64,000 nt of DNA from Methylocystis sp. Sn-Cys (GTDB lineage Bacteria; Pseudomonadota; Alphaproteobacteria; Rhizobiales; Beijerinckiaceae). The translations under genes and the position numbers were made by a program. This document shows, piece after piece, positions 1-64,000 of the stretch. Every line of letters starts with the position of its first letter. Within the stretch, counting starts at the first letter, position 1. The stretch is taken from NCBI RefSeq assembly GCF_016745395.1, contig NZ_JAERVJ010000001.1, positions 124,001 through 188,000 on the forward strand. The letters run 5' to 3'. The notes below the pieces were generated by a model. The model had not been told where the DNA came from. It ran no database searches and worked only from the letters and a program-made list of their open reading frames with translations.

Positions 1-492
1 CGCGATGCCGAGCCGCTCCAGCGCCTCCGCCGCCATCATGCAGATTTCCGCGTCGGCGGCGGGCGAAGCCGACCCCACCGTGTCGGCGTCGAATTGCATG
101 AACTGGCGAAAACGCCCCGGCCCCGGCTTCTCGTTGCGATAGACATGGCCGCAGCGATAGGAGCGATAGGGCTTGGGCAGACGGTCGTAATTCTGCGCGA
201 CGAAACGGGCGAGCGGCGCCGTCAGATCGTAGCGCAGCGACAGCCATTGCTCGTCGTCGTCCTGCAGAGAGAAGACGCCCTCATTCGGCCGGTCCTGGTC
301 GGGCAGGAATTTGCCGAGCGCGTCGGTATATTCGAAGGCCGGGGTCTCCAGCGCCTCGAAGCCGTAGAGCTCATAGACCGAGCGGATGACGTCGAGCATG
401 CGGCCCGTGGCGGCAAGCTCTCCCGCCTCGCGATCCGCAAATCCGCGCGGGCTTCTGGCCTCAACCTTCGATTTCTTTTCGTCGCTGGACAT
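1..492 (-). CDS. hisS: Histidyl-tRNA synthetase, N-terminal part (cut by window edge)
   Basis: Charges tRNA-His with histidine in the cytoplasm. Only the first 164 codons are in the window; the catalytic remainder and anticodon-binding domain lie to the left. Class II synthetase motif 2 is visible near residues 109-131 ([20 protein letters not shown]), and the histidine-site segment near residues 86-97 reads [12 protein letters not shown]. The latter is the eukaryote-like, alphaproteobacterial form; the common bacterial form begins LRPEGT. The ATG immediately follows the TGA of the upstream DUF123 gene, so the two are probably co-transcribed. The identification is secure. Confidence 0.95.
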
Positions 493-975
493 TCAATTTA
501 GTTCCGCTGCGCGCTCCCTCCCGGGGAGGGGGCTGAATCTCGCCGCCTTCCTAGCATTTTCCCATTCGGAGGGAAGCCGTGCGTTGGCGGGAAAAAGCCG
601 CAGATGCGAGACGCAGCGCGGGCAATCCGAGCTGCCGAAGCCCGGCAGGGGAAAAGGAAAGGCGCCGAGCGCCGCATTGAGCGCGCATTCGCTTCCGCCC
701 TCGACGATAAAGGCGCCCAGAACGTCGCCCGCCATGGTGAGCTGGTCGACATGCCAATGGGCGCGCTTGTCGCGGCGCATATGGCGCGCCAGCCGGGCGC
801 GCAGCCCGCCGGGGCCATTTGCCGAGCCGCAATAGAGATAATCGCCGGGCTCCAATGCGCCGACGCGCGCGCCGGCCTTCACAGCCAGCGGCGCGGGAAG
901 CCGCAACCACAAGGCATAGGCGCCGGGGCTTGGGGGCGCGCCATCGGCGGCGACAATGAAGGCCAATCGGGGCAT
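493..975 (-). CDS. DUF123 / GIY-YIG-like protein
   Basis: A 160-residue protein that matches the DUF123 family, a GIY-YIG-like nuclease fold whose cellular role is unsettled. Visible family features are YLYCGSA near residues 46-52, a basic GGLRARLARH segment (56-65), HWHVDQL (73-79), the Glu-Cys pair near residues 96-97 and a GFGSSDCP segment (112-119). The reading frame stays open upstream to 1110, but that extension is only a palindromic repeat, so the ATG at 975 is preferred. Its stop codon touches the hisS start. Nuclease activity is inference from the fold. Confidence 0.8.
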   Translation of the reverse strand: MPRLAFIVAADGAPPSPGAYALWLRLPAPLAVKAGARVGALEPGDYLYCGSANGPGGLRARLARHMRRDKRAHWHVDQLTMAGDVLGAFIVEGGSECALNAALGAFPFPLPGFGSSDCPRCVSHLRLFPANARLPSEWENARKAARFSPLPGRERAAELN

Positions 976-1128
976 GAACAGCTCGCATTGGGGGATGTCA
1001 TTCCCGGCGGGCTGGAAGCCCGACCGGGAATCCAGAGCCGCAAATACGCTGATTTGGCTCTGGATTCCCGATCGCTCGCTTTGCGAGCGTCGGGAATGGC
1101 GCCGAACCAATCAAGCGGATCTCGTAAT
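976..1128. repeat. Family A palindromic repeat, copy A1
   Basis: A palindromic element of about 150 bp. The left half starts at 976 and contains GTCATTCCCGGCGGGCT followed by the complementary arm ending CCGGGAATCCAGAGCC. The right half begins GGCTCTGGATTCCCGATCG, closes with a GCGAGC hairpin and GGGAATG near 1098, and ends in a non-palindromic flank (about 1092-1120). Both outer flanks recur around 3915-4159, so the repeat unit includes them. It abuts the DUF123 start codon. Confidence 0.85.
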
Positions 1129-1165
1129 CAGAATTTTTCGCTTCCGCCGCGCCGTAAACGCAAAA

Positions 1166-1181
1166 TTTGCCGCACTGCAAA
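1166..1181. promoter_or_regulatory. Small dyad upstream of the PHB/ketone-body operon
   Basis: TTTGC and GCAAA are inverted arms separated by six bases, about 75 bp before the patatin-gene start codon. PhaR-type polyhydroxybutyrate regulators bind short TGC/GCA dyads in some alphaproteobacteria, and the operon downstream is PHB-related, so this is a candidate operator. The arms are short and chance is a real alternative. Confidence 0.25.
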
Positions 1182-1255
1182 AACTTTTACCGCAGCCCGC
1201 CCTTAACCGCTAAGCTGCCGGCGCTTTCTTCGATTCTTATGCTTCGCGGGGTTGA

Positions 1256-2371
1256 ATGGCCACGGCGATGGGCGAAAAAAACGTTCTTGTCTTGCAGGGC
1301 GGCGGCGCGCTCGGCTCCTATCAGGCCGGAGCCGTCGCGACCCTCATGGAGGCGGGCCATGCGCCCGATTGGGTCGCCGGCATCTCCATCGGCGCGATCA
1401 ACGCCGCCATTATCTGCGGAAATCCCCCCGAAAAGCGCGTCGACCGATTGCGCGAACTCTGGGGTCGCATGACAAGCGGCCTGCAGGTTTCGCCGCTTTC
1501 CGACGACGTCGTGGTTCGGCGGGCTTTCAACGAGTTCAGCGCGGCGACGACGGCGACTTTCGGCGTGCCCGGATTTTTTTCGCCGCGCCCCTCCCTGCCT
1601 CTCCTCTGGCCCGCAAACGAGACGTCCGTCAGCATCTACGGCACCAAGCCGTTGCGCGAGACTTTATTGGAGCTCGTCGATTTCGACCGGCTCAACGCCG
1701 GCGAAACGCGGATCAGCGTCGGCGCCGTCAATGTGCGCACGGGAAATTTTCGCTATTTCGATTCGCGGAACGAGCGCATCACGCCCGAGCACATCAGGGC
1801 GAGCGGCGCGCTTCCGCCAGGGTTTCCGCCGGTGGAAATCGATGGCGAACTCTACTGGGACGGCGGCCTCGTCTCCAACACGCCGCTCCAATATGTGCTC
1901 GAAATGTGCGGTCCCCGCGACCACATGTGCATCTTCCAAATCGATCTTTTCAGCGCGCGCGGTCCCGCGCCGACGACGCTGATCGACGTCAGCCAACGCG
2001 AAAAGGATATTCGTTTTTCGAGTCGGACGCGGCTCAATACCGACGTATTCCGCGACCTCCAGACGATCCGCCGTCACATCCGGCGTTTGAGCGAAAGGCT
2101 TCCCGAAGCCCTGCGCGACGATCCCGACTGGCGCGCGCTGAGCGATTTCGGCTGCGGCGCAGCGATCACCATCGTGCAACTGATTCACCGCGCCGCCGCC
2201 TATGAGACGAACTCCAAGGATTACGAATTTTCCCGTTACACGATGATGGAAAACTGGTCGGCGGGCGTGCGCGACGTCGAAACCACGCTTGCCCACCCGG
2301 CGTGGCGCGATCGAACGCCGCCCGATTATGGCGTCGCCATTCTTGATTTGACGAAGGAACAAGACTCATGA
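1256..2371 (+). CDS. Patatin-like phospholipase (DUF3734 type)
   Basis: A 371-residue predicted acyl hydrolase. The glycine-rich oxyanion segment [11 protein letters not shown] lies at residues 15-25, the nucleophile elbow GISIG at 42-46 (Ser44) and the second catalytic residue in WDGG (Asp202), so the Ser-Asp dyad is intact. The C-terminal third fits the DUF3734 extension. The stop overlaps the start of the acetoacetate decarboxylase gene by four bases. This trio is common in alphaproteobacteria and suggests a role in lipid or PHB turnover, which is inference. ATG at 1268 is an alternative start. Confidence 0.9.
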
Positions 2372-3120
2372 CCCTAGACGAGATCCGTCGCACTGCCTTC
2401 GCCATGCCGTTGACGAGCCCGGCCTTCCCGAAAGGCCCCTATCGATTCGTCGACCGCGAATATCTGATCGTTTCGTATCGCACTGATCGGGAAGCCCTTG
2501 CGAAAGTTGTTCCCGAACCGCTTTCTTTCGTCGACCCCATCGTGAATTTCGAATTCATCCGCATGCCCAACTCGACGGGGTTCGGCGATTATACGGAGTC
2601 GGGCCAGGTCATTCCTGTCGTTTTCGAGGGGCGGCGCGGGAACTACACGCACGCCATGTATCTCAACGACGGCCCGCCTATTTACGGCGGGCGCGAATTG
2701 TGGGGCTTTCCGAAGAAATTCGCGCAACCCTCGCTCGCCGTCGAACGCGACGCGCTCGTCGGCACGCTCGATTATGGCTCCGTGCGCATCGCGACGGGCG
2801 TCATGGGCTACAAACATGTGGCTCTCGATCCGGCGGCGATGGCGAAGTCCATGTCCGCGCCGAATTTTCTTCTCAAGATCATACCGCATGTCGATGGCGC
2901 GCCCCGAATTCTGGAGCTGGTCGATTTCCGGCTCGAGGACATCACGGTGAAAGGCGCCTGGACCGGTCCCGCCTCGCTTCAACTCGCCCACCACGCGCTC
3001 GCGCCCGTCGCCGATCTTCCCGTGCGGGAAATCCTCTCGGCGACGCATATCCTCGCCGACCTCACGCTTGGTCTTGGAACGGTCGTCTTCGATTATCTCT
3101 CTCCTGAAAGGCCCCGCTGA
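2368..3120 (+). CDS. adc: Acetoacetate decarboxylase
   Basis: Decarboxylates acetoacetate to acetone and CO2 through a Schiff base, or is a close family member. The 250-residue length is normal for the family. The catalytic lysine region LWGFPKK is at residues 111-117, with Lys116 and Lys117 forming the expected pair. The gene overlaps its neighbours on both sides by ATGA, which indicates translational coupling. With a 3-hydroxybutyrate dehydrogenase immediately downstream, the operon would handle acetoacetate and 3-hydroxybutyrate derived from PHB. Confidence 0.92.
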
Positions 3121-3896
3121 TGACTCTCGACGGAAAAGTTTGCCTGATCACCGGCGCCGCGAGCGGCATCGGCCACGCCATCGCCAAGCGTTTCGTCGAA
3201 GCGCAGGGGCGCGTCATCATCGCCGACCTCAATCTCGACGCGGCCAAGGCGGCCGCCGCTGAACTCGGCGGCGAGAAGGTTGCGATCGGCGTCGGCATGG
3301 ATGTGTCCAACGAAGAGCAGGTGAACGCCGGCGTCGACGCCGCGGCGAAATGGTTCGGCGCGATCGACGCGCTCGTATCCAACGCCGGCATCCAGATCGT
3401 CCATCCGATCGAGGAATTCCCGTTCGCGGATTGGAAAAAGGTGCTCGCCATTCATCTCGACGGCGCCTTTCTCACGACGAAAGCCTGCGTGAAATATATG
3501 TATCCGCAGCGCTCCGGCGCGCTGATCTATATGGGCTCGGTCCACAGCCATGAAGCTTCGCCTTTGAAATCGGCCTATGTCGCGGCGAAGCACGGCATAT
3601 TGGGGCTGACGCGCGTGATGGCCAAGGAAGGCGCGAAACATAACGTCCGCGCCAACGCCATCTGTCCCGGCTTCGTCATGACGCCGCTCGTCGAGAAGCA
3701 AATCCCCGAACAGGCGCAGGAGCTCGGCCTCAGTGAAAAGCAGGTGGTGACGGATGTGCTGCTGAAAGAAACCGTCGACAGCCAGTTCACCAAGGTCGAG
3801 GATGTGGCGGAAGTCGCGCTGATGCTCGCGGCGTTCAAGACCAACGCGCTGACGGGCGAGTCGATCATCGTCAGCCATGGCTGGCATATGAATTGA
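3120..3896 (+). CDS. bdhA: 3-hydroxybutyrate dehydrogenase (SDR family)
   Basis: A cytoplasmic NAD-dependent enzyme interconverting 3-hydroxybutyrate and acetoacetate. This is a classical 258-residue short-chain dehydrogenase with the TGAASGIG nucleotide motif near residues 11-18, SNAG near residue 88 and a catalytic YVAAK. The C-terminus fits the 3-hydroxybutyrate dehydrogenase subfamily. It starts on the last base of adc's TGA (ATGA overlap). The genomic context strongly supports the substrate assignment. Confidence 0.9.
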
Positions 3897-3914
3897 GACT
3901 TGTCTGTTTCCGCT

Positions 3915-4159
3915 TGAACAGCTCGCATTGGGGAATGTCATTCCCGGCGGGCTGAAAGCCCGACCGGGAATCCAGAGCCTCCGTCATTGCGAGCATATTT
4001 TTCGAAGTCGGGTAAACCCGACTTCGCAGAGATGCGAAGCAATCCAGAGCCGCTATAGCTGCCCTGGATTGCTTCGTCGCTTACGCTCCTCGCAATGACG
4101 GCGGGCCAAGATTCGCTGTTTTTCAGGAATGGCGCCGAACCAATCAAGCGGATCCTGTA
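3915..4159. repeat. Family A repeat, copy A2, interrupted by a family B element
   Basis: The left part (3915-3979) nearly matches A1, including its outer flank and the arm ending CCGGGAATCCAGAGCC. The right flank (4128-4156) again matches the non-palindromic end of A1. The right palindrome of family A is missing between them and a complete family B element sits in its place. This explains most of the 325-bp gap between bdhA and the next gene. Confidence 0.85.
3982..4101. repeat. Family B palindromic repeat, copy B1 (nested)
   Basis: The ends are CGTCATTGCGAG and CTCGCAATGACG, in inverted orientation, with a central CAATCCAGAGCC/CCTGGATTG pair, as in the other family B copies. B1 is longer than the others because it carries an extra perfect hairpin of 11-bp arms and a 2-base loop (4003-4026). 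Confidence 0.88.
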
Positions 4160-4221
4160 TGAAATTCACCGCTCGGGCATCTTGGGGTCGACCGAGCCGC
4201 GCGGAAGGGCGACTTACGAGA

Positions 4222-5535
4222 ATGTCCAGCGGCTATTTTCCTGCCCCCCTTTCCCGCCGCGACATGCTGCGCCTTTGCTGCGCAGCAAGCGCTTCACTTT
4301 GCCTGCCAAATCCACTCGCCCTGGCGCGGGCGGACGATCTCGCGCAAAGGCTGCGTGAGGCGGCGCGCAAGAGGGCGGCGGTGTCGCTCCCCGCGGGCGA
4401 GATCACGCTCGCCGGGCTTGATCTGCCGGACGGCGCCATTCTGCAAGGCGTTCCCGGCCGCACCGTGTTGAAGCTCTCGGGCCTCGGCCCGCTGCTCTCC
4501 GCCACCATGGCGCGCAAGATCACGCTGGAGAACCTCGTCTTCGAAGGCGCTGGCGGCGTCACCCCGAAGGAAAAGGGGCTGCTCGACTTCACCGATGTGA
4601 TCGATCTTTCGATCCGCGGCTGCGTCATCCGCCGCGCTTCCGCGCGCGGCGTCATGCTCGCCCGTTGCGGCGGCGTTTTCGCGCAAAATGAGATCGCGGA
4701 GGTCGCCGACGCCGGCATTTATTCGCGCGATGGTCTCGGCGTCGATTTCGACAACGACCATATTCATCGTTGCGGGGACAACGGCCTCGTCATTCACGCG
4801 ACCTCCGCGGGCCGCTACGACGGCTCGCGCATCCGCAACACGCTCGTCGAGGATGTCGACAACCACTCGGGCGGCAATGGGCCCTATGGCAATGGCGTCC
4901 TCGTTTGGGGCGCGGGGACGATCCGCGTCGAGCGCAACCGCATCTATCGCTGCGCCTATAGCGCCGTGCGCAACAACGCCGGCCACGGCGTGGAGGTCAT
5001 CGGCAACGACTGCAAGGGCTTCCGGGAAAAAGCGATGTACGCCGAATTCGGCGCCAAGAATTCGGTGTTCCGCGACAATCGCATCGAGGACGCCGGCGCC
5101 GGCATCGCCGTCGCCAACGCCGATCAGGGCACGGATGGCGCGATCGTCTCGGGAAATACGATCATCTCTATGAAAGAGAGCCATCCAGACCCCGAGTTCG
5201 GGCCGCAGATGCTGTGGCTCACCGGCATTCTCGCCGAGAAGAACGCCGACATCACGGGCAACAGGATCGTCGGCCCGGGATGGATCGGCATTGCGCTGGG
5301 CGGCTGGCGCGAAAATCTGCGCGCCGAGGCCAATGAGATTTCAGGCGTGGATTACGGCGTCGTGCTCGCCACCGGCGAAGGGGCCGGCGACGCCACGGTC
5401 GCACGGAACCGGATCAGCGCAAAAAAGGCGGCGGTCATCGCCTCTGCGGGGATGAACTTTTTGCCCGGCGATCTGACGAAATCGGGCGCCGAAAAATACC
5501 CGCGTCTGATTGTGCGGGATAATGAAACCGGCTGA
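4222..5535 (+). CDS. Tat-exported parallel beta-helix repeat protein (TIGR03808-like)
   Basis: A 437-residue exported protein of unknown function. The N-terminus has a twin-arginine signal (SRRDMLRL near residues 11-18, then a hydrophobic stretch and an ALARA cleavage region). The body is made of repeated short strands rich in Asn, Gly and Asp (such as NRIYRC and GNGVLVWG), typical of right-handed parallel beta-helices. Length and layout match the twin-arginine repeat family TIGR03808. The frame extends upstream to 4129 but that portion lies in a repeat, so the ATG at 4222 is chosen; the RBS is weak. The protein could bind or cut polysaccharide; no catalytic residues can be assigned. Confidence 0.82.
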   Translation: MSSGYFPAPLSRRDMLRLCCAASASLCLPNPLALARADDLAQRLREAARKRAAVSLPAGEITLAGLDLPDGAILQGVPGRTVLKLSGLGPLLSATMARKITLENLVFEGAGGVTPKEKGLLDFTDVIDLSIRGCVIRRASARGVMLARCGGVFAQNEIAEVADAGIYSRDGLGVDFDNDHIHRCGDNGLVIHATSAGRYDGSRIRNTLVEDVDNHSGGNGPYGNGVLVWGAGTIRVERNRIYRCAYSAVRNNAGHGVEVIGNDCKGFREKAMYAEFGAKNSVFRDNRIEDAGAGIAVANADQGTDGAIVSGNTIISMKESHPDPEFGPQMLWLTGILAEKNADITGNRIVGPGWIGIALGGWRENLRAEANEISGVDYGVVLATGEGAGDATVARNRISAKKAAVIASAGMNFLPGDLTKSGAEKYPRLIVRDNETG

Positions 5536-5560
5536 CGCCAACGCGCCATGGGGAGCCTCC

Positions 5561-5644
5561 CGTCATTGCGAGCGCAGCGAAGCAATCCAGAGCCGCTATG
5601 GCCGCCCTGGATTGCTTCGTCGCTTACGCTCCTCGCAATGACGG
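5561..5644. repeat. Family B palindromic repeat, copy B2
   Basis: An 84-bp element bounded by CGTCATTGCGAG and CTCGCAATGACGG, with the same central inverted pair as B1. It lies between the convergent beta-helix gene and dxs. Confidence 0.9.
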
Positions 5645-5694
5645 CGGGGGCCGATCGCTCGCTGCACGAGCGTCGGGAATGACAGAGGCGTGTT

Positions 5695-7671
5695 TTACGC
5701 GATCATCACCCGCGCGGCGGCCTTCTCGTCGCCGAGCAGCTCCAGCGCCTTCGCCACCATCGCTTTGCTGTCGAGCATGGCGCGGGCGAGCATCATCTCG
5801 TGCTTGTCGTGGTCGATATAGGCGTCGGGCAGCGTCATGCTGCGGAACTTGAAGGCGCCGCGCGCGCCGTCGAGCAGGCCGTCGTCCGAGAGAACCTGGA
5901 AGACCTGCGAGCCGAAGCCGCCGATGGAGCCTTCCTCGATCGCGATCAGCACTTCGTGATTGGCGGCCAACCGACGGATGAGGTCGCGGTCGACGGGTTT
6001 GGCGAAGCGCGCGTCGGCGACCGTCGTCGAAATCCCGTAATTCGCCAGCTCCTCGGCGGCCTTCAGCGCGTCGCCGAGGCGGGTGCCGAGCGAGAGCAGC
6101 GCGACCTTGGAGCCCTCGCGGACAATGCGGCCCTTGCCGATCTCGAGGACCTCGCCGCGCTCGGGCAGCTCGACGCCCACGCCCTCGCCGCGCGGATAGC
6201 GGAAGGCGATCGGGCCTTCCTCATAAGCGACGGCGGTCGAGACCATATGCATCAGCTCGCCTTCGTCGGCGGCGGCCATCACCACCATGCCCGGCAGGCA
6301 GCCCAGATAAGCGATGTCGAAGGCGCCCGCATGGGTCGGACCGTCGGCGCCCACGAGCCCGGCGCGGTCGATCGCGAAGCGCACCGGCAGATGCTGGATG
6401 GCGACGTCGTGCACGACCTGGTCGTAGCCGCGCTGCAGGAAGGTCGAATAAAGCGCGCAGAAGGGCTTGTAGCCCTCGCAGGCCAATCCGGCCGCAAAGG
6501 TCACCGCATGCTGCTCGGCGATGGCGACGTCAAAGGTGCGGGTCGGGAAATGCTTGCCGAAGGCGTCGAGGCCGGTGCCCGACGGCATGGCGGCGGTGAC
6601 GGCGACGATCTTGTCGTCGTGCTCCGCCTCGGCGATCAGCGCCTTGGCGAAAACGCCCGTGTAGGAGGGGGCGTTGGCCTTGGGCTTATATTGCTTGCCG
6701 GTCTCGACGTCGAATTTGACGACGCCATGATATTTGTCCTCGGCCGCCTCGGCGGGCGCATAGCCCTTGCCCTTCTGCGTGACGACATGGACCAGCACCG
6801 GGCCGTCGTCCTTGTCGCGGACATTCATCAGCACGGGCAGCAGGTGATCGAGATTATGCCCGTCGATCGGCCCGACATAATAGAAGCCGAGCTCCTCGAA
6901 CATGGTGCCGCCGGTGATGAAGCTGCGCGAGAATTCCTCGGCCTTGCGCGCCTTGTCGTAGATGAAGCGCGGCAGATGCGAGGCGAGCTGCTTGGCGGCG
7001 TCGCGGATCGAGCGATAGGCGCCGCCCGAGACGAGGCGGGCGAGATAGGCCGACATGGCGCCGGTCGGCGGCGCGATCGACATGTCGTTGTCGTTGAGGA
7101 TGACGATGAGGCGCGAATCCAGCGCGCCGGCGTTGTTCAAGGCCTCATAGGCCATGCCCGCCGACATGGAGCTGTCGCCGATGACCGCCACGACATGGTT
7201 GTCGCCATGCGAGAGATCGCGCGCGATCGCCATGCCAAGGCCGGCGGAGATGGAGGTCGAGGAATGGCCGGCGCCGAAAGCGTCATATTCGCTTTCCGCG
7301 CGCTTGGTGAAGCCGGAGAGGCCGCCGCCCATACGCAGCGTGCGGATACGGTCGCGACGCCCGGTGAGGATCTTGTGCGGATAAGTCTGGTGGCCGACGT
7401 CCCAGATGATGCGGTCGTCCGGCGTGTTGAAGACGTAGTGGAGCGCCACCGTCAGCTCGACGACGCCGAGGCCGGCGCCCAGATGCCCGCCCGTGACCGA
7501 GACGGCGTCGATCGTCTCCCGGCGCAGCTCATCGGCGACCTGCCTCAGTTGATTGGGCTGCAGCTTGCGCAGTTCCTGCGGAGTCGGAATCTGATCGAGC
7601 AAGGGGGTCTTCGATGTCGTCAAAGCGTCGCTCTCGTCTGGGATGTCCGAAATTTTCTGGGGTCTAGGCAT
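5695..7671 (-). CDS. dxs: 1-deoxy-D-xylulose-5-phosphate synthase
   Basis: A thiamine-diphosphate enzyme that condenses pyruvate with glyceraldehyde-3-phosphate in the first step of the MEP isoprenoid pathway, also feeding thiamine and pyridoxal synthesis. The 658-residue protein is full length, with [17 protein letters not shown] at residues 193-195, YHGVVKFD and a transketolase C-terminal domain ([14 protein letters not shown]). The frame extends upstream to 7773, but the ATG at 7671 gives the normal length. Oddity: the GDG motif that helps bind Mg-ThDP reads GDS (Asp166, Ser167). Overall identity is certain. Confidence 0.96.
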
Positions 7672-7776
7672 ATCCGCTAAGCCATGGCGCAGCAAATGCG
7701 CCGCCGCACGCGCCAATGGATTCTCCGAAGACTGTTGCCCCGGCGCAACGCTCATGGGGCCACAGCCCGACAAAAA

Positions 7777-8322
7777 TCAATATCTATCGGCCTCGAACAG
7801 GAAAAAGTCCGAGGGAGCCGGCTGGGCCGGCCGAACCCGCGCGACCGGACGGGCGCGGACGGGGCGCGTGAGGTCGTCGGCGCGTTCGCTTCTCGGCGCG
7901 CGAGCCGTCCGGGTTTCGCCGACGATGTCGATCGTCGCCCCCTGTTGCTCGACCCATTCGAAGAGCTTCTGGGCGTTGGCGACCGACAGGCGGACGCAGC
8001 CATGCGAGCGGGGGGCGCCCAGGCCGCGCTCGAAACTGCCGTGGATGGCGAGGCCCCGGGGCGAGAAAAAGATGGCGTAAGGCATCGGCGCCTGGTCATA
8101 CTCGTCGGAGTAGTGATCAGCCTCCATGCGCATGACCGCGTAATGCCCGGTGGGCGTCTCGTAGCCCGACCGGCCGCTGGAGATTTTCCACACGACCGTT
8201 TCGCCGCCGCGCACCGCCGTCAGACGCTGCGACGCGAGGTCGATCGAAATGCGCACGGTCGCGAAAGCGGGCGCGGCGGCCAGCAGCGTCGCCGTGAGGA
8301 GAAGGAAACGGAACATTTTCAT
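7777..8322 (-). CDS. YkuD-family L,D-transpeptidase
   Basis: A periplasmic enzyme predicted to make 3-3 peptidoglycan cross-links or attach proteins to peptidoglycan. The 181-residue protein starts with a signal peptide (hydrophobic residues 4-20, APAFA cleavage region). The YkuD signature is present, with His94 in the IHG motif and SHGCVRL at residues 106-112 (nucleophile Cys109). The tail after residue 140 is Arg/Pro/Ala-rich and low in complexity. ATG at 8316 is an alternative start. Confidence 0.9.
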   Translation of the reverse strand: MKMFRFLLLTATLLAAAPAFATVRISIDLASQRLTAVRGGETVVWKISSGRSGYETPTGHYAVMRMEADHYSDEYDQAPMPYAIFFSPRGLAIHGSFERGLGAPRSHGCVRLSVANAQKLFEWVEQQGATIDIVGETRTARAPRSERADDLTRPVRARPVARVRPAQPAPSDFFLFEADRY

Positions 8323-8542
8323 GGCGAAAACCTAACCACGCCGGGTGGTCCCCGTAAAGGCGCCGGGCGGCCGGATGAGATGAACACGCTTTGGCGCCAG
8401 ACTTGAACCTCACGCCTGCCGCAAGGCGGGCCGGGGCCGAACGTCTCACATTCAGACGCCCTCCCGCCTCAAAATGGGTCAGCGCCAAGGATTATCGAAG
8501 ATGCTCGCGCCGTTCCTGAACGTAAAAGGAGTTGCATTGGCC

Positions 8543-9757
8543 ATGGCCGAGTTCGGCCGCGCCGATCGGCGCGCGTCCGGCGAGCGCTTCCCGCGCCTCG
8601 TGGGCGGGACGGATGTCGCCGCGCCGACCGCTCCCTCTCGGGCGGCGGAGCTGTCTCTCGAGCATATGGACGCGCTCGCGCCGGATTGGCGCGATCTCTC
8701 GCGGCGCGCCCTCGAGCCGAACGCCTTCTACGAGCCGGGTTTCGCTTTGTCGGCGGCGCGGCATTGCCCGGCGGCCGAGCGCCCCCGCTTCATTGTCGTG
8801 CGCGACGTCGCCGGCCGGCTGACCGGCGTTTTCCCGATCGTCGCGCCGAGTCCGCTGTTCGGCGACGGGCTGATCCGTCTGTGGCTGCACAAGCAGGCGG
8901 CGCTCGCGACGCCGCTCGTCGACCGCGATTGCGCCCCCGAGACGATCGAGGCCTTCCTCGTCTGGGTCGAGGCGCGCGAGAAATCCGCCGGCGTCCTGTT
9001 CGCGCGGATGCCGACCAACGGCCGCTTCCATCAGGCTCTGCAACGCGTTGTCGCTGGCCGCGCCGTCGACGTTCTCGATTCCTACGAACGCGCCGCGCTG
9101 CTGCCAGGCGGCGCGGCCGACGCGCTGGGGCCCCGCGCCGGCGCGACGAAAAAGCTCGCGGAAATCCGCCGTCAGGCGCGCCGCCTCGGCGAGATGGGTC
9201 GCGTCACCTTCGAAACCCATGACAGCGAAGCGGAAATCAAAGCCGCGGCCGAAGAATTCCTGGCCCTCGAAGCCTCGGGCTGGAAGGCCTGGCGCGGCGC
9301 GCTGCTCTCGCAGCCGGCGCTCGCCACTTTCCTGCGCAGCGCGACGCGGCTGCTCGCGCGCGAAAAAGGCTGCAAGGTCCAGTCGCTGCGGCTTGACGGA
9401 CGCCCGATCGCCATGGCGATCGTGCTGAAGAGCCAAAGCCGCAACTATTTGTGGAAGATCGCTTTCGACGAGTCCCTGCGCGCCCAGGCGCCGGGCATCC
9501 AGCTCGTCTATGCGCACACCAAGGCGGCGCTCGACGGCGGCGATCTCGACTATGTGGATAGCTGCGCCATCGCCAATCACCCGATGATCGACCGCATCTG
9601 GCCGGATCGCATCGGCGTCTGCGACGTCGCCGTGTCGCTCGGCGTGCATGGCGACGGCGCCTTCCTCGCGAGCTGCCGGCGCGCCAACGCCCGCCGGCAG
9701 GCGCGGGAAATGGCCAAGCGCCTGGCCAACCGGCTGCTCAAGCGCAAGGTGAGCTGA
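8543..9757 (+). CDS. GNAT-like acetyltransferase, FemAB/CelD type (Acetyltransf_6)
   Basis: A 404-residue cytoplasmic protein resembling the FemAB/CelD-like GNAT family (PF13480). These proteins occur near envelope and exopolysaccharide genes and may transfer acyl or aminoacyl groups. The second GNAT half is recognisable around RLDGRPIAMAI and YLWKIAFDE, followed by a basic C-terminus. AGGAG at 8527-8531 sits 11 bases before the chosen ATG; an in-frame TTG at 8537 would have better spacing. A longer frame from 8474 lacks an RBS. The substrate is unknown. Confidence 0.7.
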   Translation: MAEFGRADRRASGERFPRLVGGTDVAAPTAPSRAAELSLEHMDALAPDWRDLSRRALEPNAFYEPGFALSAARHCPAAERPRFIVVRDVAGRLTGVFPIVAPSPLFGDGLIRLWLHKQAALATPLVDRDCAPETIEAFLVWVEAREKSAGVLFARMPTNGRFHQALQRVVAGRAVDVLDSYERAALLPGGAADALGPRAGATKKLAEIRRQARRLGEMGRVTFETHDSEAEIKAAAEEFLALEASGWKAWRGALLSQPALATFLRSATRLLAREKGCKVQSLRLDGRPIAMAIVLKSQSRNYLWKIAFDESLRAQAPGIQLVYAHTKAALDGGDLDYVDSCAIANHPMIDRIWPDRIGVCDVAVSLGVHGDGAFLASCRRANARRQAREMAKRLANRLLKRKVS

Positions 9758-9763
9758 AGGAAG

Positions 9764-9819
9764 CGGACCGCGCCCCTTCAGGCGCGCTCAAAAATGCGCG
9801 GCTGAAGCCGCGCGGTCCT
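9764..9819. repeat. Family F short hairpin repeat, copy F1
   Basis: GGACCGCG and CGCGGTCC bracket two smaller hairpins. A related arrangement lies at 60784-60840. It follows the stop of the GNAT-like gene and has no T-run, so a terminator role is doubtful. Confidence 0.6.
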
Positions 9820-9896
9820 CAAGAGCGGCGCTCTCGCCTTTTCGGTCCGGATCGGTATAGTGCCCGCGACCTAGCCAACCGCCGGACTTGACGCCT

Positions 9897-10181
9897 GTGA
9901 CGATCCGCCGACCCAGCCTGCTCCTTCTCCTGGCCGCTTTCGCCGCAACCGGCCTCTCGGCGTGCGGCCGGCGCGGGCCGCTCGAACTGCCGCCCGAGAT
10001 TCAGGCGCAGGGCGAAGCGCTGAAGGCGCAACAGGCCGCCGCGCTGGCGAAATCGGCGAAAAACGCGCCCAGGCCCGCTCCGGGGCAGGCGGTTCCGGAA
10101 CCGCCGCCGCCGCCGATCCCCGGCACGATCGGCAACCGGCCGCCCGAACAATATCCCTTCCCTCTCGACCCGCTGCTCTGA
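9897..10181 (+). CDS. lptM: LptM-like small lipoprotein
   Basis: A 94-residue lipoprotein with signal residues 1-22 and a lipobox ending LSAC, followed by GRRGPLELPP, the family hallmark seen upstream of lysA in many proteobacteria. E. coli LptM assists maturation of the LptD/E lipopolysaccharide translocon; the same role here is inference. The rest is Ala/Pro-rich. GTG at 9897 is preferred because GGA at 9884-9886 has sensible spacing; TTG at 9888 is an alternative. The stop is four bases before lysA. Its usual upstream partner argH lies 12 kb away. Confidence 0.78.
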   Translation: MTIRRPSLLLLLAAFAATGLSACGRRGPLELPPEIQAQGEALKAQQAAALAKSAKNAPRPAPGQAVPEPPPPPIPGTIGNRPPEQYPFPLDPLL

Positions 10182-10185
10182 CGCA

Positions 10186-11451
10186 ATGCATCATTTCGAT
10201 TACCGCAACGGCGCGCTCTTCGCCGAAGACGTCGCCGTGTCCGAGCTCGCCAGCGACGTCGGGACGCCCTTCTATTGCTATTCCGCCGCCACGATCCGCC
10301 GGCACTTCCGGGTGTTCTCGCAGGCTTTCACAGGGCTCGACGCGCTCGTCTGCTATGCGATGAAAGCCAACTCTAACCAGGCCGTGCTGCGCCTCCTCGC
10401 CAAGGAAGGCGCTGGCATGGATGTGGTCTCGGGCGGCGAGCTCGCCCGCGCCCTGGCGGCGGGCGTCCCGGGGTCGAAGATCACCTTCTCCGGCGTCGGC
10501 AAGACGGATGAAGAGATCGGCGCGGCGCTCGACGCCGGCATCTTGTGCTTCAATGTCGAATCCGAGCCGGAACTCGAAGCCATTTCGCGCATCGCCTCGG
10601 CCAAGGGCCGTGCTGCGCCTGTGTCTCTACGCGTCAATCCTGACGTCGATGCCCGTACCCACAAAAAGATTTCGACCGGCAAATCAGAGAATAAGTTCGG
10701 CGTGCCGCTCTCTCACGCCCGCGAGGTCTACGCCCGCGCCGCGAAGCTGCCGGGCATAAAGGTCACCGGCGCCGATATGCATATCGGCTCGCAGCTCACC
10801 GACCTAGAGCCTTTCGATGAGGCTTTCTCGCTGCTCGCCGAGCTAGTGCGCGATCTGCGCGCCGACGGCCATGACATCTCCCACGTCGATCTCGGCGGCG
10901 GACTCGGCATCCCCTATCACGAGGGCGACGATCCGCAGTCCTACCACCCGGAGCGCTATGCCGAGATCGTGCGCCGGCATTTCGGGGGCTTAAGCTGCAA
11001 GCTCGTCTTCGAGCCCGGACGCCTGATCGTCGGCAACGCCGGCGTGCTGATCACGCGCGTGATCTATGTGAAGCGGGGCGAGGCCAAGACCTTCGTCATC
11101 GTCGACGCGGGCATGAATGATCTGGTGCGGCCGACGCTCTATGACGCCCACCACGACCTGACGCCCGTGCGCGAGCCGACGGACCGCGCCGAGATCGTCG
11201 CCGACGTCGTCGGCCCGGTCTGCGAGACGGGCGACTATCTGGCGCTGGACCGCAAAATGTCGGACGCCAAGCCCGGCGAGCTGATCGCCGTGCTGACCTC
11301 CGGCGCCTATGGCGCGGTGCAGGCCGGAACCTACAATACAAGGCCCCTGATCCCGGAGGTGCTGGTCGACGGCGCGCGCTACGCCGTGATCCGCCCGCGC
11401 CCGAGCGTCGCGGAGCTTATTGCGCTGGATCGCGTGCCGGACTGGCTGTAG
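10186..11451 (+). CDS. lysA: Diaminopimelate decarboxylase
   Basis: The last step of lysine synthesis: a PLP enzyme decarboxylating meso-diaminopimelate. The 421-residue protein has the PLP lysine in YAMKANSN (Lys60), HIGSQ, a glycine-rich GGGLGIPY phosphate loop, EPGR, and CETGD, which supplies the catalytic Cys across the dimer. It probably shares a transcript with lptM. The last 35 bases overlap the convergent hydrolase gene. Confidence 0.97.
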   Translation: MHHFDYRNGALFAEDVAVSELASDVGTPFYCYSAATIRRHFRVFSQAFTGLDALVCYAMKANSNQAVLRLLAKEGAGMDVVSGGELARALAAGVPGSKITFSGVGKTDEEIGAALDAGILCFNVESEPELEAISRIASAKGRAAPVSLRVNPDVDARTHKKISTGKSENKFGVPLSHAREVYARAAKLPGIKVTGADMHIGSQLTDLEPFDEAFSLLAELVRDLRADGHDISHVDLGGGLGIPYHEGDDPQSYHPERYAEIVRRHFGGLSCKLVFEPGRLIVGNAGVLITRVIYVKRGEAKTFVIVDAGMNDLVRPTLYDAHHDLTPVREPTDRAEIVADVVGPVCETGDYLALDRKMSDAKPGELIAVLTSGAYGAVQAGTYNTRPLIPEVLVDGARYAVIRPRPSVAELIALDRVPDWL

Positions 11452-12253
11452 CCGCGGCGTCGATCCAGTCCATCGTCTTTTCCAGCGCGCCTGGGCTCGA
11501 CAAGGCGAGATGGCTGACCCCCGGCAAGGCGATCAACTGCTTGGGCTCGCCCGCCCGCTCGAAAAGCCGCCGGGCGTTGGCGGCGGGGGTGATGCGATCG
11601 TCCTCGCCCACCAACATCAACACCGGCGCGCGCACCTTGCCGATCGCCTCATCGGCGCGGAAGGTGTCCTGAAGGACGAGGCTCACCGGGAAGATCGGAA
11701 AGCGCGACTGCGCCACGGCAAGGACTGAGTCATAGGGCGAGTCCAGCACCAGCGCCGCCGCGCCATGGCGGGCGGCGAGCATGGTCGCGACGCCCGTGCC
11801 AAGCGACTCGCCCATCACCACGATACGCTCGGGCTTGAAGCCGCGCCTGAGGGCTTCGGCATAGGCCGCCTCCGCGTCGCGCATGAGCCCCTCTTCCGAC
11901 GGCGCGCCGGTCGATCCGCCATAGCCGCGCCAGGAGGTCGCCAGCAGGCCGTAGCCATGGCGCGTCAATGTGTCGAAGCGCTTCTTGCGGTCGGCCAGAG
12001 GACCCGCATTGCCCTGGAAATAAAGAATGAGCGGAAAGCGCGCGTCTTTCGGGGGGCGATGCCAGGCTTCGAGCGTCTCCCCGTCCTCAGTCTCGAGCCG
12101 CAGCGTCTCGACGTCCGAGAGCCCCGCTTGCGCGGGCGTCACGAGGAGCGCATGCCGAGGATAGATCATGGCGCGCTGCTGGAGCGCGAGGCCAGAGAAT
12201 GAGAGAAGATAAATCGTTGCGATGCTGGCCAGCGTTATCTTGAACCATTTCAC
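11417..12253 (-). CDS. Membrane-anchored alpha/beta hydrolase (BEM46/ABHD13-like)
   Basis: A 278-residue protein with an N-terminal membrane anchor (about residues 5-24). The hydrolase domain has the GESLG nucleophile elbow (Ser150), an acid in GEDDRITP and His in GVSHLAL, a complete triad. It resembles BEM46/ABHD13-type hydrolases, whose bacterial substrates are mostly unknown. Its 3' end overlaps lysA tail-to-tail by 35 bases. Confidence 0.85.
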   Translation of the reverse strand: MKWFKITLASIATIYLLSFSGLALQQRAMIYPRHALLVTPAQAGLSDVETLRLETEDGETLEAWHRPPKDARFPLILYFQGNAGPLADRKKRFDTLTRHGYGLLATSWRGYGGSTGAPSEEGLMRDAEAAYAEALRRGFKPERIVVMGESLGTGVATMLAARHGAAALVLDSPYDSVLAVAQSRFPIFPVSLVLQDTFRADEAIGKVRAPVLMLVGEDDRITPAANARRLFERAGEPKQLIALPGVSHLALSSPGALEKTMDWIDAAATASPARDPAQ

Positions 12254-12272
12254 GGCGCTGTCTCTCCAAGGC

Positions 12273-12354
12273 CGTCATTGCGAGGAGCAAAGCGACGAAG
12301 CAATCCAGAGCCACATTGCCGCCCTGGATTGCTTCGCTTCGCTCGCAATGACGG
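12273..12354. repeat. Family B palindromic repeat, copy B3
   Basis: An 82-bp element with CGTCATTGCGAG and CTCGCAATGACGG ends, between the co-directional epimerase and hydrolase genes. Confidence 0.9.
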
Positions 12355-12369
12355 GAGTGTCGCTTCCGG

Positions 12370-13380
12370 TCAAAGCCGCAACGGCCCGTTCTTCTCCCGG
12401 TAATCGCGGTACCACTCGACGAGCGCCTTCACGCCCTCCGCCACCGAGGTCTGCGGGCGGTATCCCGTGAGCCGCTCAAGGAGATCAGCCGAGGCGAAGG
12501 TGCGCGGCACGTCGCCTTTCTGCATGTCGAGATAATTGCGGATCGCCTTTTTGCCCGCGGCTTTTTCCAGCGTGTCGATGAAATCGAGCAAAGGCGCCGG
12601 CGCGCCGCGGCCGATGTTCACGATGCGATAGGGCGCCTGCGGCGAGACCGAGTCGTCGCCCGAGTCGCGCTCTGGAACGCACGCCATCAGCCGCGCGACC
12701 GCCTCGACGAGGTCCTCCACATAAGTGAAGTCGCGCGACATATTGCCATGATTATAAATGTCGATCGGCCGCCCGCTTTCGATCGCTTCGAGGAATTTCA
12801 ACGGCGCCATGTCCGGCCGGCCCCAGGGGCCGTAGACCGTGAAGAAGCGGAACATGGTCGTCGGGATCGACCACAGATGCGCGTAGGAATGCGCCATGGC
12901 CTCGCCCGCCTTCTTGCTTGCCGCATAGAGCGTCAGCGGATGATCGGTCTTGTCATCCTCGCGGAAGGGCACCGTCGGGCTCGCGCCATAGACCGAGCTC
13001 GTCGAGGCGATGAGGAGGTGGCGCGGCTTCAACATGCGCGCGATCTCCAGCACGTTGAAGGTCCCGACGAGATTGGACTCCACATAAGCGCGCGGATTTT
13101 CGAGGCTGTAGCGCACGCCCGCCTGCGCCGCGAGATGGATGATGACGTCGGGGGCGCTGCGCTCGGCGGCCTGCGTCAGCGCCGCCATATCCTCGAGCAT
13201 GGCGACCGTGTCGCGAAAGCCCTCTTCGCGCGCCAGGATTTCGCGCCGCGCCTCCTTGAGCCGCGGATCGTAATAGGGCGTCATGCCGTCGAAGCCGTCG
13301 ACCGTATGGCCCAGCGCCAGCAGCCGCCGCGCGAGGTGGAAGCCGATGAAGCCGGAAGTGCCGGTGATGAAAACGCGCAT
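12370..13380 (-). CDS. NAD-dependent epimerase, UDP-glucuronate 4-epimerase-like
   Basis: An extended short-chain dehydrogenase of 336 residues, with a TGTSGFIG nucleotide motif at residues 6-13, STSSVYG (126-132) and the catalytic Tyr152-x3-Lys156. The sequence pattern ([30 protein letters not shown]) is that of UDP-glucuronate 4-epimerases, which make UDP-galacturonate for lipopolysaccharide or capsule. No polysaccharide cluster surrounds it. The substrate is inferred from similarity. Confidence 0.85.
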
Positions 13381-13496
13381 CGCTTAGCCTGGCTCTAGGC
13401 GGACAGATCGCCGCCGCGCCGTCTTGGGCAATCGCCTTGCCCCTGTCAACGCGCGCCATGGCGCGATAAGTTTGCGGCGAGACGCGGAGCGAGAAG

Positions 13497-14096
13497 ATGG
13501 ACGCCCCAAACCACCCGCTCTTGTTGCGGGCCCTGCACTGGATCGACGCCTTCGCGGTGATCGTGATGATCCTGTCCGGCTGGCGGATCTATGACGCCTC
13601 GCCGCTCTACGGCTTCCTATTCCCGGCCGAACTTACGCTCGGCGGCTGGCTCGCGGGGGCGCTGGCCTGGCATTTCGCCGCCATGTGGCTGCTGGCGGCC
13701 AATCTCCTCGCCTATCTGCTTTATGGAGTCGCAACCGGGCGTTTCCTGCGTCTTTTCCTGCCGCTGTGGCCGGGCGCGATCTGGCGTGACGCGCGAGCCG
13801 TACTCACGGGCCACATGGCGCATGTTCCCGGTCGTTACAACGCCGCGCAACGCGCGGCTTACGTCTTCGCGATTCTCGCCACCATCGTCGCGATTCTGTC
13901 CGGGCTCGCTTTGTGGAAGCCCGTGCAATTGCAGGAGCTGACCGCGCTCATGGGCGGCTTCGAGACGGCGCGGCGCGTGCATTTCGTCGCCATGGCGGCC
14001 CTGGTTTTCTTTCTTCTCGCCCATATTTCACTGGCGCTTTCGAACAAGAGCGTTCTGAAAGCCATGACGATCGGCAGCAAGGAGCGGGCGCAGTGA
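13497..14096 (+). CDS. Di-haem cytochrome b561/Ni-Fe-hydrogenase-type membrane subunit
   Basis: A 199-residue integral membrane cytochrome with four to five helices. Histidines in LLLRALHWID, in the second and third helices and in the C-terminal helix (FLLAHISLAL) are candidate haem ligands. The next gene starts on its stop codon (GTGA) and encodes an exported molybdoprotein. The pair probably forms a membrane electron-transfer module in which the cytochrome exchanges electrons between the quinone pool and the periplasmic partner. Confidence 0.85.
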   Translation: MDAPNHPLLLRALHWIDAFAVIVMILSGWRIYDASPLYGFLFPAELTLGGWLAGALAWHFAAMWLLAANLLAYLLYGVATGRFLRLFLPLWPGAIWRDARAVLTGHMAHVPGRYNAAQRAAYVFAILATIVAILSGLALWKPVQLQELTALMGGFETARRVHFVAMAALVFFLLAHISLALSNKSVLKAMTIGSKERAQ

Positions 14097-14839
14097 AACG
14101 CAAAATCTCTTTGTCCGATTTCCGCCCGCAACTCGAACGCATTGAGCGCCGGCATTTCCTGAAGCAAAGCCTCTCTCTCGGCGCGCTGACCATGCTCTCC
14201 GGCTGCACGCTGAAAGACGAAGACGCTGTCGACCGCCTGCTCTTCGCCATGTCGCGCTTCAACGACGCCGCTCAGGCGGCGCTCTTCAACCCAAGCAAGC
14301 TCGCGCCTCTCTATTCCGAAGCCGAGATCACGACGCCTTTTCCTTTCAACGCCTATTACGAAGAAGGGCTCGCACCGGTCATCGATGGTGAGCGCTATCG
14401 CTTGCTGCTTTCGGGACTCATCGAAAACAAGCGCCCCTGGTCGCTGGAAGAGCTGCGCGACCTGCCGCAAGTTTCGCAGATCACGCGCCATGTCTGCGTC
14501 GAAGGGTGGAGCGCCATCGGCAAATGGGGCGGCGTTCCGTTCCGAGTGTTCCTCGAACGCATCGGCGCCGATATGACGGCGCGCTATGTCGGCTTCCGCT
14601 GCGCCGATAATTACTCGACGAGCATCGACATGCCGAGCGCTCTGCATCCTCAGACGCTGCTTGCGTTGGATTTTCCGGGCCTGCCGGGAGAGACCAAATA
14701 TGGCTTTCCCGTGAAGATTCGCATTCCAACGAAGCTCGGGTTCAAAAACCCGAAATTCGTCGTGGAGATTTTAGTCACCAACGATAATCCCGGCGGCTAC
14801 TGGGAAGACAAGGGCTACAACTGGTTCAGCGGCTCATAG
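14093..14839 (+). CDS. Sulfite-oxidase-like molybdopterin protein, Tat lipoprotein
   Basis: A 248-residue exported molybdenum-cofactor protein of the sulfite oxidase fold. TRHVCVEGWSAIGKWGG (from residue 131) carries Cys135, the expected molybdenum ligand. The N-terminus has twin arginines (ERRHFLKQ, Arg19-Arg20) and also a lipobox LSGC ending at Cys38, suggesting a Tat-exported, membrane-tethered lipoprotein. GTG at 14093 overlaps the cytochrome stop. It resembles MsrP/YedY-type catalytic subunits with a cytochrome b partner; the substrate is unknown. Confidence 0.87.
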   Translation: MKRKISLSDFRPQLERIERRHFLKQSLSLGALTMLSGCTLKDEDAVDRLLFAMSRFNDAAQAALFNPSKLAPLYSEAEITTPFPFNAYYEEGLAPVIDGERYRLLLSGLIENKRPWSLEELRDLPQVSQITRHVCVEGWSAIGKWGGVPFRVFLERIGADMTARYVGFRCADNYSTSIDMPSALHPQTLLALDFPGLPGETKYGFPVKIRIPTKLGFKNPKFVVEILVTNDNPGGYWEDKGYNWFSGS

Positions 14840-14859
14840 CGCGCGATCATCCGAGCCGT

Positions 14860-14943
14860 CGTCATCGCGAGGAGGCGGAGCCGACGAAGCAATCCAGGGC
14901 CGCATCGCCGCCCTGGATTGCTTCGCTGCGCTCGCAATGACGG
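14860..14943. repeat. Family B palindromic repeat, copy B4
   Basis: An 84-bp family B element whose left end has one change (CATCGCGAG for CATTGCGAG). The remaining gap to 15207 holds no gene. It contains an imperfect hairpin, GGTATGGCAGG (15009-15019) against CCTGCATACC (15033-15042), with no T-run. Confidence 0.88.
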
Positions 14944-15207
14944 GCGCTGAGTAAAACCCGCGCTTTTGTGGCTCTGCATTCCCCGGTGCGAGCTGATCAA
15001 ACGGAAATGGTATGGCAGGCGCAACATTCGCTCCTGCATACCGGACAACATGATTGCGGCAAGCCCGCCTCAATCGTGGCCGTTACGCCTTGAAATCATC
15101 CCGGCCTCGCCTAGCGCAAGGCTCAACATCTCCACGGTAGGCGGTTGTTATCGTCTCGGGCGGCCGGTGATTCGCCGGAATGGGGGCATTCGACGAGAGG
15201 GGTTTTC

Positions 15208-15441
15208 ATGATCCAGAATCGAAGCCGCGTGAATGGCATTCTCGCCGCCGTGCTGTCGGCGAGCATCGTTCCCATGCATGGCGCGTTGGCCAAGCCGAAA
15301 TCGCCCGACGCGCCCAGGACCGCCGCCAAGAAGATCGACCATGCGGCGGTGAAAAAAACGGACAAGCAGGCGGCGCCCAAGGATGACGCCGCGAAATCCG
15401 AAAGCAGCGGGGCCAACGCGCCTGCGACCGTGACTCAATAA
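15208..15441 (+). CDS. Small secreted Lys/Ala-rich protein
   Basis: A 77-residue protein that I do not recognise. A signal peptide occupies residues 1-28 (hydrophobic core [12 protein letters not shown], cleavage near GALA). The mature part is short, hydrophilic and rich in Lys, Ala, Asp and Ser, probably disordered, with no Cys. AGAGGGG upstream of the ATG is a good RBS. Its end overlaps the convergent truA by seven bases. Function unknown. Confidence 0.6.
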
Positions 15442-16172
15442 TCCACGGCGACGAGATAGAGACCGTGCGGCGGCGCAACCTGGCCGCACCGCGCACGGTC
15501 TTTCGCCGCGAGGGCGGCGGCGAGATCGTCGGCGGACCATTTGCCGGTCCCGACATGCTCCAGCGAACCAGCCATGGAGCGCACCTGATTATGCAGGAAG
15601 GACCGCGCGCAAGTGACGATCTCGATGCGATCGCCCTCGCGCCGCACGTCGAGCCGCTCGAGCGTGCGGATCGGTGAATTGGCCTGGCATTCGGAGGCGC
15701 GGAAGGTGGTGAAATCATAGCGGCCGACAAGACGCTGCGCGGCGTCGTGCATCGCCTCGGCGTCGAGCGGGCGCTTGACGTGCCAGGCGCGGCCGAGCGT
15801 GACGGTCAAGGGCGCGCGGCGATTGTCGATGATGTAGCGATAGTGGCGGCGGACGGCGGAGAAGCGCGCTTCGAAACGCTCATCCACCGCCCGCGCGTCG
15901 ACCACCGCAATGGGGTCGGGCTTGAGATGCGCATTGAGCGCGTCGCGCAGGCGATCCGCGCGCCATTCCCGAAGGAGATCGACATGGGCGACCTGACCCA
16001 GCGCATGGACGCCGGCGTCGGTGCGCCCGGCGCCATGGATGGCGGCCCGAGCGCCGTTGATGGCGGACACAGCCTCCTCCAGCCGCTGCTGCACGGACAT
16101 GCCATTGGCCTGCCGCTGCCAGCCGACAAAGGGGCCGCCGTCATATTCGATGGTGAGCGCGTAGCGGGGCAT
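15435..16172 (-). CDS. truA: tRNA pseudouridine synthase A
   Basis: Converts U38-U40 of the tRNA anticodon arm to pseudouridine. The 245-residue length is normal. The catalytic Asp52 sits in [11 protein letters not shown] (residues 47-57). It belongs with def and fmt, which lie upstream on the same strand; a family D repeat now separates truA from fmt. Confidence 0.96.
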
Positions 16173-16208
16173 GTCTCAGGGCCAAACGGGGGCGCTGGGC
16201 GTGAGCCT

Positions 16209-16343
16209 ATCCCTCCCCTTTACGGGGAGGGTGGCCCCGCGTGAGCGGGGTCGGGTGGGGTAAGGCCCCAACCATTGTCGTAGCGGCGCGAACCCCACCC
16301 GGCGGCCTGCGGCCGCCGACCTCCCCGTAAAGGGGAGGTATTG
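16209..16343. repeat. Family D palindromic repeat, copy D1
   Basis: About 135 bp starting CCCTCCCCTTTACGGGGAGG and ending CCTCCCCGTAAAGGGGAGG, with internal GGGTCGGGTGGGG/CCCCACCC arms. The copy at 37093-37236 matches it, including short flanks. It separates fmt from truA. Confidence 0.88.
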
Positions 16344-16399
16344 GGCGCCGATCGAGCTAGGTTTACTTTCGTCCCAACAAACCCGTGCCTGCGTCGCCA

Positions 16400-17326
16400 T
16401 CATCCCAGCACGGCGCCCTTCGCGAGCTTGCGGCCGCGCAGAAATTCCTCGATCGCCATCTCGCCCTTGCCGGCGCGCTGCACGCGCAGGAGCCGAAGCG
16501 CGCCGTCGCCGCAGGCGATGAGGCCGGCCTCGTCGAGAATCGTCCCCGGCGCGCCCTTGCCAGCTTCCACTTGCGTGCGCAGCACTTTCACCCGCTCGAC
16601 GCCATGGCCGAGGTCGCCCTCGAAAAAGGCCCCCGGAAAGGGCGTGAGGCCGCGCACATGGTCATGCAGCGCCTGCGCCGGCCGGCGCCAGTCGATGCGC
16701 GCCTCGGCCTTGTCGATCTTGGCGGCGTAGCAGGCGCCTTCCTCTGGCTGCGGCGTGAAGCGCAAGTCGCCCTTGGCAAGCAGATCGAGCGCATCCGCCA
16801 TCAAGGGCGCCCCGAGCTCGGCGAGCCGGTCGTGCAGCTCGCCGGCCGTCATATCGGGGCCGATGGGCGTCTTCGCGGTGAGCGCGACAGGGCCCGTGTC
16901 GAGCCCGGCGTCCATCTTCATCACCTCGACGCCGCTCTCTTTATCTCCGGCCATGATCGCGCGCTGGATCGGCGCGGCGCCGCGCCAGCGCGGCAGCAGC
17001 GAACCGTGGAGGTTGAGGCAGCCGAATTTCGGCGCGTCGAGAATGGGTTGCGGCAGCAGCAGGCCATAGGCCGCGACGACCGCGACATCGGCCTGCAGCG
17101 CCTTGAAAGCCGCCTGCTCCTCGGCCCCACGCAGACTCTTCGGCGTGCGCACGAGAAGGCCCTTGCTCTCGGCGAATTGGTGGACGCTGGATTTCTTCTC
17201 CGACATCCCCCGCCCCGCCGGGCGCGGCGGCTGGGAATAGACGGCGGCGATCTCGTGACCGCGCGCGCAAAGCTCTTTCAGCAGCGCCGTCGCGAAGTCC
17301 GGCGTGCCCATGAAAATCACGCGCAA
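16400..17326 (-). CDS. fmt: Methionyl-tRNA formyltransferase
   Basis: Formylates initiator Met-tRNA using 10-formyl-tetrahydrofolate. The 308-residue protein is complete, with catalytic Asn105 and His107 in NLHGS and Asp143 in LDTGP, plus the C-terminal tRNA-binding domain. It starts three bases after the def stop, the usual def-fmt operon. Confidence 0.97.
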   Translation of the reverse strand: MRVIFMGTPDFATALLKELCARGHEIAAVYSQPPRPAGRGMSEKKSSVHQFAESKGLLVRTPKSLRGAEEQAAFKALQADVAVVAAYGLLLPQPILDAPKFGCLNLHGSLLPRWRGAAPIQRAIMAGDKESGVEVMKMDAGLDTGPVALTAKTPIGPDMTAGELHDRLAELGAPLMADALDLLAKGDLRFTPQPEEGACYAAKIDKAEARIDWRRPAQALHDHVRGLTPFPGAFFEGDLGHGVERVKVLRTQVEAGKGAPGTILDEAGLIACGDGALRLLRVQRAGKGEMAIEEFLRGRKLAKGAVLG

Positions 17327-17329
17327 GCG

Positions 17330-17896
17330 TCAGGCCTCGACGTCTTCCGACTGGCGGGCGGCGTCGGCGCGGCGCTGGGCCACGATCTCGTCCATCCGCG
17401 CCGCCTTGGTGAATTTCTTGACCACCCGCTCGCGCTTCAGCCGCGACAGATTGTCGATGAAAAGGCCGCCCTCGAGATGCTCCAGCTCATGCTGCACGAC
17501 CGTCGCGAGGAAGCCGTCGGCGTCGAACTCCTGCCTCTCGCCCGCGCGGTCGAGATGGCGCACGCGCACGCGCGCCGGGCGCTTCACGTCGTCGAAATAG
17601 TCCGGCACCGAGAGGCAGCCCTCGTTGTAGGAGGACAGCTCCTCCGAGGCCCAGATGATCTCGGGATTGATGAGGAAGAGCGGGCTGCGCTCCTCCTCCG
17701 TCTTGCCGGGGTCGATGACAACGATGCGCTTGGCCACGGCGACCTGAATGGCCGCGAGCCCGACGCCGGGCGCCTCGTACATGGTCTCCAGCATGTCGTC
17801 GAGAAGCTGCAAGATCTCGGCGTCGACGCGCTCCACCGGCTGCGAGACCTTGCGCAGCCGGGGATCGGGCAGGGTGATGATCGGCAGAAGAGCCAT
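17330..17896 (-). CDS. def: Peptide deformylase
   Basis: Removes the formyl group from new protein N-termini. The 188-residue protein shows all three metal-site motifs: GVGLAAIQ (44-51), EGCLS (Cys94) and HELEH (136-140). ATG at 17896 is chosen over the upstream in-frame ATG at 17923 because it gives the usual MALLPI start. It is the first gene of the def-fmt(-truA) block. Confidence 0.97.
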   Translation of the reverse strand: MALLPIITLPDPRLRKVSQPVERVDAEILQLLDDMLETMYEAPGVGLAAIQVAVAKRIVVIDPGKTEEERSPLFLINPEIIWASEELSSYNEGCLSVPDYFDDVKRPARVRVRHLDRAGERQEFDADGFLATVVQHELEHLEGGLFIDNLSRLKRERVVKKFTKAARMDEIVAQRRADAARQSEDVEA

Positions 17897-18071
17897 CGTT
17901 AATTCTTTTAGGGTTCGTCGCATTCAGCGAGCCGTGAGCCTTTCGTCAAGAGATAGGCGTGAGCGGCCGTTCCGTCAAATAGACTCGGCCTTTGCCCGGA
18001 CGCGGCGCAGGGCTAACATGCGCGCGCTCCGGCGGCGGTTTCACGCGGCGGGCCAAGGGGAGGAATGTCAA

Positions 18072-18632
18072 ATGGCGCTACTCGTATTGCTCGGCCTCGC
18101 GGCGGCGGTCGGCTTCTGGCTGGTCGGGGCCTATAATGGTCTCGTCAATCTGCGGCAGCGCTGCAAACAGGCCTTCTCGGACATCAATGTCCAGCTCAAG
18201 CAGCGCCACGACCTCGTCCCTAATCTGGTCGAGACGGTGAAGGGCTACGCCACGCATGAGAAGACGACGCTCGACGACGTGATCAAGGCGCGCAACCTCG
18301 CCGTCTCGGCGGCCGGCCCCACCGCCCAGGGCGCGGCCGAGGGCGCGCTGACTGGCGCGCTCTCCCGCCTCATTGCGCTCAGCGAAGCCTATCCCGATCT
18401 CAAGGCCAATCAGAACTTCCAGCAGTTGCAGAGCGAGCTTGCGGATATAGAGAACAAGATCTCGGCCGCGCGGCGTTTCCTCAACAATACGGTCGCCGAA
18501 TACAACGGCACGCGCGAGGGCTTTCCGGGCTTCCTGATCGCCCAGCGTTACGGCTTCGAGCCGATGGATTATTTCAACCTCGGCGAAGCCGAGCAGAAGG
18601 CCATCGAAGCGGCGCCGAAGGTGCAGTTCTAA
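18072..18632 (+). CDS. lemA: LemA family protein
   Basis: A 186-residue protein with one N-terminal membrane helix (about residues 2-20) followed by a long helical domain. YNGLVNLRQRCKQAFSDI and the FPGFLIA segment are typical of the LemA family. GGGAGG eight bases before the ATG fixes the start. LemA genes commonly pair with an M48 metalloprotease, as here; the function is not well defined. Confidence 0.93.
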   Translation: MALLVLLGLAAAVGFWLVGAYNGLVNLRQRCKQAFSDINVQLKQRHDLVPNLVETVKGYATHEKTTLDDVIKARNLAVSAAGPTAQGAAEGALTGALSRLIALSEAYPDLKANQNFQQLQSELADIENKISAARRFLNNTVAEYNGTREGFPGFLIAQRYGFEPMDYFNLGEAEQKAIEAAPKVQF

Positions 18633-18646
18633 CCAAAGAGCCAGCC

Positions 18647-18730
18647 CGTCATTGCGAGGAGCGTAAGCGACGAAGCAACCCAGAGCCGCGATGACGCCCT
18701 GGATTGCTTCGCTTCGCTCGCAATGACGGG
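18647..18730. repeat. Family B palindromic repeat, copy B5
   Basis: An 84-bp family B element filling the space between lemA and the htpX-like gene, a pair that is normally adjacent. Confidence 0.9.
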
Positions 18731-18766
18731 TGCGCTACGGCCGGCGCCCCTAAACGGGAAACTCCA

Positions 18767-19885
18767 ATGTTCAAAGCCTACGGCCTCTATTCCCACATCC
18801 GCGCCAATCGGATGCGCTCGGCCTTCCTGCTTGCGGGCTTTGTCGTCCTGCTGCTGGCGCTAATGTTTTCCTTCGCGCTGATCTTCGAGGCCCTGAATGC
18901 GGGCGACGCGCCTTTCGACGTCATCGTCGCCCGCGCGACAAAGGACCTCGAATATGGCTGGCCGATCGGCGTCGCGGCGGCGGGGGCCTGGTTCGCCATC
19001 GCCTATTTCTTTCACCAGAGGATGATCGACTTCGCGACCGGCGCGCATGACGTCACCCGCGCAGAAACGCCGCGGCTTTACAATCTCCTCGAAAATCTCT
19101 GCATCTCGCGCGGCATTCCCATCCCGGCGCTGCAGATCGTCGAGAGTGACGCGCTCAACGCCTACGCCTCGGGCCTCGAAGAGGGGAAATATCGCATCGC
19201 CGTCACGCGCGGCCTGCTCGTGGAATTGACCGACCCCGAAATCGAGGCGGTGCTCGCCCATGAGCTGACCCATATCCGCAACCGCGACGTTCAGATGATG
19301 GTGATCGCGGTGATCTTCGCGGGCATTTTCGCCTTCGTCGCGGATTTGACCTTCCGCAACTGGAACTTCCCCTTCGGCTTCATGCCAACCCGCTCCTCCG
19401 ATCGCGAGGACAACCGGCGCGATGGCGGGGCATTGATTGCGATCGTCCTGGCGCTGCTGATCATCCTGCTGAGCTGGGGCGCCTCGGTGCTGATCCGCTT
19501 CGCGCTGTCACGCTCGCGCGAATTTCTCGCCGACGCAGGCTCTGTGGAGCTCACCAAGAATCCCGACGCCATGATTTCGGCGCTGCGGAAAATTGAGGCG
19601 CATTCGGTCATCCCCGACATGCCCTCGCGCATGCACGCCTTCTTTATCGAGAGCCCCGCGCGCGTGGAGGAATCGAGCTGGCTCGCAACACATCCGAGCG
19701 TCGACGAGCGCATCAGGGCGCTGATCGATTATGCCGGCGGACGGGATGTTGAGATCGCGCCAGATCCGGCGCCGATCGAGGAAGCTGCGCCTGAAGCCAT
19801 CGAGCCGCGGCCTGAGGAAGGGTCTTTCCTGCCCCAGGACGGCCGCACCCCCCTCGATCCGCCGAAGCCCGGCCCGTGGGGGTGA
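18767..19885 (+). CDS. M48 family membrane metalloprotease (HtpX-like)
   Basis: A 372-residue membrane zinc protease. There are two N-terminal helices (about 20-42 and 64-82), the zinc motif HELTH (His165, Glu166, His169), further hydrophobic segments near 176-195 and 225-250, and a downstream SREFLADAGSVEL segment with the third ligand region. The C-terminal tail is acidic and Pro-rich. The family degrades damaged or misfolded membrane proteins. It is longer than E. coli HtpX (about 290), and the pairing with lemA suggests the related HtpX-like subgroup. Confidence 0.9.
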   Translation: MFKAYGLYSHIRANRMRSAFLLAGFVVLLLALMFSFALIFEALNAGDAPFDVIVARATKDLEYGWPIGVAAAGAWFAIAYFFHQRMIDFATGAHDVTRAETPRLYNLLENLCISRGIPIPALQIVESDALNAYASGLEEGKYRIAVTRGLLVELTDPEIEAVLAHELTHIRNRDVQMMVIAVIFAGIFAFVADLTFRNWNFPFGFMPTRSSDREDNRRDGGALIAIVLALLIILLSWGASVLIRFALSRSREFLADAGSVELTKNPDAMISALRKIEAHSVIPDMPSRMHAFFIESPARVEESSWLATHPSVDERIRALIDYAGGRDVEIAPDPAPIEEAAPEAIEPRPEEGSFLPQDGRTPLDPPKPGPWG

Positions 19886-19935
19886 TCGTTTCGTCCCACG
19901 CGTTGGTCCCGCTCAAAAGCCGAGGAGCCTATAAA

Positions 19936-20649
19936 TTGAAATTTGATCGCCCAAGCAGGCAATTAACGAGACGCGCGGCGCTCGGCGCTCTTGGCGCGGC
20001 CCCCTTTCTTTCGATCTCTCCACTGCGCGCACAGGACGACTCCGCCTTTCCTCTACGCGGCGAGACCGGCGAGCCGATGCAGAATTTCCGCATCCCCTCG
20101 GAGCTGGACCCTGCGAGTCTTCCCGGCATTTTGTGGGAGGGCCGACGCGACGGGGATGTGATCCTCTATGAGTTCTTCGACTATAATTGCGTCTTCTGTC
20201 GCAAGGCGGCGCGCGAGCTGGCGAGCATCTCAGCGAGCGATCCGAATTTGCGGGTGGGGCTGATCAACAACGCCATCCTCTCAATCGGATCGGTGCAGGC
20301 GGCAAAAGTTCAGCAATCGGTCCTGCGCCTCTACGGCCCGGCGAAGGCCAATGAGTTTCACCTGAAAATGTATGCGGCGCGCGGCGGCGCCAATGGACCC
20401 TCGGCGCTCGCCATCGTGCGCGCCATGGGACTCGACGCGGCCAAGGTGGAAGACTCGGCCGACAGCGAAACAGTCAGCGACGTCGTCAAAAAGCAAACGC
20501 GCCTCGCGGCCGCGCTGGGCCTCGCTATGACGCCCGCGTTCATCATCGCCGGAACGGCGATCCTCGGCTGGCCGGGCGCCAAGCCGCTGCGCGAGATCAT
20601 CGCCAATGCGCGCAAATGCGATCAGCCGGTCTGCGAGAAGAAGAACTGA
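19936..20649 (+). CDS. Tat-exported DsbA-family thiol-disulfide protein
   Basis: A 237-residue periplasmic thioredoxin-fold protein with the active site CVFC (Cys85, Cys88), close to DsbA/DsbG-type bacterial homologues. A twin-arginine signal (LTRRAALGALG, residues 10-20) is visible. GAGGAG at 19922-19927 points to a TTG start at 19936; an upstream ATG at 19876 would overlap the protease gene and bury the signal. It probably oxidises or isomerises disulfides in exported proteins. The cis-proline region MTPAFII is present. Confidence 0.85.
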   Translation: MKFDRPSRQLTRRAALGALGAAPFLSISPLRAQDDSAFPLRGETGEPMQNFRIPSELDPASLPGILWEGRRDGDVILYEFFDYNCVFCRKAARELASISASDPNLRVGLINNAILSIGSVQAAKVQQSVLRLYGPAKANEFHLKMYAARGGANGPSALAIVRAMGLDAAKVEDSADSETVSDVVKKQTRLAAALGLAMTPAFIIAGTAILGWPGAKPLREIIANARKCDQPVCEKKN

Positions 20650-20719
20650 CGCCATTTCCAGCGCGGGTTGTCAATCCCCACGCGCGCGTAGCGCGATCGC
20701 GAATGACAACGCATAAGCC

Positions 20720-20796
20720 CGTCATTGCGAGCGTAGCGAAGCAATCCAGGGCCGCAGTAGCTGCTCTGGATTGCTTCGCTACGCTCGCAATGACGG
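20720..20796. repeat. Family B palindromic repeat, copy B6
   Basis: A 77-bp family B element between the convergent DsbA-like and esterase genes. Confidence 0.9.
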
Positions 20797-20907
20797 AGCA
20801 GCACGGGCTTGCGCGCCAGATCGCGCAGCGAGCGCTAACCTTGCTCCGGAATCCCCTGTGTCCGAACTGTGCGAACGTGGGGAATGCCAAGGCTCAAACC
20901 GAGACGT

Positions 20908-21801
20908 TCAAACGGCCGCGCCGACCGCCAGCTTTTGCTTCAGGAAAGCGATCGCCTTGTCGCGCGACTCGCGTGCTTCGGGGATGAAGCCCATCCATTG
21001 CCAGGCGTGAGGGACATCCGGCCAAAGCTCGAAATCCACCTCCACACCCGCCGCCCGCGCGCGCTCGACGAGGCGGGCGGAGTCGTCGCGCAGGGCCTCG
21101 TCGCGCCCCGCGTGGACGATGAGCGGCGGCAGGCCTGACAGATCGGCGTAGACGGGCGAGGCCAGCGGGTTTTTCCCGCTCGTCCGGCCGAGCGCCGACC
21201 GCGCGCCGGAAAGGATGACGCGGCGGGTGAAGAGCGCGTCCTTCTCTTCGTTTTCGCGCGCCGAGGGGCCGGCCACGGCAAGGTCTGTCCAGGGCGAAAA
21301 CAGCGCGGCGGCTTTCGGGAGGGGCAGGCCTTCGTCGCGCGCGCGGAGCATCAGCGAGACGGCCAGCCCGCCGCCGGCCGAGTCGCCAGCGAGAACGATC
21401 GGGCCCGGCCGGGACGCCAGCAGCGCCTTATAGGCGCACAGAACATCGTCGAGCGCCGCGGGAAAAATATGCTCGGGGGCAAGCCGATAGTCGGGCGTGA
21501 AAACATCGAAGCCAGCGCGGGCGAAATCGCGCGCGATGAAACGGAACAAGCGCGAGGAGCCGACGAGAAAGGCGCCGCCATAGAGATAGACGAGCGTCGC
21601 GCCGGCCGGCGCCCTGGTCGCCGGAACCCAATCGCCAGGAACATCCGGCATGAAGGGCGCGCGGTTTTCAGGAGAGAGTCGTTCAACGAAGCCCTGAAAG
21701 CGCCGCAGCGACGCAATCGTTCCCAAGAGCCGCGGCTTCACAAATCTGCGCAAAAGCGCAGCGGTTCGCCGCGCCGCGGGGCTTCCCTGACGCTCCGTCA
21801 T
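20908..21801 (-). CDS. HSL-family alpha/beta hydrolase (esterase)
   Basis: A 297-residue esterase of the hormone-sensitive lipase group. The nucleophile motif is GDSAGG (Ser141), the acid lies in HAGRDEALRDD and the histidine in PDVPHAW. The oxyanion motif, usually HGGG, reads YGGAF (Tyr74). ATG at 21801 overlaps the stop of the SEL1 gene by four bases. Natural substrate unknown. Confidence 0.88.
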   Translation of the reverse strand: MTERQGSPAARRTAALLRRFVKPRLLGTIASLRRFQGFVERLSPENRAPFMPDVPGDWVPATRAPAGATLVYLYGGAFLVGSSRLFRFIARDFARAGFDVFTPDYRLAPEHIFPAALDDVLCAYKALLASRPGPIVLAGDSAGGGLAVSLMLRARDEGLPLPKAAALFSPWTDLAVAGPSARENEEKDALFTRRVILSGARSALGRTSGKNPLASPVYADLSGLPPLIVHAGRDEALRDDSARLVERARAAGVEVDFELWPDVPHAWQWMGFIPEARESRDKAIAFLKQKLAVGAAV

Positions 21802-22679
21802 TTCGCCGGCTTTGGCGCGGGGGCGTTGGAGAGGAAATCGAGCGAGGGATCGTTGAGCCCCCCTTGCTTCGCCTTGTCGCGCCATTGCTTGGCCTGCGCG
21901 ACATCCACCTCCACCCCGAGCCCTTCCGCGTAGAGATGCGCGAGGCGGTTCTGCGCCACGGCGTTGCCCTTCTGCGCCGCCTTGCGCAGGAGATCGACGG
22001 CGGCGGCCCGGTCGCGCGCCACGCCGGCGCCGTTGAACTGCATGATGGCGTATTCGACCATCGCCGGGGCGAGACCGAGATCCGAGGCGCGCTTGAACCA
22101 ATCCGCCGCCTGCCGCTCGTCCTTCTCGACGCCCTTGCCGGTCTTGTAGAGAATGCCCAGCGCATAGTCGGCATCGGCTGAGCCGGCCGCCGAGGCGCGC
22201 TTGAAGAAGCTCAGGGCCTTCGCGAAATCGGGGTCCCTGCCGTCATTCTCGAGCGCGATCTCGCCGAGAAGATGCAGCGCCGCCGCATGTTCCTTGGCGC
22301 CGGCCTTTTCGAGATAGGCGCGGGCGCGGGCGCGATCCTTGGCGATGTCGATGCCTTCGAGCAGCCCCACGCCATAAAGATAGGCGGCCTCCGCATCGCC
22401 ATTGTCCGCCCCGCGCCGGAACCAGTCCATCGCCTGTTTCATATCGCGCGCGACGCCGGCGCCTTCGAGATAAAGCCGGCCAATAAGGGTCTGCGCGGCG
22501 GCGTCCTTGGGATTGGCGTCGACGCGTTTCTTCGCCTCGGCCAGAGCCGCCTTGTAGTCGCCGCGCTGATAGGCGCCGAAGGCGAGATCGCGCGAGGCGG
22601 TCGGTGTTTCGACTGGCGCGGCGAGAGCGAGCGTCGAGAGGCTCAAGGCGACGAAGGGCGCCATGAAACGGCGGATCAT
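21798..22679 (-). CDS. Exported SEL1-like repeat protein
   Basis: A 293-residue protein with a signal peptide (residues 1-20, LALAAP) followed by six or seven SEL1/TPR-like helical repeats (patterns such as AGVARDMKQAMDWFRRGADN and GKGVEKDERQAADWF). These repeats form protein-binding superhelices, often in envelope assembly or signalling. It is coupled by ATGA overlaps to the ThiE-like gene before it and the esterase after it. Confidence 0.88.
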   Translation of the reverse strand: MIRRFMAPFVALSLSTLALAAPVETPTASRDLAFGAYQRGDYKAALAEAKKRVDANPKDAAAQTLIGRLYLEGAGVARDMKQAMDWFRRGADNGDAEAAYLYGVGLLEGIDIAKDRARARAYLEKAGAKEHAAALHLLGEIALENDGRDPDFAKALSFFKRASAAGSADADYALGILYKTGKGVEKDERQAADWFKRASDLGLAPAMVEYAIMQFNGAGVARDRAAAVDLLRKAAQKGNAVAQNRLAHLYAEGLGVEVDVAQAKQWRDKAKQGGLNDPSLDFLSNAPAPKPAK

Positions 22680-23287
22680 GCGCGCGTTCCTTCCAAAAGC
22701 TTCAACGCCTCCGCGACAGCCTGCGCTGGGCCGCGCTTATCCGTCCAGACGGCGTCGTCGACCATCACGAAATCGGCCCCCGCTTCGGCGAGCGGCGCGA
22801 TGTCGGCGAGCGATGCGGCGCGGGCGACGCAGGGCGTGTTGAACAGCTCCGCCCACCAGGCGACGCGCTCGATCAACCCGGCCAAATCCGCACCCTCGAA
22901 CAGCACGTAATCGACATTCAGCTCGCCGGCGCGCATGGCGTCGTCGCGCAGCTCGAAGCCGCCGGCGCCGACGATATATTTGGGCGAGAGCTTCTTTACG
23001 GCGTCGACCAGCTCCTCACCGGAGCCGTTTATGTGCGCGCCATCGGCCCTGGCGCGCAGCGCCACGGTGGCGGAGCCCTCGACGAGAACAGCGACGCCCT
23101 TCTCCTGCGCCAAAGGCGTGAGCGCCCGCACGATCTCTTCGTTCTTGCGAGGATCGTCACCCGCAAGCCGAATGAGGAGCGACGCGACGTCGCCCGCCGA
23201 GAGCGCGTTTTCGAGCGCGGGCAGGAAATCACGGGCCTCGGCCAGCGGCGGCGTGGCGAGATAGAGGCGCGGCGCGTCTTCGCTCAT
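22676..23287 (-). CDS. ThiE-like TIM-barrel protein with a degenerate active site
   Basis: A 203-residue single-domain protein fitting the thiamine-phosphate synthase/TenI fold. The spacing of beta strands (RLYLATPP, VAVLVEG, YIVGAGG, FVMVDDAVW) fits. Residues that bind the pyrimidine and diphosphate in true ThiE (the NDR motif and the HLGQxD motif) are not recognisable; the corresponding places read VEGS and HINGSG. A thiamine role is therefore doubtful. It heads the coupled ThiE-like/SEL1/esterase set and follows argH by four bases. Confidence 0.75.
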   Translation of the reverse strand: MSEDAPRLYLATPPLAEARDFLPALENALSAGDVASLLIRLAGDDPRKNEEIVRALTPLAQEKGVAVLVEGSATVALRARADGAHINGSGEELVDAVKKLSPKYIVGAGGFELRDDAMRAGELNVDYVLFEGADLAGLIERVAWWAELFNTPCVARAASLADIAPLAEAGADFVMVDDAVWTDKRGPAQAVAEALKLLEGTRA

Positions 23288-23291
23288 GATT

Positions 23292-24674
23292 TTAGCCTTT
23301 GAGACGTTCGAGCCAGCTTTGCGCCTGTTTGCGCACATTCTCGGGCGCCGTGCCGCCGAAGCTCACCCGGCTTTCGACCGATTTCTCGACGCCCAGCACC
23401 GCGAAAACATCCTCGGATATACGCGGCTCTACGCTCTGGAGATCGGCGAGCGAGAGGTCTTCGAGACCCACGCCCTTGCCCTCGGCCAGCGCCACCACAC
23501 GGCCGGTGACATGATGCGCCTCGCGGAAGGGGAGGTTCAGCTTGCGCACCAGCCAATCGGCGAGGTCGGTCGCGGTGGAGAAGCCGGCGCCGGCAGCCGC
23601 CTTCATGCGCGCGCGGTTCACCTTCATGTCGCGGACCATGCCCGACATGGCGGCGATGCAGAGGGAGAGCGAGTCGAGCGAGTCGAAGGCGCCTTCCTTA
23701 TCCTCCTGCATATCCTTGGAATAGGCGAGCGGCAGACCCTTCATCACGATGAGCAGCGCCTGCAGCGCGCCGATGATGCGGCCCGATTTGCCGCGCACTA
23801 GCTCCGCCGCATCCGGATTGCGCTTCTGCGGCATGATCGAGGAGCCGGTGGTGAACTTGTCCGACAGCGAAATGAAACTGAACTGCGAGGTCGTCCACAG
23901 CACGATTTCTTCCGCGAAGCGCGAGAGATGCGTGGCGCAAATTGCGGCGGCCGAGAGCGTCTCCAGCACGAAGTCGCGGTCGGAGACGCTGTCGAGCGAA
24001 TTGGCGGTGGGCCGGTCGAAGTGCAGCGCCTGCGCCGTCATATGGCGGTCGATGGGAAAGGACGTGCCGGCGAGCGCCGCTGCGCCCAGCGGGCATTCAT
24101 TGAGGCGCGCACGCGCGTCGCGCAGGCGCCCACGGTCGCGGCCCACCATTTCGACATAAGCGAGAAGATGATGTCCGAGCGTGACCGGCTGGGCGCTTTG
24201 CAGATGGGTGAAGCCCGGCATGACGCTGCCGGCTTCTTCCAAAGCGCGCTCGGCCAGCGCGAGCTGCAGATCGGCGAGCTGGGCGTCGAGCGCGTCGATC
24301 TCGTCGCGGATGTACAGGCGGAAATCCGTCGCCACCTGATCGTTGCGCGACCGCGCCGTGTGCAGCCGCCCGGCGGCGGGGCCGATCAGCTCGGCGAGCC
24401 GCGACTCGGCGTTCATATGGATGTCTTCGAGGGCGCGCGAGAATGTAAATTCCCCGCGCTCGATCTCGCCGGCGATCTGGGTCAGACCTTCGGTGATCTT
24501 GGCGGCGTCAGCTTCGGAGACGATCCCCTGCTTCGCCAGCATGGCGACATGGGCGAGCGAGCCGCGGATGTCCTGGGGACCGAGGCGCTTGTCGAAATCG
24601 ATGGAGACGTTGATGGCCTCGAGAACCGCGTCGGTTGCGCTCTGAAAGCGACCGCCCCATATTTTGCTCGTCAT
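23292..24674 (-). CDS. argH: Argininosuccinate lyase
   Basis: Cleaves argininosuccinate to arginine and fumarate, the final arginine step. The 460-residue protein carries the superfamily signature [19 protein letters not shown] and HLQSAQP. ATG at 24674 gives the typical [10 protein letters not shown] start. Only 23 bases separate it from the divergent tlpA start. lptM and lysA, its usual downstream neighbours, lie 12 kb away. Confidence 0.97.
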
Positions 24675-24697
24675 TTTTACCCCGGAGCCTGCGCCAT

Positions 24698-25354
24698 ATG
24701 AAAAAGCTTGCCGCCTTCCCGCGTCGCCTCGCGACATTCGTCATCGCAGCGGCCGGCGCGGGGTTTCTATACGCGGGCGGCCCGAGCGGCAAGGAAGCCA
24801 CGTCGCAAGCGCATGCCGAAGACTGCGCGGGCGCGGTGAAAACAGCCGACGCGGTCAAGGACATCGCCAAGGGCGAGGTCGCCGCGATGACCATCTCCAA
24901 AAAGCCGGAGAAGCTCCCCGACTACGCCTTTACCGGCCCGGACGGAAAGCCCGTCGCCCTTTCCGCCTTCAAGGGCAAGACCGTGCTTCTCAACGTCTGG
25001 GCGACATGGTGCGTGCCCTGTCGCGGCGAGATGCCGGAGCTCGACAAGCTGCAGGCGGAAGAAGGCTCGGACAAGTTTCAGGTCGTCACAGTCAATATCG
25101 ATACGTCCCGGCTGGAGCGGCCGAAGAAATTCTTCGAGGAGACCGGCGTGAAGGCGCTCACCCTCTATTCTGACCCCAAGGCCAATATTTTCTTCGAGAT
25201 GAAACAGGCCGGCAAGGCGCTGGGCCTGCCGGTGACCGTGCTGGTCGATCCGGAAGGCTGTCAGATCGGGCTCATGAACGGGCCGGCGAATTGGCATTCG
25301 GCCGACGCCAAGGCGCTGGTGAGCAAAGCCGTCGAGGCGGCGAGCTTAAAATAA
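24698..25354 (+). CDS. tlpA: TlpA-type membrane-anchored thioredoxin
   Basis: A 218-residue protein with an N-terminal membrane anchor (residues 9-26) and a periplasmic thioredoxin domain with WCVPC (Cys105, Cys108). Two more Cys (43 and near 187) match TlpA of rhizobia, which reduces Cu-site precursors of cytochrome oxidase. The position next to argH is the conserved rhizobial arrangement. Confidence 0.9.
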
Positions 25355-25418
25355 CCGGCCCACGCCCTATCTCTGACATGCGCCTTGGCCTTCGCCGGGC
25401 GGAGAAGGAGGCAGGGCC

Positions 25419-25853
25419 ATGCATGTCACGATCGAACAGGCCGAAAAGGCGATCGCCGCCGCGCGCCAGAAGGCGCTCGCGCTCGGCACGCAAATGTGCA
25501 TCGCCGTCGTCGACTCCGGCGGCGTGCTCAAGGCCTTCCACCGCATGGACGACGCCTGGGTGGGCAGCGTCGACATTGCAATCAAGAAGGCCAAGACCGC
25601 CGTCTTCTTCGGCATGCCGACCGGGCAGATCGGCAAGCTCTCGCAGCCGGGCGGACCGCTCTATGGCATCGAACATTCCAACGATGGGCTCGTCACTTTC
25701 CCCGGCGGTCTCCCCATCGTCGACAAGGATGGGGTGATGATCGGCGCGGTCGGCGTCAGCGGCTCGTCGGTCGAGAACGACCATGCCGTGGCTTCGGCCG
25801 GCGTCGCGACGCTCGGCGTCGCGGAACTGCCGGAACACCCCTGGCGGACGTGA
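25419..25853 (+). CDS. GlcG/HbpS-like protein (DUF336)
   Basis: A 144-residue protein of the GlcG/HbpS family (PF03928). Typical segments are [22 protein letters not shown] and GAVGVSG. Some members bind haem or cobalamin derivatives, others accompany glycolate or propanediol use; none of that context is present here. GGAGG lies just before the ATG. Confidence 0.87.
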
Positions 25854-25930
25854 CCGCAGGGCTTATCCGTCGTGAGTTCCCGCCGGGCGCGGCCCGGCGG
25901 GAATAATGGCGCGTTCCGATGGGACGCGCG

Positions 25931-26419
25931 TCAGCCCTTGTGCTTCTTCTTCTTGGCGTGCTCGGGCGCATGGGCCGGAGCCGGGGCCGGAGCGGCTTCG
26001 GCGGGCTTCGGCGCTTCCTGGACGGCCGGCGCCGGGGCGGGGTCGGCGGCGGGCGCGATCACGGCCGCCGGCTCCACGGCAGGCGGCGGAGCCGCCTCGC
26101 TCTTCTGCTGGGTCGCTTCGGTCGGCGCTGGGGCCGGGGATTCGGCCGCCGGCCGTGAGGTGAAGAGCCAGGTGAGGCCGGCGATCACGAGCACCGCGCC
26201 GGCAACGCCCAGGCCGATCCATCCTGTGCGTCTCGAAGCGGCCGGCGCAACGGGATCGATGGCGGAGGCGGGATAGACAGAAGACGGCGGATCGACGGGG
26301 TCGACCGGCGACGCGGCGGGCGTCTCGCGAATCGGCGCATCGGCCGGCAATACGCCGCGGTATTGGCTCCACACCCAGGCGGCCGGCGGCTGCCCGTTTG
26401 GTCCTTCCGTGTTCGGCAT
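25931..26419 (-). CDS. Single-pass membrane protein with Ala/Pro-rich tail
   Basis: A 162-residue protein not recognised as a family. A hydrophilic N-terminal segment (1-65) precedes one membrane helix (about 66-86). A low-complexity Ala/Pro/Glu region follows, ending in His and Lys (HAKKKKHKG). The AAAP tail resembles periplasm-spanning linkers. GGGGAGG nine bases before the ATG supports this start over the ATG at 26482. Function unknown. Confidence 0.6.
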   Translation of the reverse strand: MPNTEGPNGQPPAAWVWSQYRGVLPADAPIRETPAASPVDPVDPPSSVYPASAIDPVAPAASRRTGWIGLGVAGAVLVIAGLTWLFTSRPAAESPAPAPTEATQQKSEAAPPPAVEPAAVIAPAADPAPAPAVQEAPKPAEAAPAPAPAHAPEHAKKKKHKG

Positions 26420-26628
26420 TTCCAAACCTCCCCTGATGCGCTGCTCGAATTTTGCGCCGCTCGGTGGCATGTTGCATCGCATTGCGTCTGGTCACAAGCA
26501 TATTGACGAGCAGCAATTGAGTCGCATTGGGCGACGCCCATGCAAAGCGGCGCCTTTACGGGAGACATTCTCGAAAAAGGCGCTAATTAGGGGGAGCCTC
26601 CCCCGCCTTTCACGGAAGCGAGACGCGC

Positions 26629-27114
26629 ATGACCATCAAAGCCGGCGATAGAATTCCCGACGTCACCCTCACCATCATGGGCAAGAACGGCCCGGAGCCG
26701 ATCAAGACCTCGGATTATTTCAAGGGACGCAAGGTCGCGCTCTTTTCGGTGCCGGGCGCATTCACGCCCACCTGCCACGCCAAGCATTTGCCGGGCTTCG
26801 TCGAAAAATATGACGCGCTGAAAGCCAAGGGCGTCGACGCCGTGGCGGTGACCGCCGTCAACGACGTCTTCACCCTCGACGCCTGGCTCAAGGATCGCGG
26901 CGCGCAGGGCAAGATCGACGGCCTCGCCGATGGCTCGGCGGCCTTCGCCAAAGCCCTGGGGCTGGAGCTGGATCTGACCGACTTCGGCCTCGGCGTTCGC
27001 GGCAAACGCTATTCGGCGGTGGTCAACGACGGGGTCCTCGAATGGATCAACGTCGAAGAGAATTCGAGCCTTGCCACCGTCTCCAGCGCCGAAGCGACGC
27101 TGGAAAAGCTCTGA
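26629..27114 (+). CDS. Peroxiredoxin, Prx5 type, single cysteine
   Basis: A cytoplasmic thiol peroxidase reducing peroxides. The 161-residue protein has the Prx5 signature PGAFTPTCH with peroxidatic Cys49. This is the only cysteine in the protein, so it must be recycled by an external thiol such as glutathione or glutaredoxin. No reductase gene is adjacent. Confidence 0.93.
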   Translation: MTIKAGDRIPDVTLTIMGKNGPEPIKTSDYFKGRKVALFSVPGAFTPTCHAKHLPGFVEKYDALKAKGVDAVAVTAVNDVFTLDAWLKDRGAQGKIDGLADGSAAFAKALGLELDLTDFGLGVRGKRYSAVVNDGVLEWINVEENSSLATVSSAEATLEKL

Positions 27115-27160
27115 GCCGCGCAAGGCCGGCCCCGGCGGGGTCGGCCCAGTTCGTTGACAG

Positions 27161-27300
27161 ACCTCCGAGGCGGCCTCGTCCTTCGAGACAGGCGCTTCGC
27201 GCCCTCCTCAGGATGAGGCCTAAGTGTTTGGCGAAGTTGCAAAAGCTCCTCATGCTGAGGAGCCTGCGCAGCAGGCGTCTCGAAGCACGAGGGGCGTCGG
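27161..27300. repeat. Family C repeat, copy C1
   Basis: About 140 bp beginning CCTCCGAGGCGGCCTCGTCC and ending with the CTTCGAGACGCCTGCTGCG arm in reverse orientation. It is inverted relative to C2 (45456) and C3 (52548). It fills most of the gap before the DUF1289 gene. Confidence 0.88.
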
Positions 27301-27345
27301 CGCCACTTGTCAGCACTCTGGGCCGGCCCAGGGGCGGCCTTTGTT

Positions 27346-27540
27346 TCAGGTCTTTGTTTTAACGGGCGCCTTCGGCCCACCCATTGAGTCGAGGCGCGCC
27401 TTGGCGCGCTCGGCGACGCGGCTTTTCTCGGCGTCGGCGAGCTGGGACCAGCTCCCGATTTCCTCGCGCGTGCGGCCGCAGCCGATGCAGACATTGGCGG
27501 AGTTGAGCGTGCAGATTTTATTGCAGGGGCTGGGGATCAT
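27346..27540 (-). CDS. DUF1289 protein
   Basis: A 64-residue cytoplasmic protein of the DUF1289 family. The N-terminus has the conserved cysteines PCNKIC and CIGCGRT (four Cys in the first 25 residues), probably binding a metal, followed by a helical segment with WSQLADAEKSRV. Function unknown in the family. Confidence 0.9.
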   Translation of the reverse strand: MIPSPCNKICTLNSANVCIGCGRTREEIGSWSQLADAEKSRVAERAKARLDSMGGPKAPVKTKT

Positions 27541-27610
27541 CAGGGCTCTCGGGTGTCTCCCGCAAATGGCCGAGGGGGCGCCGGCGTGTCAATCTTCTCA
27601 GCGCTGGAAG

Positions 27611-27730
27611 GCCCCCTCCCTGTCCCTCCCCCGTTTCACGGGACAGGGGACGCTCACGATCGGCATTCCCGATGAAGGCCGCGGACTGCTCCCTCTCCCG
27701 CGCCAGCGGGGGAGGGTCGGGGAGGGGGCA
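27611..27730. repeat. Family E repeat, copy E1
   Basis: Starts CCCCCTCCCTGTCCCTCCCC and ends GGGGGAGGGTCGGGGAGGGG, with a middle segment ACGCTCACGATCGGC. It matches E2 at 61545-61663. Its end supplies the region just before the RBS of the next gene. Confidence 0.88.
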
Positions 27731-27741
27731 AGGATTCGTCG

Positions 27742-28038
27742 ATGACCCTTTCCTTCTCATCCTTCCTCACCTCTTTGGGCGCCGCCGAGCCGCCAGCGCT
27801 GCCCGCGCCTTTGCGCGCTTTGTGGCTCGACGCCAGCGGCGACTGGGACGGCGCGCATCAATGCGTCACCGACGCCGAGGACGCGGACGGCATGCGGGTC
27901 CATGCCTATCTCCACCGCAAGGAAGGCGATCTCTCGAACGCGCGCTACTGGTACGCGCGCGCAGGCGTTCCGCCGCAGGATTGTCCCCTCGAGGAGGAGT
28001 GGCGGGCGATTGCCTCGGCCCTCCTCGCGCAGCGATAG
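27742..28038 (+). CDS. Conserved small protein upstream of recQ
   Basis: A 98-residue soluble protein that I cannot place in a named family. The patterns GDWDGAHQCV and NARYWYARAG resemble a helical TPR-like pair. AGGA precedes the ATG, directly after repeat E1. Only three bases separate its stop from recQ, so the genes are probably co-transcribed. No function can be assigned. Confidence 0.7.
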   Translation: MTLSFSSFLTSLGAAEPPALPAPLRALWLDASGDWDGAHQCVTDAEDADGMRVHAYLHRKEGDLSNARYWYARAGVPPQDCPLEEEWRAIASALLAQR

Positions 28039-28041
28039 GCC

Positions 28042-29607
28042 ATGGCGGACGCCGCGCGCCGCTTGCTGCGCGATGTCTTCGGCTTCGCCGATTTTCTTCC
28101 GGGCCAAGAGGAAGTCATCGAGGCCATCCTCGCCGGTCGCGACGCGCTCGCCGTCATGCCGACGGGCTCCGGCAAATCCCTGCTCTATCAATTGCCCGCG
28201 GCGGCGGGGCCGGGCCTCGTCGTCGTCGCCTCCCCGCTCATCGCGCTGATGCGCGACCAATTGCGGGCGCTCGCGGCCAAAGACATCCCCGCCGTCGCGC
28301 TCCATTCCGCCCAGGACGACGCCGAGGCGATCGCCGCGCTGGACGCCGTCTCGACGGGGCGGGCGAGACTCCTCTACGCCGCGCCGGAGCGGCTGGCTCA
28401 AGAGGCGACGCAGAATTTGCTGCGCAAAAACCGCATCAAGCTTTTCGCGGTGGACGAAGCCCATTGCGTCTCGCATTGGGGACACGACTTCCGCCCGGAC
28501 TATCGCGGGCTCGGCGACATCGCGACGAGGCTCGGCGCGCCGGTGCTCGCCGTCACGGCCACCGCCGGGCCGCGCACGCGCGCGGACATCAAACGCAATC
28601 TTTTCGCGCGGGAGCCGGAAGTCTTTATTCGTTCCTTCGCCCGGCCCAACCTCGCCCTTTCTTTCCGGCGCAAGCGCGCGGGGCTGCGCCAGATCCTGCG
28701 CTTCATCGGACGAGGCGGGGAAAGTGGCATCGTCTACTGCAATTCGCGCCGCAAGGCGGATGCGCTCGCCGCCGACCTCGCCGCTCTCGGACTCGACGCT
28801 TTGCCCTATCACGCCGGCCTCGAAGCCTATGCGCGCGACGCCCATCAGGACGCGTTTTTCGCGCGCAGGGGTGTCGTCATGGTCGCGACCATCGCTTTCG
28901 GCATGGGGGTGGATAAGCCGGACGTGCGCTTCGTGATCCACGCCGATCTGCCCACCTCGATCGAGAGCTATTACCAGGAGATCGGCCGCGCCGGGCGCGA
29001 TGGGGCGCCGGCGCGCGCCCTGGCTTTGTTCGATCCGCGCGAATTGGCGACCCGCTGGCGAACGCCGCAGATCGACCCCGAAAACGAAGAAGCGGCCGGG
29101 GATTATGCCCGCCGCCAGGCCATGGCGCGGCTCTGCGCCACGCCCCGCTGCCGTTTCCAGACGTTGCTCATGGAGTTCGGCGAGGACAGCGCGCCTTGCG
29201 GTCGATGCGATCATTGCCGGGGCGGGCCGCTGGCCTGGCCGCGCCGGGCAGGCGCTTTGGCGCTCGGCATTCGCGTCGCGGCGGCGAGCCAGCTTGCGCA
29301 TGTTTCTGGCGAGGAAATCGACGAGTCGCCGACGCCCACGGCCCCCCAAGAGGCTGTTTTCGAATCAGCCGCGCCTCCCGCGAAAGCCCTCACCGTCTCG
29401 CAGGCGCGGCTGCTGCGCGCGCTGCAAGCCGAGCGCGGCAAAATCGCAAAAAGGCGCCGCCTGGCCCCCAGGCGCATCGCCAGTGACGCGACTCTCGCCG
29501 CCCTCGCCGCGGCGCGGCCGCACCGAATCGACGACCCGATCTTCCACGACGTCGAGGAGGCGAGCGCTTTTCTGGGCGTCATCGAAAAGGCGAATGCCGA
29601 GGGGTGA
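28042..29607 (+). CDS. recQ: RecQ-family ATP-dependent DNA helicase
   Basis: A 3'-5' DNA helicase of the RecQ family, 521 residues. Visible are the Walker A TGSGKS (41-46), the DEAH box, the IGRAGRDG motif VI and the zinc-binding cysteines CRF...CGRCDHC near residues 375-395. The region between zinc and the C-terminal HRDC-like end is short, so the winged-helix (RQC) domain of the usual 600-residue RecQ appears absent or reduced. It may be a RecQ paralogue rather than the main RecQ. Confidence 0.88.
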   Translation: MADAARRLLRDVFGFADFLPGQEEVIEAILAGRDALAVMPTGSGKSLLYQLPAAAGPGLVVVASPLIALMRDQLRALAAKDIPAVALHSAQDDAEAIAALDAVSTGRARLLYAAPERLAQEATQNLLRKNRIKLFAVDEAHCVSHWGHDFRPDYRGLGDIATRLGAPVLAVTATAGPRTRADIKRNLFAREPEVFIRSFARPNLALSFRRKRAGLRQILRFIGRGGESGIVYCNSRRKADALAADLAALGLDALPYHAGLEAYARDAHQDAFFARRGVVMVATIAFGMGVDKPDVRFVIHADLPTSIESYYQEIGRAGRDGAPARALALFDPRELATRWRTPQIDPENEEAAGDYARRQAMARLCATPRCRFQTLLMEFGEDSAPCGRCDHCRGGPLAWPRRAGALALGIRVAAASQLAHVSGEEIDESPTPTAPQEAVFESAAPPAKALTVSQARLLRALQAERGKIAKRRRLAPRRIASDATLAALAAARPHRIDDPIFHDVEEASAFLGVIEKANAEG

Positions 29608-29624
29608 GCCGCGCGCGGCGGCCA

Positions 29625-29718
29625 TGTCATCCCCGCGAAAGCGGGAATCCAGAGCGACACCCCAGACTTAGCGCCACCCCAGGATTCCGGAGCGCCCTCC
29701 CGCCCGTCCGGGATGACG
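29625..29718. repeat. Family H palindromic element
   Basis: Begins GTCATCCCCGCGAAAGCGGG and AATCCAGAGCG, and ends CCGTCCGGGATGACGG. The layout (GTCAT end, AATCCAGAGC core) recalls families A and B but the sequence differs; a single copy is in this window. Confidence 0.65.
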
Positions 29719-29789
29719 GCGCCTGAAACGCAGCCGGTTCCATGCTGCGCCGCAACGGGCTATGACAAGCTTCCGCGAAGGACGCTCTC

Positions 29790-31235
29790 ATGCTCGCAAT
29801 CGACGATTCCCTGCCGCCGCCCGCCGCAGAAATGCGGCCGATCATGATCGGGCTCGGCCTCGCCATGCTGCTCTCGGCGCTGGACGGGACCATTGTCGTG
29901 ACCGCCATGCCGACGATCGGCGCCGACCTCGGCGCGCCCGAGAATCTGCCATGGATCGTCACGGCCTATCTCGTCGCCTCGATCGTGGTGACGCCGCTCT
30001 ATGGCAAATTTGCCGACGTCTATGGCAGACGGATCATGCTTCTGGCGGGCGTTGCGACCTTTGTCCTCGGCTCGGTCGCCTGCGCGCTCGCCCCCAGCAT
30101 GACGGCGCTCGCGCTGGCGCGTCTCGTCCAGGGCCTGGGCGGCGGCGGATTGATCGCGCTCGCCCAGACCGTCGTCGCCGATCTCGTTTCCCCGCACGAG
30201 CGCGGGCGTTACCAAACCTATCTCGCCGCCGTCTTTGTCGTCGCCAGCATCGCCGGCCCGGCGCTCGGCGGCTATTTTGCGCAATATTTGCACTGGTCGC
30301 TGATCTTTTGGATCAATCTGCCGCTCGGCCTCGCCGCGCTCGCGATGGTCAATTCCGGGCTAAAGCGCCTGCCCGAGCGACGCCATCCGCATCGTATCGA
30401 TTATCTCGGCGCCGCTCTTCTGACGCTGGCGTCCGGCTCGATGGTTCTGGCCCTCGGCTGGGGCGGAACGCGTTACCCCTGGGCTTCGGCGCCGATCTTC
30501 GGCCTTCTCGCTTTTTCGGCCCTGTCTTGGGCGGCTTTCGCCTGGCGCACGCGCGCCGCGCAGGAGCCTTTGATCCCCCTGCGGATCTTGAGCCTCTCGA
30601 TCGTGCGCAACGCCACTGTCTCGAGCTCCTTTGGCCTCGGCGCCTCCATCGGGCTCTCGGTCGTCATGCCGATCTATTTCGAGGTCGCGGCGGGCCTGAG
30701 CGCCCACGACTCGGGCCTCGCGCTCATTCCGATGATGGCCGCCACGGTTGTCGGCGCGACCATCTCCGGCCGGCTGATGGCCGTGATCGATCACTACAAG
30801 ATCATCCCTTTGCTGGGGCTCGGCGCGGGCGCGCTCGCCGCCGCGCTCGCCGCATGGAAAGTCGAGAGCGCCTCGCTCATCGTGCTCGACAGCCTGCTCA
30901 CCATCGCCTCCCTGGGCGTGGGCACGATGCTGCCGATCGCGACGGTCTCCGTGCAGAACGCCGTCGATTCGCGCGATCTGGGCACCGCCACGGCGACGAT
31001 GCAGTTCTTCCGCCAGCTTGCCGCGGCGCTCATCGTCGCGCTTTTCGGCGCGTTGGCGCTCGGCGGCGGGCGGGCCGATTACATCGCGGAAGCACGGCTC
31101 TCGCCCGAGGAAGCGGCGCGGCTCGCCGCGAGCTTCAAGCTGGTCTTCGCCGCGCTCGCCGTCTGCATGGGCTTCTCCTTCGCCTTCATGGCGCGGATGG
31201 AAGCGCGTCCCCTGCGTGGCGAGCGGCGACACTGA
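29790..31235 (+). CDS. MFS drug exporter, DHA2 (EmrB) type
   Basis: A 481-residue inner-membrane proton-driven exporter with about 14 predicted helices. The DHA2 motifs are visible: LDGTIVVTAMPTI in helix 1, GKFADVYGRR (motif A) near residue 70, and GGGLIALAQ. An AAGGA site precedes the ATG. No regulator or membrane-fusion partner lies adjacent, so the substrate is unknown. Confidence 0.9.
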   Translation: MLAIDDSLPPPAAEMRPIMIGLGLAMLLSALDGTIVVTAMPTIGADLGAPENLPWIVTAYLVASIVVTPLYGKFADVYGRRIMLLAGVATFVLGSVACALAPSMTALALARLVQGLGGGGLIALAQTVVADLVSPHERGRYQTYLAAVFVVASIAGPALGGYFAQYLHWSLIFWINLPLGLAALAMVNSGLKRLPERRHPHRIDYLGAALLTLASGSMVLALGWGGTRYPWASAPIFGLLAFSALSWAAFAWRTRAAQEPLIPLRILSLSIVRNATVSSSFGLGASIGLSVVMPIYFEVAAGLSAHDSGLALIPMMAATVVGATISGRLMAVIDHYKIIPLLGLGAGALAAALAAWKVESASLIVLDSLLTIASLGVGTMLPIATVSVQNAVDSRDLGTATATMQFFRQLAAALIVALFGALALGGGRADYIAEARLSPEEAARLAASFKLVFAALAVCMGFSFAFMARMEARPLRGERRH

Positions 31236-31325
31236 CCTATGTAATCTGCCGTCGGCCGCTTGTGCCGGTGGCATGGAATTTTCTATGAAGGCGACGTTTC
31301 GCCTTTACGTCTGCAAGGACCTCCC

Positions 31326-34037
31326 ATGACTTCGCTCGACAGTTTCAAATCCCGCCAAAAGCTCGTCGTGGGGGATAAAACCTATGATTATTTCTCACTG
31401 AGAGCGGCCGAGGCGAACGGGCTCGAAGGAGTCTCCAAACTCCCCTATTCGCTCAAGGTCGTTCTCGAAAACCTGCTGCGTAACGAGGACGGACGCTGGG
31501 TCACCAAGGACACGATCCACTCCTTCGCCAAATGGCTGACCGAGAAGGGCAAGACCGAGCGCGAGATCGCCTTTTCGCCGGCCCGCGTGCTGATGCAGGA
31601 TTTCACCGGCGTGCCGGCGGTGGTCGATCTCGCGGCGATGCGCGACGCTTTTGTTGCGCTGGGCGGCGACCCGCAGAAGATCAATCCGCTCGTGCCGGTC
31701 GATCTCGTGATCGACCATTCGGTCATCGTCGACGAGTTTGGGACGCCCAAGGCCTTCGAGCAGAATGTCGAGCTCGAATATGAGCGCAACGGCGAGCGTT
31801 ACCGCTTCCTGAAATGGGGCCAGTCGGCCTTCGACAATTTCCGCGTCGTGCCGCCGGGCACGGGCATCTGCCATCAGGTCAATCTCGAATATCTCGCGCA
31901 GACGGTCTGGACCCGCACCGAGAAAGCCGATGGCGCGGCGGTCGAGGTCGCCTATCCCGATACGCTCGTCGGCACCGACTCGCATACCACCATGGTCAAC
32001 GGCCTTGCCGTGCTCGGCTGGGGCGTCGGCGGCATCGAGGCGGAGGCCGCCATGCTCGGCCAGCCGCTCTCCATGCTCGCGCCCGAGGTGATCGGCTTCA
32101 AGCTGACCGGCGCGCCCAAGGAAGGCGTCACCGCGACCGACGTGGTGCTCACCGTCACGCAAATGCTGCGCAAAAAGGGCGTCGTCGGCAAATTCGTCGA
32201 ATTCTATGGCGAGGGCCTCAACCATTTGTCGCTCGCCGACCGCGCGACCATCGCCAATATGGCGCCGGAATATGGCGCGACCTGCGGCTTCTTCCCGGTC
32301 GACGCCGAGACGCTCGCCTATCTGAATATGTCCGGCCGCGCCGCCGAGCGCATCGCGCTGATCGAGGCCTATACGCTGGCGCAGGGCATGCTGCGCGACG
32401 CCTCCTCGCCCGACCCCGAATTCACCGACACGCTGGCGCTCGACCTCGCCGAGGTCGCGCCCTCGCTCGCGGGCCCCAAGCGCCCCGAAGGCCGCGTGCC
32501 GCTGGAGGACATCGGCAGGGCCTTCGAGACCGCGCTCGCCGGCGAATATAAAAAGGACGGCGGTCTCGGGCCGCGCCACAAGGTCGAGGGCACGAATTAC
32601 GACCTCGGCCATGGCGACGTGGTCATCGCCGCCATCACCTCCTGCACCAATACCTCGAACCCGAGCGTGCTGATCGGCGCGGGGCTGCTGGCGCGCAACG
32701 CCGTCGCCAAGGGCCTCAAGGTGAAACCGTGGGTGAAGACCTCGCTCGCGCCGGGAAGCCAGGTGGTCGGGCAATATCTCGCCAACTCCGGCCTGCAGAA
32801 GTCGCTCGACGAATTGGGCTTCAATCTCGTGGGCTTTGGCTGCACGACCTGCATCGGCAATTCCGGGCCCCTGCCGGCGCCGGTCTCCAAGACCATCAAC
32901 GCCCATGACCTCGTCGCGGCCTCGGTGCTCTCCGGCAACCGCAATTTCGAGGGCCGCGTGAACCCCGACGTGCAGGCGAATTATCTCGCCTCGCCGCCGC
33001 TCGTCGTCGCTTTCGCGCTCGCGGGCACGGTCGCCACCGATCTGACGAAAGAGCCGCTGGGCCAGGGCTCGGACGGCCAACCGGTTTATCTGCGCGACAT
33101 TTGGCCGTCGAGCGCCGAGATCGACTCGTTCATCCGCGACAATGTCACGCGCGACCTGTTCCGCGAGACTTACGCCAATGTCTTTGCGGGCGACGAACAT
33201 TGGCGCGCGGTGGCGGCCCCGGCCGGCGAAACCTACGGCTGGGACGACAAATCCACCTACGTCCGCAACCCGCCCTATTTCGTGGGCCTCGCCAAGCAGC
33301 CCAAGCCCGTTACGGATATCGTCGGCGCACGCGTCCTCGCGCTCTTTGGCGACAAGATCACCACCGACCATATTTCCCCGGCCGGCTCCATCAAGGCCGC
33401 CTCGCCCGCGGGCAAATGGCTGATGGACAATGGCGTCGCGCAGAAGGATTTCAACCAATACGGCACGCGGCGCGGCAACCATGAAGTCATGATGCGCGGC
33501 ACCTTCGCCAATATCCGCATCAAGAACAACATGATGAAGGACGCCCATGGCGTCGTGCCCGAAGGCGGCCTCACCAAATACTACCCCGGCGGCGAGACGC
33601 TCTCGATCTACGACGCCGCCATGCGCTACCAGAAGGACGGCGCGCCGCTCGTCGTCTTCGCCGGCGCCGAATATGGCAATGGCTCCTCGCGCGACTGGGC
33701 GGCGAAGGGCACGGCGCTGCTCGGCGTGCGCGCCGTGATCGCGCAGAGCTTCGAGCGCATCCACCGCTCCAATCTCGTCGGCATGGGCGTGCTGCCGCTG
33801 ACCTTCGAGCCCGGAACGAGCTGGGCGTCGCTCGGCCTGACCGGCGAGGAGACCGTGGCCATTCGCGGGCTCGAGAAAGGACTTGCACCGCGCCAGACGC
33901 TGGCCGCCGAAATCACCTTCCAGAGCGGCAAGGTTGTCTCCGCCCCGCTCCTCTTGCGGATCGATACGTTCGACGAATTGGAATACTTCAAAAATGGAGG
34001 CATTCTGCCTTACGTGCTGCGACAACTCGCCCCGTAA
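31326..34037 (+). CDS. acnA: Aconitate hydratase A
   Basis: The TCA-cycle enzyme interconverting citrate and isocitrate through a [4Fe-4S] cluster. The 903-residue protein is full length. Cluster ligands are Cys440 (SCTNTSN), Cys506 and Cys509 ([10 protein letters not shown]), equivalent to E. coli AcnA. The ATG at 31326 is preceded by AAGGAC; an upstream in-frame ATG at 31260 gives a non-family extension. Monocistronic in appearance. Confidence 0.97.
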
Positions 34038-34064
34038 AAGTGCTGTCGCAAACCTTCGCTATTA

Positions 34065-34093
34065 TTGACGGCTCGTTTTTCTTGCGACATCTT
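34065..34093 (+). promoter_or_regulatory. Candidate sigma-70 promoter of Cys-rich gene 1
   Basis: TTGACG (34065-34070) and CATCTT (34088-34093) with 17-bp spacing, 138 bp before the start codon. The Cys-rich gene 2 has the same arrangement (TTGACA, 17 bp, CATCGT) at the same distance, which makes this more credible than an isolated match. Confidence 0.45.
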
Positions 34094-34119
34094 CCTGACG
34101 CTTGAGCGTAAGAGCTTGC

Positions 34120-34144
34120 GCGCCGCCGTTCCAAACGGCGGCGC
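34120..34144 (+). other. Perfect 11-bp leader hairpin
   Basis: GCGCCGCCGTT and AACGGCGGCGC form a perfect stem with a 3-base CCA loop in the predicted 5' leader of Cys-rich gene 1. No T-run follows, so it does not look like an acnA terminator. It could stabilise or regulate the short mRNA. Confidence 0.6.
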
Positions 34145-34202
34145 AGCTAGACATGCGGCGCAAGAAGCAAAAATAAAACAGGAAGATAGAGGAAAGCTCA
34201 GG

Positions 34203-34436
34203 ATGAAGAAATTCTCCATTGCCACGGCCGTCGCTATCTTTGCGGCGATGACCGCTCCGGCCTTCGCTAGCTGCGACACCCATGCGGAAGACGAGCAGGC
34301 CGTTTGCGCCTCCAAGTGCGAGGATCAATATCTGAAGGATCAGCAGGGCTGGACGGCCGATATGTCGAAAGTCAAGTCCAACAAGAAGGCCTGCGACGAG
34401 AAGTGCGGCTGCCCGCAGAATTCGAAGGGACTCTGA
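34203..34436 (+). CDS. Small secreted Cys-rich protein 1 (six Cys)
   Basis: A 77-residue protein, unrecognised. The signal peptide spans residues 1-22 (FAAMTAPAFA). The mature part of about 55 residues contains six cysteines (C1 in SCDT, C2/C3 in VCASKC, C4 in KKAC, C5/C6 in EKCGC) and ends PQNSKGL. It is paralogous to the next gene (shared CDT, SKC.D.YL, KAC.EK.GCPQNS). Export plus paired Cys suggests a disulfide-bonded periplasmic or secreted protein. It has its own promoter and terminator. A metal-binding role is possible but unsupported. Confidence 0.8.
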   Translation: MKKFSIATAVAIFAAMTAPAFASCDTHAEDEQAVCASKCEDQYLKDQQGWTADMSKVKSNKKACDEKCGCPQNSKGL

Positions 34437-34465
34437 GCTTTTCCTCGGAGCTGAGAAAAATGCGA

Positions 34466-34491
34466 GGGCGCGCGAAAAGCGCGCCCTTCTT
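34466..34491 (+). terminator. Intrinsic terminator of Cys-rich gene 1
   Basis: The stem GGGCGCGC/GCGCGCCC with a GAAAA loop is followed by TTCTT, 30 bases after the stop codon. The same stem core recurs in the terminator of the paralogue. Confidence 0.8.
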
Positions 34492-34647
34492 GCCGACCAT
34501 CTCAAAATTTTTAGCCCCGGGGAGGCGCCCGAGAGCGGGGGGCCCTTATGGGAATAATCTTTTGGATTCAATCTTTAGCAATAGGGAAGCGCGGGCTCGC
34601 CAGCCTGCCGATCGCCCCCTCGTCTCTGTCATATCAATGACGTGTGA

Positions 34648-34676
34648 TTGACACTGGGCCAATCTTCCCCCATCGT
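34648..34676 (+). promoter_or_regulatory. Candidate sigma-70 promoter of Cys-rich gene 2
   Basis: TTGACA (34648-34653) and CATCGT (34671-34676) with 17-bp spacing, 133 bp before the start codon, mirroring the promoter of the first paralogue. Confidence 0.45.
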
Positions 34677-34780
34677 CCGCCCCGCTTTGCGCGTTATGAG
34701 GGGCCGTTACTGTCGGCGGGAGGGTTCTGCGCCAGCGCAAGCAAGCACAGCCGAAAATATGAAGAAGAGGAAGCGTCAAA

Positions 34781-35020
34781 ATGAACAAATTCGCCTTTGT
34801 TGCGGCGGCCCTGTTTGCCAGCATGATGACCCCGGCCTTCGCCGATTGCGACACCCGCAACGCCGACGATGACAAGCAGGCTGCGGCCGCGTCGAAGTGC
34901 TACGACGAATATCTCGCCCGCAAGCAGAACTACGGCGCGAATGTCGACGAGCTGCGCGCCAACTTCAAGGCCTGCAATGAGAAGGCCGGCTGCCCGCAGA
35001 ACTCCGACCTGCTGAAGTAA
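34781..35020 (+). CDS. Small secreted Cys-rich protein 2 (four Cys)
   Basis: A 79-residue paralogue of the preceding protein. The signal peptide spans residues 1-21 (MMTPAFA). The mature part begins DCDTRNAD and contains SKCYDEYLARKQN and KACNEKAGCPQNS, aligning along its whole length with protein 1. It keeps four of the six cysteines: the first of the VCASKC pair is Ala here and the EKCGC Cys is Ala, a paired loss compatible with one missing disulfide. GAGGAA precedes the ATG. Function unknown. Confidence 0.8.
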   Translation: MNKFAFVAAALFASMMTPAFADCDTRNADDDKQAAAASKCYDEYLARKQNYGANVDELRANFKACNEKAGCPQNSDLLK

Positions 35021-35061
35021 GATCGTTTCGCCTCTTCGAGCGAGTAGAGGCCGACGCTCAG

Positions 35062-35093
35062 GGGCGCGCAATTATTGCGCGCCCATATTTTTT
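35062..35093 (+). terminator. Intrinsic terminator of Cys-rich gene 2
   Basis: A perfect stem GGGCGCGCAAT/ATTGCGCGCCC (11 bp, 1-base loop) followed by ATATTTTTT. It sits between convergent genes and ends three bases before the stop of the next gene on the minus strand. Confidence 0.88.
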
Positions 35094-35095
35094 GC

Positions 35096-35590
35096 TTACT
35101 GCCGATAGACTTTGCCGTCCGGGCCCTTCCAGCCGTTCGAGTCTTCGTAGAAGCGATATTCCTCGTCGAAGACCACCGTTTCACCCGGGGCCACATATTG
35201 CTTGCCCTTGGGATCGGAGTTACGCGGCGCCGTCACATAATGCTTGCTGGGCGAGCAGCCTTCCTTGACCTTGCCGGCGTCGTCGGGTTTGCAGTCGAGA
35301 TTCGCGCCTTCCGGGAACTGCACTTTGGCGTTGAAGAAGATCTCGAAGCCCTTCTCGCCGGTCGCGTGCATTTCGAGCGCTTCCGACATGGTCTGCTTGA
35401 AGTCGAGAATCTTGCCGGGCTTGTCGAAATGCTGCGGGAGGAGATTTTCGAAAATCTTGCGGGCGTGCTCCTCGGTCGGATCGCCGCAGCCGAACCAGCA
35501 GATGGCCGCGGCCGGACCGGCCGCCATGGGCGCCGCGACCAGCGCCAGCGCAAAACCTCTGGCGAAGAATTTCAGATACGCGCCTCGCAT
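35096..35590 (-). CDS. Secreted protein of unknown function
   Basis: A 164-residue protein, not recognised. The signal peptide is about residues 1-29 (FALALVAAPMAAGPAAA). The mature part starts with ICWFGCGDPT and has four Cys in all (CWFGC, LDCKP, GCSPS), FENLLPQHFDKPGK, and a C-terminus rich in Tyr, Gly and Asp. It is convergent with the Cys-rich pair and could be functionally linked to them, but nothing proves this. Confidence 0.7.
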   Translation of the reverse strand: MRGAYLKFFARGFALALVAAPMAAGPAAAICWFGCGDPTEEHARKIFENLLPQHFDKPGKILDFKQTMSEALEMHATGEKGFEIFFNAKVQFPEGANLDCKPDDAGKVKEGCSPSKHYVTAPRNSDPKGKQYVAPGETVVFDEEYRFYEDSNGWKGPDGKVYRQ

Positions 35591-35669
35591 ATAGCGTTTC
35601 CTCTTCTTTGTTGCGCCGCAACGCGAGCGGCGATTGGCCGCAGAGTAAAACGCTTTGTATGAAATGTCT

Positions 35670-37070
35670 TCAACGCCCGGCGTCGGGCGTCGCGGTCCCG
35701 ACCCAGGAGTCTTTCACCTGCTCGAAATGGACCGCCGGGTCATATTGCCACGCGTCTAGGCTGAGCGTTTCCGTCGACAGCCGGCCCATGGCGGCGAGCA
35801 CGGCGTAAGAGGCGACCACGCGCTCACGCTGGGCGAAGACGAGACTGATGCGGGCGTTCAACAATTCCTGCTGCGCGTTGAGAATGTCGAGCGTCGTGCG
35901 CAGACCGGCCTTGGCCTCCTCCCGCACGCCATAGAGCGCGCGCTCGGCCGCCGCGATCTGCGCCTGCGCGGCGGCGATCTGGGTTTTCGCCGCCTGCAGG
36001 GCGCCCCAATTGGCGCGCACCAGCGCGATGACGTCGGCGCGCGCCACATCGACGTCGAGACGCCGCTGCCCCGCCGTCTCCTTGGCTTCCCGGACTTGCG
36101 AATAGGTTATGCCGCCCTCGTAGATCGGCACATTGAGCCGCCCGCCGATCGACGCGCCAATGTTGCGGTTATAGACGCCGCTGATGTCCGTCTGGGTGAA
36201 GACATTGCCCACGATCGAGAATTTCGGCATGAAATCCCCTTCGATCACTTTGATGTCGAGGTCCGCCGAGTCGGCGTCGTGCAGAGCCGCGAGAATGACC
36301 GGATGCTCCGCCAGGGCGTTGCGCTCGACCTCTTCGCGGGTTTTCGGGATCAGACGATCGACCGCGGCGCCGGGGGATAATTTCTTCGGTTCGACGCCGA
36401 TCGTCTGCCGATAAAAGCCGACGCTCGCCTCGAGCGCGGCGCGCGCCTGACCGACGAGCGACTGCCCGGCGGCGAGCCGCGCCTCGGCCTGCGCAATGTC
36501 GGTCAAAGTAATCTGGCCGTAATTGTAGCGCTCCCGCGTCTGGCGCAATTGCTCGGCGAGAACCGCGACGTTGTTTTCCTGCAATTTGAGCGCGGCCGTG
36601 TCGCGCAAGACGTTCATATAGGCGGAGGCCGCGTTGAAAAGCACGCGCTGCTCGGTAAGACGCAGCCGCTCGCGCCCGGCGAAGACATTCGTTTCCGCCA
36701 TGCGGGTGGCGTTCTGCGTTTTGAAACCGTCGAAGACGGGCTGCTCCACCGTGAGGGTCGCCGAGCGGGGCATGCTGCCCCCCGTCTGAATGCTTTTGGT
36801 CTGGACGCGGGTTAAGGCCGGATTGGCAATTTCCTCGTCGATTTGCCGCGCGATCGCGCGATTTTCCTGCTTGCCGAGATAGAGACTTGCATTGGCGCGC
36901 GGACGCAAGCCCGAGCGCGCCTGCGGCACCTTCTCGTCGAGCGCGCGCACGCCGGCGCGGCCAGAATTCAGCACCGGACTATTGTTGTAAGCGCGCAGCA
37001 AGGCGCCATCGAGCGTCTCGGCCGACGCCGCAGACGACGTGAAACACAGAGCAAAAAAGGCGGCCCGCAC
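35670..37070 (-). CDS. TolC-family outer membrane efflux protein
   Basis: An outer membrane channel of 466 residues with the long alternating helical hairpins of the family (segments such as YNYGQITLTDIAQAEARLA and LDILNAQQELLNARI). It is closer to TolC than to CzcC. No ATG exists near the mature start; the in-frame GTG at 37070 gives a short signal peptide (AAFFALCFTSSAASA). The longer frame to 37301 runs through repeat D2 and is rejected. It follows the RND pump gene on the same strand and is its likely outer membrane partner. Confidence 0.85.
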   Translation of the reverse strand: MRAAFFALCFTSSAASAETLDGALLRAYNNSPVLNSGRAGVRALDEKVPQARSGLRPRANASLYLGKQENRAIARQIDEEIANPALTRVQTKSIQTGGSMPRSATLTVEQPVFDGFKTQNATRMAETNVFAGRERLRLTEQRVLFNAASAYMNVLRDTAALKLQENNVAVLAEQLRQTRERYNYGQITLTDIAQAEARLAAGQSLVGQARAALEASVGFYRQTIGVEPKKLSPGAAVDRLIPKTREEVERNALAEHPVILAALHDADSADLDIKVIEGDFMPKFSIVGNVFTQTDISGVYNRNIGASIGGRLNVPIYEGGITYSQVREAKETAGQRRLDVDVARADVIALVRANWGALQAAKTQIAAAQAQIAAAERALYGVREEAKAGLRTTLDILNAQQELLNARISLVFAQRERVVASYAVLAAMGRLSTETLSLDAWQYDPAVHFEQVKDSWVGTATPDAGR

Positions 37071-37092
37071 GAAAGCGGCCGCGCAACCGCTG

Positions 37093-37236
37093 GGCGTGAG
37101 CTCATCCCTCCCCTTTACGGGGAGGATGGCCCCGCGCAAGCGGGGTCGGGTGGGGCAAGCCCCAATAACTGTCGTAGCGGCGCGAACCCCACCCGACGGC
37201 TTTTGGCCGCCGACCTCCCCGAAAAGGGGAGGTATT
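37093..37236. repeat. Family D palindromic repeat, copy D2
   Basis: The same CCCTCCCCTTTACGGGGAGG and CCTCCCC...GGGGAGG ends as D1, with matching flanks GGGCGTGAGC and TTGGCGCC-like. It lies between the RND pump gene and the TolC-type gene, only about 20 bp before the latter's start. Confidence 0.88.
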
Positions 37237-37297
37237 TGGCGCCCGACGTCCGAGCAAAATTGGCGCTCGGCCGATTGTCCTGTGCGGCGCGCCTGTC

Positions 37298-40200
37298 TCA
37301 CACCGCCTCCCTTTCACGCGCGGCGGCGAGCGAGGCTTTGTTTTCACCAAAGAAGGCGTAAAGCGCCGGCAGCACGATCAGCGTGAGCACCGTCGCGCTG
37401 ATGAGACCGCCGATGACGACAGTGGCGATCGGCCGCTGCACCTCGGCGCCAGTCGAGGTCGCGAGCGCCATCGGTACGAAGCCGAGCGAGGCGACAAGCG
37501 CCGTCATCGTCACGGGACGCAGACGCGTCATGGCGCCTTTGAAGATCGCCGCGCGCTCATCCATTCCGCTCACCATGAGCTGGTGAATATAAGTGCGCAT
37601 CACGAGGCCGTTGAGCACGGCGACGCCGGAAAGCGCGATGAAGCCCACGGCCGCAGAGACAGACATGGGCATGCCGCGCAGCCACAGAGCCAGCACGCCG
37701 CCAGACAAAGCAAGCGGCACGGCCGAGAAGACCAGCAGCGCGTCGCGCGCCGAGCCCAGCGCCGAGAACAGCAGCAGGAAGATCATGAAGAAGCAGACCG
37801 GCACGACGATCATGAGCCGCGCCCGCGCCGCCGCGAGATTTTCGAACTGCCCGCCCCATTCGATCCAATAACCGGCGGGGATTTGCACCTTGGCGTCGAC
37901 CTTGGCGCGCGCTTCATTGACGACCGAGGCGATGTCGCGTCCGCGCACATTGGCGCTGACGACCACGCGCCGCTTGCCGTTCTCGCGCGAGATCTGGTTC
38001 TGTCCGTCGACGGTGGAGAAGCTTGCCACCTGCTTGAGCTGGATGGTCGAGATGCGGCCCTGCGCGTCGGGCGGCAAGGAGACGGGGATCGTCTCCAAAG
38101 CGCTGGCGTCCTCGCGCAGATTGTCGCGCAGGCGCACGAAGATCGGGAAGCGACGGTCGCCCTCGAAGATCATGCCCGCCTGCTCGCCGCCGATCGCCGC
38201 GCCGATCGTGTCCTGCACGGCGCCGAGCGACAGGCCGTAGCGCGCAATGGCGCTCTTATCGACCTTGATGTCGAGCACCGGCAGGCCCGTCACCTGCTCG
38301 ACCTTCACATCGGTCGCGCCCGGCGTGGCGCGCAGGATGGCCGCGATATGATTGGCGGTCTTCAGCATGGCGTCGAAGTCCTCGCCAAAGACCTTGACGG
38401 CGATGTCGCCGCGCACGCCGGCGAGAAGCTCGTTGAAACGCAATTGAATGGGCTGCGAAAACTCATAGGCGTTGCCGGGGAGCTTCGAGATCGCGGCCGA
38501 AATATCGTCGATCAGCGTATCCTTGGGCAGATGCGGATCGGGCCACTGATCTTCCGGCTTCAGCATGATGAAAGTGTCGGTCAGATTCGGCGGCATGGGG
38601 TCGGTCGCGACTTCGGCCGTGCCGGTCTTCGAGAAGACGTAATCGACCTGCGACAGCTTGCGAATCGCGTTCTCGACGTCAATCTGCATCGCCTGCGACT
38701 GCGTGAGCGATGTGCTCGGAATGCGATTGGCCTGCATTGCGAGATTCTTCTCATCGAGCTTGGGGATGAACTCCTGCCCGAGGTTCAAATAGAGAAGCAC
38801 GGCGAAGAGGAAGGAGGCGACGCCGATCGCCATAACTTTCACCGGCGCCTCCATCGCCCAACGCAAGGCCGGCTCATACATGCGCTTGAGCGAGCCCACG
38901 ATCGCATTGTCGTGCTCTTCGCTGGCGCCCGAGACGAAAAGCGCGATCATCGCGGGGAAAAAGGTGAGGGAGAGAAGGAACTCCGACAGAAGCGCGATGA
39001 TCACGGTCATCGCCATCGGATGGAACATCTTTCCTTCGACACCCGTGAAGCTCAGGATCGGTAAGTAGACGAGAATGATGATCGATTGGCCATAGACGGT
39101 GGGCCGCCGCATCTCGACGGCTGAATCGATGACCGTCTCGAGACGTTCCTCGGTGGTGAGCGGGCGCCCCGCCATATGCTGGCGTTCGGAGAGGCGGCGC
39201 AGGCTGTTCTCCGCGACGATGATGGCGCCGTCGGCGATGAGGCCGAAATCGAGCGCGCCGAGACTCATCAGATTGGCGCTGATCTTGCCGATATACATGC
39301 CGATGGCGAGCAGCAGCATGGTCACCGGAATGACCGTCGCCGTCACCACCGCCGCGCGGAAATTGCCCAGCATCACGAAGAGCACGAGGATGACGAGCCC
39401 CGCGCCTTCCAGGAGATTCTTGGCGACGGTCTTGATAGTCGCGTCGACCAGGAGCGTGCGGTTGAGGATCGTCTTGACTTCGATCCCCGGGGGAAGGGAC
39501 TTCGTGACGGTCTTCACCTTGGCGTCCACCGCCGCCGAGACGGTGCGGCTATTGGCGCCGATCAGCATCAGCGCCGTGCCGATAACCACTTCCTCGCCAT
39601 TCATGCTGGCCGAGCCCGTGCGCAGCTCCTTGCCGATGGCGACATTGGCGATCTCGCCTACGCGCACGGGCACGCCATTTCGCGTCGTCGCCACGACATT
39701 GGCGATGTCCTCGACAGTCTCCAGCCGGCCGCCGCTGCGCACGACGAGGCCCTCGCCATTGCGCTCGACATAGCCGGCGCCGCGGCTGACGTTGTTCTTC
39801 TGGATCGTCGCCGCAAGATCGCCGAAGGACAGGCCGAGCGATGTTAGCTTCGCGGGGTCGGGCTGCACATGATATTGCCGCATGAAACCGCCGAGCGAAT
39901 CGACGCCGGCGACGCCCGGCACCGTGCGCAATTGTGGGCGGATGATCCAGTCCTGCACGGTGCGCAGATAGGATTCCTGCGCGACGGTCGTACGCAGCAT
40001 CGCGCCTTCCGGCGTCAGATAGGCGCCGTCGCGCTGCCAGCCGGGCTCGCCCGCATCGGCGAGCTTATGCGGCTCCGCGTAGCGCACGGTCCACATGTAG
40101 ATTTCGGACAGGCCCGTCGCGATCGGGCCCATGCGCAGCTCGATCTGCGGCGGAAAATCCTCGCGCGCCTGGGCAACGCGCTCATTCACCTGCTGACGCG

Positions 40201-40516
40201 CGAAAAAAATATCGACGCCATCGGAAAAGACCGCCGTCACCTGCGCAAAGCCGTTGCGCGAGAGCGAGCGCGTATAGTCGAGACCCGGAATGCCCGCGAG
40301 CGCGTTCTCGATCGGATAAGTGACCTGCTTCTCCATCTCGAAGGCGGAGAGGGCCGGCGCGCGGGCGTTGATCTGCACCTGATTATTGGTGATGTCGGGA
40401 ACGGCGTCGATCGGCAGATGCACGAGCGCGAAAGCGCCGAAGGCGCCGACCAGCGCGACCAGGAGGACGACCAGCCAGCGGCTATGGACCGAAAAGGCGA
40501 TGATCCGCTGCATCAT
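37298..40516 (-). CDS. czcA: HME-RND heavy-metal efflux transporter (CzcA/CusA type)
   Basis: A proton-driven inner-membrane pump exporting metal cations across both membranes. The 1072-residue protein is full length with twelve helices and two large periplasmic loops. The proton-relay segment in helix 4 reads DFGLIADGAIIVAEN (Asp423, Asp429, Glu436), the HME pattern. The exact ion (Co/Zn/Cd, Ni or Cu/Ag) cannot be settled by eye. The order on the minus strand is fusion protein, pump, outer membrane channel. Confidence 0.92.
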   Translation of the reverse strand: MMQRIIAFSVHSRWLVVLLVALVGAFGAFALVHLPIDAVPDITNNQVQINARAPALSAFEMEKQVTYPIENALAGIPGLDYTRSLSRNGFAQVTAVFSDGVDIFFARQQVNERVAQAREDFPPQIELRMGPIATGLSEIYMWTVRYAEPHKLADAGEPGWQRDGAYLTPEGAMLRTTVAQESYLRTVQDWIIRPQLRTVPGVAGVDSLGGFMRQYHVQPDPAKLTSLGLSFGDLAATIQKNNVSRGAGYVERNGEGLVVRSGGRLETVEDIANVVATTRNGVPVRVGEIANVAIGKELRTGSASMNGEEVVIGTALMLIGANSRTVSAAVDAKVKTVTKSLPPGIEVKTILNRTLLVDATIKTVAKNLLEGAGLVILVLFVMLGNFRAAVVTATVIPVTMLLLAIGMYIGKISANLMSLGALDFGLIADGAIIVAENSLRRLSERQHMAGRPLTTEERLETVIDSAVEMRRPTVYGQSIIILVYLPILSFTGVEGKMFHPMAMTVIIALLSEFLLSLTFFPAMIALFVSGASEEHDNAIVGSLKRMYEPALRWAMEAPVKVMAIGVASFLFAVLLYLNLGQEFIPKLDEKNLAMQANRIPSTSLTQSQAMQIDVENAIRKLSQVDYVFSKTGTAEVATDPMPPNLTDTFIMLKPEDQWPDPHLPKDTLIDDISAAISKLPGNAYEFSQPIQLRFNELLAGVRGDIAVKVFGEDFDAMLKTANHIAAILRATPGATDVKVEQVTGLPVLDIKVDKSAIARYGLSLGAVQDTIGAAIGGEQAGMIFEGDRRFPIFVRLRDNLREDASALETIPVSLPPDAQGRISTIQLKQVASFSTVDGQNQISRENGKRRVVVSANVRGRDIASVVNEARAKVDAKVQIPAGYWIEWGGQFENLAAARARLMIVVPVCFFMIFLLLFSALGSARDALLVFSAVPLALSGGVLALWLRGMPMSVSAAVGFIALSGVAVLNGLVMRTYIHQLMVSGMDERAAIFKGAMTRLRPVTMTALVASLGFVPMALATSTGAEVQRPIATVVIGGLISATVLTLIVLPALYAFFGENKASLAAAREREAV

Positions 40517-40529
40517 GGTCTTAGAGCCG

Positions 40530-41726
40530 TCACTCCTCGGGAATTTCGCTCTTGCCGGCTTCGGCCTTCAGCACGAAGCTGTTATCCACCGCGATCGTCT
40601 CTCCGGGCGAGAGGCCTTTCACGATCTCCACAGAACCTTCGTCGCCGTCGCCCAGTTCGACGACGCGCTTTTCAAAGCCATTCTTCACTCGCACGAAGAC
40701 CGTCGGCTCATTGTGGATGAGCTGCACCGCGGCGCGCGGCGCGACGACTTTCGCGGGGCTCTGTTCAAGTGCGATCTCGGCGTTGAGCAGAACGCCAGGG
40801 TGAATGGCGTAATCCGGGTTTTTGAAGGCGGCGATCACATGGCCCGTGCGCGTCTCGGGCGTGATGAGGGCGTTGACGACGCGCACGGCGCCTTGGAAAG
40901 CGCGCCCATCCGCCCCCTTGACGACCACCGGCTGTCCCACGCGCACGCTGGCGAGATTGGCGATGGGAACCGCGAGCTCGGCTTCCACCTCGGAAAGATC
41001 GGCCAGAACGTAAATCTGGCTTTCCGGCGTCACCGGCTGGCCGAGATTGGTCAGGCGCTCGATGACGCGGCCCTTGATCGGCGCGCGAATCTCCTTCTCA
41101 CGCAGCCGCGCGATGGGCTGATTGGCGAGCGCCGTCATCTCGCTTTCGGAGAGATCGAGGGCCGCGAGCTTGCCGCGCGAGAGATCGAGGCGGAGCTTCG
41201 CTTCCGTGAAAGTCGCCTTGGCTTTCAGGAACAGTTGCTCGGCGGTGATCTTCTTTTCGAAGAGGCCCTTCTCGCGCTGGAAGAGCTGGGATTGCAGCTC
41301 GTAATTGGCGAGCGCGGCGAGATATTCGCTCTTGGCGTCAGCGACCTCGCGCGAATCGATGACGGCGATCGTCTCGCCCTTCGCCACCTCGTCGCCGAGT
41401 TTCTTGCGCATTTCGGCGACGACGCCGGAGACCTTGGCGGCGACGCGGGCGAGATGGTCGGGATCGGGCTTCACCGTCGCTGGCACGGTGATCTGGCGCT
41501 TGAGCACGCCGGGGCCCGCCTTCGCGACGCCGATCTTGGCGGCGTCGATCTGCTCGGGCGACAGCTTGATCAGCCCTTCGGGCGCAGCGGGGCTCGCCGC
41601 CTGCTGCGCGCCGGCGCCGGAGTCGCCGGGCGCACTCCCGCGCATCTTCGCGAAAAGGCCCGGCAGAGCCGCGCCAATGGCGAGGCTCACAATGATTGCG
41701 AGAAGAAGGGGCGCTTTGCGGGGCAT
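40530..41726 (-). CDS. czcB: RND periplasmic adaptor (CzcB-type membrane fusion protein)
   Basis: A 398-residue periplasmic adaptor for the downstream pump. The N-terminal anchor is residues 7-25. The biotinyl-lipoyl halves and the long coiled hairpin (about 135-220) are visible (VSGVVAEMRKKLGDEVAKGE and IRAPIKGRVIERLTNLGQPV). It precedes czcA by 13 bases. It lacks the N-terminal His-rich metal-binding extension found in some CzcB proteins. Confidence 0.9.
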   Translation of the reverse strand: MPRKAPLLLAIIVSLAIGAALPGLFAKMRGSAPGDSGAGAQQAASPAAPEGLIKLSPEQIDAAKIGVAKAGPGVLKRQITVPATVKPDPDHLARVAAKVSGVVAEMRKKLGDEVAKGETIAVIDSREVADAKSEYLAALANYELQSQLFQREKGLFEKKITAEQLFLKAKATFTEAKLRLDLSRGKLAALDLSESEMTALANQPIARLREKEIRAPIKGRVIERLTNLGQPVTPESQIYVLADLSEVEAELAVPIANLASVRVGQPVVVKGADGRAFQGAVRVVNALITPETRTGHVIAAFKNPDYAIHPGVLLNAEIALEQSPAKVVAPRAAVQLIHNEPTVFVRVKNGFEKRVVELGDGDEGSVEIVKGLSPGETIAVDNSFVLKAEAGKSEIPEE

Positions 41727-41914
41727 TTAAGCTGTGGGGCTCCGGGGCGCGTCGGCGAAGGTCCAGTGAACAGGGTTAGCACCCGCACGCGCCCGACGCC
41801 AAGCGCGACACGGCTCGAGCGGGACTTGCCCAAATATGCTCCGACGCCCCTGCTATAGGCCGCGCTGCAACGCGCGTCCATGCCGCTCCCGCAACATGAC
41901 GCATTTGTAATCAA

Positions 41915-41945
41915 ATGAAAAAGCCCGGCCACAAGGGCCGGGCTT
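41915..41945 (-). terminator. Intrinsic terminator of the Omp25-like gene
   Basis: Arms AAGCCCGGCC and GGCCGGGCTT enclose a 5-base loop; on the minus strand the stem is followed by a run of T. It lies just beyond the stop of the barrel protein. Confidence 0.9.
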
Positions 41946-41971
41946 CGCAATCGTCTAAGCTGGCGAAAGGC

Positions 41972-42880
41972 TCAGTATTTCGCCAGAACCGGCGCCGGAG
42001 CGGCGAAGGGATTGAAGTGCCAGTTCAGGCCGGCGCGAACCGTGTGGAACTGGGTCGGCGAGCTGTGCGAACCAGCCCAGCCGGGAACCACGAAGGTCGT
42101 GAGCACGCCCGGGATGACCACATTGGTCGAGCCGAGATCGGTGTAGAGATATTCCACCTTCAGCGACCAGGCCGGGAAAGCGAGCGGCGACCACTCGACG
42201 CCGCCACCGGCGGTCCAGCCCGTCTTGGTGCCGAACGACTTGGCGCGACCGATCACGGCGCCGCCGGCGGGGCCCGTCAGGAAGATGTCGGCGACCGAGA
42301 CGGTCTGATCCACCTGGCCATAGGCGAAGCCGCCCGTGCCGTAGACCAGCAGATTCGGCCAGGACGGAAGCGTCACGCCGATGCGGCCACGAACCGTGCC
42401 CCACCAATCGACGCTCTTCGCGGAGTTCACGAAGGCGCTGTGCAGGATCGGGCCGCCGGCCCGGGTGGCCGCGAAAGCGGTCGACGGGCTGGTCGTCGCG
42501 CCGACGACATTCGACTGGCTGTTGATGTCGGCCGCCTGAATGTCAGCTTCGGCGCCGACAACGAGCCACGGCGAGAACTGGAAGTTGTAGCCGATCTGAC
42601 CGCCGCCCGTGACGCCGTTCAGATTCTGCGGAGCGTTCCACGCAGCGGAGAAGCCCGGAGCAGCCGACGGCGACGGATAGATGAAGCCGCCCGTCTCATT
42701 GGAGCCGGCGCCAAAACCATAGCCGATGTTGATACCGCCATAGAGGCCGTTCCAGGTGAAGCTCGGCGCCGGGGGAACAAAGACCGGCGGCGGTCCCTTG
42801 CGCGACGGGAGATCGGCGGCAAAAGCGGAACCCGCAACAAGAGCCAGCACAACGCCGGCGGCGACAGGAAACTTGGCCAT
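41972..42880 (-). CDS. Omp25/31-type outer membrane beta-barrel protein
   Basis: A 302-residue outer membrane protein with a signal peptide (VVLALVAGSAFAADLP), a Pro-rich linker, and an eight-stranded barrel beginning with WNGLYGGINIGYGFG. It ends in alternating hydrophobic/aromatic strands (VRAGLNWHFN). Rhizobiales have many members of this family; they stabilise the envelope. AAGGGG lies seven bases before the ATG, and a strong terminator follows. Confidence 0.92.
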   Translation of the reverse strand: MAKFPVAAGVVLALVAGSAFAADLPSRKGPPPVFVPPAPSFTWNGLYGGINIGYGFGAGSNETGGFIYPSPSAAPGFSAAWNAPQNLNGVTGGGQIGYNFQFSPWLVVGAEADIQAADINSQSNVVGATTSPSTAFAATRAGGPILHSAFVNSAKSVDWWGTVRGRIGVTLPSWPNLLVYGTGGFAYGQVDQTVSVADIFLTGPAGGAVIGRAKSFGTKTGWTAGGGVEWSPLAFPAWSLKVEYLYTDLGSTNVVIPGVLTTFVVPGWAGSHSSPTQFHTVRAGLNWHFNPFAAPAPVLAKY

Positions 42881-43068
42881 AATCGACCCCTTCGTAGATA
42901 TTTCGAATTCTTGGGCTTCTGCCGCTTGAATGCGACCTCCGCGCCGTCACGGCTAGACTTACGGCTGACCTCGCGGACGGTCAATCGAAAGGCGACCTGA
43001 ACAAGCCTTGTGCATCACGTTTGCCAGCCTGCGTGACAATTGCGCAACATAATCGTGCAGTTCCCCGG

Positions 43069-44379
43069 TCATTTTGCGTTGCGTTCGCGCCGCAACCGCT
43101 CCCAATAATCGAGGCGCTTGGCGAGTTCCCGCTCGAAGCCGCGCTCGACCGGCTGATAGAGCCGCTGGCGCCCGAGCGCCTCGGGCCAGTAATTCTGCCC
43201 GGAGAAGGCGTCAGGAGAATCATGGTCATATTCATAGCCCTCGCCATAGCCTTCCTCGCGCATCATCTTGGTCGGCGCGTTGAGGATGACCTTGGGCGGC
43301 ATGAGCGAGCCCTTCTCCTGCGCGAGGCGGCGCGCCTTCTTATAGGCGACATAGCCGGCGTTGGATTTGGGGGCGGTCGCCACATAGATCACCGCCTGCG
43401 CCAGAGCGAGCTCGCCTTCCGGCGAACCGAGAAAGTCGTAGGCGTCCTTTGCGGCGTTGGCGATGACGAGCGCCTGCGGATCGGCGAGGCCGATGTCCTC
43501 GACCGCCATGCGCACGATGCGCCGGGCGAGAAAGAGCGGGTCTTCGCCCGCGTCCAGCATGCGCGCGAAGTAATAGAGCGCCGCGTCGGGGTCCGAGCCG
43601 CGCACGCATTTGTGCAGCGCGCTGATGAGATTGTAATGGCCCTCCTGCGCCTTGTCGTAGATGGGCGCGCGCCGCTGAACGACGTCCGCCAGCGCGGCGC
43701 GGTCGAAGATTTCGCCCGCGCGCGCCGCGCGCCAGATTTCCTCCGACAGAGTGAGCGCGGCGCGGCCGTCGCCATCGGCCATGGCGACCAGAGCCTCGCG
43801 GGCGTCGGCGTCGAGCGGCAGCTTCTTGCCTTCCGTCTCTTCGGCGCGCGCCAGTAGTTTTTCGATCGCCGCGGCGTCGAGCGATTTGAAGGTCATGACG
43901 CGCGCGCGCGACAGCAAAGCGGCGTTGAGCTCGAAAGACGGGTTTTCCGTCGTGGCGCCGATCAGTGTGATCGTGCCGTCTTCCATCACAGGCAGGAAAC
44001 TATCCTGCTGGGCGCGGTTGAAACGATGGATCTCATCGACGAAGAGCAGCGTGCCCTGCCCTGTCGTGCGGCGCGCGCGCGCGGCCTCGAATGTCTTCTT
44101 GAGATCGGCGACGCCGGAGAAGATCGCCGAAATCTGCACGAAGGCGAGTTTTGTTTCATGCGCGAGCAGGCGCGCCACCGTTGTCTTGCCGGAGCCGGGC
44201 GGCCCCCAAAGAATAAGCGAGCCGAGCGAGCCGCCGCGAACGAGCCGCGTGAGCGCGCCGTCAGCTCCGAGCAAGTGATCTTGTCCAACCACCTCTTCGA
44301 GGCGAGTCGGGCGCAGACGGTCCGCCAAGGGGCGCGGCGCGCTTTCGTCGAGTTTCGCGTTTTCGAAGAGGTCGGGCAT
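43069..44379 (-). CDS. rarA: Replication-associated recombination protein A
   Basis: An AAA+ clamp-loader-like ATPase acting at stalled replication forks. The 436-residue protein has Walker A GPPGSGKT (59-66), Walker B DEIH (115-118), the sensor segment GATTENPSFELN and the RarA C-terminal domain (PPKVILNAPTKMM, GYEYDHD). Monocistronic, divergent from the parA-like gene. Confidence 0.96.
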   Translation of the reverse strand: MPDLFENAKLDESAPRPLADRLRPTRLEEVVGQDHLLGADGALTRLVRGGSLGSLILWGPPGSGKTTVARLLAHETKLAFVQISAIFSGVADLKKTFEAARARRTTGQGTLLFVDEIHRFNRAQQDSFLPVMEDGTITLIGATTENPSFELNAALLSRARVMTFKSLDAAAIEKLLARAEETEGKKLPLDADAREALVAMADGDGRAALTLSEEIWRAARAGEIFDRAALADVVQRRAPIYDKAQEGHYNLISALHKCVRGSDPDAALYYFARMLDAGEDPLFLARRIVRMAVEDIGLADPQALVIANAAKDAYDFLGSPEGELALAQAVIYVATAPKSNAGYVAYKKARRLAQEKGSLMPPKVILNAPTKMMREEGYGEGYEYDHDSPDAFSGQNYWPEALGRQRLYQPVERGFERELAKRLDYWERLRRERNAK

Positions 44380-44571
44380 TGGAATCTCGGATGGTCAGAG
44401 TCTTTACTTGTGTCGGCGCCGATCAATTGACGCCTCGACGGCGCGTTAGCCAAAGCTTACCCTGCACGCAAGTAAATGATTCGGCCGCATAAGCTTGGGT
44501 GCTGCCGACAATTGCCGCGTTTCGCGTAAAGCCTTGCCGAACCGAGCAAACGCCAAAACGGAACCAAAAGA

Positions 44572-45378
44572 ATGCGAACAATAGCTTTCGTTACGCAAAA
44601 GGGCGGCGCGGGCAAGAGCACCCTCGCGAGCAGCGTCGCCGTCGCCGCGCGCGCGGCCGGCGAGCGCGTTTTCATCTTCGATCTGGACCCGCTGCAAACT
44701 CTCGTCAAATGGGCGAGCTCGCGCGAGGCGTCCGACATCGGCGTCGAGCACGCGCCGGCGGGAAAGCTCGCCAAGGCAATCTCGGCGTTGGAAAAAAAGG
44801 GGATCACTTTGGTCATCCTCGACGCGCCGGGCCATGACGGCGAACAATTGCTTGCCGCCGTGCGCGCGGCGGACCTTTGCATCATTCCCGCGCGTCCGAA
44901 CGCTTTCGATCTTTGGGCCAGCGAAAAAACCCGCGCGCAGGTGAAGGAGGAAGGTTGTGACTACGCCTTCCTGCTCAACCAATGCCCGCCGTCGCAGCAG
45001 AGCGCGCGCGTCGATCTCGGCGCCAAAGCGCTGCAGGCGATGGGCGGTCTGCTTGCGCCGCTGGTCTCCTCGCGCGTCGACTACCAGGAAGCCGCGCGTC
45101 TGGGCCTCGGGGTCGCGGAATATAACCCCGAGGGCGTCGCCGCGCAGGAAATGAAAGAGCTGTGGAGCTCGATCAAGCGCCGCCTGAAACGCGCCTCGGC
45201 GAAGCCGGCGGCTGATAAAGCTGCAGCGGAAAAACCCGCCCCGGCTCAAAAAGCCTCTGCGCCGAAGGCCGCTGTCGCCAAGCCGGAAGCGCCTCGGAAG
45301 GCGGCCGCGGTTGCGCAGAAGGCCGAAACGCAGGAAACCAAGAGCCCCGCCAAGAAGGTTGCGCGCAAGGCGGCATAG
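44572..45378 (+). CDS. Orphan ParA-like ATPase with basic Ala/Lys-rich tail
   Basis: A 268-residue ParA/MinD-like ATPase. The deviant Walker A KGGAGKST lies at residues 10-17, FDLDP at 36-40 and LDAPGHD at 83-89. It is not in a par operon; no parB or CheW/chemotaxis genes are near. Residues 202-268 form a tail of Lys, Ala and Pro (KPAADKAAAEKPAPAQKA-like), similar to histone H1 and other DNA-binding tails. It could position a cargo by binding the nucleoid, which is inference. It ends at a family C repeat and a terminator. Confidence 0.85.
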   Translation: MRTIAFVTQKGGAGKSTLASSVAVAARAAGERVFIFDLDPLQTLVKWASSREASDIGVEHAPAGKLAKAISALEKKGITLVILDAPGHDGEQLLAAVRAADLCIIPARPNAFDLWASEKTRAQVKEEGCDYAFLLNQCPPSQQSARVDLGAKALQAMGGLLAPLVSSRVDYQEAARLGLGVAEYNPEGVAAQEMKELWSSIKRRLKRASAKPAADKAAAEKPAPAQKASAPKAAVAKPEAPRKAAAVAQKAETQETKSPAKKVARKAA

Positions 45379-45455
45379 CGCCGGCGCGTAGGATAGAGAA
45401 CGAAGTCGAGCGGCGCGGGAACGCGCGGCTCAGACTGCTGATAAAATGGCGGTGA

Positions 45456-45586
45456 CGCACCTCGTGCTTCGAGACGCCTGCTGCGCAGGCTCCTCAGCAT
45501 GAGGAGCTTCTGCAAAAACACTTAGGCCACATCCTGAGGAGCGAGCGAAGCTCGCGTCTCGAAGGACGAGGCCGCCTCGGAGGTTT
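45456..45586. repeat. Family C repeat, copy C2
   Basis: About 131 bp starting CACCTCGTGCTTCGAGACGC and ending GACGAGGCCGCCTCGGAGG. It is in the same orientation as C3 and inverted relative to C1. It lies between parA-like and greB-like genes. Confidence 0.88.
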
Positions 45587-45597
45587 GGCGACAAATT

Positions 45598-45624
45598 AGC
45601 CGCGCGGAAACGCGCGGCTTTTTG
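45598..45624 (+). terminator. Intrinsic terminator (parA-like side)
   Basis: The stem AGCCGCGCG/CGCGCGGCT with a GAAA loop is followed by TTTT. It terminates transcription coming from the parA-like gene or the repeat, directly before the convergent greB-like stop. Confidence 0.85.
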
Positions 45625-46092
45625 TTACGCGATCTCGACGATCTGCGCGCGGTGATGGCCGACCTCGACCTCGTCGCCGACGGCCTTGCCCATCAGGGCC
45701 TGCGCAAGCGGGGCGACATAGGGAAGCAGCCCTTTCGCCGGATCAGCCTCGTCTTCGCCCACAAGGCGAAACGCCCGGCGCTCCCCGCCCTCCAGCTCCA
45801 CCACGACACGGTGGCTGAAGCGCACATGCGAATGGTCGGCGATGCGCGGCACGATCTCAGCGCTGGCGCGGCGCGCCCGCCAGTAGCGCAAATCGCGCTG
45901 GGCGAGCGCGATCGCATGATTGTCGCCAGCGGCGTTCGCCTTTTCCAGATCGGCCAGCAGGCGCGTCATAGCGTCGTCGATCTGCTGCAAGCCTTCTTGC
46001 GTCACCAGATTGCGATGCGGGCTGATCGGACGATCGGGCAAATCCTCGCGCGGATTGTCGTCGTCCTGTTCTTTGGTGAATGCCGAACTCAT
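45625..46092 (-). CDS. GreA/GreB-family transcription factor
   Basis: A 155-residue protein of the GreA/GreB family, which acts on backtracked RNA polymerase. The N-terminal helical half (GLQQIDDAMTRLLADLEKANAAG) is followed by the FKBP-like C-terminal half (RAFRLVGEDEADPAKGLLPYVAPLAQALMG). The hallmark acidic tip residues are not convincingly conserved, and it is probably one of several Gre-like paralogues. ATG at 46092 is chosen over that at 46140. Confidence 0.82.
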   Translation of the reverse strand: MSSAFTKEQDDDNPREDLPDRPISPHRNLVTQEGLQQIDDAMTRLLADLEKANAAGDNHAIALAQRDLRYWRARRASAEIVPRIADHSHVRFSHRVVVELEGGERRAFRLVGEDEADPAKGLLPYVAPLAQALMGKAVGDEVEVGHHRAQIVEIA

Positions 46093-46251
46093 GCGTCCTA
46101 CCTTTGGCGCCCCGAGGGCATGAAAAGCTAAACGGTCCAAGAGCGCGGTCCGGGAGCGCGATCCGCTCGGCGGCCGAATGCCGATTACAACCGAAGCGAA
46201 TGCGTTCGTCGAGGCGTCGCGCGGCGCTGCGACAATTGGTCGAAGCGACGC

Positions 46252-47238
46252 TCAGCGCATCTCGATGACGACCCGCCCGCGTATCTTCCCGCCCACGATC
46301 GAGCGCGCCCTCTCCAGCGCCTGATCGAAGGGGATTATCTCACACATGGCGTCGATCATCGCGACGTCCAGGTCTGTCGCGAGCCGCGCCCAGGCTTCGC
46401 GGCGCAAATTTATTCTTGGCCGAACGCTTTCGACGCCGAGCAACGACACGCCACGCAGGATGAAAGGCGCGACGCTCGCGGGCAGATCCATGCCGCCGAC
46501 ATTGCCGCAGGCGGCGATCGCGCCGTCGAACCGGGTCTGCGCAAGCATATTCGCCAGCGTGGCGCCGCCGACCGTATCGACGCCGGCGGCGAAGCGTTGG
46601 GTTTGCAGCGCTTTGCCGGGGGACGAAAAATCCTCCCGCGTCAATATTTCGGCCGCGCCGATGGATCTCAGATAATCGGCCTCGGCGGGACGCCCCGTGA
46701 TGGCGGCGACGCGCCAGCCGGCCTGCGCCAGGAGGGCGACGGCGAAGGAGCCGACGCCGCCAGAGGCGCCGGAGACCACGGCCATTCCGTCAGCGGGCGA
46801 GAGGCCATGCCGCTCGAGCGCGAAAAGACAGAACATGGCGGTAAGCCCCGCCGTGCCGATCGTCATCGCGCGCGCGGGCGTCAACGCTCCGGGGAGCTTG
46901 ACCAGCCATTCGCCGGGGAGCCGGGCCTTCTGCGCGAAGCCGCCAAAATGCGCCTCGCCCAGGCCGCAGCCCGTGGCGACGACGAGGTCCCCCGGCGCAA
47001 AACCCGCATGCGCCGATCGGGTGACCCGTCCGGCGAGATCGACGCCCGGAATCATCGGAAAGCGGCGCACCACCGGGGCTTTTCCGGTCACCGCCAGACC
47101 GTCCTTGTAATTGATGGCCGAGTAGAGCACCGCGAGATCGACGTCGCCGGGCATCAGCTCGTCCTCTGTCATCTCCACATAATCGGCGCTCTGGGCGCCC
47201 GACTGGACATCAATTCGTACGGCCCTGAAAGTGGACAT
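46252..47238 (-). CDS. acuI: YhdH/AcuI-family NADPH:quinone or acrylyl-CoA reductase
   Basis: A medium-chain zinc-independent oxidoreductase of 328 residues. Typical segments are INYKDGLAVTG near 42-52, the GASGGVGSFAVALLAQ nucleotide loop near 157-172, and a C-terminal GKIRGRVVIE. The AcuI subgroup reduces acrylyl-CoA to propionyl-CoA; this is the best match but the enzyme could serve another enoyl or quinone substrate. Confidence 0.83.
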   Translation of the reverse strand: MSTFRAVRIDVQSGAQSADYVEMTEDELMPGDVDLAVLYSAINYKDGLAVTGKAPVVRRFPMIPGVDLAGRVTRSAHAGFAPGDLVVATGCGLGEAHFGGFAQKARLPGEWLVKLPGALTPARAMTIGTAGLTAMFCLFALERHGLSPADGMAVVSGASGGVGSFAVALLAQAGWRVAAITGRPAEADYLRSIGAAEILTREDFSSPGKALQTQRFAAGVDTVGGATLANMLAQTRFDGAIAACGNVGGMDLPASVAPFILRGVSLLGVESVRPRINLRREAWARLATDLDVAMIDAMCEIIPFDQALERARSIVGGKIRGRVVIEMR

Positions 47239-47318
47239 TGCGGCTCCAAGTCGAGTCGAACAGGCAAGGCATTGTGTTACTGCTCAATAACCATCCTCCA
47301 TAACCTCATCTAGGCCGA

Positions 47319-47505
47319 TCTTCGCCTGTTCGTCCCATGGACGGGCTCAAGACTTTGCGATTCTGGGCGGCTCTGCGCTGCTGCGGCGCGCTCGAAAGAG
47401 AAACATATGGCGTAAATGAGATGACCTAAATTTAATGGAGCATAATTCTTGATGCAGGGGGATAAATGGCATAAATTGACGTTTAGTCTTCGCCTGTTCG
47501 ATAAA
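47319..47505 (+). promoter_or_regulatory. AT-rich mucR promoter region with a direct repeat
   Basis: The 374-bp gap before mucR is markedly AT-rich at 47400-47490. A 14-base direct repeat, TCTTCGCCTGTTCG, occurs at 47319-47332 and 47487-47500. A candidate promoter TTGACG (47476-47481) and GATAAA (47500-47505) overlaps the second copy. MucR/Ros proteins bind AT-rich DNA and often repress their own gene, so autoregulation is plausible. Confidence 0.4.
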
Positions 47506-47612
47506 GCCCGTCGCGTAAAAGGTTTTGTCCGAGCTATTTGAAGCGGCGACGCTTCCCGAGAGAAGACGCCAGCCCTCTCAGGGTCCCCACGTGACGCAAT
47601 AGGCGCCCTTAA

Positions 47613-48020
47613 ATGAACCTGCCCAACAATATCGAACTCGCCGCGGACATTGTATCGGCCTATGTCAGCAACAATTCCGTGCCAGCCTCCGATCTGCCTC
47701 AGCTCATCAGCGAAGTATATAATGCGTTGCAGCGCGTCGGCTCCACCGTGGCCGCCGCACCGGCCGAGCCGCCGAAGCCCGCCATCGCCCCCAAGCGCTC
47801 GGTGACGAACGACTACATCGTCTGTCTCGAAGACGGTAAGAAGTTCAAATCCCTGAAGCGCCATCTGCGCACGCAATACGGCCTCTCGCCCGAGGAATAT
47901 CGCGAGAAATGGGGCCTGCCGGCCGATTATCCGATGGTCGCCCCCAATTACGCCCAGGCGCGCTCCAATCTCGCCAAAGAGATGGGCCTGGGTCAGCAGC
48001 GCCGCCGTCGCGGCAAATAA
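47613..48020 (+). CDS. mucR: MucR/Ros-family zinc-finger regulator (degenerate finger)
   Basis: A 135-residue DNA-binding regulator of the MucR/Ros family, which binds AT-rich promoters and controls exopolysaccharide, motility and cell-cycle genes. The N-terminal helical dimerisation region and C-terminal [16 protein letters not shown] are conserved. In the finger, Cys71, Asp74 and His84 are present, but the next ligand position is Gln88 followed by Tyr89 (RTQYG) where most members have His. The finger may fold without zinc, as known for some homologues. Confidence 0.92.
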
Positions 48021-48039
48021 TCATTCCTCAACACAAACA

Positions 48040-48071
48040 AAAAAACCCGCGGCGCTCGCCGCGGGTTTTTT
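48040..48071 (+). terminator. Bidirectional intrinsic terminator after mucR
   Basis: AAAAAACCCGCGGC and GCCGCGGGTTTTTT flank a GCTC loop, with an A-run before and T-run after. It can therefore serve both mucR and the convergent TIGR02300 gene. Confidence 0.93.
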
Positions 48072-48110
48072 GTTGGCTATTTCGCCCCCACGCCCGAAAG
48101 GGCGCGACGC

Positions 48111-48473
48111 TCACCCCTCGTCGTCGGTCTCGATGTCGCCGTCGATGAGGCCGGAGACGTCGTCGTCCTCGCCCTCTTCCTCTTCGAGGAAGGTGTCGTC
48201 GTCGCCGGCGTCGTCGATCTCGACGTCTTCGTCGACATCGAGCGTCTCGGCCGCATTCTCGCTCTCCTCGACCTCATCGAGCGACACGGTTTCGACGCCC
48301 TCCTTCTCGACCTCGCTCTCTTCCTCCTCCACGCGGCCGGGCGCGCGCGAAAGCGCGGTGATCTGGAAGATCGTCCCGCACTTCGGGCAGACGATCGGGC
48401 TCTTGTTGAGGTCGTAGAATTTCGTTGCGCAGGACTGGCATTGGCGCTTGGCGCCGAGTTCCGGTTTGGCCAC
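48111..48473 (-). CDS. TIGR02300 (FYDLN-acid) protein
   Basis: A 120-residue alphaproteobacterial protein. The N-terminus has a zinc ribbon (CQSCATKFYDLN and CPKCG), followed by an extremely acidic Glu/Asp tail from about residue 48 to the end. The start is GTG at 48473, preceded by AAGGA at suitable distance. Family function is unknown; acidic tails can mimic nucleic acid or recruit basic proteins. Confidence 0.88.
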   Translation of the reverse strand: MAKPELGAKRQCQSCATKFYDLNKSPIVCPKCGTIFQITALSRAPGRVEEEESEVEKEGVETVSLDEVEESENAAETLDVDEDVEIDDAGDDDTFLEEEEGEDDDVSGLIDGDIETDDEG

Positions 48474-48645
48474 GGTTCGTTGATCCTTACGAAAGGGGCA
48501 GCGTTGGAACGCCCGCCTGTTGATTGACCATCGGGCGCTCGGGTTAGTGGGCTCCGGCGGCGCTGTCAAATAGATAAATGCGCGCGGCCCACGCGACGGA
48601 TTCGCCGTTGCAAAGCGGCGCGCGGCTTGGCATAGAAAAAGGGTC

Positions 48646-48719
48646 GCGGGTGTAGCTCAATGGTAGAGCAGCAGCCTTCCAAGCTGAATACGAGGGTTCG
48701 ATTCCCTTCACCCGCTCCA
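48646..48719 (+). tRNA. tRNA-Gly, anticodon TCC
   Basis: A 74-base cloverleaf. The acceptor arm GCGGGTG pairs with CACCCGC, TAGCTCAATGGTAGAGCA forms the D arm, the anticodon loop CTTCCAA carries TCC, GGTTCGATTCC forms the T arm, and CCA is encoded. It reads GGA/GGG glycine codons. Divergent from the TIGR02300 gene. Confidence 0.97.
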
Positions 48720-48748
48720 TTTTTCTCAAAATGCATAGGGAGGCGATT

Positions 48749-49000
48749 ATGCCGAAAATTTTAGACAACTTCGCCTGCTTTCGAGCGCACGTCCAAGCGC
48801 CGTAAGGGCTTCAACTCCGAAACCCATGTGAAGCGCGGCGCGCGAATCATTCACGGCGATAAGGAGCTCGTGGAAAAGCTCGGCCGCGCCGATCCCTGTC
48901 CCTGCGGCTCCCTGAAAAGCTTTCAAGCGCTGCTGCTTGAAGACCGGCCGCTATGACGGCGTCGAGCGGGACCATTACTTTCAGAGAATGAGCCGCGCGT
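48749..49000 (+). pseudogene. Frameshifted SEC-C metal-binding protein remnant
   Basis: An ATG at 48749 with GGGAGG before it opens a frame that stops after 18 codons. In another frame, about 48790-48920, a basic segment [18 protein letters not shown] and DPCPCGS can be read. The typical end of a SEC-C motif ([15 protein letters not shown]) appears only after another frame change at AGCTTTCAAGC, where one extra T would explain the shift. Two frame breaks in one short gene indicate decay. Its family proteins bind zinc and are found in SecA and small stress-related proteins. Confidence 0.55.
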
Positions 49001-49006
49001 GTTCCG

Positions 49007-49149
49007 GCGTCATGGCCGCGCTTGTCGCGGCCATCCACGCCGCGCCGACGCGGAAAGCTTAAGAATATGAGCGGGACCAACGCCGCTTCTTCTCCCCGCG
49101 TGTCGTCATGTCCCGGCGTAGATGCCCGCGACAAGCGCGGGCATGACGC
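49007..49149. repeat. Family G palindromic repeat
   Basis: An inverted pair: GGCGTCATGGCCGCGCTTGT followed by the complementary GCGGCCATCCACGCCG arm, and GGCGTAGATGCCCGCGACAA ending GCGCGGGCATGACGC. This resembles repeats scattered through Rhizobiales genomes; one composite copy is here, next to the pseudogene. Confidence 0.75.
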
Positions 49150-49312
49150 GGCTGCGGAGGGTTTGTTACCCCGAATTCCGCGCCCTGAGATGGGCCCGCG
49201 CGCGCTTGACGTGCGCCCGGGCCACCGCATACTTTGCCATGCAAAGCTTAGGCGGAGGCTTGGCCTGGCGGGCGGCCGGGGTTGCCCCGGTCGCTAGTGA
49301 CGGAGGAGACAG

Positions 49313-49687
49313 GTGCCGCGGCGCGAGACCGAGAAAGGGCGTTTCGCCTATGAGGGCCTCGACCGCGTCATTCACGAGAAGGCGCGCCTCGCCCTTCTGA
49401 CCGCGCTCCTCTCTTTTCCGAAGGGCTTGCCATTCTCGGAGCTCAAACGCCTTTGCGGCCTGACGGACGGCAATCTCAGCCGCCATCTTGCGGTGCTGCA
49501 GGAAGACGGCCTCATCGCCATCGACAAGCGTTTGGAGGAGAATCGCCCTCTGACGACCTGCCGCATTACGAGCCCCGGACGCAAACGCTTTTCCGACTAT
49601 CTGAAAGTGCTCGAACGGCTGGTCGACGACGCCGGCAAAGCGTCCGCAGGGCTGAGTGTCCGCGATTCGGGGAGAGCAAACCCTTGA
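49313..49687 (+). CDS. Winged-helix transcriptional regulator
   Basis: A 124-residue single-domain winged-helix protein (PF13601/MarR-like). The helix-turn-helix is near residues 39-65 (PFSELKRLCGLTDGNLSRHL), followed by the wing (GLIAIDKRLEENRPLTTCRIT). GGAGGAG five bases before the GTG fixes the start. Its last bases overlap the TTG start of dgkA, so it likely regulates or is coordinated with membrane lipid kinase expression. Confidence 0.88.
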   Translation: MPRRETEKGRFAYEGLDRVIHEKARLALLTALLSFPKGLPFSELKRLCGLTDGNLSRHLAVLQEDGLIAIDKRLEENRPLTTCRITSPGRKRFSDYLKVLERLVDDAGKASAGLSVRDSGRANP

Positions 49688-50064
49688 AAAAGCCGGGCGC
49701 CTTTTCGCCGCAGGCGCGGTTGAAAAGCTTCTCCTATGCTTTCGCGGGGCTAGGCTTCATGCTGCGCTCCCAGCACAACGCTTGGCTTCACGCCGGCGCA
49801 ACCATTGGCGTTGTGGCGGCGGGGCTTGCCTATAAGGTCCGGCCCGAGGAATGGCGCTGGCTCTTTGCCGCGGTGACGACCGTCTGGGTGGCCGAGGCGG
49901 TGAACACCGCCTTCGAGCATGTCTGCAATGTCGTCTCGCCGCAGCATCATCCCGAGGTCGAGAAGGCGAAAGACGTCGCCGCCGGCGCCGTTCTGATTGC
50001 GGCGCTGGGAGCGGCCGCGATCGGCGCGAGCGTTTTCGCCCCCTATGCGATCGCCTCTTTTTAA
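49684..50064 (+). CDS. dgkA: Diacylglycerol kinase (DgkA family)
   Basis: A small integral-membrane kinase phosphorylating diacylglycerol or undecaprenol. The 126-residue protein has three predicted helices and the signature [12 protein letters not shown] near residues 69-80, followed by [13 protein letters not shown]. It starts at TTG overlapping the regulator's TGA (TTGA), with GGGGAG upstream. Its stop overlaps the convergent tex by four bases. Confidence 0.9.
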
Positions 50065-52397
50065 CGCCCGCCCTTCTGCTTCATCGCCGCCAGCAGCGCT
50101 TCGCCGAGTCCGCCGGGGCTATTGCCGGCCGGCTTGCCGCCCTTCGGCGCCGAGGTGAATTGCTGCGGCCCGCGCGGGCGCCCCTGATCGCGGCCGGCGC
50201 CGCCGCCGCCCTGCCCGCCCTTGCCCTGCTGGCCCGGGGCGTCGTCGAGGCGCATGGAGAGCGAGATGCGCTTGCGCGGCGCGTCGACCTCCATGACCTT
50301 CACTTTGACGATGTCGCCGGGCTTCACCACGCTGCGCGGGTCTTTGACGAACTCCTTCGACAAGGCCGAAATATGCACCAGACCATCCTGATGCACGCCG
50401 ATGTCGACGAAGGCGCCGAAGGCGGCGACATTGGTGACGACGCCCTCCAGGACCATGCCGGGCTTCAGATCGTTGAGGGTCTCGACGCCCTCCTGGAAGG
50501 TCGCGGTCTTGAAGGCGGGGCGCGGATCGCGGCCGGGCTTCTCCAATTCCGCCAGCACGTCGGTGACGGTCGGGACGCCGAAGGTCTCGTCCGCGAATTG
50601 CGCGGGCTTCAGCTTACGCAATTCGTTCGTATTGCCGATCAGCGATTTGATGTCGGTCTTCGCCGCGTCGAGGATGCGGCGCACCAGCGGATAGGTTTCC
50701 GGGTGTACGCCCGAGCGGTCGAGCGGATCGTCGCCATCGATGATGCGCAAAAAGCCCGCGCTCTGCTCGAACGCCTTGGGGCCGAGGCGCGGCACCTTCT
50801 TCAATTCCGCGCGCGTGCGGAAAGGCCCGTTGGCGTCGCGATGCGCGACGATATTGGCGGCGAGCGTCTCGCCAAGGCCCGACACGCGCGCCAGCAGCGG
50901 GGCGGAAGCCGTGTTGACGTCGACGCCGACGGCGTTCACGCAGTCTTCGACTACAGCGTCGAGCGCGCGCGATAGCTTCATCTCGGAAAGGTCGTGCTGA
51001 TATTGCCCGACGCCGATCGATTTAGGCTCGATTTTCACGAGCTCGGCGAGCGGGTCCTGCAGACGTCGCGCGATGGAGGCGGCGCCGCGCAGCGTCACAT
51101 CGAGGTCGGGGAGTTCCTTGGAAGCGTATTCGGAAGCCGAGTAAACCGAGGCGCCGGCCTCCGACACGACGATCTTGGTGAGCTTCAACTCCGGATGCTT
51201 GGAGATCAGCTCGCTCGCGAGCTTATCCGTCTCGCGTGAGGCCGTGCCATTGCCGATGGCGATGAGCTCGATCTTGTGCTGGCGCGCCAAGCTCGCGAGC
51301 GTGGCGATCGACTCGTCCCAGCGCCGCTGCGGCTCATGCGGATAGATGGGGGTGGTGGCGACGATCTTGCCGGTCGCGTCGATGACCGCGACCTTTACGC
51401 CGGTGCGAAAGCCCGGATCGAGGCCTAGGGTCGCGCGCGCGCCGGCTGGCGCGGCGAGCAGAAGATCGCGCAGATTTTCGGCGAAGACGCGAATGGCTTC
51501 GTCTTCCGCGAGACGCCACAGGCGCGCGCGCGCGTCGACCGAAAGATGCAGCTCGATCTTGGTGCGCCAGGCCCAGCGCGCCGTATCGGTGAGCCATTTA
51601 TCGCCGGGCCGGCCACGATCTTCGATCTGATAGCGCCGCGCGATGCGGCTTTCATAGCCCCCTAAGCCGGGCTCTGCCTCGGGCGCCATTTCGAGCTCCA
51701 GCATCTCCTCCTTCTCGCCGCGGAACAGCGCGAGGATGCGGTGTGAGGGAAGCTTGGAGATCGGCTGCGAAAACTCGAAGTAATCGGAATATTTAGCGCC
51801 GGCGGCTTCCTTGCCCTCGCGCGGCTTTGATTTGAGAACCGCCTGCTGCCAGTGGGTTTCGCGCAGCGCGCCGATGAGGTCGGCGTCTTCCGCGAATCGC
51901 TCGACGAGAATGGCGCGCGCGCCCTCCAGCGCCGCTTCGACGGTCGCGACATTCTTCTCGGCGTTGACAAAGGCTTCCGCCTGAGCCTTCGGGTCCTTGT
52001 CGGGCGCGGAGAGCAGCGCCTCGGCGAGCGGCGCGAGGCCGGCTTCGATGGCGATCTGCGCCTTGGTGCGGCGTTTGGGCTTGAAGGGCAGATAAATATC
52101 TTCGAGGCGCGCCTTATTGTCGGCCTCCATGATGACGCGCTTCAGCGCGTCGTCGAGCTTGCCCTGCGACTCGATCGACTCGAGAATCGCCTTGCGGCGC
52201 TCTTCGAGCTCGCGAAGATACCGCAGCCGTTCTTCGAGCTTGCGAAGCTGCGTATCGTCGAGCTGGCCCGTCGCCTCCTTACGGTAGCGGGCGATGAAGG
52301 GCACTGTCGAACCGCCGTCGAGCAAGCCGACCGCAGCCTCCACCTGCCAAGGTTTCGCCGCAAGTTCCTCGCTCAGCCGCTCGACGATCGACGCCAT
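50061..52397 (-). CDS. tex: Tex-family transcription accessory / RNA-binding protein
   Basis: A 778-residue nucleic-acid-binding protein. In order: N-terminal HTH-like domain, YqgF-like fold ([16 protein letters not shown], about 325-340), helix-hairpin-helix repeats, and a C-terminal S1 domain ([20 protein letters not shown]). A Gly/Gln-rich tail of about 60 residues follows. ATG at 52397 gives [12 protein letters not shown], the usual start. The Tex family affects transcription and virulence; the exact role is unclear. Confidence 0.95.
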
Positions 52398-52547
52398 ATG
52401 CTCGCCTCTCTCCGTGAAGGGAGGGAGGCTTGTAGCCAAGGGCGGCGGGGCAAGTCAAAGACGGGGCGGCCGGCGGCGCGATTCGCGCACAGGCAATTTT
52501 ACGGCACGTGAGAGGGCGCGGACATGCGGCGGCCGATAAAGTGGCGT

Positions 52548-52687
52548 TGACGCCCCTCGTGCTTCGAGACGCCTGCTGCGCAGGCTCCTCAGCATGAGGG
52601 GCTTCTGCATCTACGCCAAACACTTAGGCCTCTTCCTGAGGAGCGAGCAAAGCTCGCGTCTCGAAGGACGAGGCCGCCTCGGAGGTT
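52548..52687. repeat. Family C repeat, copy C3
   Basis: About 140 bp, nearly identical to C2: the CTTCGAGACGCCTGCTGCG arm, CAGCATGAGG, a middle with AAACACTTAGGCC, and the end GACGAGGCCGCCTCGGAGG. Part of the otherwise gene-free 52398-52794 interval. Confidence 0.9.
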
Positions 52688-52794
52688 TGTCGACGAGTGA
52701 ATTTCTGGCAAACCAGTGCTCAGAAACTGTCCGTGCGGCGGCGATTCGACCAGAGTCAGCGGCTTCGCAGCGAGAACTGTTACGGCCCCTTCTC

Positions 52795-53388
52795 CTAATC
52801 CTTGCGCCCGACGAAGCGCGGGTCGCCGCCGAAGATCGACGACAGGGCCCGTGCGGTCTTCATGAAAGCGCGGCCCTGCGCGGTCAGACGCCAGCCGTCC
52901 GGTCCCTGTTCGAGATTGCCGGAGAGCGCCTGCTCCTTCAGTCGCCGGTCGATCTGCGCCCAATCGTCCACATAGACGCGCACAAAGGCGTCGCGCGCTT
53001 CCGCCGCAGTCACCGGACGATCGGCGGCGTCGAACTGCGACAACATGAAAACCGAGATCGACCGATCGGCTGTGATCGGTCCCAAAACGAAAGCCGCAAA
53101 GAGCAGCGACGTCGCGACCATGGCCGCGCCGAGCGCGTCGGCGCCGTCGATCCCGAAGCGGCGCGGCAGGCGCGCGGCCGCCGCCGCAACCAGCACGATC
53201 AGCAGGAGGAAGTCGACAATGAGCGCGCCGACGCCGCGATAGAACATGACGCCGGGACCAAGAAGAGCCAGCGCCGCGCGCAGCAGCGCGACGAAGATCA
53301 CGCCGCCGACGAGGGTCGCCGCGGCGTAGAGAAGGACGAGCGCGAAGGCGCGGCGGAGTGTCGACCGCGTCTCAGTCATTTGCGTCAT
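52795..53388 (-). CDS. Membrane protein of unknown function, coupled to a large polytopic protein
   Basis: A 197-residue protein with three or four membrane helices (about 12-34, 38-58, 60-75 and 86-105) and a soluble C-terminal domain (AEARDAFVRVYVDDWAQIDRRL...). I do not recognise the family. The start overlaps the preceding gene's stop by 17 bases; an alternative ATG at 53379 overlaps by eight. The coupling suggests the two proteins work together. Confidence 0.68.
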   Translation of the reverse strand: MTQMTETRSTLRRAFALVLLYAAATLVGGVIFVALLRAALALLGPGVMFYRGVGALIVDFLLLIVLVAAAAARLPRRFGIDGADALGAAMVATSLLFAAFVLGPITADRSISVFMLSQFDAADRPVTAAEARDAFVRVYVDDWAQIDRRLKEQALSGNLEQGPDGWRLTAQGRAFMKTARALSSIFGGDPRFVGRKD

Positions 53389-55381
53389 GATGGGCGCCGT
53401 TCAGGAGATAGACGCGGAAATTTTGATTGGCGTAGGCGGGCGCCGCCGTCGCGGTCCAGGCGCCGGGCGCGGCAAAAACCGGGTCGCGCGAAGCGACGAC
53501 CAGCGCCGCGATATTATGGCGCGCCGCACGACGACGCGCCTCGTCGAGCGAGAGCGTTGCATCCACAAAGATCGGCCCGAGGAAAGCGATGCGCTCGTCG
53601 ATCTCGGCCTCGCGGGCGCCGAAGAGCCGCGCATTGTGCCGATCGGCGACGGCGACAGGAAAACGCCCATAGAGCCCATAGCCATAGGCGCGGTTCTTTT
53701 CAGGATACGCCTGCGCGACGGCGCCCGTCGGCAGATGCGCGTCCAGCCAGCTCCAGGCCGCCATCTCGTCGGCGAGCGTCGCGCGCAAGTGCTCGAGAGG
53801 GAAATAAAGGCGCAGTTGCGCGACCGCGACGCCCAACGCCAGATAGGCGAGGACGAGACAGGCGCCGGCGGAGACGCCGATCCCGCCGCGAAACAAATGC
53901 CCTTGCCGCGCGGCCGCGGCGGTCCAGACGAGCGTGGCGAATTGCGCAAAGAGCATCGCCCGCCAGCCAAGATCGTTGAGAAGGACCGTCGAGCGAAAGA
54001 ATGAACCGATCAGCAGGGAGGCGACGGTAAGGCAGATGAGCAGCAAGCCGAATTCGCTCGCGCGCCCCCGCCGGCCCGCCTTGCGCCAGAAGACCACGGA
54101 GCCAAGCGCGAAGACGCCGAAATCGATGAGATAGAAGAGCGGTATCGACAGGCCGCGGTACATCGTCCCCGCCTCGCGCGAGCCGGCAAGGATGTCGATC
54201 CATTCCGGGCCGCGCAAGGCGAAGCCGATCGGCGTCGCCTCGCCCCCTCCCCCGACGCGCGGCAGCAGCGTCACGAGCCATGGCGCAGCCAGGCCAAGCG
54301 CAAGAACGCCAGCAATGCCGAGACGAATCGCATCTTCGGCCCGGCGCCGCCAGAGAAGGGAGAGTAGCCAGAAGCCGGCGCCGAGCGCCGCCGGCATGGC
54401 GACATAGACGGATTCGCCCGCCATGGAGGCGAAGGCGAGGCCCGCGAGCGCCACGCGCCGCCAGTCGGCGCCCGGCGCGGTGAGCGCGATAAAACCAGCG
54501 AAGGCCGCGCAGAGCGCCGCGACGTGATGCGGCACCCACATCACGCTGTTGAACCAGGAGGTGACCTGCTCGTCCCAATCGGTGAAATGCAGGAACAGAA
54601 AGTCCGCGCTTCCCCCGCCCGCGACATAGACCGTCATGAGCGGCAGGAAATCGAGGCCCGTGGCAAAGAGCAGCGCCAGCAGCAGCGCATTGCGCGCCCG
54701 AGGCTTCGGCTCTGCAACCCCGACGGCCGTTTCCGCGCCGCTCTGCGCAAGCGCCGCCTGGGCGAGCGCGAATAGCGCGAAGCCGATCAGCGGCGCGCAG
54801 GCATAGGCGGCATGGCGCGCGGCGACGCCGAGCGGCGCGCCGACGACAGCGACCGCGGCGGGCAAGGTGTAGAAGAGGTAGTAATAGGACATCCCCCGGC
54901 CCGGATCGTAAAAGGTCGGGCTCCAGGGCGGCGCGCCGGACTGCGCCAGCGACCAGGTCGCCGCGGCGTGCTTCACATAATCGACGGCGAGCAGCGAATG
55001 CTGCAGCTTGCCGACGCCGGGCATGTCCACGAGCAGCGCCGTGGCAAAGATGATCCAGAACAGCGCGACGCCTATCCAGGCGGGATGTAGCCGCGAGGTC
55101 GTCACGCCCGGCCGCGCCAGCGCTACCCAGCCCAACGCCGCAAGCGCCAAGGCGGCGATCGTCATCGATTCGGGCCCGAGGCGGGCGGCGAGATTGAGGA
55201 TCACGGGGACGCAGCCGAAGCCGCAGATCAGCGACAGGCCCAGACGCTCGAGTCGGGAGCCTTCGGCAAATCCCGGGAAACGCAGCCGGTCGGCAATGGC
55301 CGCGCCGGCGCCGCTGACGATAAGCGACAAGAGAGCGAAGGCTTCGAGAGTGGCGCAAATTTCACTTAAGGCAATGCCCAT
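53372..55381 (-). CDS. Large polytopic membrane protein, GT-C-like
   Basis: A 669-residue protein with about 14-16 membrane helices and a soluble C-terminal region (from about residue 570) containing a second nucleotide-like or lectin-like fold. The loop after helix 4 contains DPGRGMSYYYLFY, recalling Tyr-rich DUF2298/YYY-type membrane proteins and GT-C glycosyltransferases, in which such loops bind lipid-linked sugars. The usual DxD or DE pair is not obvious, so catalysis is unproven. ATG at 55381 is preferred over GTG at 55423. It overlaps the next gene. Confidence 0.7.
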   Translation of the reverse strand: MGIALSEICATLEAFALLSLIVSGAGAAIADRLRFPGFAEGSRLERLGLSLICGFGCVPVILNLAARLGPESMTIAALALAALGWVALARPGVTTSRLHPAWIGVALFWIIFATALLVDMPGVGKLQHSLLAVDYVKHAAATWSLAQSGAPPWSPTFYDPGRGMSYYYLFYTLPAAVAVVGAPLGVAARHAAYACAPLIGFALFALAQAALAQSGAETAVGVAEPKPRARNALLLALLFATGLDFLPLMTVYVAGGGSADFLFLHFTDWDEQVTSWFNSVMWVPHHVAALCAAFAGFIALTAPGADWRRVALAGLAFASMAGESVYVAMPAALGAGFWLLSLLWRRRAEDAIRLGIAGVLALGLAAPWLVTLLPRVGGGGEATPIGFALRGPEWIDILAGSREAGTMYRGLSIPLFYLIDFGVFALGSVVFWRKAGRRGRASEFGLLLICLTVASLLIGSFFRSTVLLNDLGWRAMLFAQFATLVWTAAAARQGHLFRGGIGVSAGACLVLAYLALGVAVAQLRLYFPLEHLRATLADEMAAWSWLDAHLPTGAVAQAYPEKNRAYGYGLYGRFPVAVADRHNARLFGAREAEIDERIAFLGPIFVDATLSLDEARRRAARHNIAALVVASRDPVFAAPGAWTATAAPAYANQNFRVYLLNGAHHDAND

Positions 55382-55423
55382 GCGCGCCCCGAAACGTCCG
55401 GTTTTCCTATGATTCACGCGCAC

Positions 55424-56054
55424 TATGCGGGCGACAGCTTAAGGCCCTGTTTATCCGCATGCGGCGGGGCGACTACCGTAAAGCTCCCGCATTAACCATG
55501 CTGGGGAACGGCGGCGGCGGGGGCCAAGATCACGGAACGCGGCACAGGCTCGACCCGCCGGCGCCGGAATGAGACGATTTCCTTAACAGCCCACCGCTTT
55601 CCGTCTCGCGCGACAGAACGCGCTCCAGCGGGGCGGCGCTACATTTTGCGCCCCTACCAAGTGGCGCCACAAGATCTAAACGGAACCAACCAGCAACCAG
55701 CCAGAGAAGCGATTCGTGCCTGCTCCGTTCTCGCTTCTGCCGGCTGGTTAATTGGCGCGCCAAAAGCTGCTCGTTTCGAGGGTTGACAGAAGCGGCCCCG
55801 CGAGTCCCGCTGCCCGTCCGATCTTGCGGACGGAACCAAACCCAATATCTACCATTTCTGGGTCGCACTTAGGCAGGTCACACCATATCTGGTTGGAACG
55901 AAGCGTGACTCGGCGCGAGTCAGCGATTCGGCCGCGATTCGTTCGCCGGCTGTTCAGAAGGTGAATTCGCGCTCCGTCGAAAGTTCCGTTATGAGACGGC
56001 CGCACCGGCGATAACGGCGCCCGGGGTCAGAAAAAAGAAAAGCGACAAATTCTC
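55424..56054. other. Gene-free interval upstream of the SUV3-like helicase
   Basis: No convincing gene was found in these 631 bases, and no repeat of families A-H. Features seen: a hairpin CCGTCCG/CGGACGG with a 6-base loop (55814-55833), and a perfect dyad TGACTCG/CGAGTCA with a 3-base spacer (55906-55922), about 135 bp before the helicase start. These may be regulatory. Confidence 0.5.
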
Positions 56055-59000
56055 ATGCCGCCGCTCCCGCCTGGAAGCCGCGCCGCCGCCCATGGGGTCG
56101 CGGCGGTGCTCGGCCCCACCAACACCGGCAAGACCCATCACGCGATCGAGCGGATGCTCTCCTTTCCCACGGGGATCATCGGCCTGCCGCTGCGGTTGCT
56201 GGCGCGCGAGGTCTATGGCCGCGTGGTCGCCAAAGTCGGCTCCGAGGCCGTCGCGCTGATCACCGGCGAAGAGAAGATCAAACCGCGCGCGCCGGCCTAT
56301 TGGATCTCGACTGTCGAGGCGATGCCGCGCGACATCGACGTGGATTTCCTCGCGATCGACGAGATCCAGCTCGCCGCTGATCTGGACCGAGGGCACATTT
56401 TTACCGACCGGCTTTTGCGCTGGCGCGGGCGGCAGGAGACCCTGCTGATCGGCGCCGACACAATGGCGCCGCTAATCGGCGAGCTTTTCCCCGGCGCGCC
56501 GATCTTTTCGCGCCCGCGCCTGTCGCGGTTGACCTTCGCCGGCGACAAGAAAATTTCCCGCCTGCCGCCCAAGACCGCCATCGTCGCCTTCTCAGCCGAG
56601 GAGGTCTACGCCATCGCGGAATGGATCAAGCGCCAAAGGGGCGGCGCGGCGGTGGTGCTCGGGGCGCTTTCGCCGCGCACCCGCAACGCCCAGGTCGAAC
56701 TCTTTCAATCGGGCGACGTGGATTACATCGTTGCGACCGACGCCATCGGCATGGGACTCAATCTCGACGTCGATCATGTGGCCTTCGCCTCCGACCGCAA
56801 ATTCGACGGCTGGCGCTATCGCCGCCTCACCCCGGCGGAATTCGGCCAGATCGCCGGCCGCGCCGGTCGCCATATGAGCGACGGCGCCTTCGGGGCGACC
56901 GGCCGCTGCCCGCCTTTCGAGGAGGAGCTGATCGAGGCGCTGGAGGACCATCGCTTCGATCCCGTCCAACTCCTGCAATGGCGCAACAGTAATCTCGACT
57001 TCTCGTCGATCCAGGCGCTGTCCCATTCGCTGGACAAGACGCCGGACCATCCGCGCTTCACGCGCGCACCCATCGCCGTCGACCAGTTGACCCTGGAGGC
57101 GGCGAGCCGCGACGAAATCGCGCAGAAGAACGCCAAAACCCCGGCCGACGTCACAAGGCTCTGGGAAGCCTGCCAAATTCCCGATTATCGCAAGACCTCG
57201 CCGGCCGCCCACGCCGATCTCGCTCTATCGGTCTTTTCTTTCATCGCGCGGCGCGGCAAAATTCCACCCGATTGGATGGCGAAGCATATCGACGCCGTCG
57301 ATAGGGTCGACGGCGACATCGACACGCTGTCCAACCGGCTTGCGCAGGTCCGCACGGTCAGCTTTATCTCGAACCGTTCTGGCTGGCTCGATGACGCCGA
57401 GCATTGGCAGAGCGTCGCGCGTCGGGTAGAGGACAGCCTGTCCGACGCGCTGCACGCCCGTTTGACGCAGCGTTTCGTCGATCGCCGCACCAGCGTGCTG
57501 ATGCGCCGTTTAAGAGAGAATGCGATGCTCGAAGCCGAAATCAACGCCGCCGGCGACGTGCTGGTGGAAGGCCAGCATGTCGGGAGCCTCCAGGGCTTTC
57601 GCTTCACGCCCGATCCGGGGGCGGCCGGCGAAGCCGCCAAGGCCCTGAATGCGGCGGCCCAGAAGGCCCTTGCCGGGGAGTTCGAGGCGCGCGCCACCCG
57701 CGTCTTCGACGCCGTCGACGACGCCTTCGTGCTCGGCAATGACGGCGTCATCCGCTGGCTCGGCGAGCCTGTGGCGAAAATCGCGGCCGGCGCGAGCGTG
57801 CTCACGCCCACGACCCGCATCCTCGCCGACGAGCAGCTCACCGGCGCGGCGCTGGAGAAGGTCCAGACCCGCCTCAATCTCTGGCTGGCGCAGCATGTGA
57901 AAAAGCTGCTCGGCTCGCTGGAGACGCTCGAAAAGGGCGAGGGTCTCGAGGGCGTCACGCGCGGCGTGGCCTTCCAGATCGCCGAGGATCTCGGCGTGCT
58001 GGACCGCGCCCGCGTCGCCAAGGACGTGAAGTCCTTCTCCCAGGAGGACCGCGCCGCCCTGCGCAAGCTCGGCGTGCGATTCGGCGCCTATCACATTTAT
58101 CTGCCGCTGCTGCTGAAGCCGGCGCCCCGCGCTTTGGCGTCCCTGCTGTGGGCGCTGCAGCACGGCGGGCTCGATACCGTGAAAGGGCTGGAGGAAGTGC
58201 CGCATCTTGCGGCCTCGGGCCGCACCTCCTTCGCGGCCGATCCCACGATCCACAAGGGCTTCTACCGCGCCGCGGGTTTCCGCGTCTGCGGCGAGCGGGT
58301 GGTGCGCGTCGATATTCTGGAGCGCCTGGCCGATCTCATCCGCCCGGCGATCGCCTATAAGCCCGGCGTCACGGCGGGCGAGCCGCCCGCCGGCGCGGCC
58401 GATGGCGAGGGCTTCGTCGTCACCGTCGCCATGACCTCGCTCACCGGCTGCTCGGGCGAGGCTTTCTCTTCGATTCTGAAGTCGCTCGGCTATGCCTCCG
58501 CGCAGCGCCCGGGTCCGGCGATCACCGTGCCGCTGATTCCGGCCGCCTCGACCGAGCCGATCGCGCAGAAGCCGGCGGGCGAGGAAGAAGCCGCCGCAGA
58601 GGCGGCGAGCGAGACGGCTGCCGAGACTGCGCCGCCTGAAACGCCGGCGGAGCCGGTCGCGGAAGCCCCGGTGGAAACGGCCGTCGACGTCGTCGCGGAA
58701 ACCGCCGCCATTGAGGCGCCGGCAGAGGCGACCGCGGTCGAAGCAACCGCCGAGGCGCCCGCCGCCGCGGAAGGAGCCCCGCCGGAAGCGCCCGCCACGA
58801 TCGAAGTCTGGGCGCCGCAACGCCACGCCCATGCCGGCCCGCGCCGCCATCAGGGCGCGCCTCAGCGCGGACCGCGCGAAGGCGGCGCCGAGGGCGAACG
58901 CCGCCCGCCCCGCCGCGACCGTCCGCGCCAGCCTGAAGGCGCCGCCACGGCCGCGGAAGGCGCGCCCCGCCCCGCCGGCAAGCCGCATTTCGACAAGCCG

Positions 59001-59168
59001 CGCTTCGACAAGTCGCGGCCCGACCGGGGCCCGCGCGACGACAGGCGCTGCCGGCCGGGCGGCGGTTTCGCGGCTCCCGAGAGACGCGAGCGCCAGCCCG
59101 ATCCGGATTCGCCCTTCGCAAAGCTCGCCGCGCTCAAGGCGGAGCTGGAGAAAAAGGGCAAAGCCTAA
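56055..59168 (+). CDS. SUV3-like DExH-box RNA helicase with acidic and RG-rich tail
   Basis: A 1037-residue helicase resembling mitochondrial SUV3 and alphaproteobacterial homologues. Walker A GPTNTGKT is at residues 20-27, the DEIQ box at 102-105 and QIAGRAGR near 274-281. Residues about 1-720 form the helicase and its C-terminal domains. The rest is low-complexity: an Ala/Glu/Pro/Val region (about 840-920), then an Arg/Gly/Pro-rich, Lys-Asp part. Such tails bind RNA or partners. It probably unwinds structured RNA for decay. Confidence 0.88.
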   Translation: MPPLPPGSRAAAHGVAAVLGPTNTGKTHHAIERMLSFPTGIIGLPLRLLAREVYGRVVAKVGSEAVALITGEEKIKPRAPAYWISTVEAMPRDIDVDFLAIDEIQLAADLDRGHIFTDRLLRWRGRQETLLIGADTMAPLIGELFPGAPIFSRPRLSRLTFAGDKKISRLPPKTAIVAFSAEEVYAIAEWIKRQRGGAAVVLGALSPRTRNAQVELFQSGDVDYIVATDAIGMGLNLDVDHVAFASDRKFDGWRYRRLTPAEFGQIAGRAGRHMSDGAFGATGRCPPFEEELIEALEDHRFDPVQLLQWRNSNLDFSSIQALSHSLDKTPDHPRFTRAPIAVDQLTLEAASRDEIAQKNAKTPADVTRLWEACQIPDYRKTSPAAHADLALSVFSFIARRGKIPPDWMAKHIDAVDRVDGDIDTLSNRLAQVRTVSFISNRSGWLDDAEHWQSVARRVEDSLSDALHARLTQRFVDRRTSVLMRRLRENAMLEAEINAAGDVLVEGQHVGSLQGFRFTPDPGAAGEAAKALNAAAQKALAGEFEARATRVFDAVDDAFVLGNDGVIRWLGEPVAKIAAGASVLTPTTRILADEQLTGAALEKVQTRLNLWLAQHVKKLLGSLETLEKGEGLEGVTRGVAFQIAEDLGVLDRARVAKDVKSFSQEDRAALRKLGVRFGAYHIYLPLLLKPAPRALASLLWALQHGGLDTVKGLEEVPHLAASGRTSFAADPTIHKGFYRAAGFRVCGERVVRVDILERLADLIRPAIAYKPGVTAGEPPAGAADGEGFVVTVAMTSLTGCSGEAFSSILKSLGYASAQRPGPAITVPLIPAASTEPIAQKPAGEEEAAAEAASETAAETAPPETPAEPVAEAPVETAVDVVAETAAIEAPAEATAVEATAEAPAAAEGAPPEAPATIEVWAPQRHAHAGPRRHQGAPQRGPREGGAEGERRPPRRDRPRQPEGAATAAEGAPRPAGKPHFDKPRFDKSRPDRGPRDDRRCRPGGGFAAPERRERQPDPDSPFAKLAALKAELEKKGKA

Positions 59169-59205
59169 TCGAGCTGCTGGACTCCAGCCAAATTCTCGAC
59201 AAGAA

Positions 59206-59231
59206 GTGAGCAGAAATGACATTCTGCTCAC
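59206..59231. other. Perfect 10-bp inverted repeat after the helicase gene
   Basis: GTGAGCAGAA and TTCTGCTCAC flank a 6-base spacer. No T-run follows, so it is either a weak terminator-like hairpin or an operator for the next gene. It lies about 138 bp before the manC start. Confidence 0.55.
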
Positions 59232-59368
59232 GGCGACAGAAAAGCCTTGTCTGAATTTTTGAAGGAGGCTCGCGCTTTCTTCTTCTGGTCTGCTTAAGCT
59301 ATCGGTGAAGAACGGTTTTTTAGGCCGCAAGCGACGCAGCCCAAAATCGTTGGCCGGAGAAGGACTGA

Positions 59369-60781
59369 ATGATTAAAATCCTTCCTGTGATCATGTGCGG
59401 GGGCTCCGGAACGCGCGTCTGGCCCGAGTCGCGGGAGAGCCTGCCGAAGCAATTTATTCCGCTCGTCGGCGAGCGCTCGACCTTTCAGACGACCATGGCG
59501 ATGCTGGCCGACCCGGCCTTCGAGACGCCGATCGTCATCTCCAACAGCGACTATCGCTTTCTGATCAACGATCAGCTACGCGCGATCGGCGCGCAAGCCG
59601 ACATCGTGCTCGAGCCCTCGCGCCGCGATTCGGGCCCGGCGGTCGCCGTGGCCGCCGGCCTCGCCGCGCGCCGCGCGCCCGAGACGATCGTCGTCGTGCT
59701 CGCCGCCGACCATGTAGTGCGCGACCGCGCCGGCCTCGTCGCGCTTTGCAAGAAAGCCGCCGAAGCCGCGTCCGAGGGCTATATCGTCACGCTCGGCGTC
59801 AAGCCCGATCATCCGGCGACCGGCTACGGCTATCTGCGGCCGGGCGCGCCGCTGCACGAGGGAAGCGAGGTCCTCAAGCTCGACGCCTTCGTCGAAAAGC
59901 CCGACCGCGAGACGGCGCAGCGCTATATCGAGGCCGGCTATTTCTGGAACAGCGGCAATTTCATCTTCCGCGCCGACGTCATGCAGGCCGAGATCGCGCA
60001 TTTCGAGCCCGAAATTTCCGAAGCGGCCGAAGCGGCGATCGACGGCGCCGCGCGGGATCTAGATTTCTGCGTGCTGAACGCGGAAGCCTTCGCCCGCGCG
60101 CCCAAGAAGTCGATCGACTACGCCGTGATGGAGAAGACCGAGAAGGCCGCGCTGATCCCCGCCGACATCGGCTGGTCGGATGTCGGCACCTGGCGCGCCG
60201 TCTGGGAGCTGTCGGAGCGGGACGCGCAGGGCAATTCGGTGCGCGGCCAGGGCGTGGTGATGGACGCCAAAAACGTCCATGTGCGCTCCGAGGACACGCT
60301 CACAACGGTCGTCGGCGTCGACGACGTCATCGTAGTGACGACGCAGGACGCCGTGCTGGTGTTGAACCAGGAGCACGGCGACAAGGTGAAGAATCTCGTC
60401 GACGAGTTGAAGACGCAGAACCGCCGCGAGGCGGCGGCGCATAAGCGCATCTTTCGCCCCTGGGGCTATTACCAGTCGATCGACGAGGGCCAGCGCTATC
60501 AGGTGAAGCGCATCGTGGTGAAGCCGGGCGAGCGCCTGTCGCTGCAGAAGCACTTCCACCGCGCGGAACATTGGATCGTCGTGCGCGGCACGGCGGAGGT
60601 CGGCCGCGACGACGAAGTTCATCTCGTGCACGAGAATGAGTCGATCTATCTGCCGATCGGCTGCAAGCACCGCCTGATCAACCCCGGCAAGATCGATCTG
60701 GAGCTGATCGAGGTGCAGACCGGCTCCTATCTCGGCGAAGACGACATCGTCCGTTTCCAGGACGTGTATAATCGGGGATAA
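59369..60781 (+). CDS. manC: Mannose-1-phosphate guanylyltransferase / mannose-6-phosphate isomerase (ManC/AlgA type)
   Basis: A bifunctional enzyme making GDP-mannose for polysaccharides and glycans. The 470-residue protein has the pyrophosphorylase signature GGSGTRVWPESRESLPKQF (residues 11-29), FVEKPD and YFWNSGNF. The isomerase cupin half contains RPWGYYQSID, VKPGERLSLQKHFHRAEHW and the metal-binding histidines. GGAGAAGG precedes the ATG. Its other GDP-mannose partner genes are not in the window. Confidence 0.95.
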   Translation: MIKILPVIMCGGSGTRVWPESRESLPKQFIPLVGERSTFQTTMAMLADPAFETPIVISNSDYRFLINDQLRAIGAQADIVLEPSRRDSGPAVAVAAGLAARRAPETIVVVLAADHVVRDRAGLVALCKKAAEAASEGYIVTLGVKPDHPATGYGYLRPGAPLHEGSEVLKLDAFVEKPDRETAQRYIEAGYFWNSGNFIFRADVMQAEIAHFEPEISEAAEAAIDGAARDLDFCVLNAEAFARAPKKSIDYAVMEKTEKAALIPADIGWSDVGTWRAVWELSERDAQGNSVRGQGVVMDAKNVHVRSEDTLTTVVGVDDVIVVTTQDAVLVLNQEHGDKVKNLVDELKTQNRREAAAHKRIFRPWGYYQSIDEGQRYQVKRIVVKPGERLSLQKHFHRAEHWIVVRGTAEVGRDDEVHLVHENESIYLPIGCKHRLINPGKIDLELIEVQTGSYLGEDDIVRFQDVYNRG

Positions 60782-60783
60782 AA

Positions 60784-60840
60784 GGACCGCGCGCCTTCGG
60801 GCGCGCATTCAAGCCGAGCGAGCCTGAAGGCTCGCGGTCC
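60784..60840. repeat. Family F short hairpin repeat, copy F2
   Basis: GGACCGCGCG and CTCGCGGTCC enclose two hairpins (GCGCGCC/GGCGCGC-like and AGCGAGCC/GGCTCGC-like), as in F1 at 9764. It starts two bases after the manC stop and ends just before the trpF RBS. Confidence 0.6.
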
Positions 60841-60851
60841 GAGGGGCTGCA

Positions 60852-61493
60852 GTGTCCGATACGCTCGTCAAAATCTGCGGCCTGTCTTCGCCCGAGACCC
60901 TGCTCGCGACAATCGCCGCGGGGGCGGATATGGCCGGCTTCGTGTTCTTCGAGAAAAGCCCGCGCCATATCGATCTGGAGACGGCGCGCACGTTGGGCAT
61001 GCTGGCGTCGGGGCGCATTCGCAAAGTGGCGCTGACGGTCGACGCGGACGACGACGCGCTCGAAGCAATTGTTGACCACCTCGAGCCCGACCTTCTGCAA
61101 TTGCATGGGCGCGAAACCCCGGCGCGCGTCGCCGCGGTGAAGGCCCGATTCGGCCTTCCCGCGATCAAGGCGATCGGCGTTGCTACCGCCGAGGATGTGG
61201 CGGCCGCGCAATCTTATGAGGACGTCGCGGATATTCTGCTGTTCGACGCCAAACCGGCGCCGGACGCTGCGATTCCCGGCGGCGCGGGCGTCCAGTTCGA
61301 CTGGGATTTGCTGCGCAACATCAGCGCGAAACATTGGATGCTGTCGGGCGGCCTCGATGCCGAGAATGTCGCCCAAGCGCTGCGCCGCACGGGCGCGCCG
61401 GCGGTGGACGTGTCGTCCGGGGTCGAGCGTGAGAGGGGCGTCAAGGACGCCGGAAAGATCAGCGCCTTTCTCGAAGCCGTCCGCTCGCTTTGA
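60852..61493 (+). CDS. trpF: Phosphoribosylanthranilate isomerase
   Basis: The third step of tryptophan synthesis from anthranilate. The 213-residue protein has KICGLS (7-12), the catalytic Cys in KICG, GFVFFEKSPR, LQLHG, a substrate-binding LFDAK and DVSSGVE. The start is GTG at 60852, with GAGGGG five bases before it. trpB follows after a family E repeat. Confidence 0.95.
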   Translation: MSDTLVKICGLSSPETLLATIAAGADMAGFVFFEKSPRHIDLETARTLGMLASGRIRKVALTVDADDDALEAIVDHLEPDLLQLHGRETPARVAAVKARFGLPAIKAIGVATAEDVAAAQSYEDVADILLFDAKPAPDAAIPGGAGVQFDWDLLRNISAKHWMLSGGLDAENVAQALRRTGAPAVDVSSGVERERGVKDAGKISAFLEAVRSL

Positions 61494-61544
61494 TTTGGAG
61501 CCGGAAGGCTCTAAAGGTTCTCGCCGAGACGAATAGCTGCATGC

Positions 61545-61663
61545 ACCCCCTCCCTGTCCCTCCCCCGCTTCGCGGGAGAGGGGACGCTCGCGATCAGCAG
61601 CGTCGATGAAGGCGGCGGCCTGACTCCCTCTCCCGCGGAGCGGGGGAGGGTTGGGGAGGGGGC
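61545..61663. repeat. Family E repeat, copy E2
   Basis: Matches E1 in the CCCCCTCCCTGTCCCTCCCC start, the middle GACGCTCGCGATC, and the GGGGGAGGGTTGGGGAGGGG end. It separates trpF from trpB. Confidence 0.88.
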
Positions 61664-61692
61664 GAAAGGCGACCGCAAAGAGGAACCGCTCC

Positions 61693-62931
61693 GTGACCAA
61701 GCCGCTTCCCAATTCCTTCCGCGCCGGCCCGGACGAGAACGGCCGTTTTGGCATTTTCGGCGGCCGCTTCGTCGCCGAGACGCTGATGCCGCTCGTGCTC
61801 GATCTGGAGCGCGCCTATAACGAAGCCAGGAACGATCCCGCCTTCCACGCGGAGCTCGCGCATCTGCACACGCATTATGTCGGGCGCCCCTCGCCGCTCT
61901 ATTTCGCCGAACGCCTGACCGAGCATGTCCGCCAGAATGCGGAGGAGGGAAAAGGCGCGAAGATTTACTTCAAGCGCGAGGAGCTGAACCACACCGGCTC
62001 GCATAAGATCAACAATGTGCTGGGGCAGATTCTGCTCGCCAAGCGCATGGGCAAGAAGCGCATCATCGCCGAGACGGGCGCCGGCCAGCATGGCGTCGCC
62101 ACGGCTACGGCCTGCGCGCGCTTCGGGCTCGAATGCGTCGTCTATATGGGCGCCGTCGACGTCGAGCGGCAAAAGCCCAACGTCTTCCGCATGAAAATGC
62201 TGGGCGCCACGGTGAACCCCGTGCAATCGGGCGCACGCACGCTGAAGGACGCGATGAATGAGGCGTTGCGCGATTGGGTGACCAACGTCTCCAACACTTT
62301 CTATTGCATCGGTACGGCCGCCGGGCCGCATCCCTATCCGGGCATGGTGCGCGATTTCCAGTCGATCATCGGCAATGAGACGCGCGCGCAAATGCAGGAG
62401 GCGGAGGGGCGCTTGCCCGATTCGCTCGTCGCCTGCATCGGCGGCGGCTCCAACGCCATCGGCCTGTTCCACCCCTTCCTGGACGATCGCGACGTCGAGA
62501 TTTACGGCGTCGAGGCGGCCGGCCACGGCGTCTCTGTGCCGAACGGCCATGCGGCGTCGATTGCGGGCGGCCGGCCGGGCGTGCTGCACGGCAATCGCAC
62601 TTATCTGCTCATGGACGACGACGGACAGATTCTTGAAGGCCACTCGATTTCGGCGGGCCTGGATTATCCCGGCGTCGGCCCGGAGCATAGCTGGCTGCAC
62701 CAGACCGGCCGCGTGAAATATCTCAACGCCACGGATAAGGAGGCGCTCGCCGCCTTCCAGATCTGCTCGAAACTCGAGGGCATCATCCCGGCGCTGGAGC
62801 CCTCGCACGCGATCGCAAAAGTTCTCGAGCTTGCGCCGCAAAAGCCGCAAGATCATCTGATGGTGATGAATCTGAGCGGTCGGGGCGACAAGGATATCTT
62901 CACCGTCGCGGAGGTTCTCGGCGAGATGTGA
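61693..62931 (+). CDS. trpB: Tryptophan synthase beta chain
   Basis: A PLP enzyme that joins indole and serine to make tryptophan. The 412-residue protein has the PLP lysine in HTGSHKINN (Lys105), ETGAGQHG and GGGSNA. The start is GTG at 61693. The alpha chain gene trpA, usually directly downstream, is absent; repeat A3 and an unrelated tetR gene follow. Confidence 0.97.
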
Positions 62932-62933
62932 CC

Positions 62934-63037
62934 CGTCATTCCCGACGCTCGCTTCGCGAGCGATCGGGAATCCAGAGCAGCATTAGGCTATTTTGGCTCT
63001 GGATTCCCGGTCGGGCTTTCAGCCCGCCGGGAATGAC
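62934..63037. repeat. Family A palindromic repeat, copy A3
   Basis: An inverted copy of the family A palindromes (CATTCCCGACGCTCGC... GGGAATCCAGAGC ... GGCTCTGGATTCCCGGTCGG ... CCGGGAATGAC). It lacks the non-palindromic outer flanks shared by A1 and A2. Confidence 0.85.
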
Positions 63038-63118
63038 ACATCCCACCGCGCGCTGTCCAAGCGGCAATGGTTTGAGGCGCATTTCGCCCTCGTCCATCCC
63101 AAGGATGAGGGCGAGCCG

Positions 63119-63676
63119 TTACTGCACAGGCTCTTCCGGCTCGCTGAGACCGAAGAGCCGGTTGCCTGTTCGGCGAATCGCCGGCAGGCGCGGATCGTCG
63201 GGGTCCTCCAGCAGCCATTGCGCGCCGACAACCGCGCAATATTGCACGAAGGCGAAGGACATCGGATCGTCGACGTCCGGGCGCATATGCGTCAACAGGC
63301 ACGCGAGCCCCTCGATTCGCGCGCAGTCGACCTGGTTCAATATCTCGCGCACGATCGGCTCGCTCGCCGCGAGACGCCGGATTTCGCGCTCGAAACGGAA
63401 ATCCAGCTCGAAGGGCTGCTCACGCATCAGCGCGCGGACTTCCGCTTCGGATTGCGCGGCCTCGTAACGCTTGCCTGCAATTTCGATCACCTGCGTGCGC
63501 CAGCGCTCCATCATGGCGCGCAGGAAGGCGTCGCGGTCTTCGAAGTGGTGGTAGAAGCTGCCGCGCGTGCGCCGCGCCGCCGCGGTGAGGCGGTCGATCG
63601 TCAGCGCCGCCGGCCCTTCTTCCGCCAGCAGCTTTGCGCCGAGCGCCAGCCAGTCTTCCTTCTTGAAACGACTCAT
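63119..63676 (-). CDS. TetR-family regulator
   Basis: A 185-residue repressor with an N-terminal TetR HTH (residues about 15-50: LTIDRLTAAARRTRGSFYHHF) and a ligand-binding helical C-terminus. It is divergent from the P450-like gene over a 90-bp spacer containing a dyad, so it probably controls that gene and itself. The ligand is unknown. Confidence 0.9.
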   Translation of the reverse strand: MSRFKKEDWLALGAKLLAEEGPAALTIDRLTAAARRTRGSFYHHFEDRDAFLRAMMERWRTQVIEIAGKRYEAAQSEAEVRALMREQPFELDFRFEREIRRLAASEPIVREILNQVDCARIEGLACLLTHMRPDVDDPMSFAFVQYCAVVGAQWLLEDPDDPRLPAIRRTGNRLFGLSEPEEPVQ

Positions 63677-63704
63677 AGGGTTAGGCTCGCACAGCGCGCG
63701 GCTC

Positions 63705-63732
63705 TTGCCAAAAACATACTATAAGGTATGGT
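63705..63732 (+). promoter_or_regulatory. Divergent promoter/TetR operator candidate
   Basis: TTGCCA (63705-63710) and TATGGT (63727-63732), 16 bp apart, form a possible promoter for the P450-like gene. The dyad CATAC/GTATG with a 6-base spacer (63715-63730) overlaps it and would be well placed for TetR binding. Confidence 0.4.
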
Positions 63733-63766
63733 ATTGCCATTATCGATTCATCAGGGGCGACCCGCG

Positions 63767-64000
63767 ATGCTTCACGATCCCGATTTCATGCCTTTCACCC
63801 CAAATGAGCGTCCGAGTTTTCGCTCGACCCAGCGTAACTTCCTCGAAAACTGGCCGCCAGCGGCGTATCGGGAGGGATTCTGGTCGTTGCGGGGCATTTG
63901 GCCGATCGTGCCGAAAACCATCTATCTGACGGACCCGGCCCTCATTGAAGAAATGCTGCTCACGCGCGCGGAATTTTTCCAACGCGACGTGATGACAATT
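63767..64000 (+). CDS. Cytochrome P450-like protein, N-terminal part (cut by window edge)
   Basis: The first 78 codons of a gene that continues past the window. The pattern (a Trp/Pro-rich start, then VPKTIYLTDPALIEEMLLTR and FFQRDVMT) resembles the N-terminus of cytochromes P450 (the 'substrate access' strand and helix B region). The haem-binding Cys lies outside, so identity is tentative. AGGGGCGA precedes the ATG. Likely regulated by the divergent TetR. Confidence 0.6.
   Translation, partial: MLHDPDFMPFTPNERPSFRSTQRNFLENWPPAAYREGFWSLRGIWPIVPKTIYLTDPALIEEMLLTRAEFFQRDVMTI

Follow-up and report, generated by a model that had tools for sequence, protein, structure and literature searches.

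A putatively exported cysteine-rich protein pair of Methylocystis as candidate members of a lineage-specific helical hairpin family

Twin CX9C (CHCH) proteins such as Cox17 are disulfide-stapled helical hairpins, one of them a copper chaperone. The mitochondrial small Tim chaperones (Tim8/9/10/13, PF02953) are small helix-loop-helix proteins with twin CX3C motifs that are oxidized after transport (PMC5509380 and PMC3759932, each in part). Their two motifs are separated by 11-16 residues, and prokaryotes are said to lack them (PMC5509380, in part). Plant alpha-hairpinins combine a CX3C-Xn-CX3C arrangement with two antiparallel helices and disulfides, and their four-cysteine form is defined by the pattern CX3CX4-20CX3C (PMC11591084, in part). 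A further point of comparison is PmoD of Methylocystis and Methylosinus, an exported protein with a cupredoxin domain, two conserved cysteines, and a C-terminal membrane helix, which occurs as several paralogs in copper gene neighborhoods (PMC6189053, in part).

The proteins described here are encoded in the window, that is, the whole 64,000-nucleotide stretch of Methylocystis DNA that was analyzed. Two plus-strand genes, P1 (34203-34436) and P2 (34781-35020), specify exported paralogs of 77 and 79 residues, the first with six cysteines in the form of twin CX3C motifs plus two flanking cysteines, the second with four. Twin CX9C proteins such as Cox17 differ from this family in having CX9C in place of CX3C (PMC5509380, in part). 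PmoD resembles it in being exported and cysteine-bearing, with several paralogs and copper gene neighborhoods (PMC6189053, in part), but the P1/P2 family is predicted to be helical, has four to six cysteines, and lacks any C-terminal membrane helix recognizable by eye. The reading favored here, with a probability of roughly 0.6, is that P1 and P2 are Sec-exported envelope proteins, antiparallel two-helix hairpins with nested disulfides that would act as small binding or structural modules, and that P2 has lost one clasp.

The suggestion of the sequence-only reading that no named family covers these proteins is borne out by Pfam, NCBIfam, PADLOC, and PHROGs, none of which offers a convincing match. 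P1 and P2 fall below every curated cut-off in Pfam and NCBIfam. Over 33 members of the family, the best E values were 0.018 in Pfam, 0.0022 in NCBIfam (one member), and 0.013 in PADLOC; in PHROGs, against which P1 and P2 were scanned, the best value for P1 was 0.028 and P2 had no match. No publication on this cysteine family was found among the open-licence full texts searched.

Two conserved genes beside acnA

P1 and P2 align over their full length with 53% identity, including the shared elements CDT, SKC.D.YL, and KAC.EK.GCPQNS, and so are the end-to-end paralogs that had been proposed. They are the only two confident copies in the genome, a third match having an E value of 0.6. Their export, also proposed from the sequence, agrees with the signal peptides, which were called by eye: that of P1 (34203-34268, plus strand) runs from MKK through a hydrophobic stretch to a cut between AFA and SC, and that of P2 (34781-34843, plus strand) from MNK, also through a hydrophobic stretch, to a cut between AFA and DC. 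The Ala before the cut is invariant across a 33-row alignment.

Purifying selection and the kept order acnA-P1-P2 establish that P1 and P2 are real genes. Among 12 orthologs of P1, 38 of 66 pairs have a dS of 0.1-1.5, and their dN/dS has a median of 0.193 and a highest value of 0.43; for P2, where 50 of 55 pairs from 11 orthologs fall in that dS range, the median is 0.143 and the highest value 0.39. The pair sits between acnA, which ends at 34037, and a minus-strand gene at 35096-35590. This order is kept in 14 of 16 genomes of the same genus, with tolC next in those kept loci whose contig extends far enough; in G089 and in G203 a single copy lies elsewhere. The same arrangement is found at eight named loci, six of them in records titled Methylocystis or Methylocystaceae, and two of the eight appear to be contigs of genomes already counted.

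The minus-strand gene at 35096-35590 encodes an exported-looking protein of 164 residues for which neither Pfam nor NCBIfam gives a match above cut-off. Its relatives, with three to four matches per positive genome, some of them weak, occur in 26 of the 248 genomes sampled from the taxonomic family. These are the same genomes of the window's genus (g1) and of a second genus (g42, guessed to be Methylosinus) that carry the cysteine family. As a functional partner the 164-residue protein was considered and set aside, since shared ancestry alone explains the co-occurrence. Elsewhere, in region L100 (1-6750), a family member lies near a relative of this protein, a PCuAC protein, a CopD-cytochrome c fusion, and CopC. 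In the window, the minus strand at 35670-41726 encodes in a row a TolC-like protein (by eye), an RND pump (ACR_tran), and a HlyD/CusB-type adaptor; the motif of the pump appears to be that of the divalent-metal class.

From its flanking sites, each of the two genes looks like its own transcription unit. Upstream of P1 lies a promoter-like site, TTGACG-N17-CATCTT (34065-34093, plus strand), whose halves are found in 9/9 and 7/9 orthologs of the upstream alignment, and upstream of P2 lies TTGACA-N17-CATCGT (34648-34676, plus strand), with 9/9 and 8/9. A generic promoter scan of the region detected neither site, and at three further loci (L037, L038, and L040, in a 17-row alignment) the TTGACA before P2 is absent. 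P1 is followed by a GC-rich, terminator-like inverted repeat (34465-34487, plus strand) that is present, with changes, in nine aligned orthologs and that the generic terminator scan reports on the minus strand only. The GC-rich, terminator-like hairpin with a T run after P2 (35062-35084, plus strand) appears in both the generic scan and the nine-ortholog alignment; the scan's three terminator-like sites in this region hardly exceed the number in shuffled sequence (1.8, sd 1.0). An operon with acnA is not favored, because each gene has its own conserved promoter-like and terminator-like sites and because relatives outside the acnA locus sit in other neighborhoods.

The 5' leader of P2 (34680-34780) is well conserved (CCGCTT, GGCGGGAGGG), lacks a clear RNA structure, and has one full match in the genome. 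Its interpretation as an RNA element was rejected, as Rfam matches lie below threshold only and the consensus fold is weak (11 pairs, two with changes on both sides).

Cysteine pattern and predicted fold

The count of six cysteines against four, as first read from the sequence, holds in detail. P1 has cysteines at positions 24, 35, 39, 64, 68, and 70; P2 keeps the equivalents of C24, C39, C64, and C70 and has Ala at those of C35 and C68. Loci L001-L051 yielded 74 entries, many of them overlapping, that reduce to 54 distinct mature domains. From Cys 1 onward every domain has exactly six or exactly four cysteines: 43 have all six, 11 are missing exactly Cys 2 and 5, and no mixed case occurs. The six-cysteine spacing is C-x(10, 12 or 14)-C-x3-C-x(24, 26 or 27)-C-x3-C-x-C, with the CX3C and CX3CXC spacings fixed in all 43; two members have one additional cysteine inside the signal peptide. 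A second subfamily is distinguished by a C-terminal end at CGC and a longer N-terminal linker. A selenocysteine reading of the internal TGA in nine profile matches was rejected, this TGA being an ordinary stop directly after CGC.

In a midpoint-rooted tree of the family, the 11 four-cysteine proteins form one clade (support 99/99), and in every one of 200 bootstrap trees the Cys 2/5 change is reconstructed as happening once. The clade sits beside six-cysteine proteins from the second position after acnA (fork 92/74), and because its neighbors in the tree occupy the same position, loss of Cys 2 and 5 appears the simpler reading of the direction. As the four-cysteine proteins are one clade, the paired loss is a single event and counts as one observation; were two of the six cysteines lost at random, 3 of 15 pairs would agree with a nested scheme of three disulfides. 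It had been proposed that the two cysteines changed together as one disulfide. Their joint change stands, whereas the disulfide is something with which a single event is consistent but which it does not prove.

Both proteins are predicted to consist of two helices joined by a short loop. AlphaFold2 places helices at 9-25 and 32-45, with a short third, in mature P1 (pLDDT 84.2, pTM 0.64) and at 11-27, 34-48, and 51-57 in mature P2 (pLDDT 82.7, pTM 0.67). In mature numbering the cysteines of P1 fall at 2, 13, 17, 42, 46, and 48, such that 13+46 = 17+42 (35+68 = 39+64 in the full-length protein), the relation that holds for residues opposite each other across an antiparallel hairpin. These sums put the hairpin center at 29.5, against 28.5 for the midpoint of the predicted loop. 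Structure prediction had been suggested as a check on the two extra cysteines, and it points in the expected direction: Cys 2/5 (C35 and C68) and Cys 3/4 are predicted to lie in antiparallel register, as judged from helix limits alone rather than from distances. An Asp conserved in 54/54 domains just before helix 1 fits an N-cap, and a Gly conserved in 52/54 two residues after helix 2 fits a C-cap; a Gln conserved in 52/54 has no helix-cap explanation. Structure comparison returned weak matches only, several of them to proteins known to contain helical hairpins, MexA being one.

These features suggest a scheme in which P1 and P2 would be exported by Sec to the envelope and oxidized there by the DsbA/DsbB system. 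Every one of the 54 mature domains has an even number of cysteines, as substrates of the Dsb system should, and a DsbB homolog was found in the genome, so that oxidation of exported cysteine pairs is to be expected. Each protein would then pack as an antiparallel two-helix hairpin with its open end closed by nested disulfides, in P1 a ladder of C24-C70, C35-C68, and C39-C64 and in P2 the same ladder minus the middle rung C35-C68, P2 being a paralog after the loss of one clasp. Much of the conservation (the cysteines, the putative Asp N-cap, and the putative Gly C-cap) would serve the scaffold, which suggests a binding or structural module rather than an enzyme. Most likely these are small, robust modules of the periplasm or cell surface. 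With the same scaffold and locus and with both genes under selection, the tandem pair allows one to ask, as in a natural experiment, what a single disulfide is worth.

Distribution among genomes

A two-sequence profile found matches in 28 of the 248 genomes of the taxonomic family at E up to 0.01. A 33-row profile matched 27 of these, each with a best E of 2.2e-25 or lower, missed G005 (E 0.0035 with the two-sequence profile), and weakly matched five more genomes (E 0.009 to 0.063). The 27 positive genomes comprise 16 of g1, 10 of g42, and one of a third genus, g40; no g1 genome is among the non-matches listed. In a phylum sample of 398 genomes, the 33-row profile matched the window's genus only at E up to 0.01, and a class sample of 385 genomes gave the window's own genome plus 11 weak matches (E 4e-4 to 0.1, the best 4.3e-4). 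Four of the weak class loci were read, including the two best, and none has the whole cysteine pattern. Weak matches occur in 17 genomes in all (1 + 5 + 11); the seven of these loci that were read were judged to be chance, because none of them combines the whole pattern, an open frame, and a signal peptide. Neither the class nor the phylum sample contains a confident relative outside the positive genera.

The pMMO subunit family PF04744 is present in 31 of the 248 genomes and in 24 of the 27 that carry the cysteine family. Three g1 genomes have the cysteine family and no PF04744; among eight g40 genomes that have PF04744, the cysteine family is missing from seven. The family looks like a lineage marker rather than a fixed companion of pMMO. 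Members in g42 lie at loci elsewhere than acnA. A further copy with six cysteines, outside the set of 54 domains, is found on two M. parvus plasmid records. In G234, a 4.3-kb stretch with a family member occurs twice at 99% identity (L041 and L042, on contigs 2 and 1), which suggests a recent duplication. These proteins make up a conserved gene family of methane-oxidizing bacteria that is unnamed in any library used.

Candidate roles and relation to known hairpins

Beyond the structural reading, copper handling is a weak lead. In this doubtful proposal, the thiols of P1 and P2 would be periplasmic ligands of Cu(I) or another soft metal, and the proteins would buffer the metal or chaperone it for methane oxidation that depends on copper. 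The frequent co-occurrence with PF04744 speaks for it, as do RND and HlyD/CusB-type efflux genes adjoining the P1/P2 locus and genes that, by Pfam, lie within 5 kb of a family member: in L095 and in L051 one for a multicopper oxidase, in L100 those for PCuAC, CopD, and CopC. Such neighbors occur in 3 of 10 regions examined, a set in which L041/L043 and L044/L045 each represent one kind of locus twice. A Pfam scan of ten proteins chosen by eye (eight encoded in neighbor regions, two in the window) showed five to be of copper type (the two multicopper oxidases, PCuAC, CopD, and CopC) and one to be an iron permease. Four genomes have three to seven PF07732 and three to four CopC matches each, so that such genes are not everywhere; these counts are too low, however, as the L095 oxidase falls outside the PF07732 matches. 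Further points weigh against the proposal: the category was chosen after the neighbors had been seen and its Pfam candidates were selected by eye, no copper gene was recognized by eye at the acnA or thiC/dapB locus, the family is missing from most g40 genomes with PF04744, and P2 lacks two would-be ligands yet is under purifying selection. A copper role, if true, would add a part to methanotroph periplasmic copper handling.

A broader idea, somewhat less likely again, is that this new exported twin-CX3C hairpin family marks the Methylocystis/Methylosinus lineage and supports methane oxidation by way of copper supply or redox balance in the periplasm; P1 and P2 would then be more and less cross-linked forms switching between thiol and disulfide. 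An improbable third possibility is a role for P1 and P2 as secreted peptides of alpha-hairpinin type with antimicrobial or bacteriocin-like action. They are small, exported, and cysteine-rich with a predicted two-helix fold, and further copies exist in some genomes and on a plasmid. However, the 54 mature domains, at a median net charge (K+R-D-E) of -2 and with values from -4 to +1, are unlike cationic antimicrobial peptides, no immunity gene was recognized by eye beside P1 and P2, and one chromosomal place is kept in nearly all genomes of the genus.

The faint sequence resemblance to small Tims reaches no significant score. The only three PDB sequences matched under E 10 by the family profile, with E values of 0.21-0.39, are all chains of Tim9. 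Cys 1 and the first CX3C meet Tim9 cysteines in two of these three alignments, but none pairs both CX3C motifs. The Pfam family of the small Tims (zf-Tim10_DDP, PF02953) was listed for two of the 33 members when E values up to 10 were admitted (best 0.035), but for none of 10 members scanned again with a limit of 1, and it was not reported for P1 or P2. That the hairpins are distant bacterial relatives of the small Tims, with a twin CX3C motif kept by descent, is very improbable given the 24-27 residues between motifs in 43/43 six-cysteine members against 11-16 in the Tims and the statement that prokaryotic small Tims do not exist (PMC5509380, in part). The P1/P2 family differs from them as well in its two additional cysteines outside the motifs, its predicted helices between the motifs, and its bacterial signal peptide.

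In motif, the alpha-hairpinins come nearest. With x24-27, the P1/P2 family lies outside their CX3CX4-20CX3C core, and its members, in contrast to alpha-hairpinins, are bacterial and not cationic. The best reading is that of a lineage-specific exported helical hairpin family, probably analogous to small Tims and alpha-hairpinins, whose spacing departs from the rules of both.
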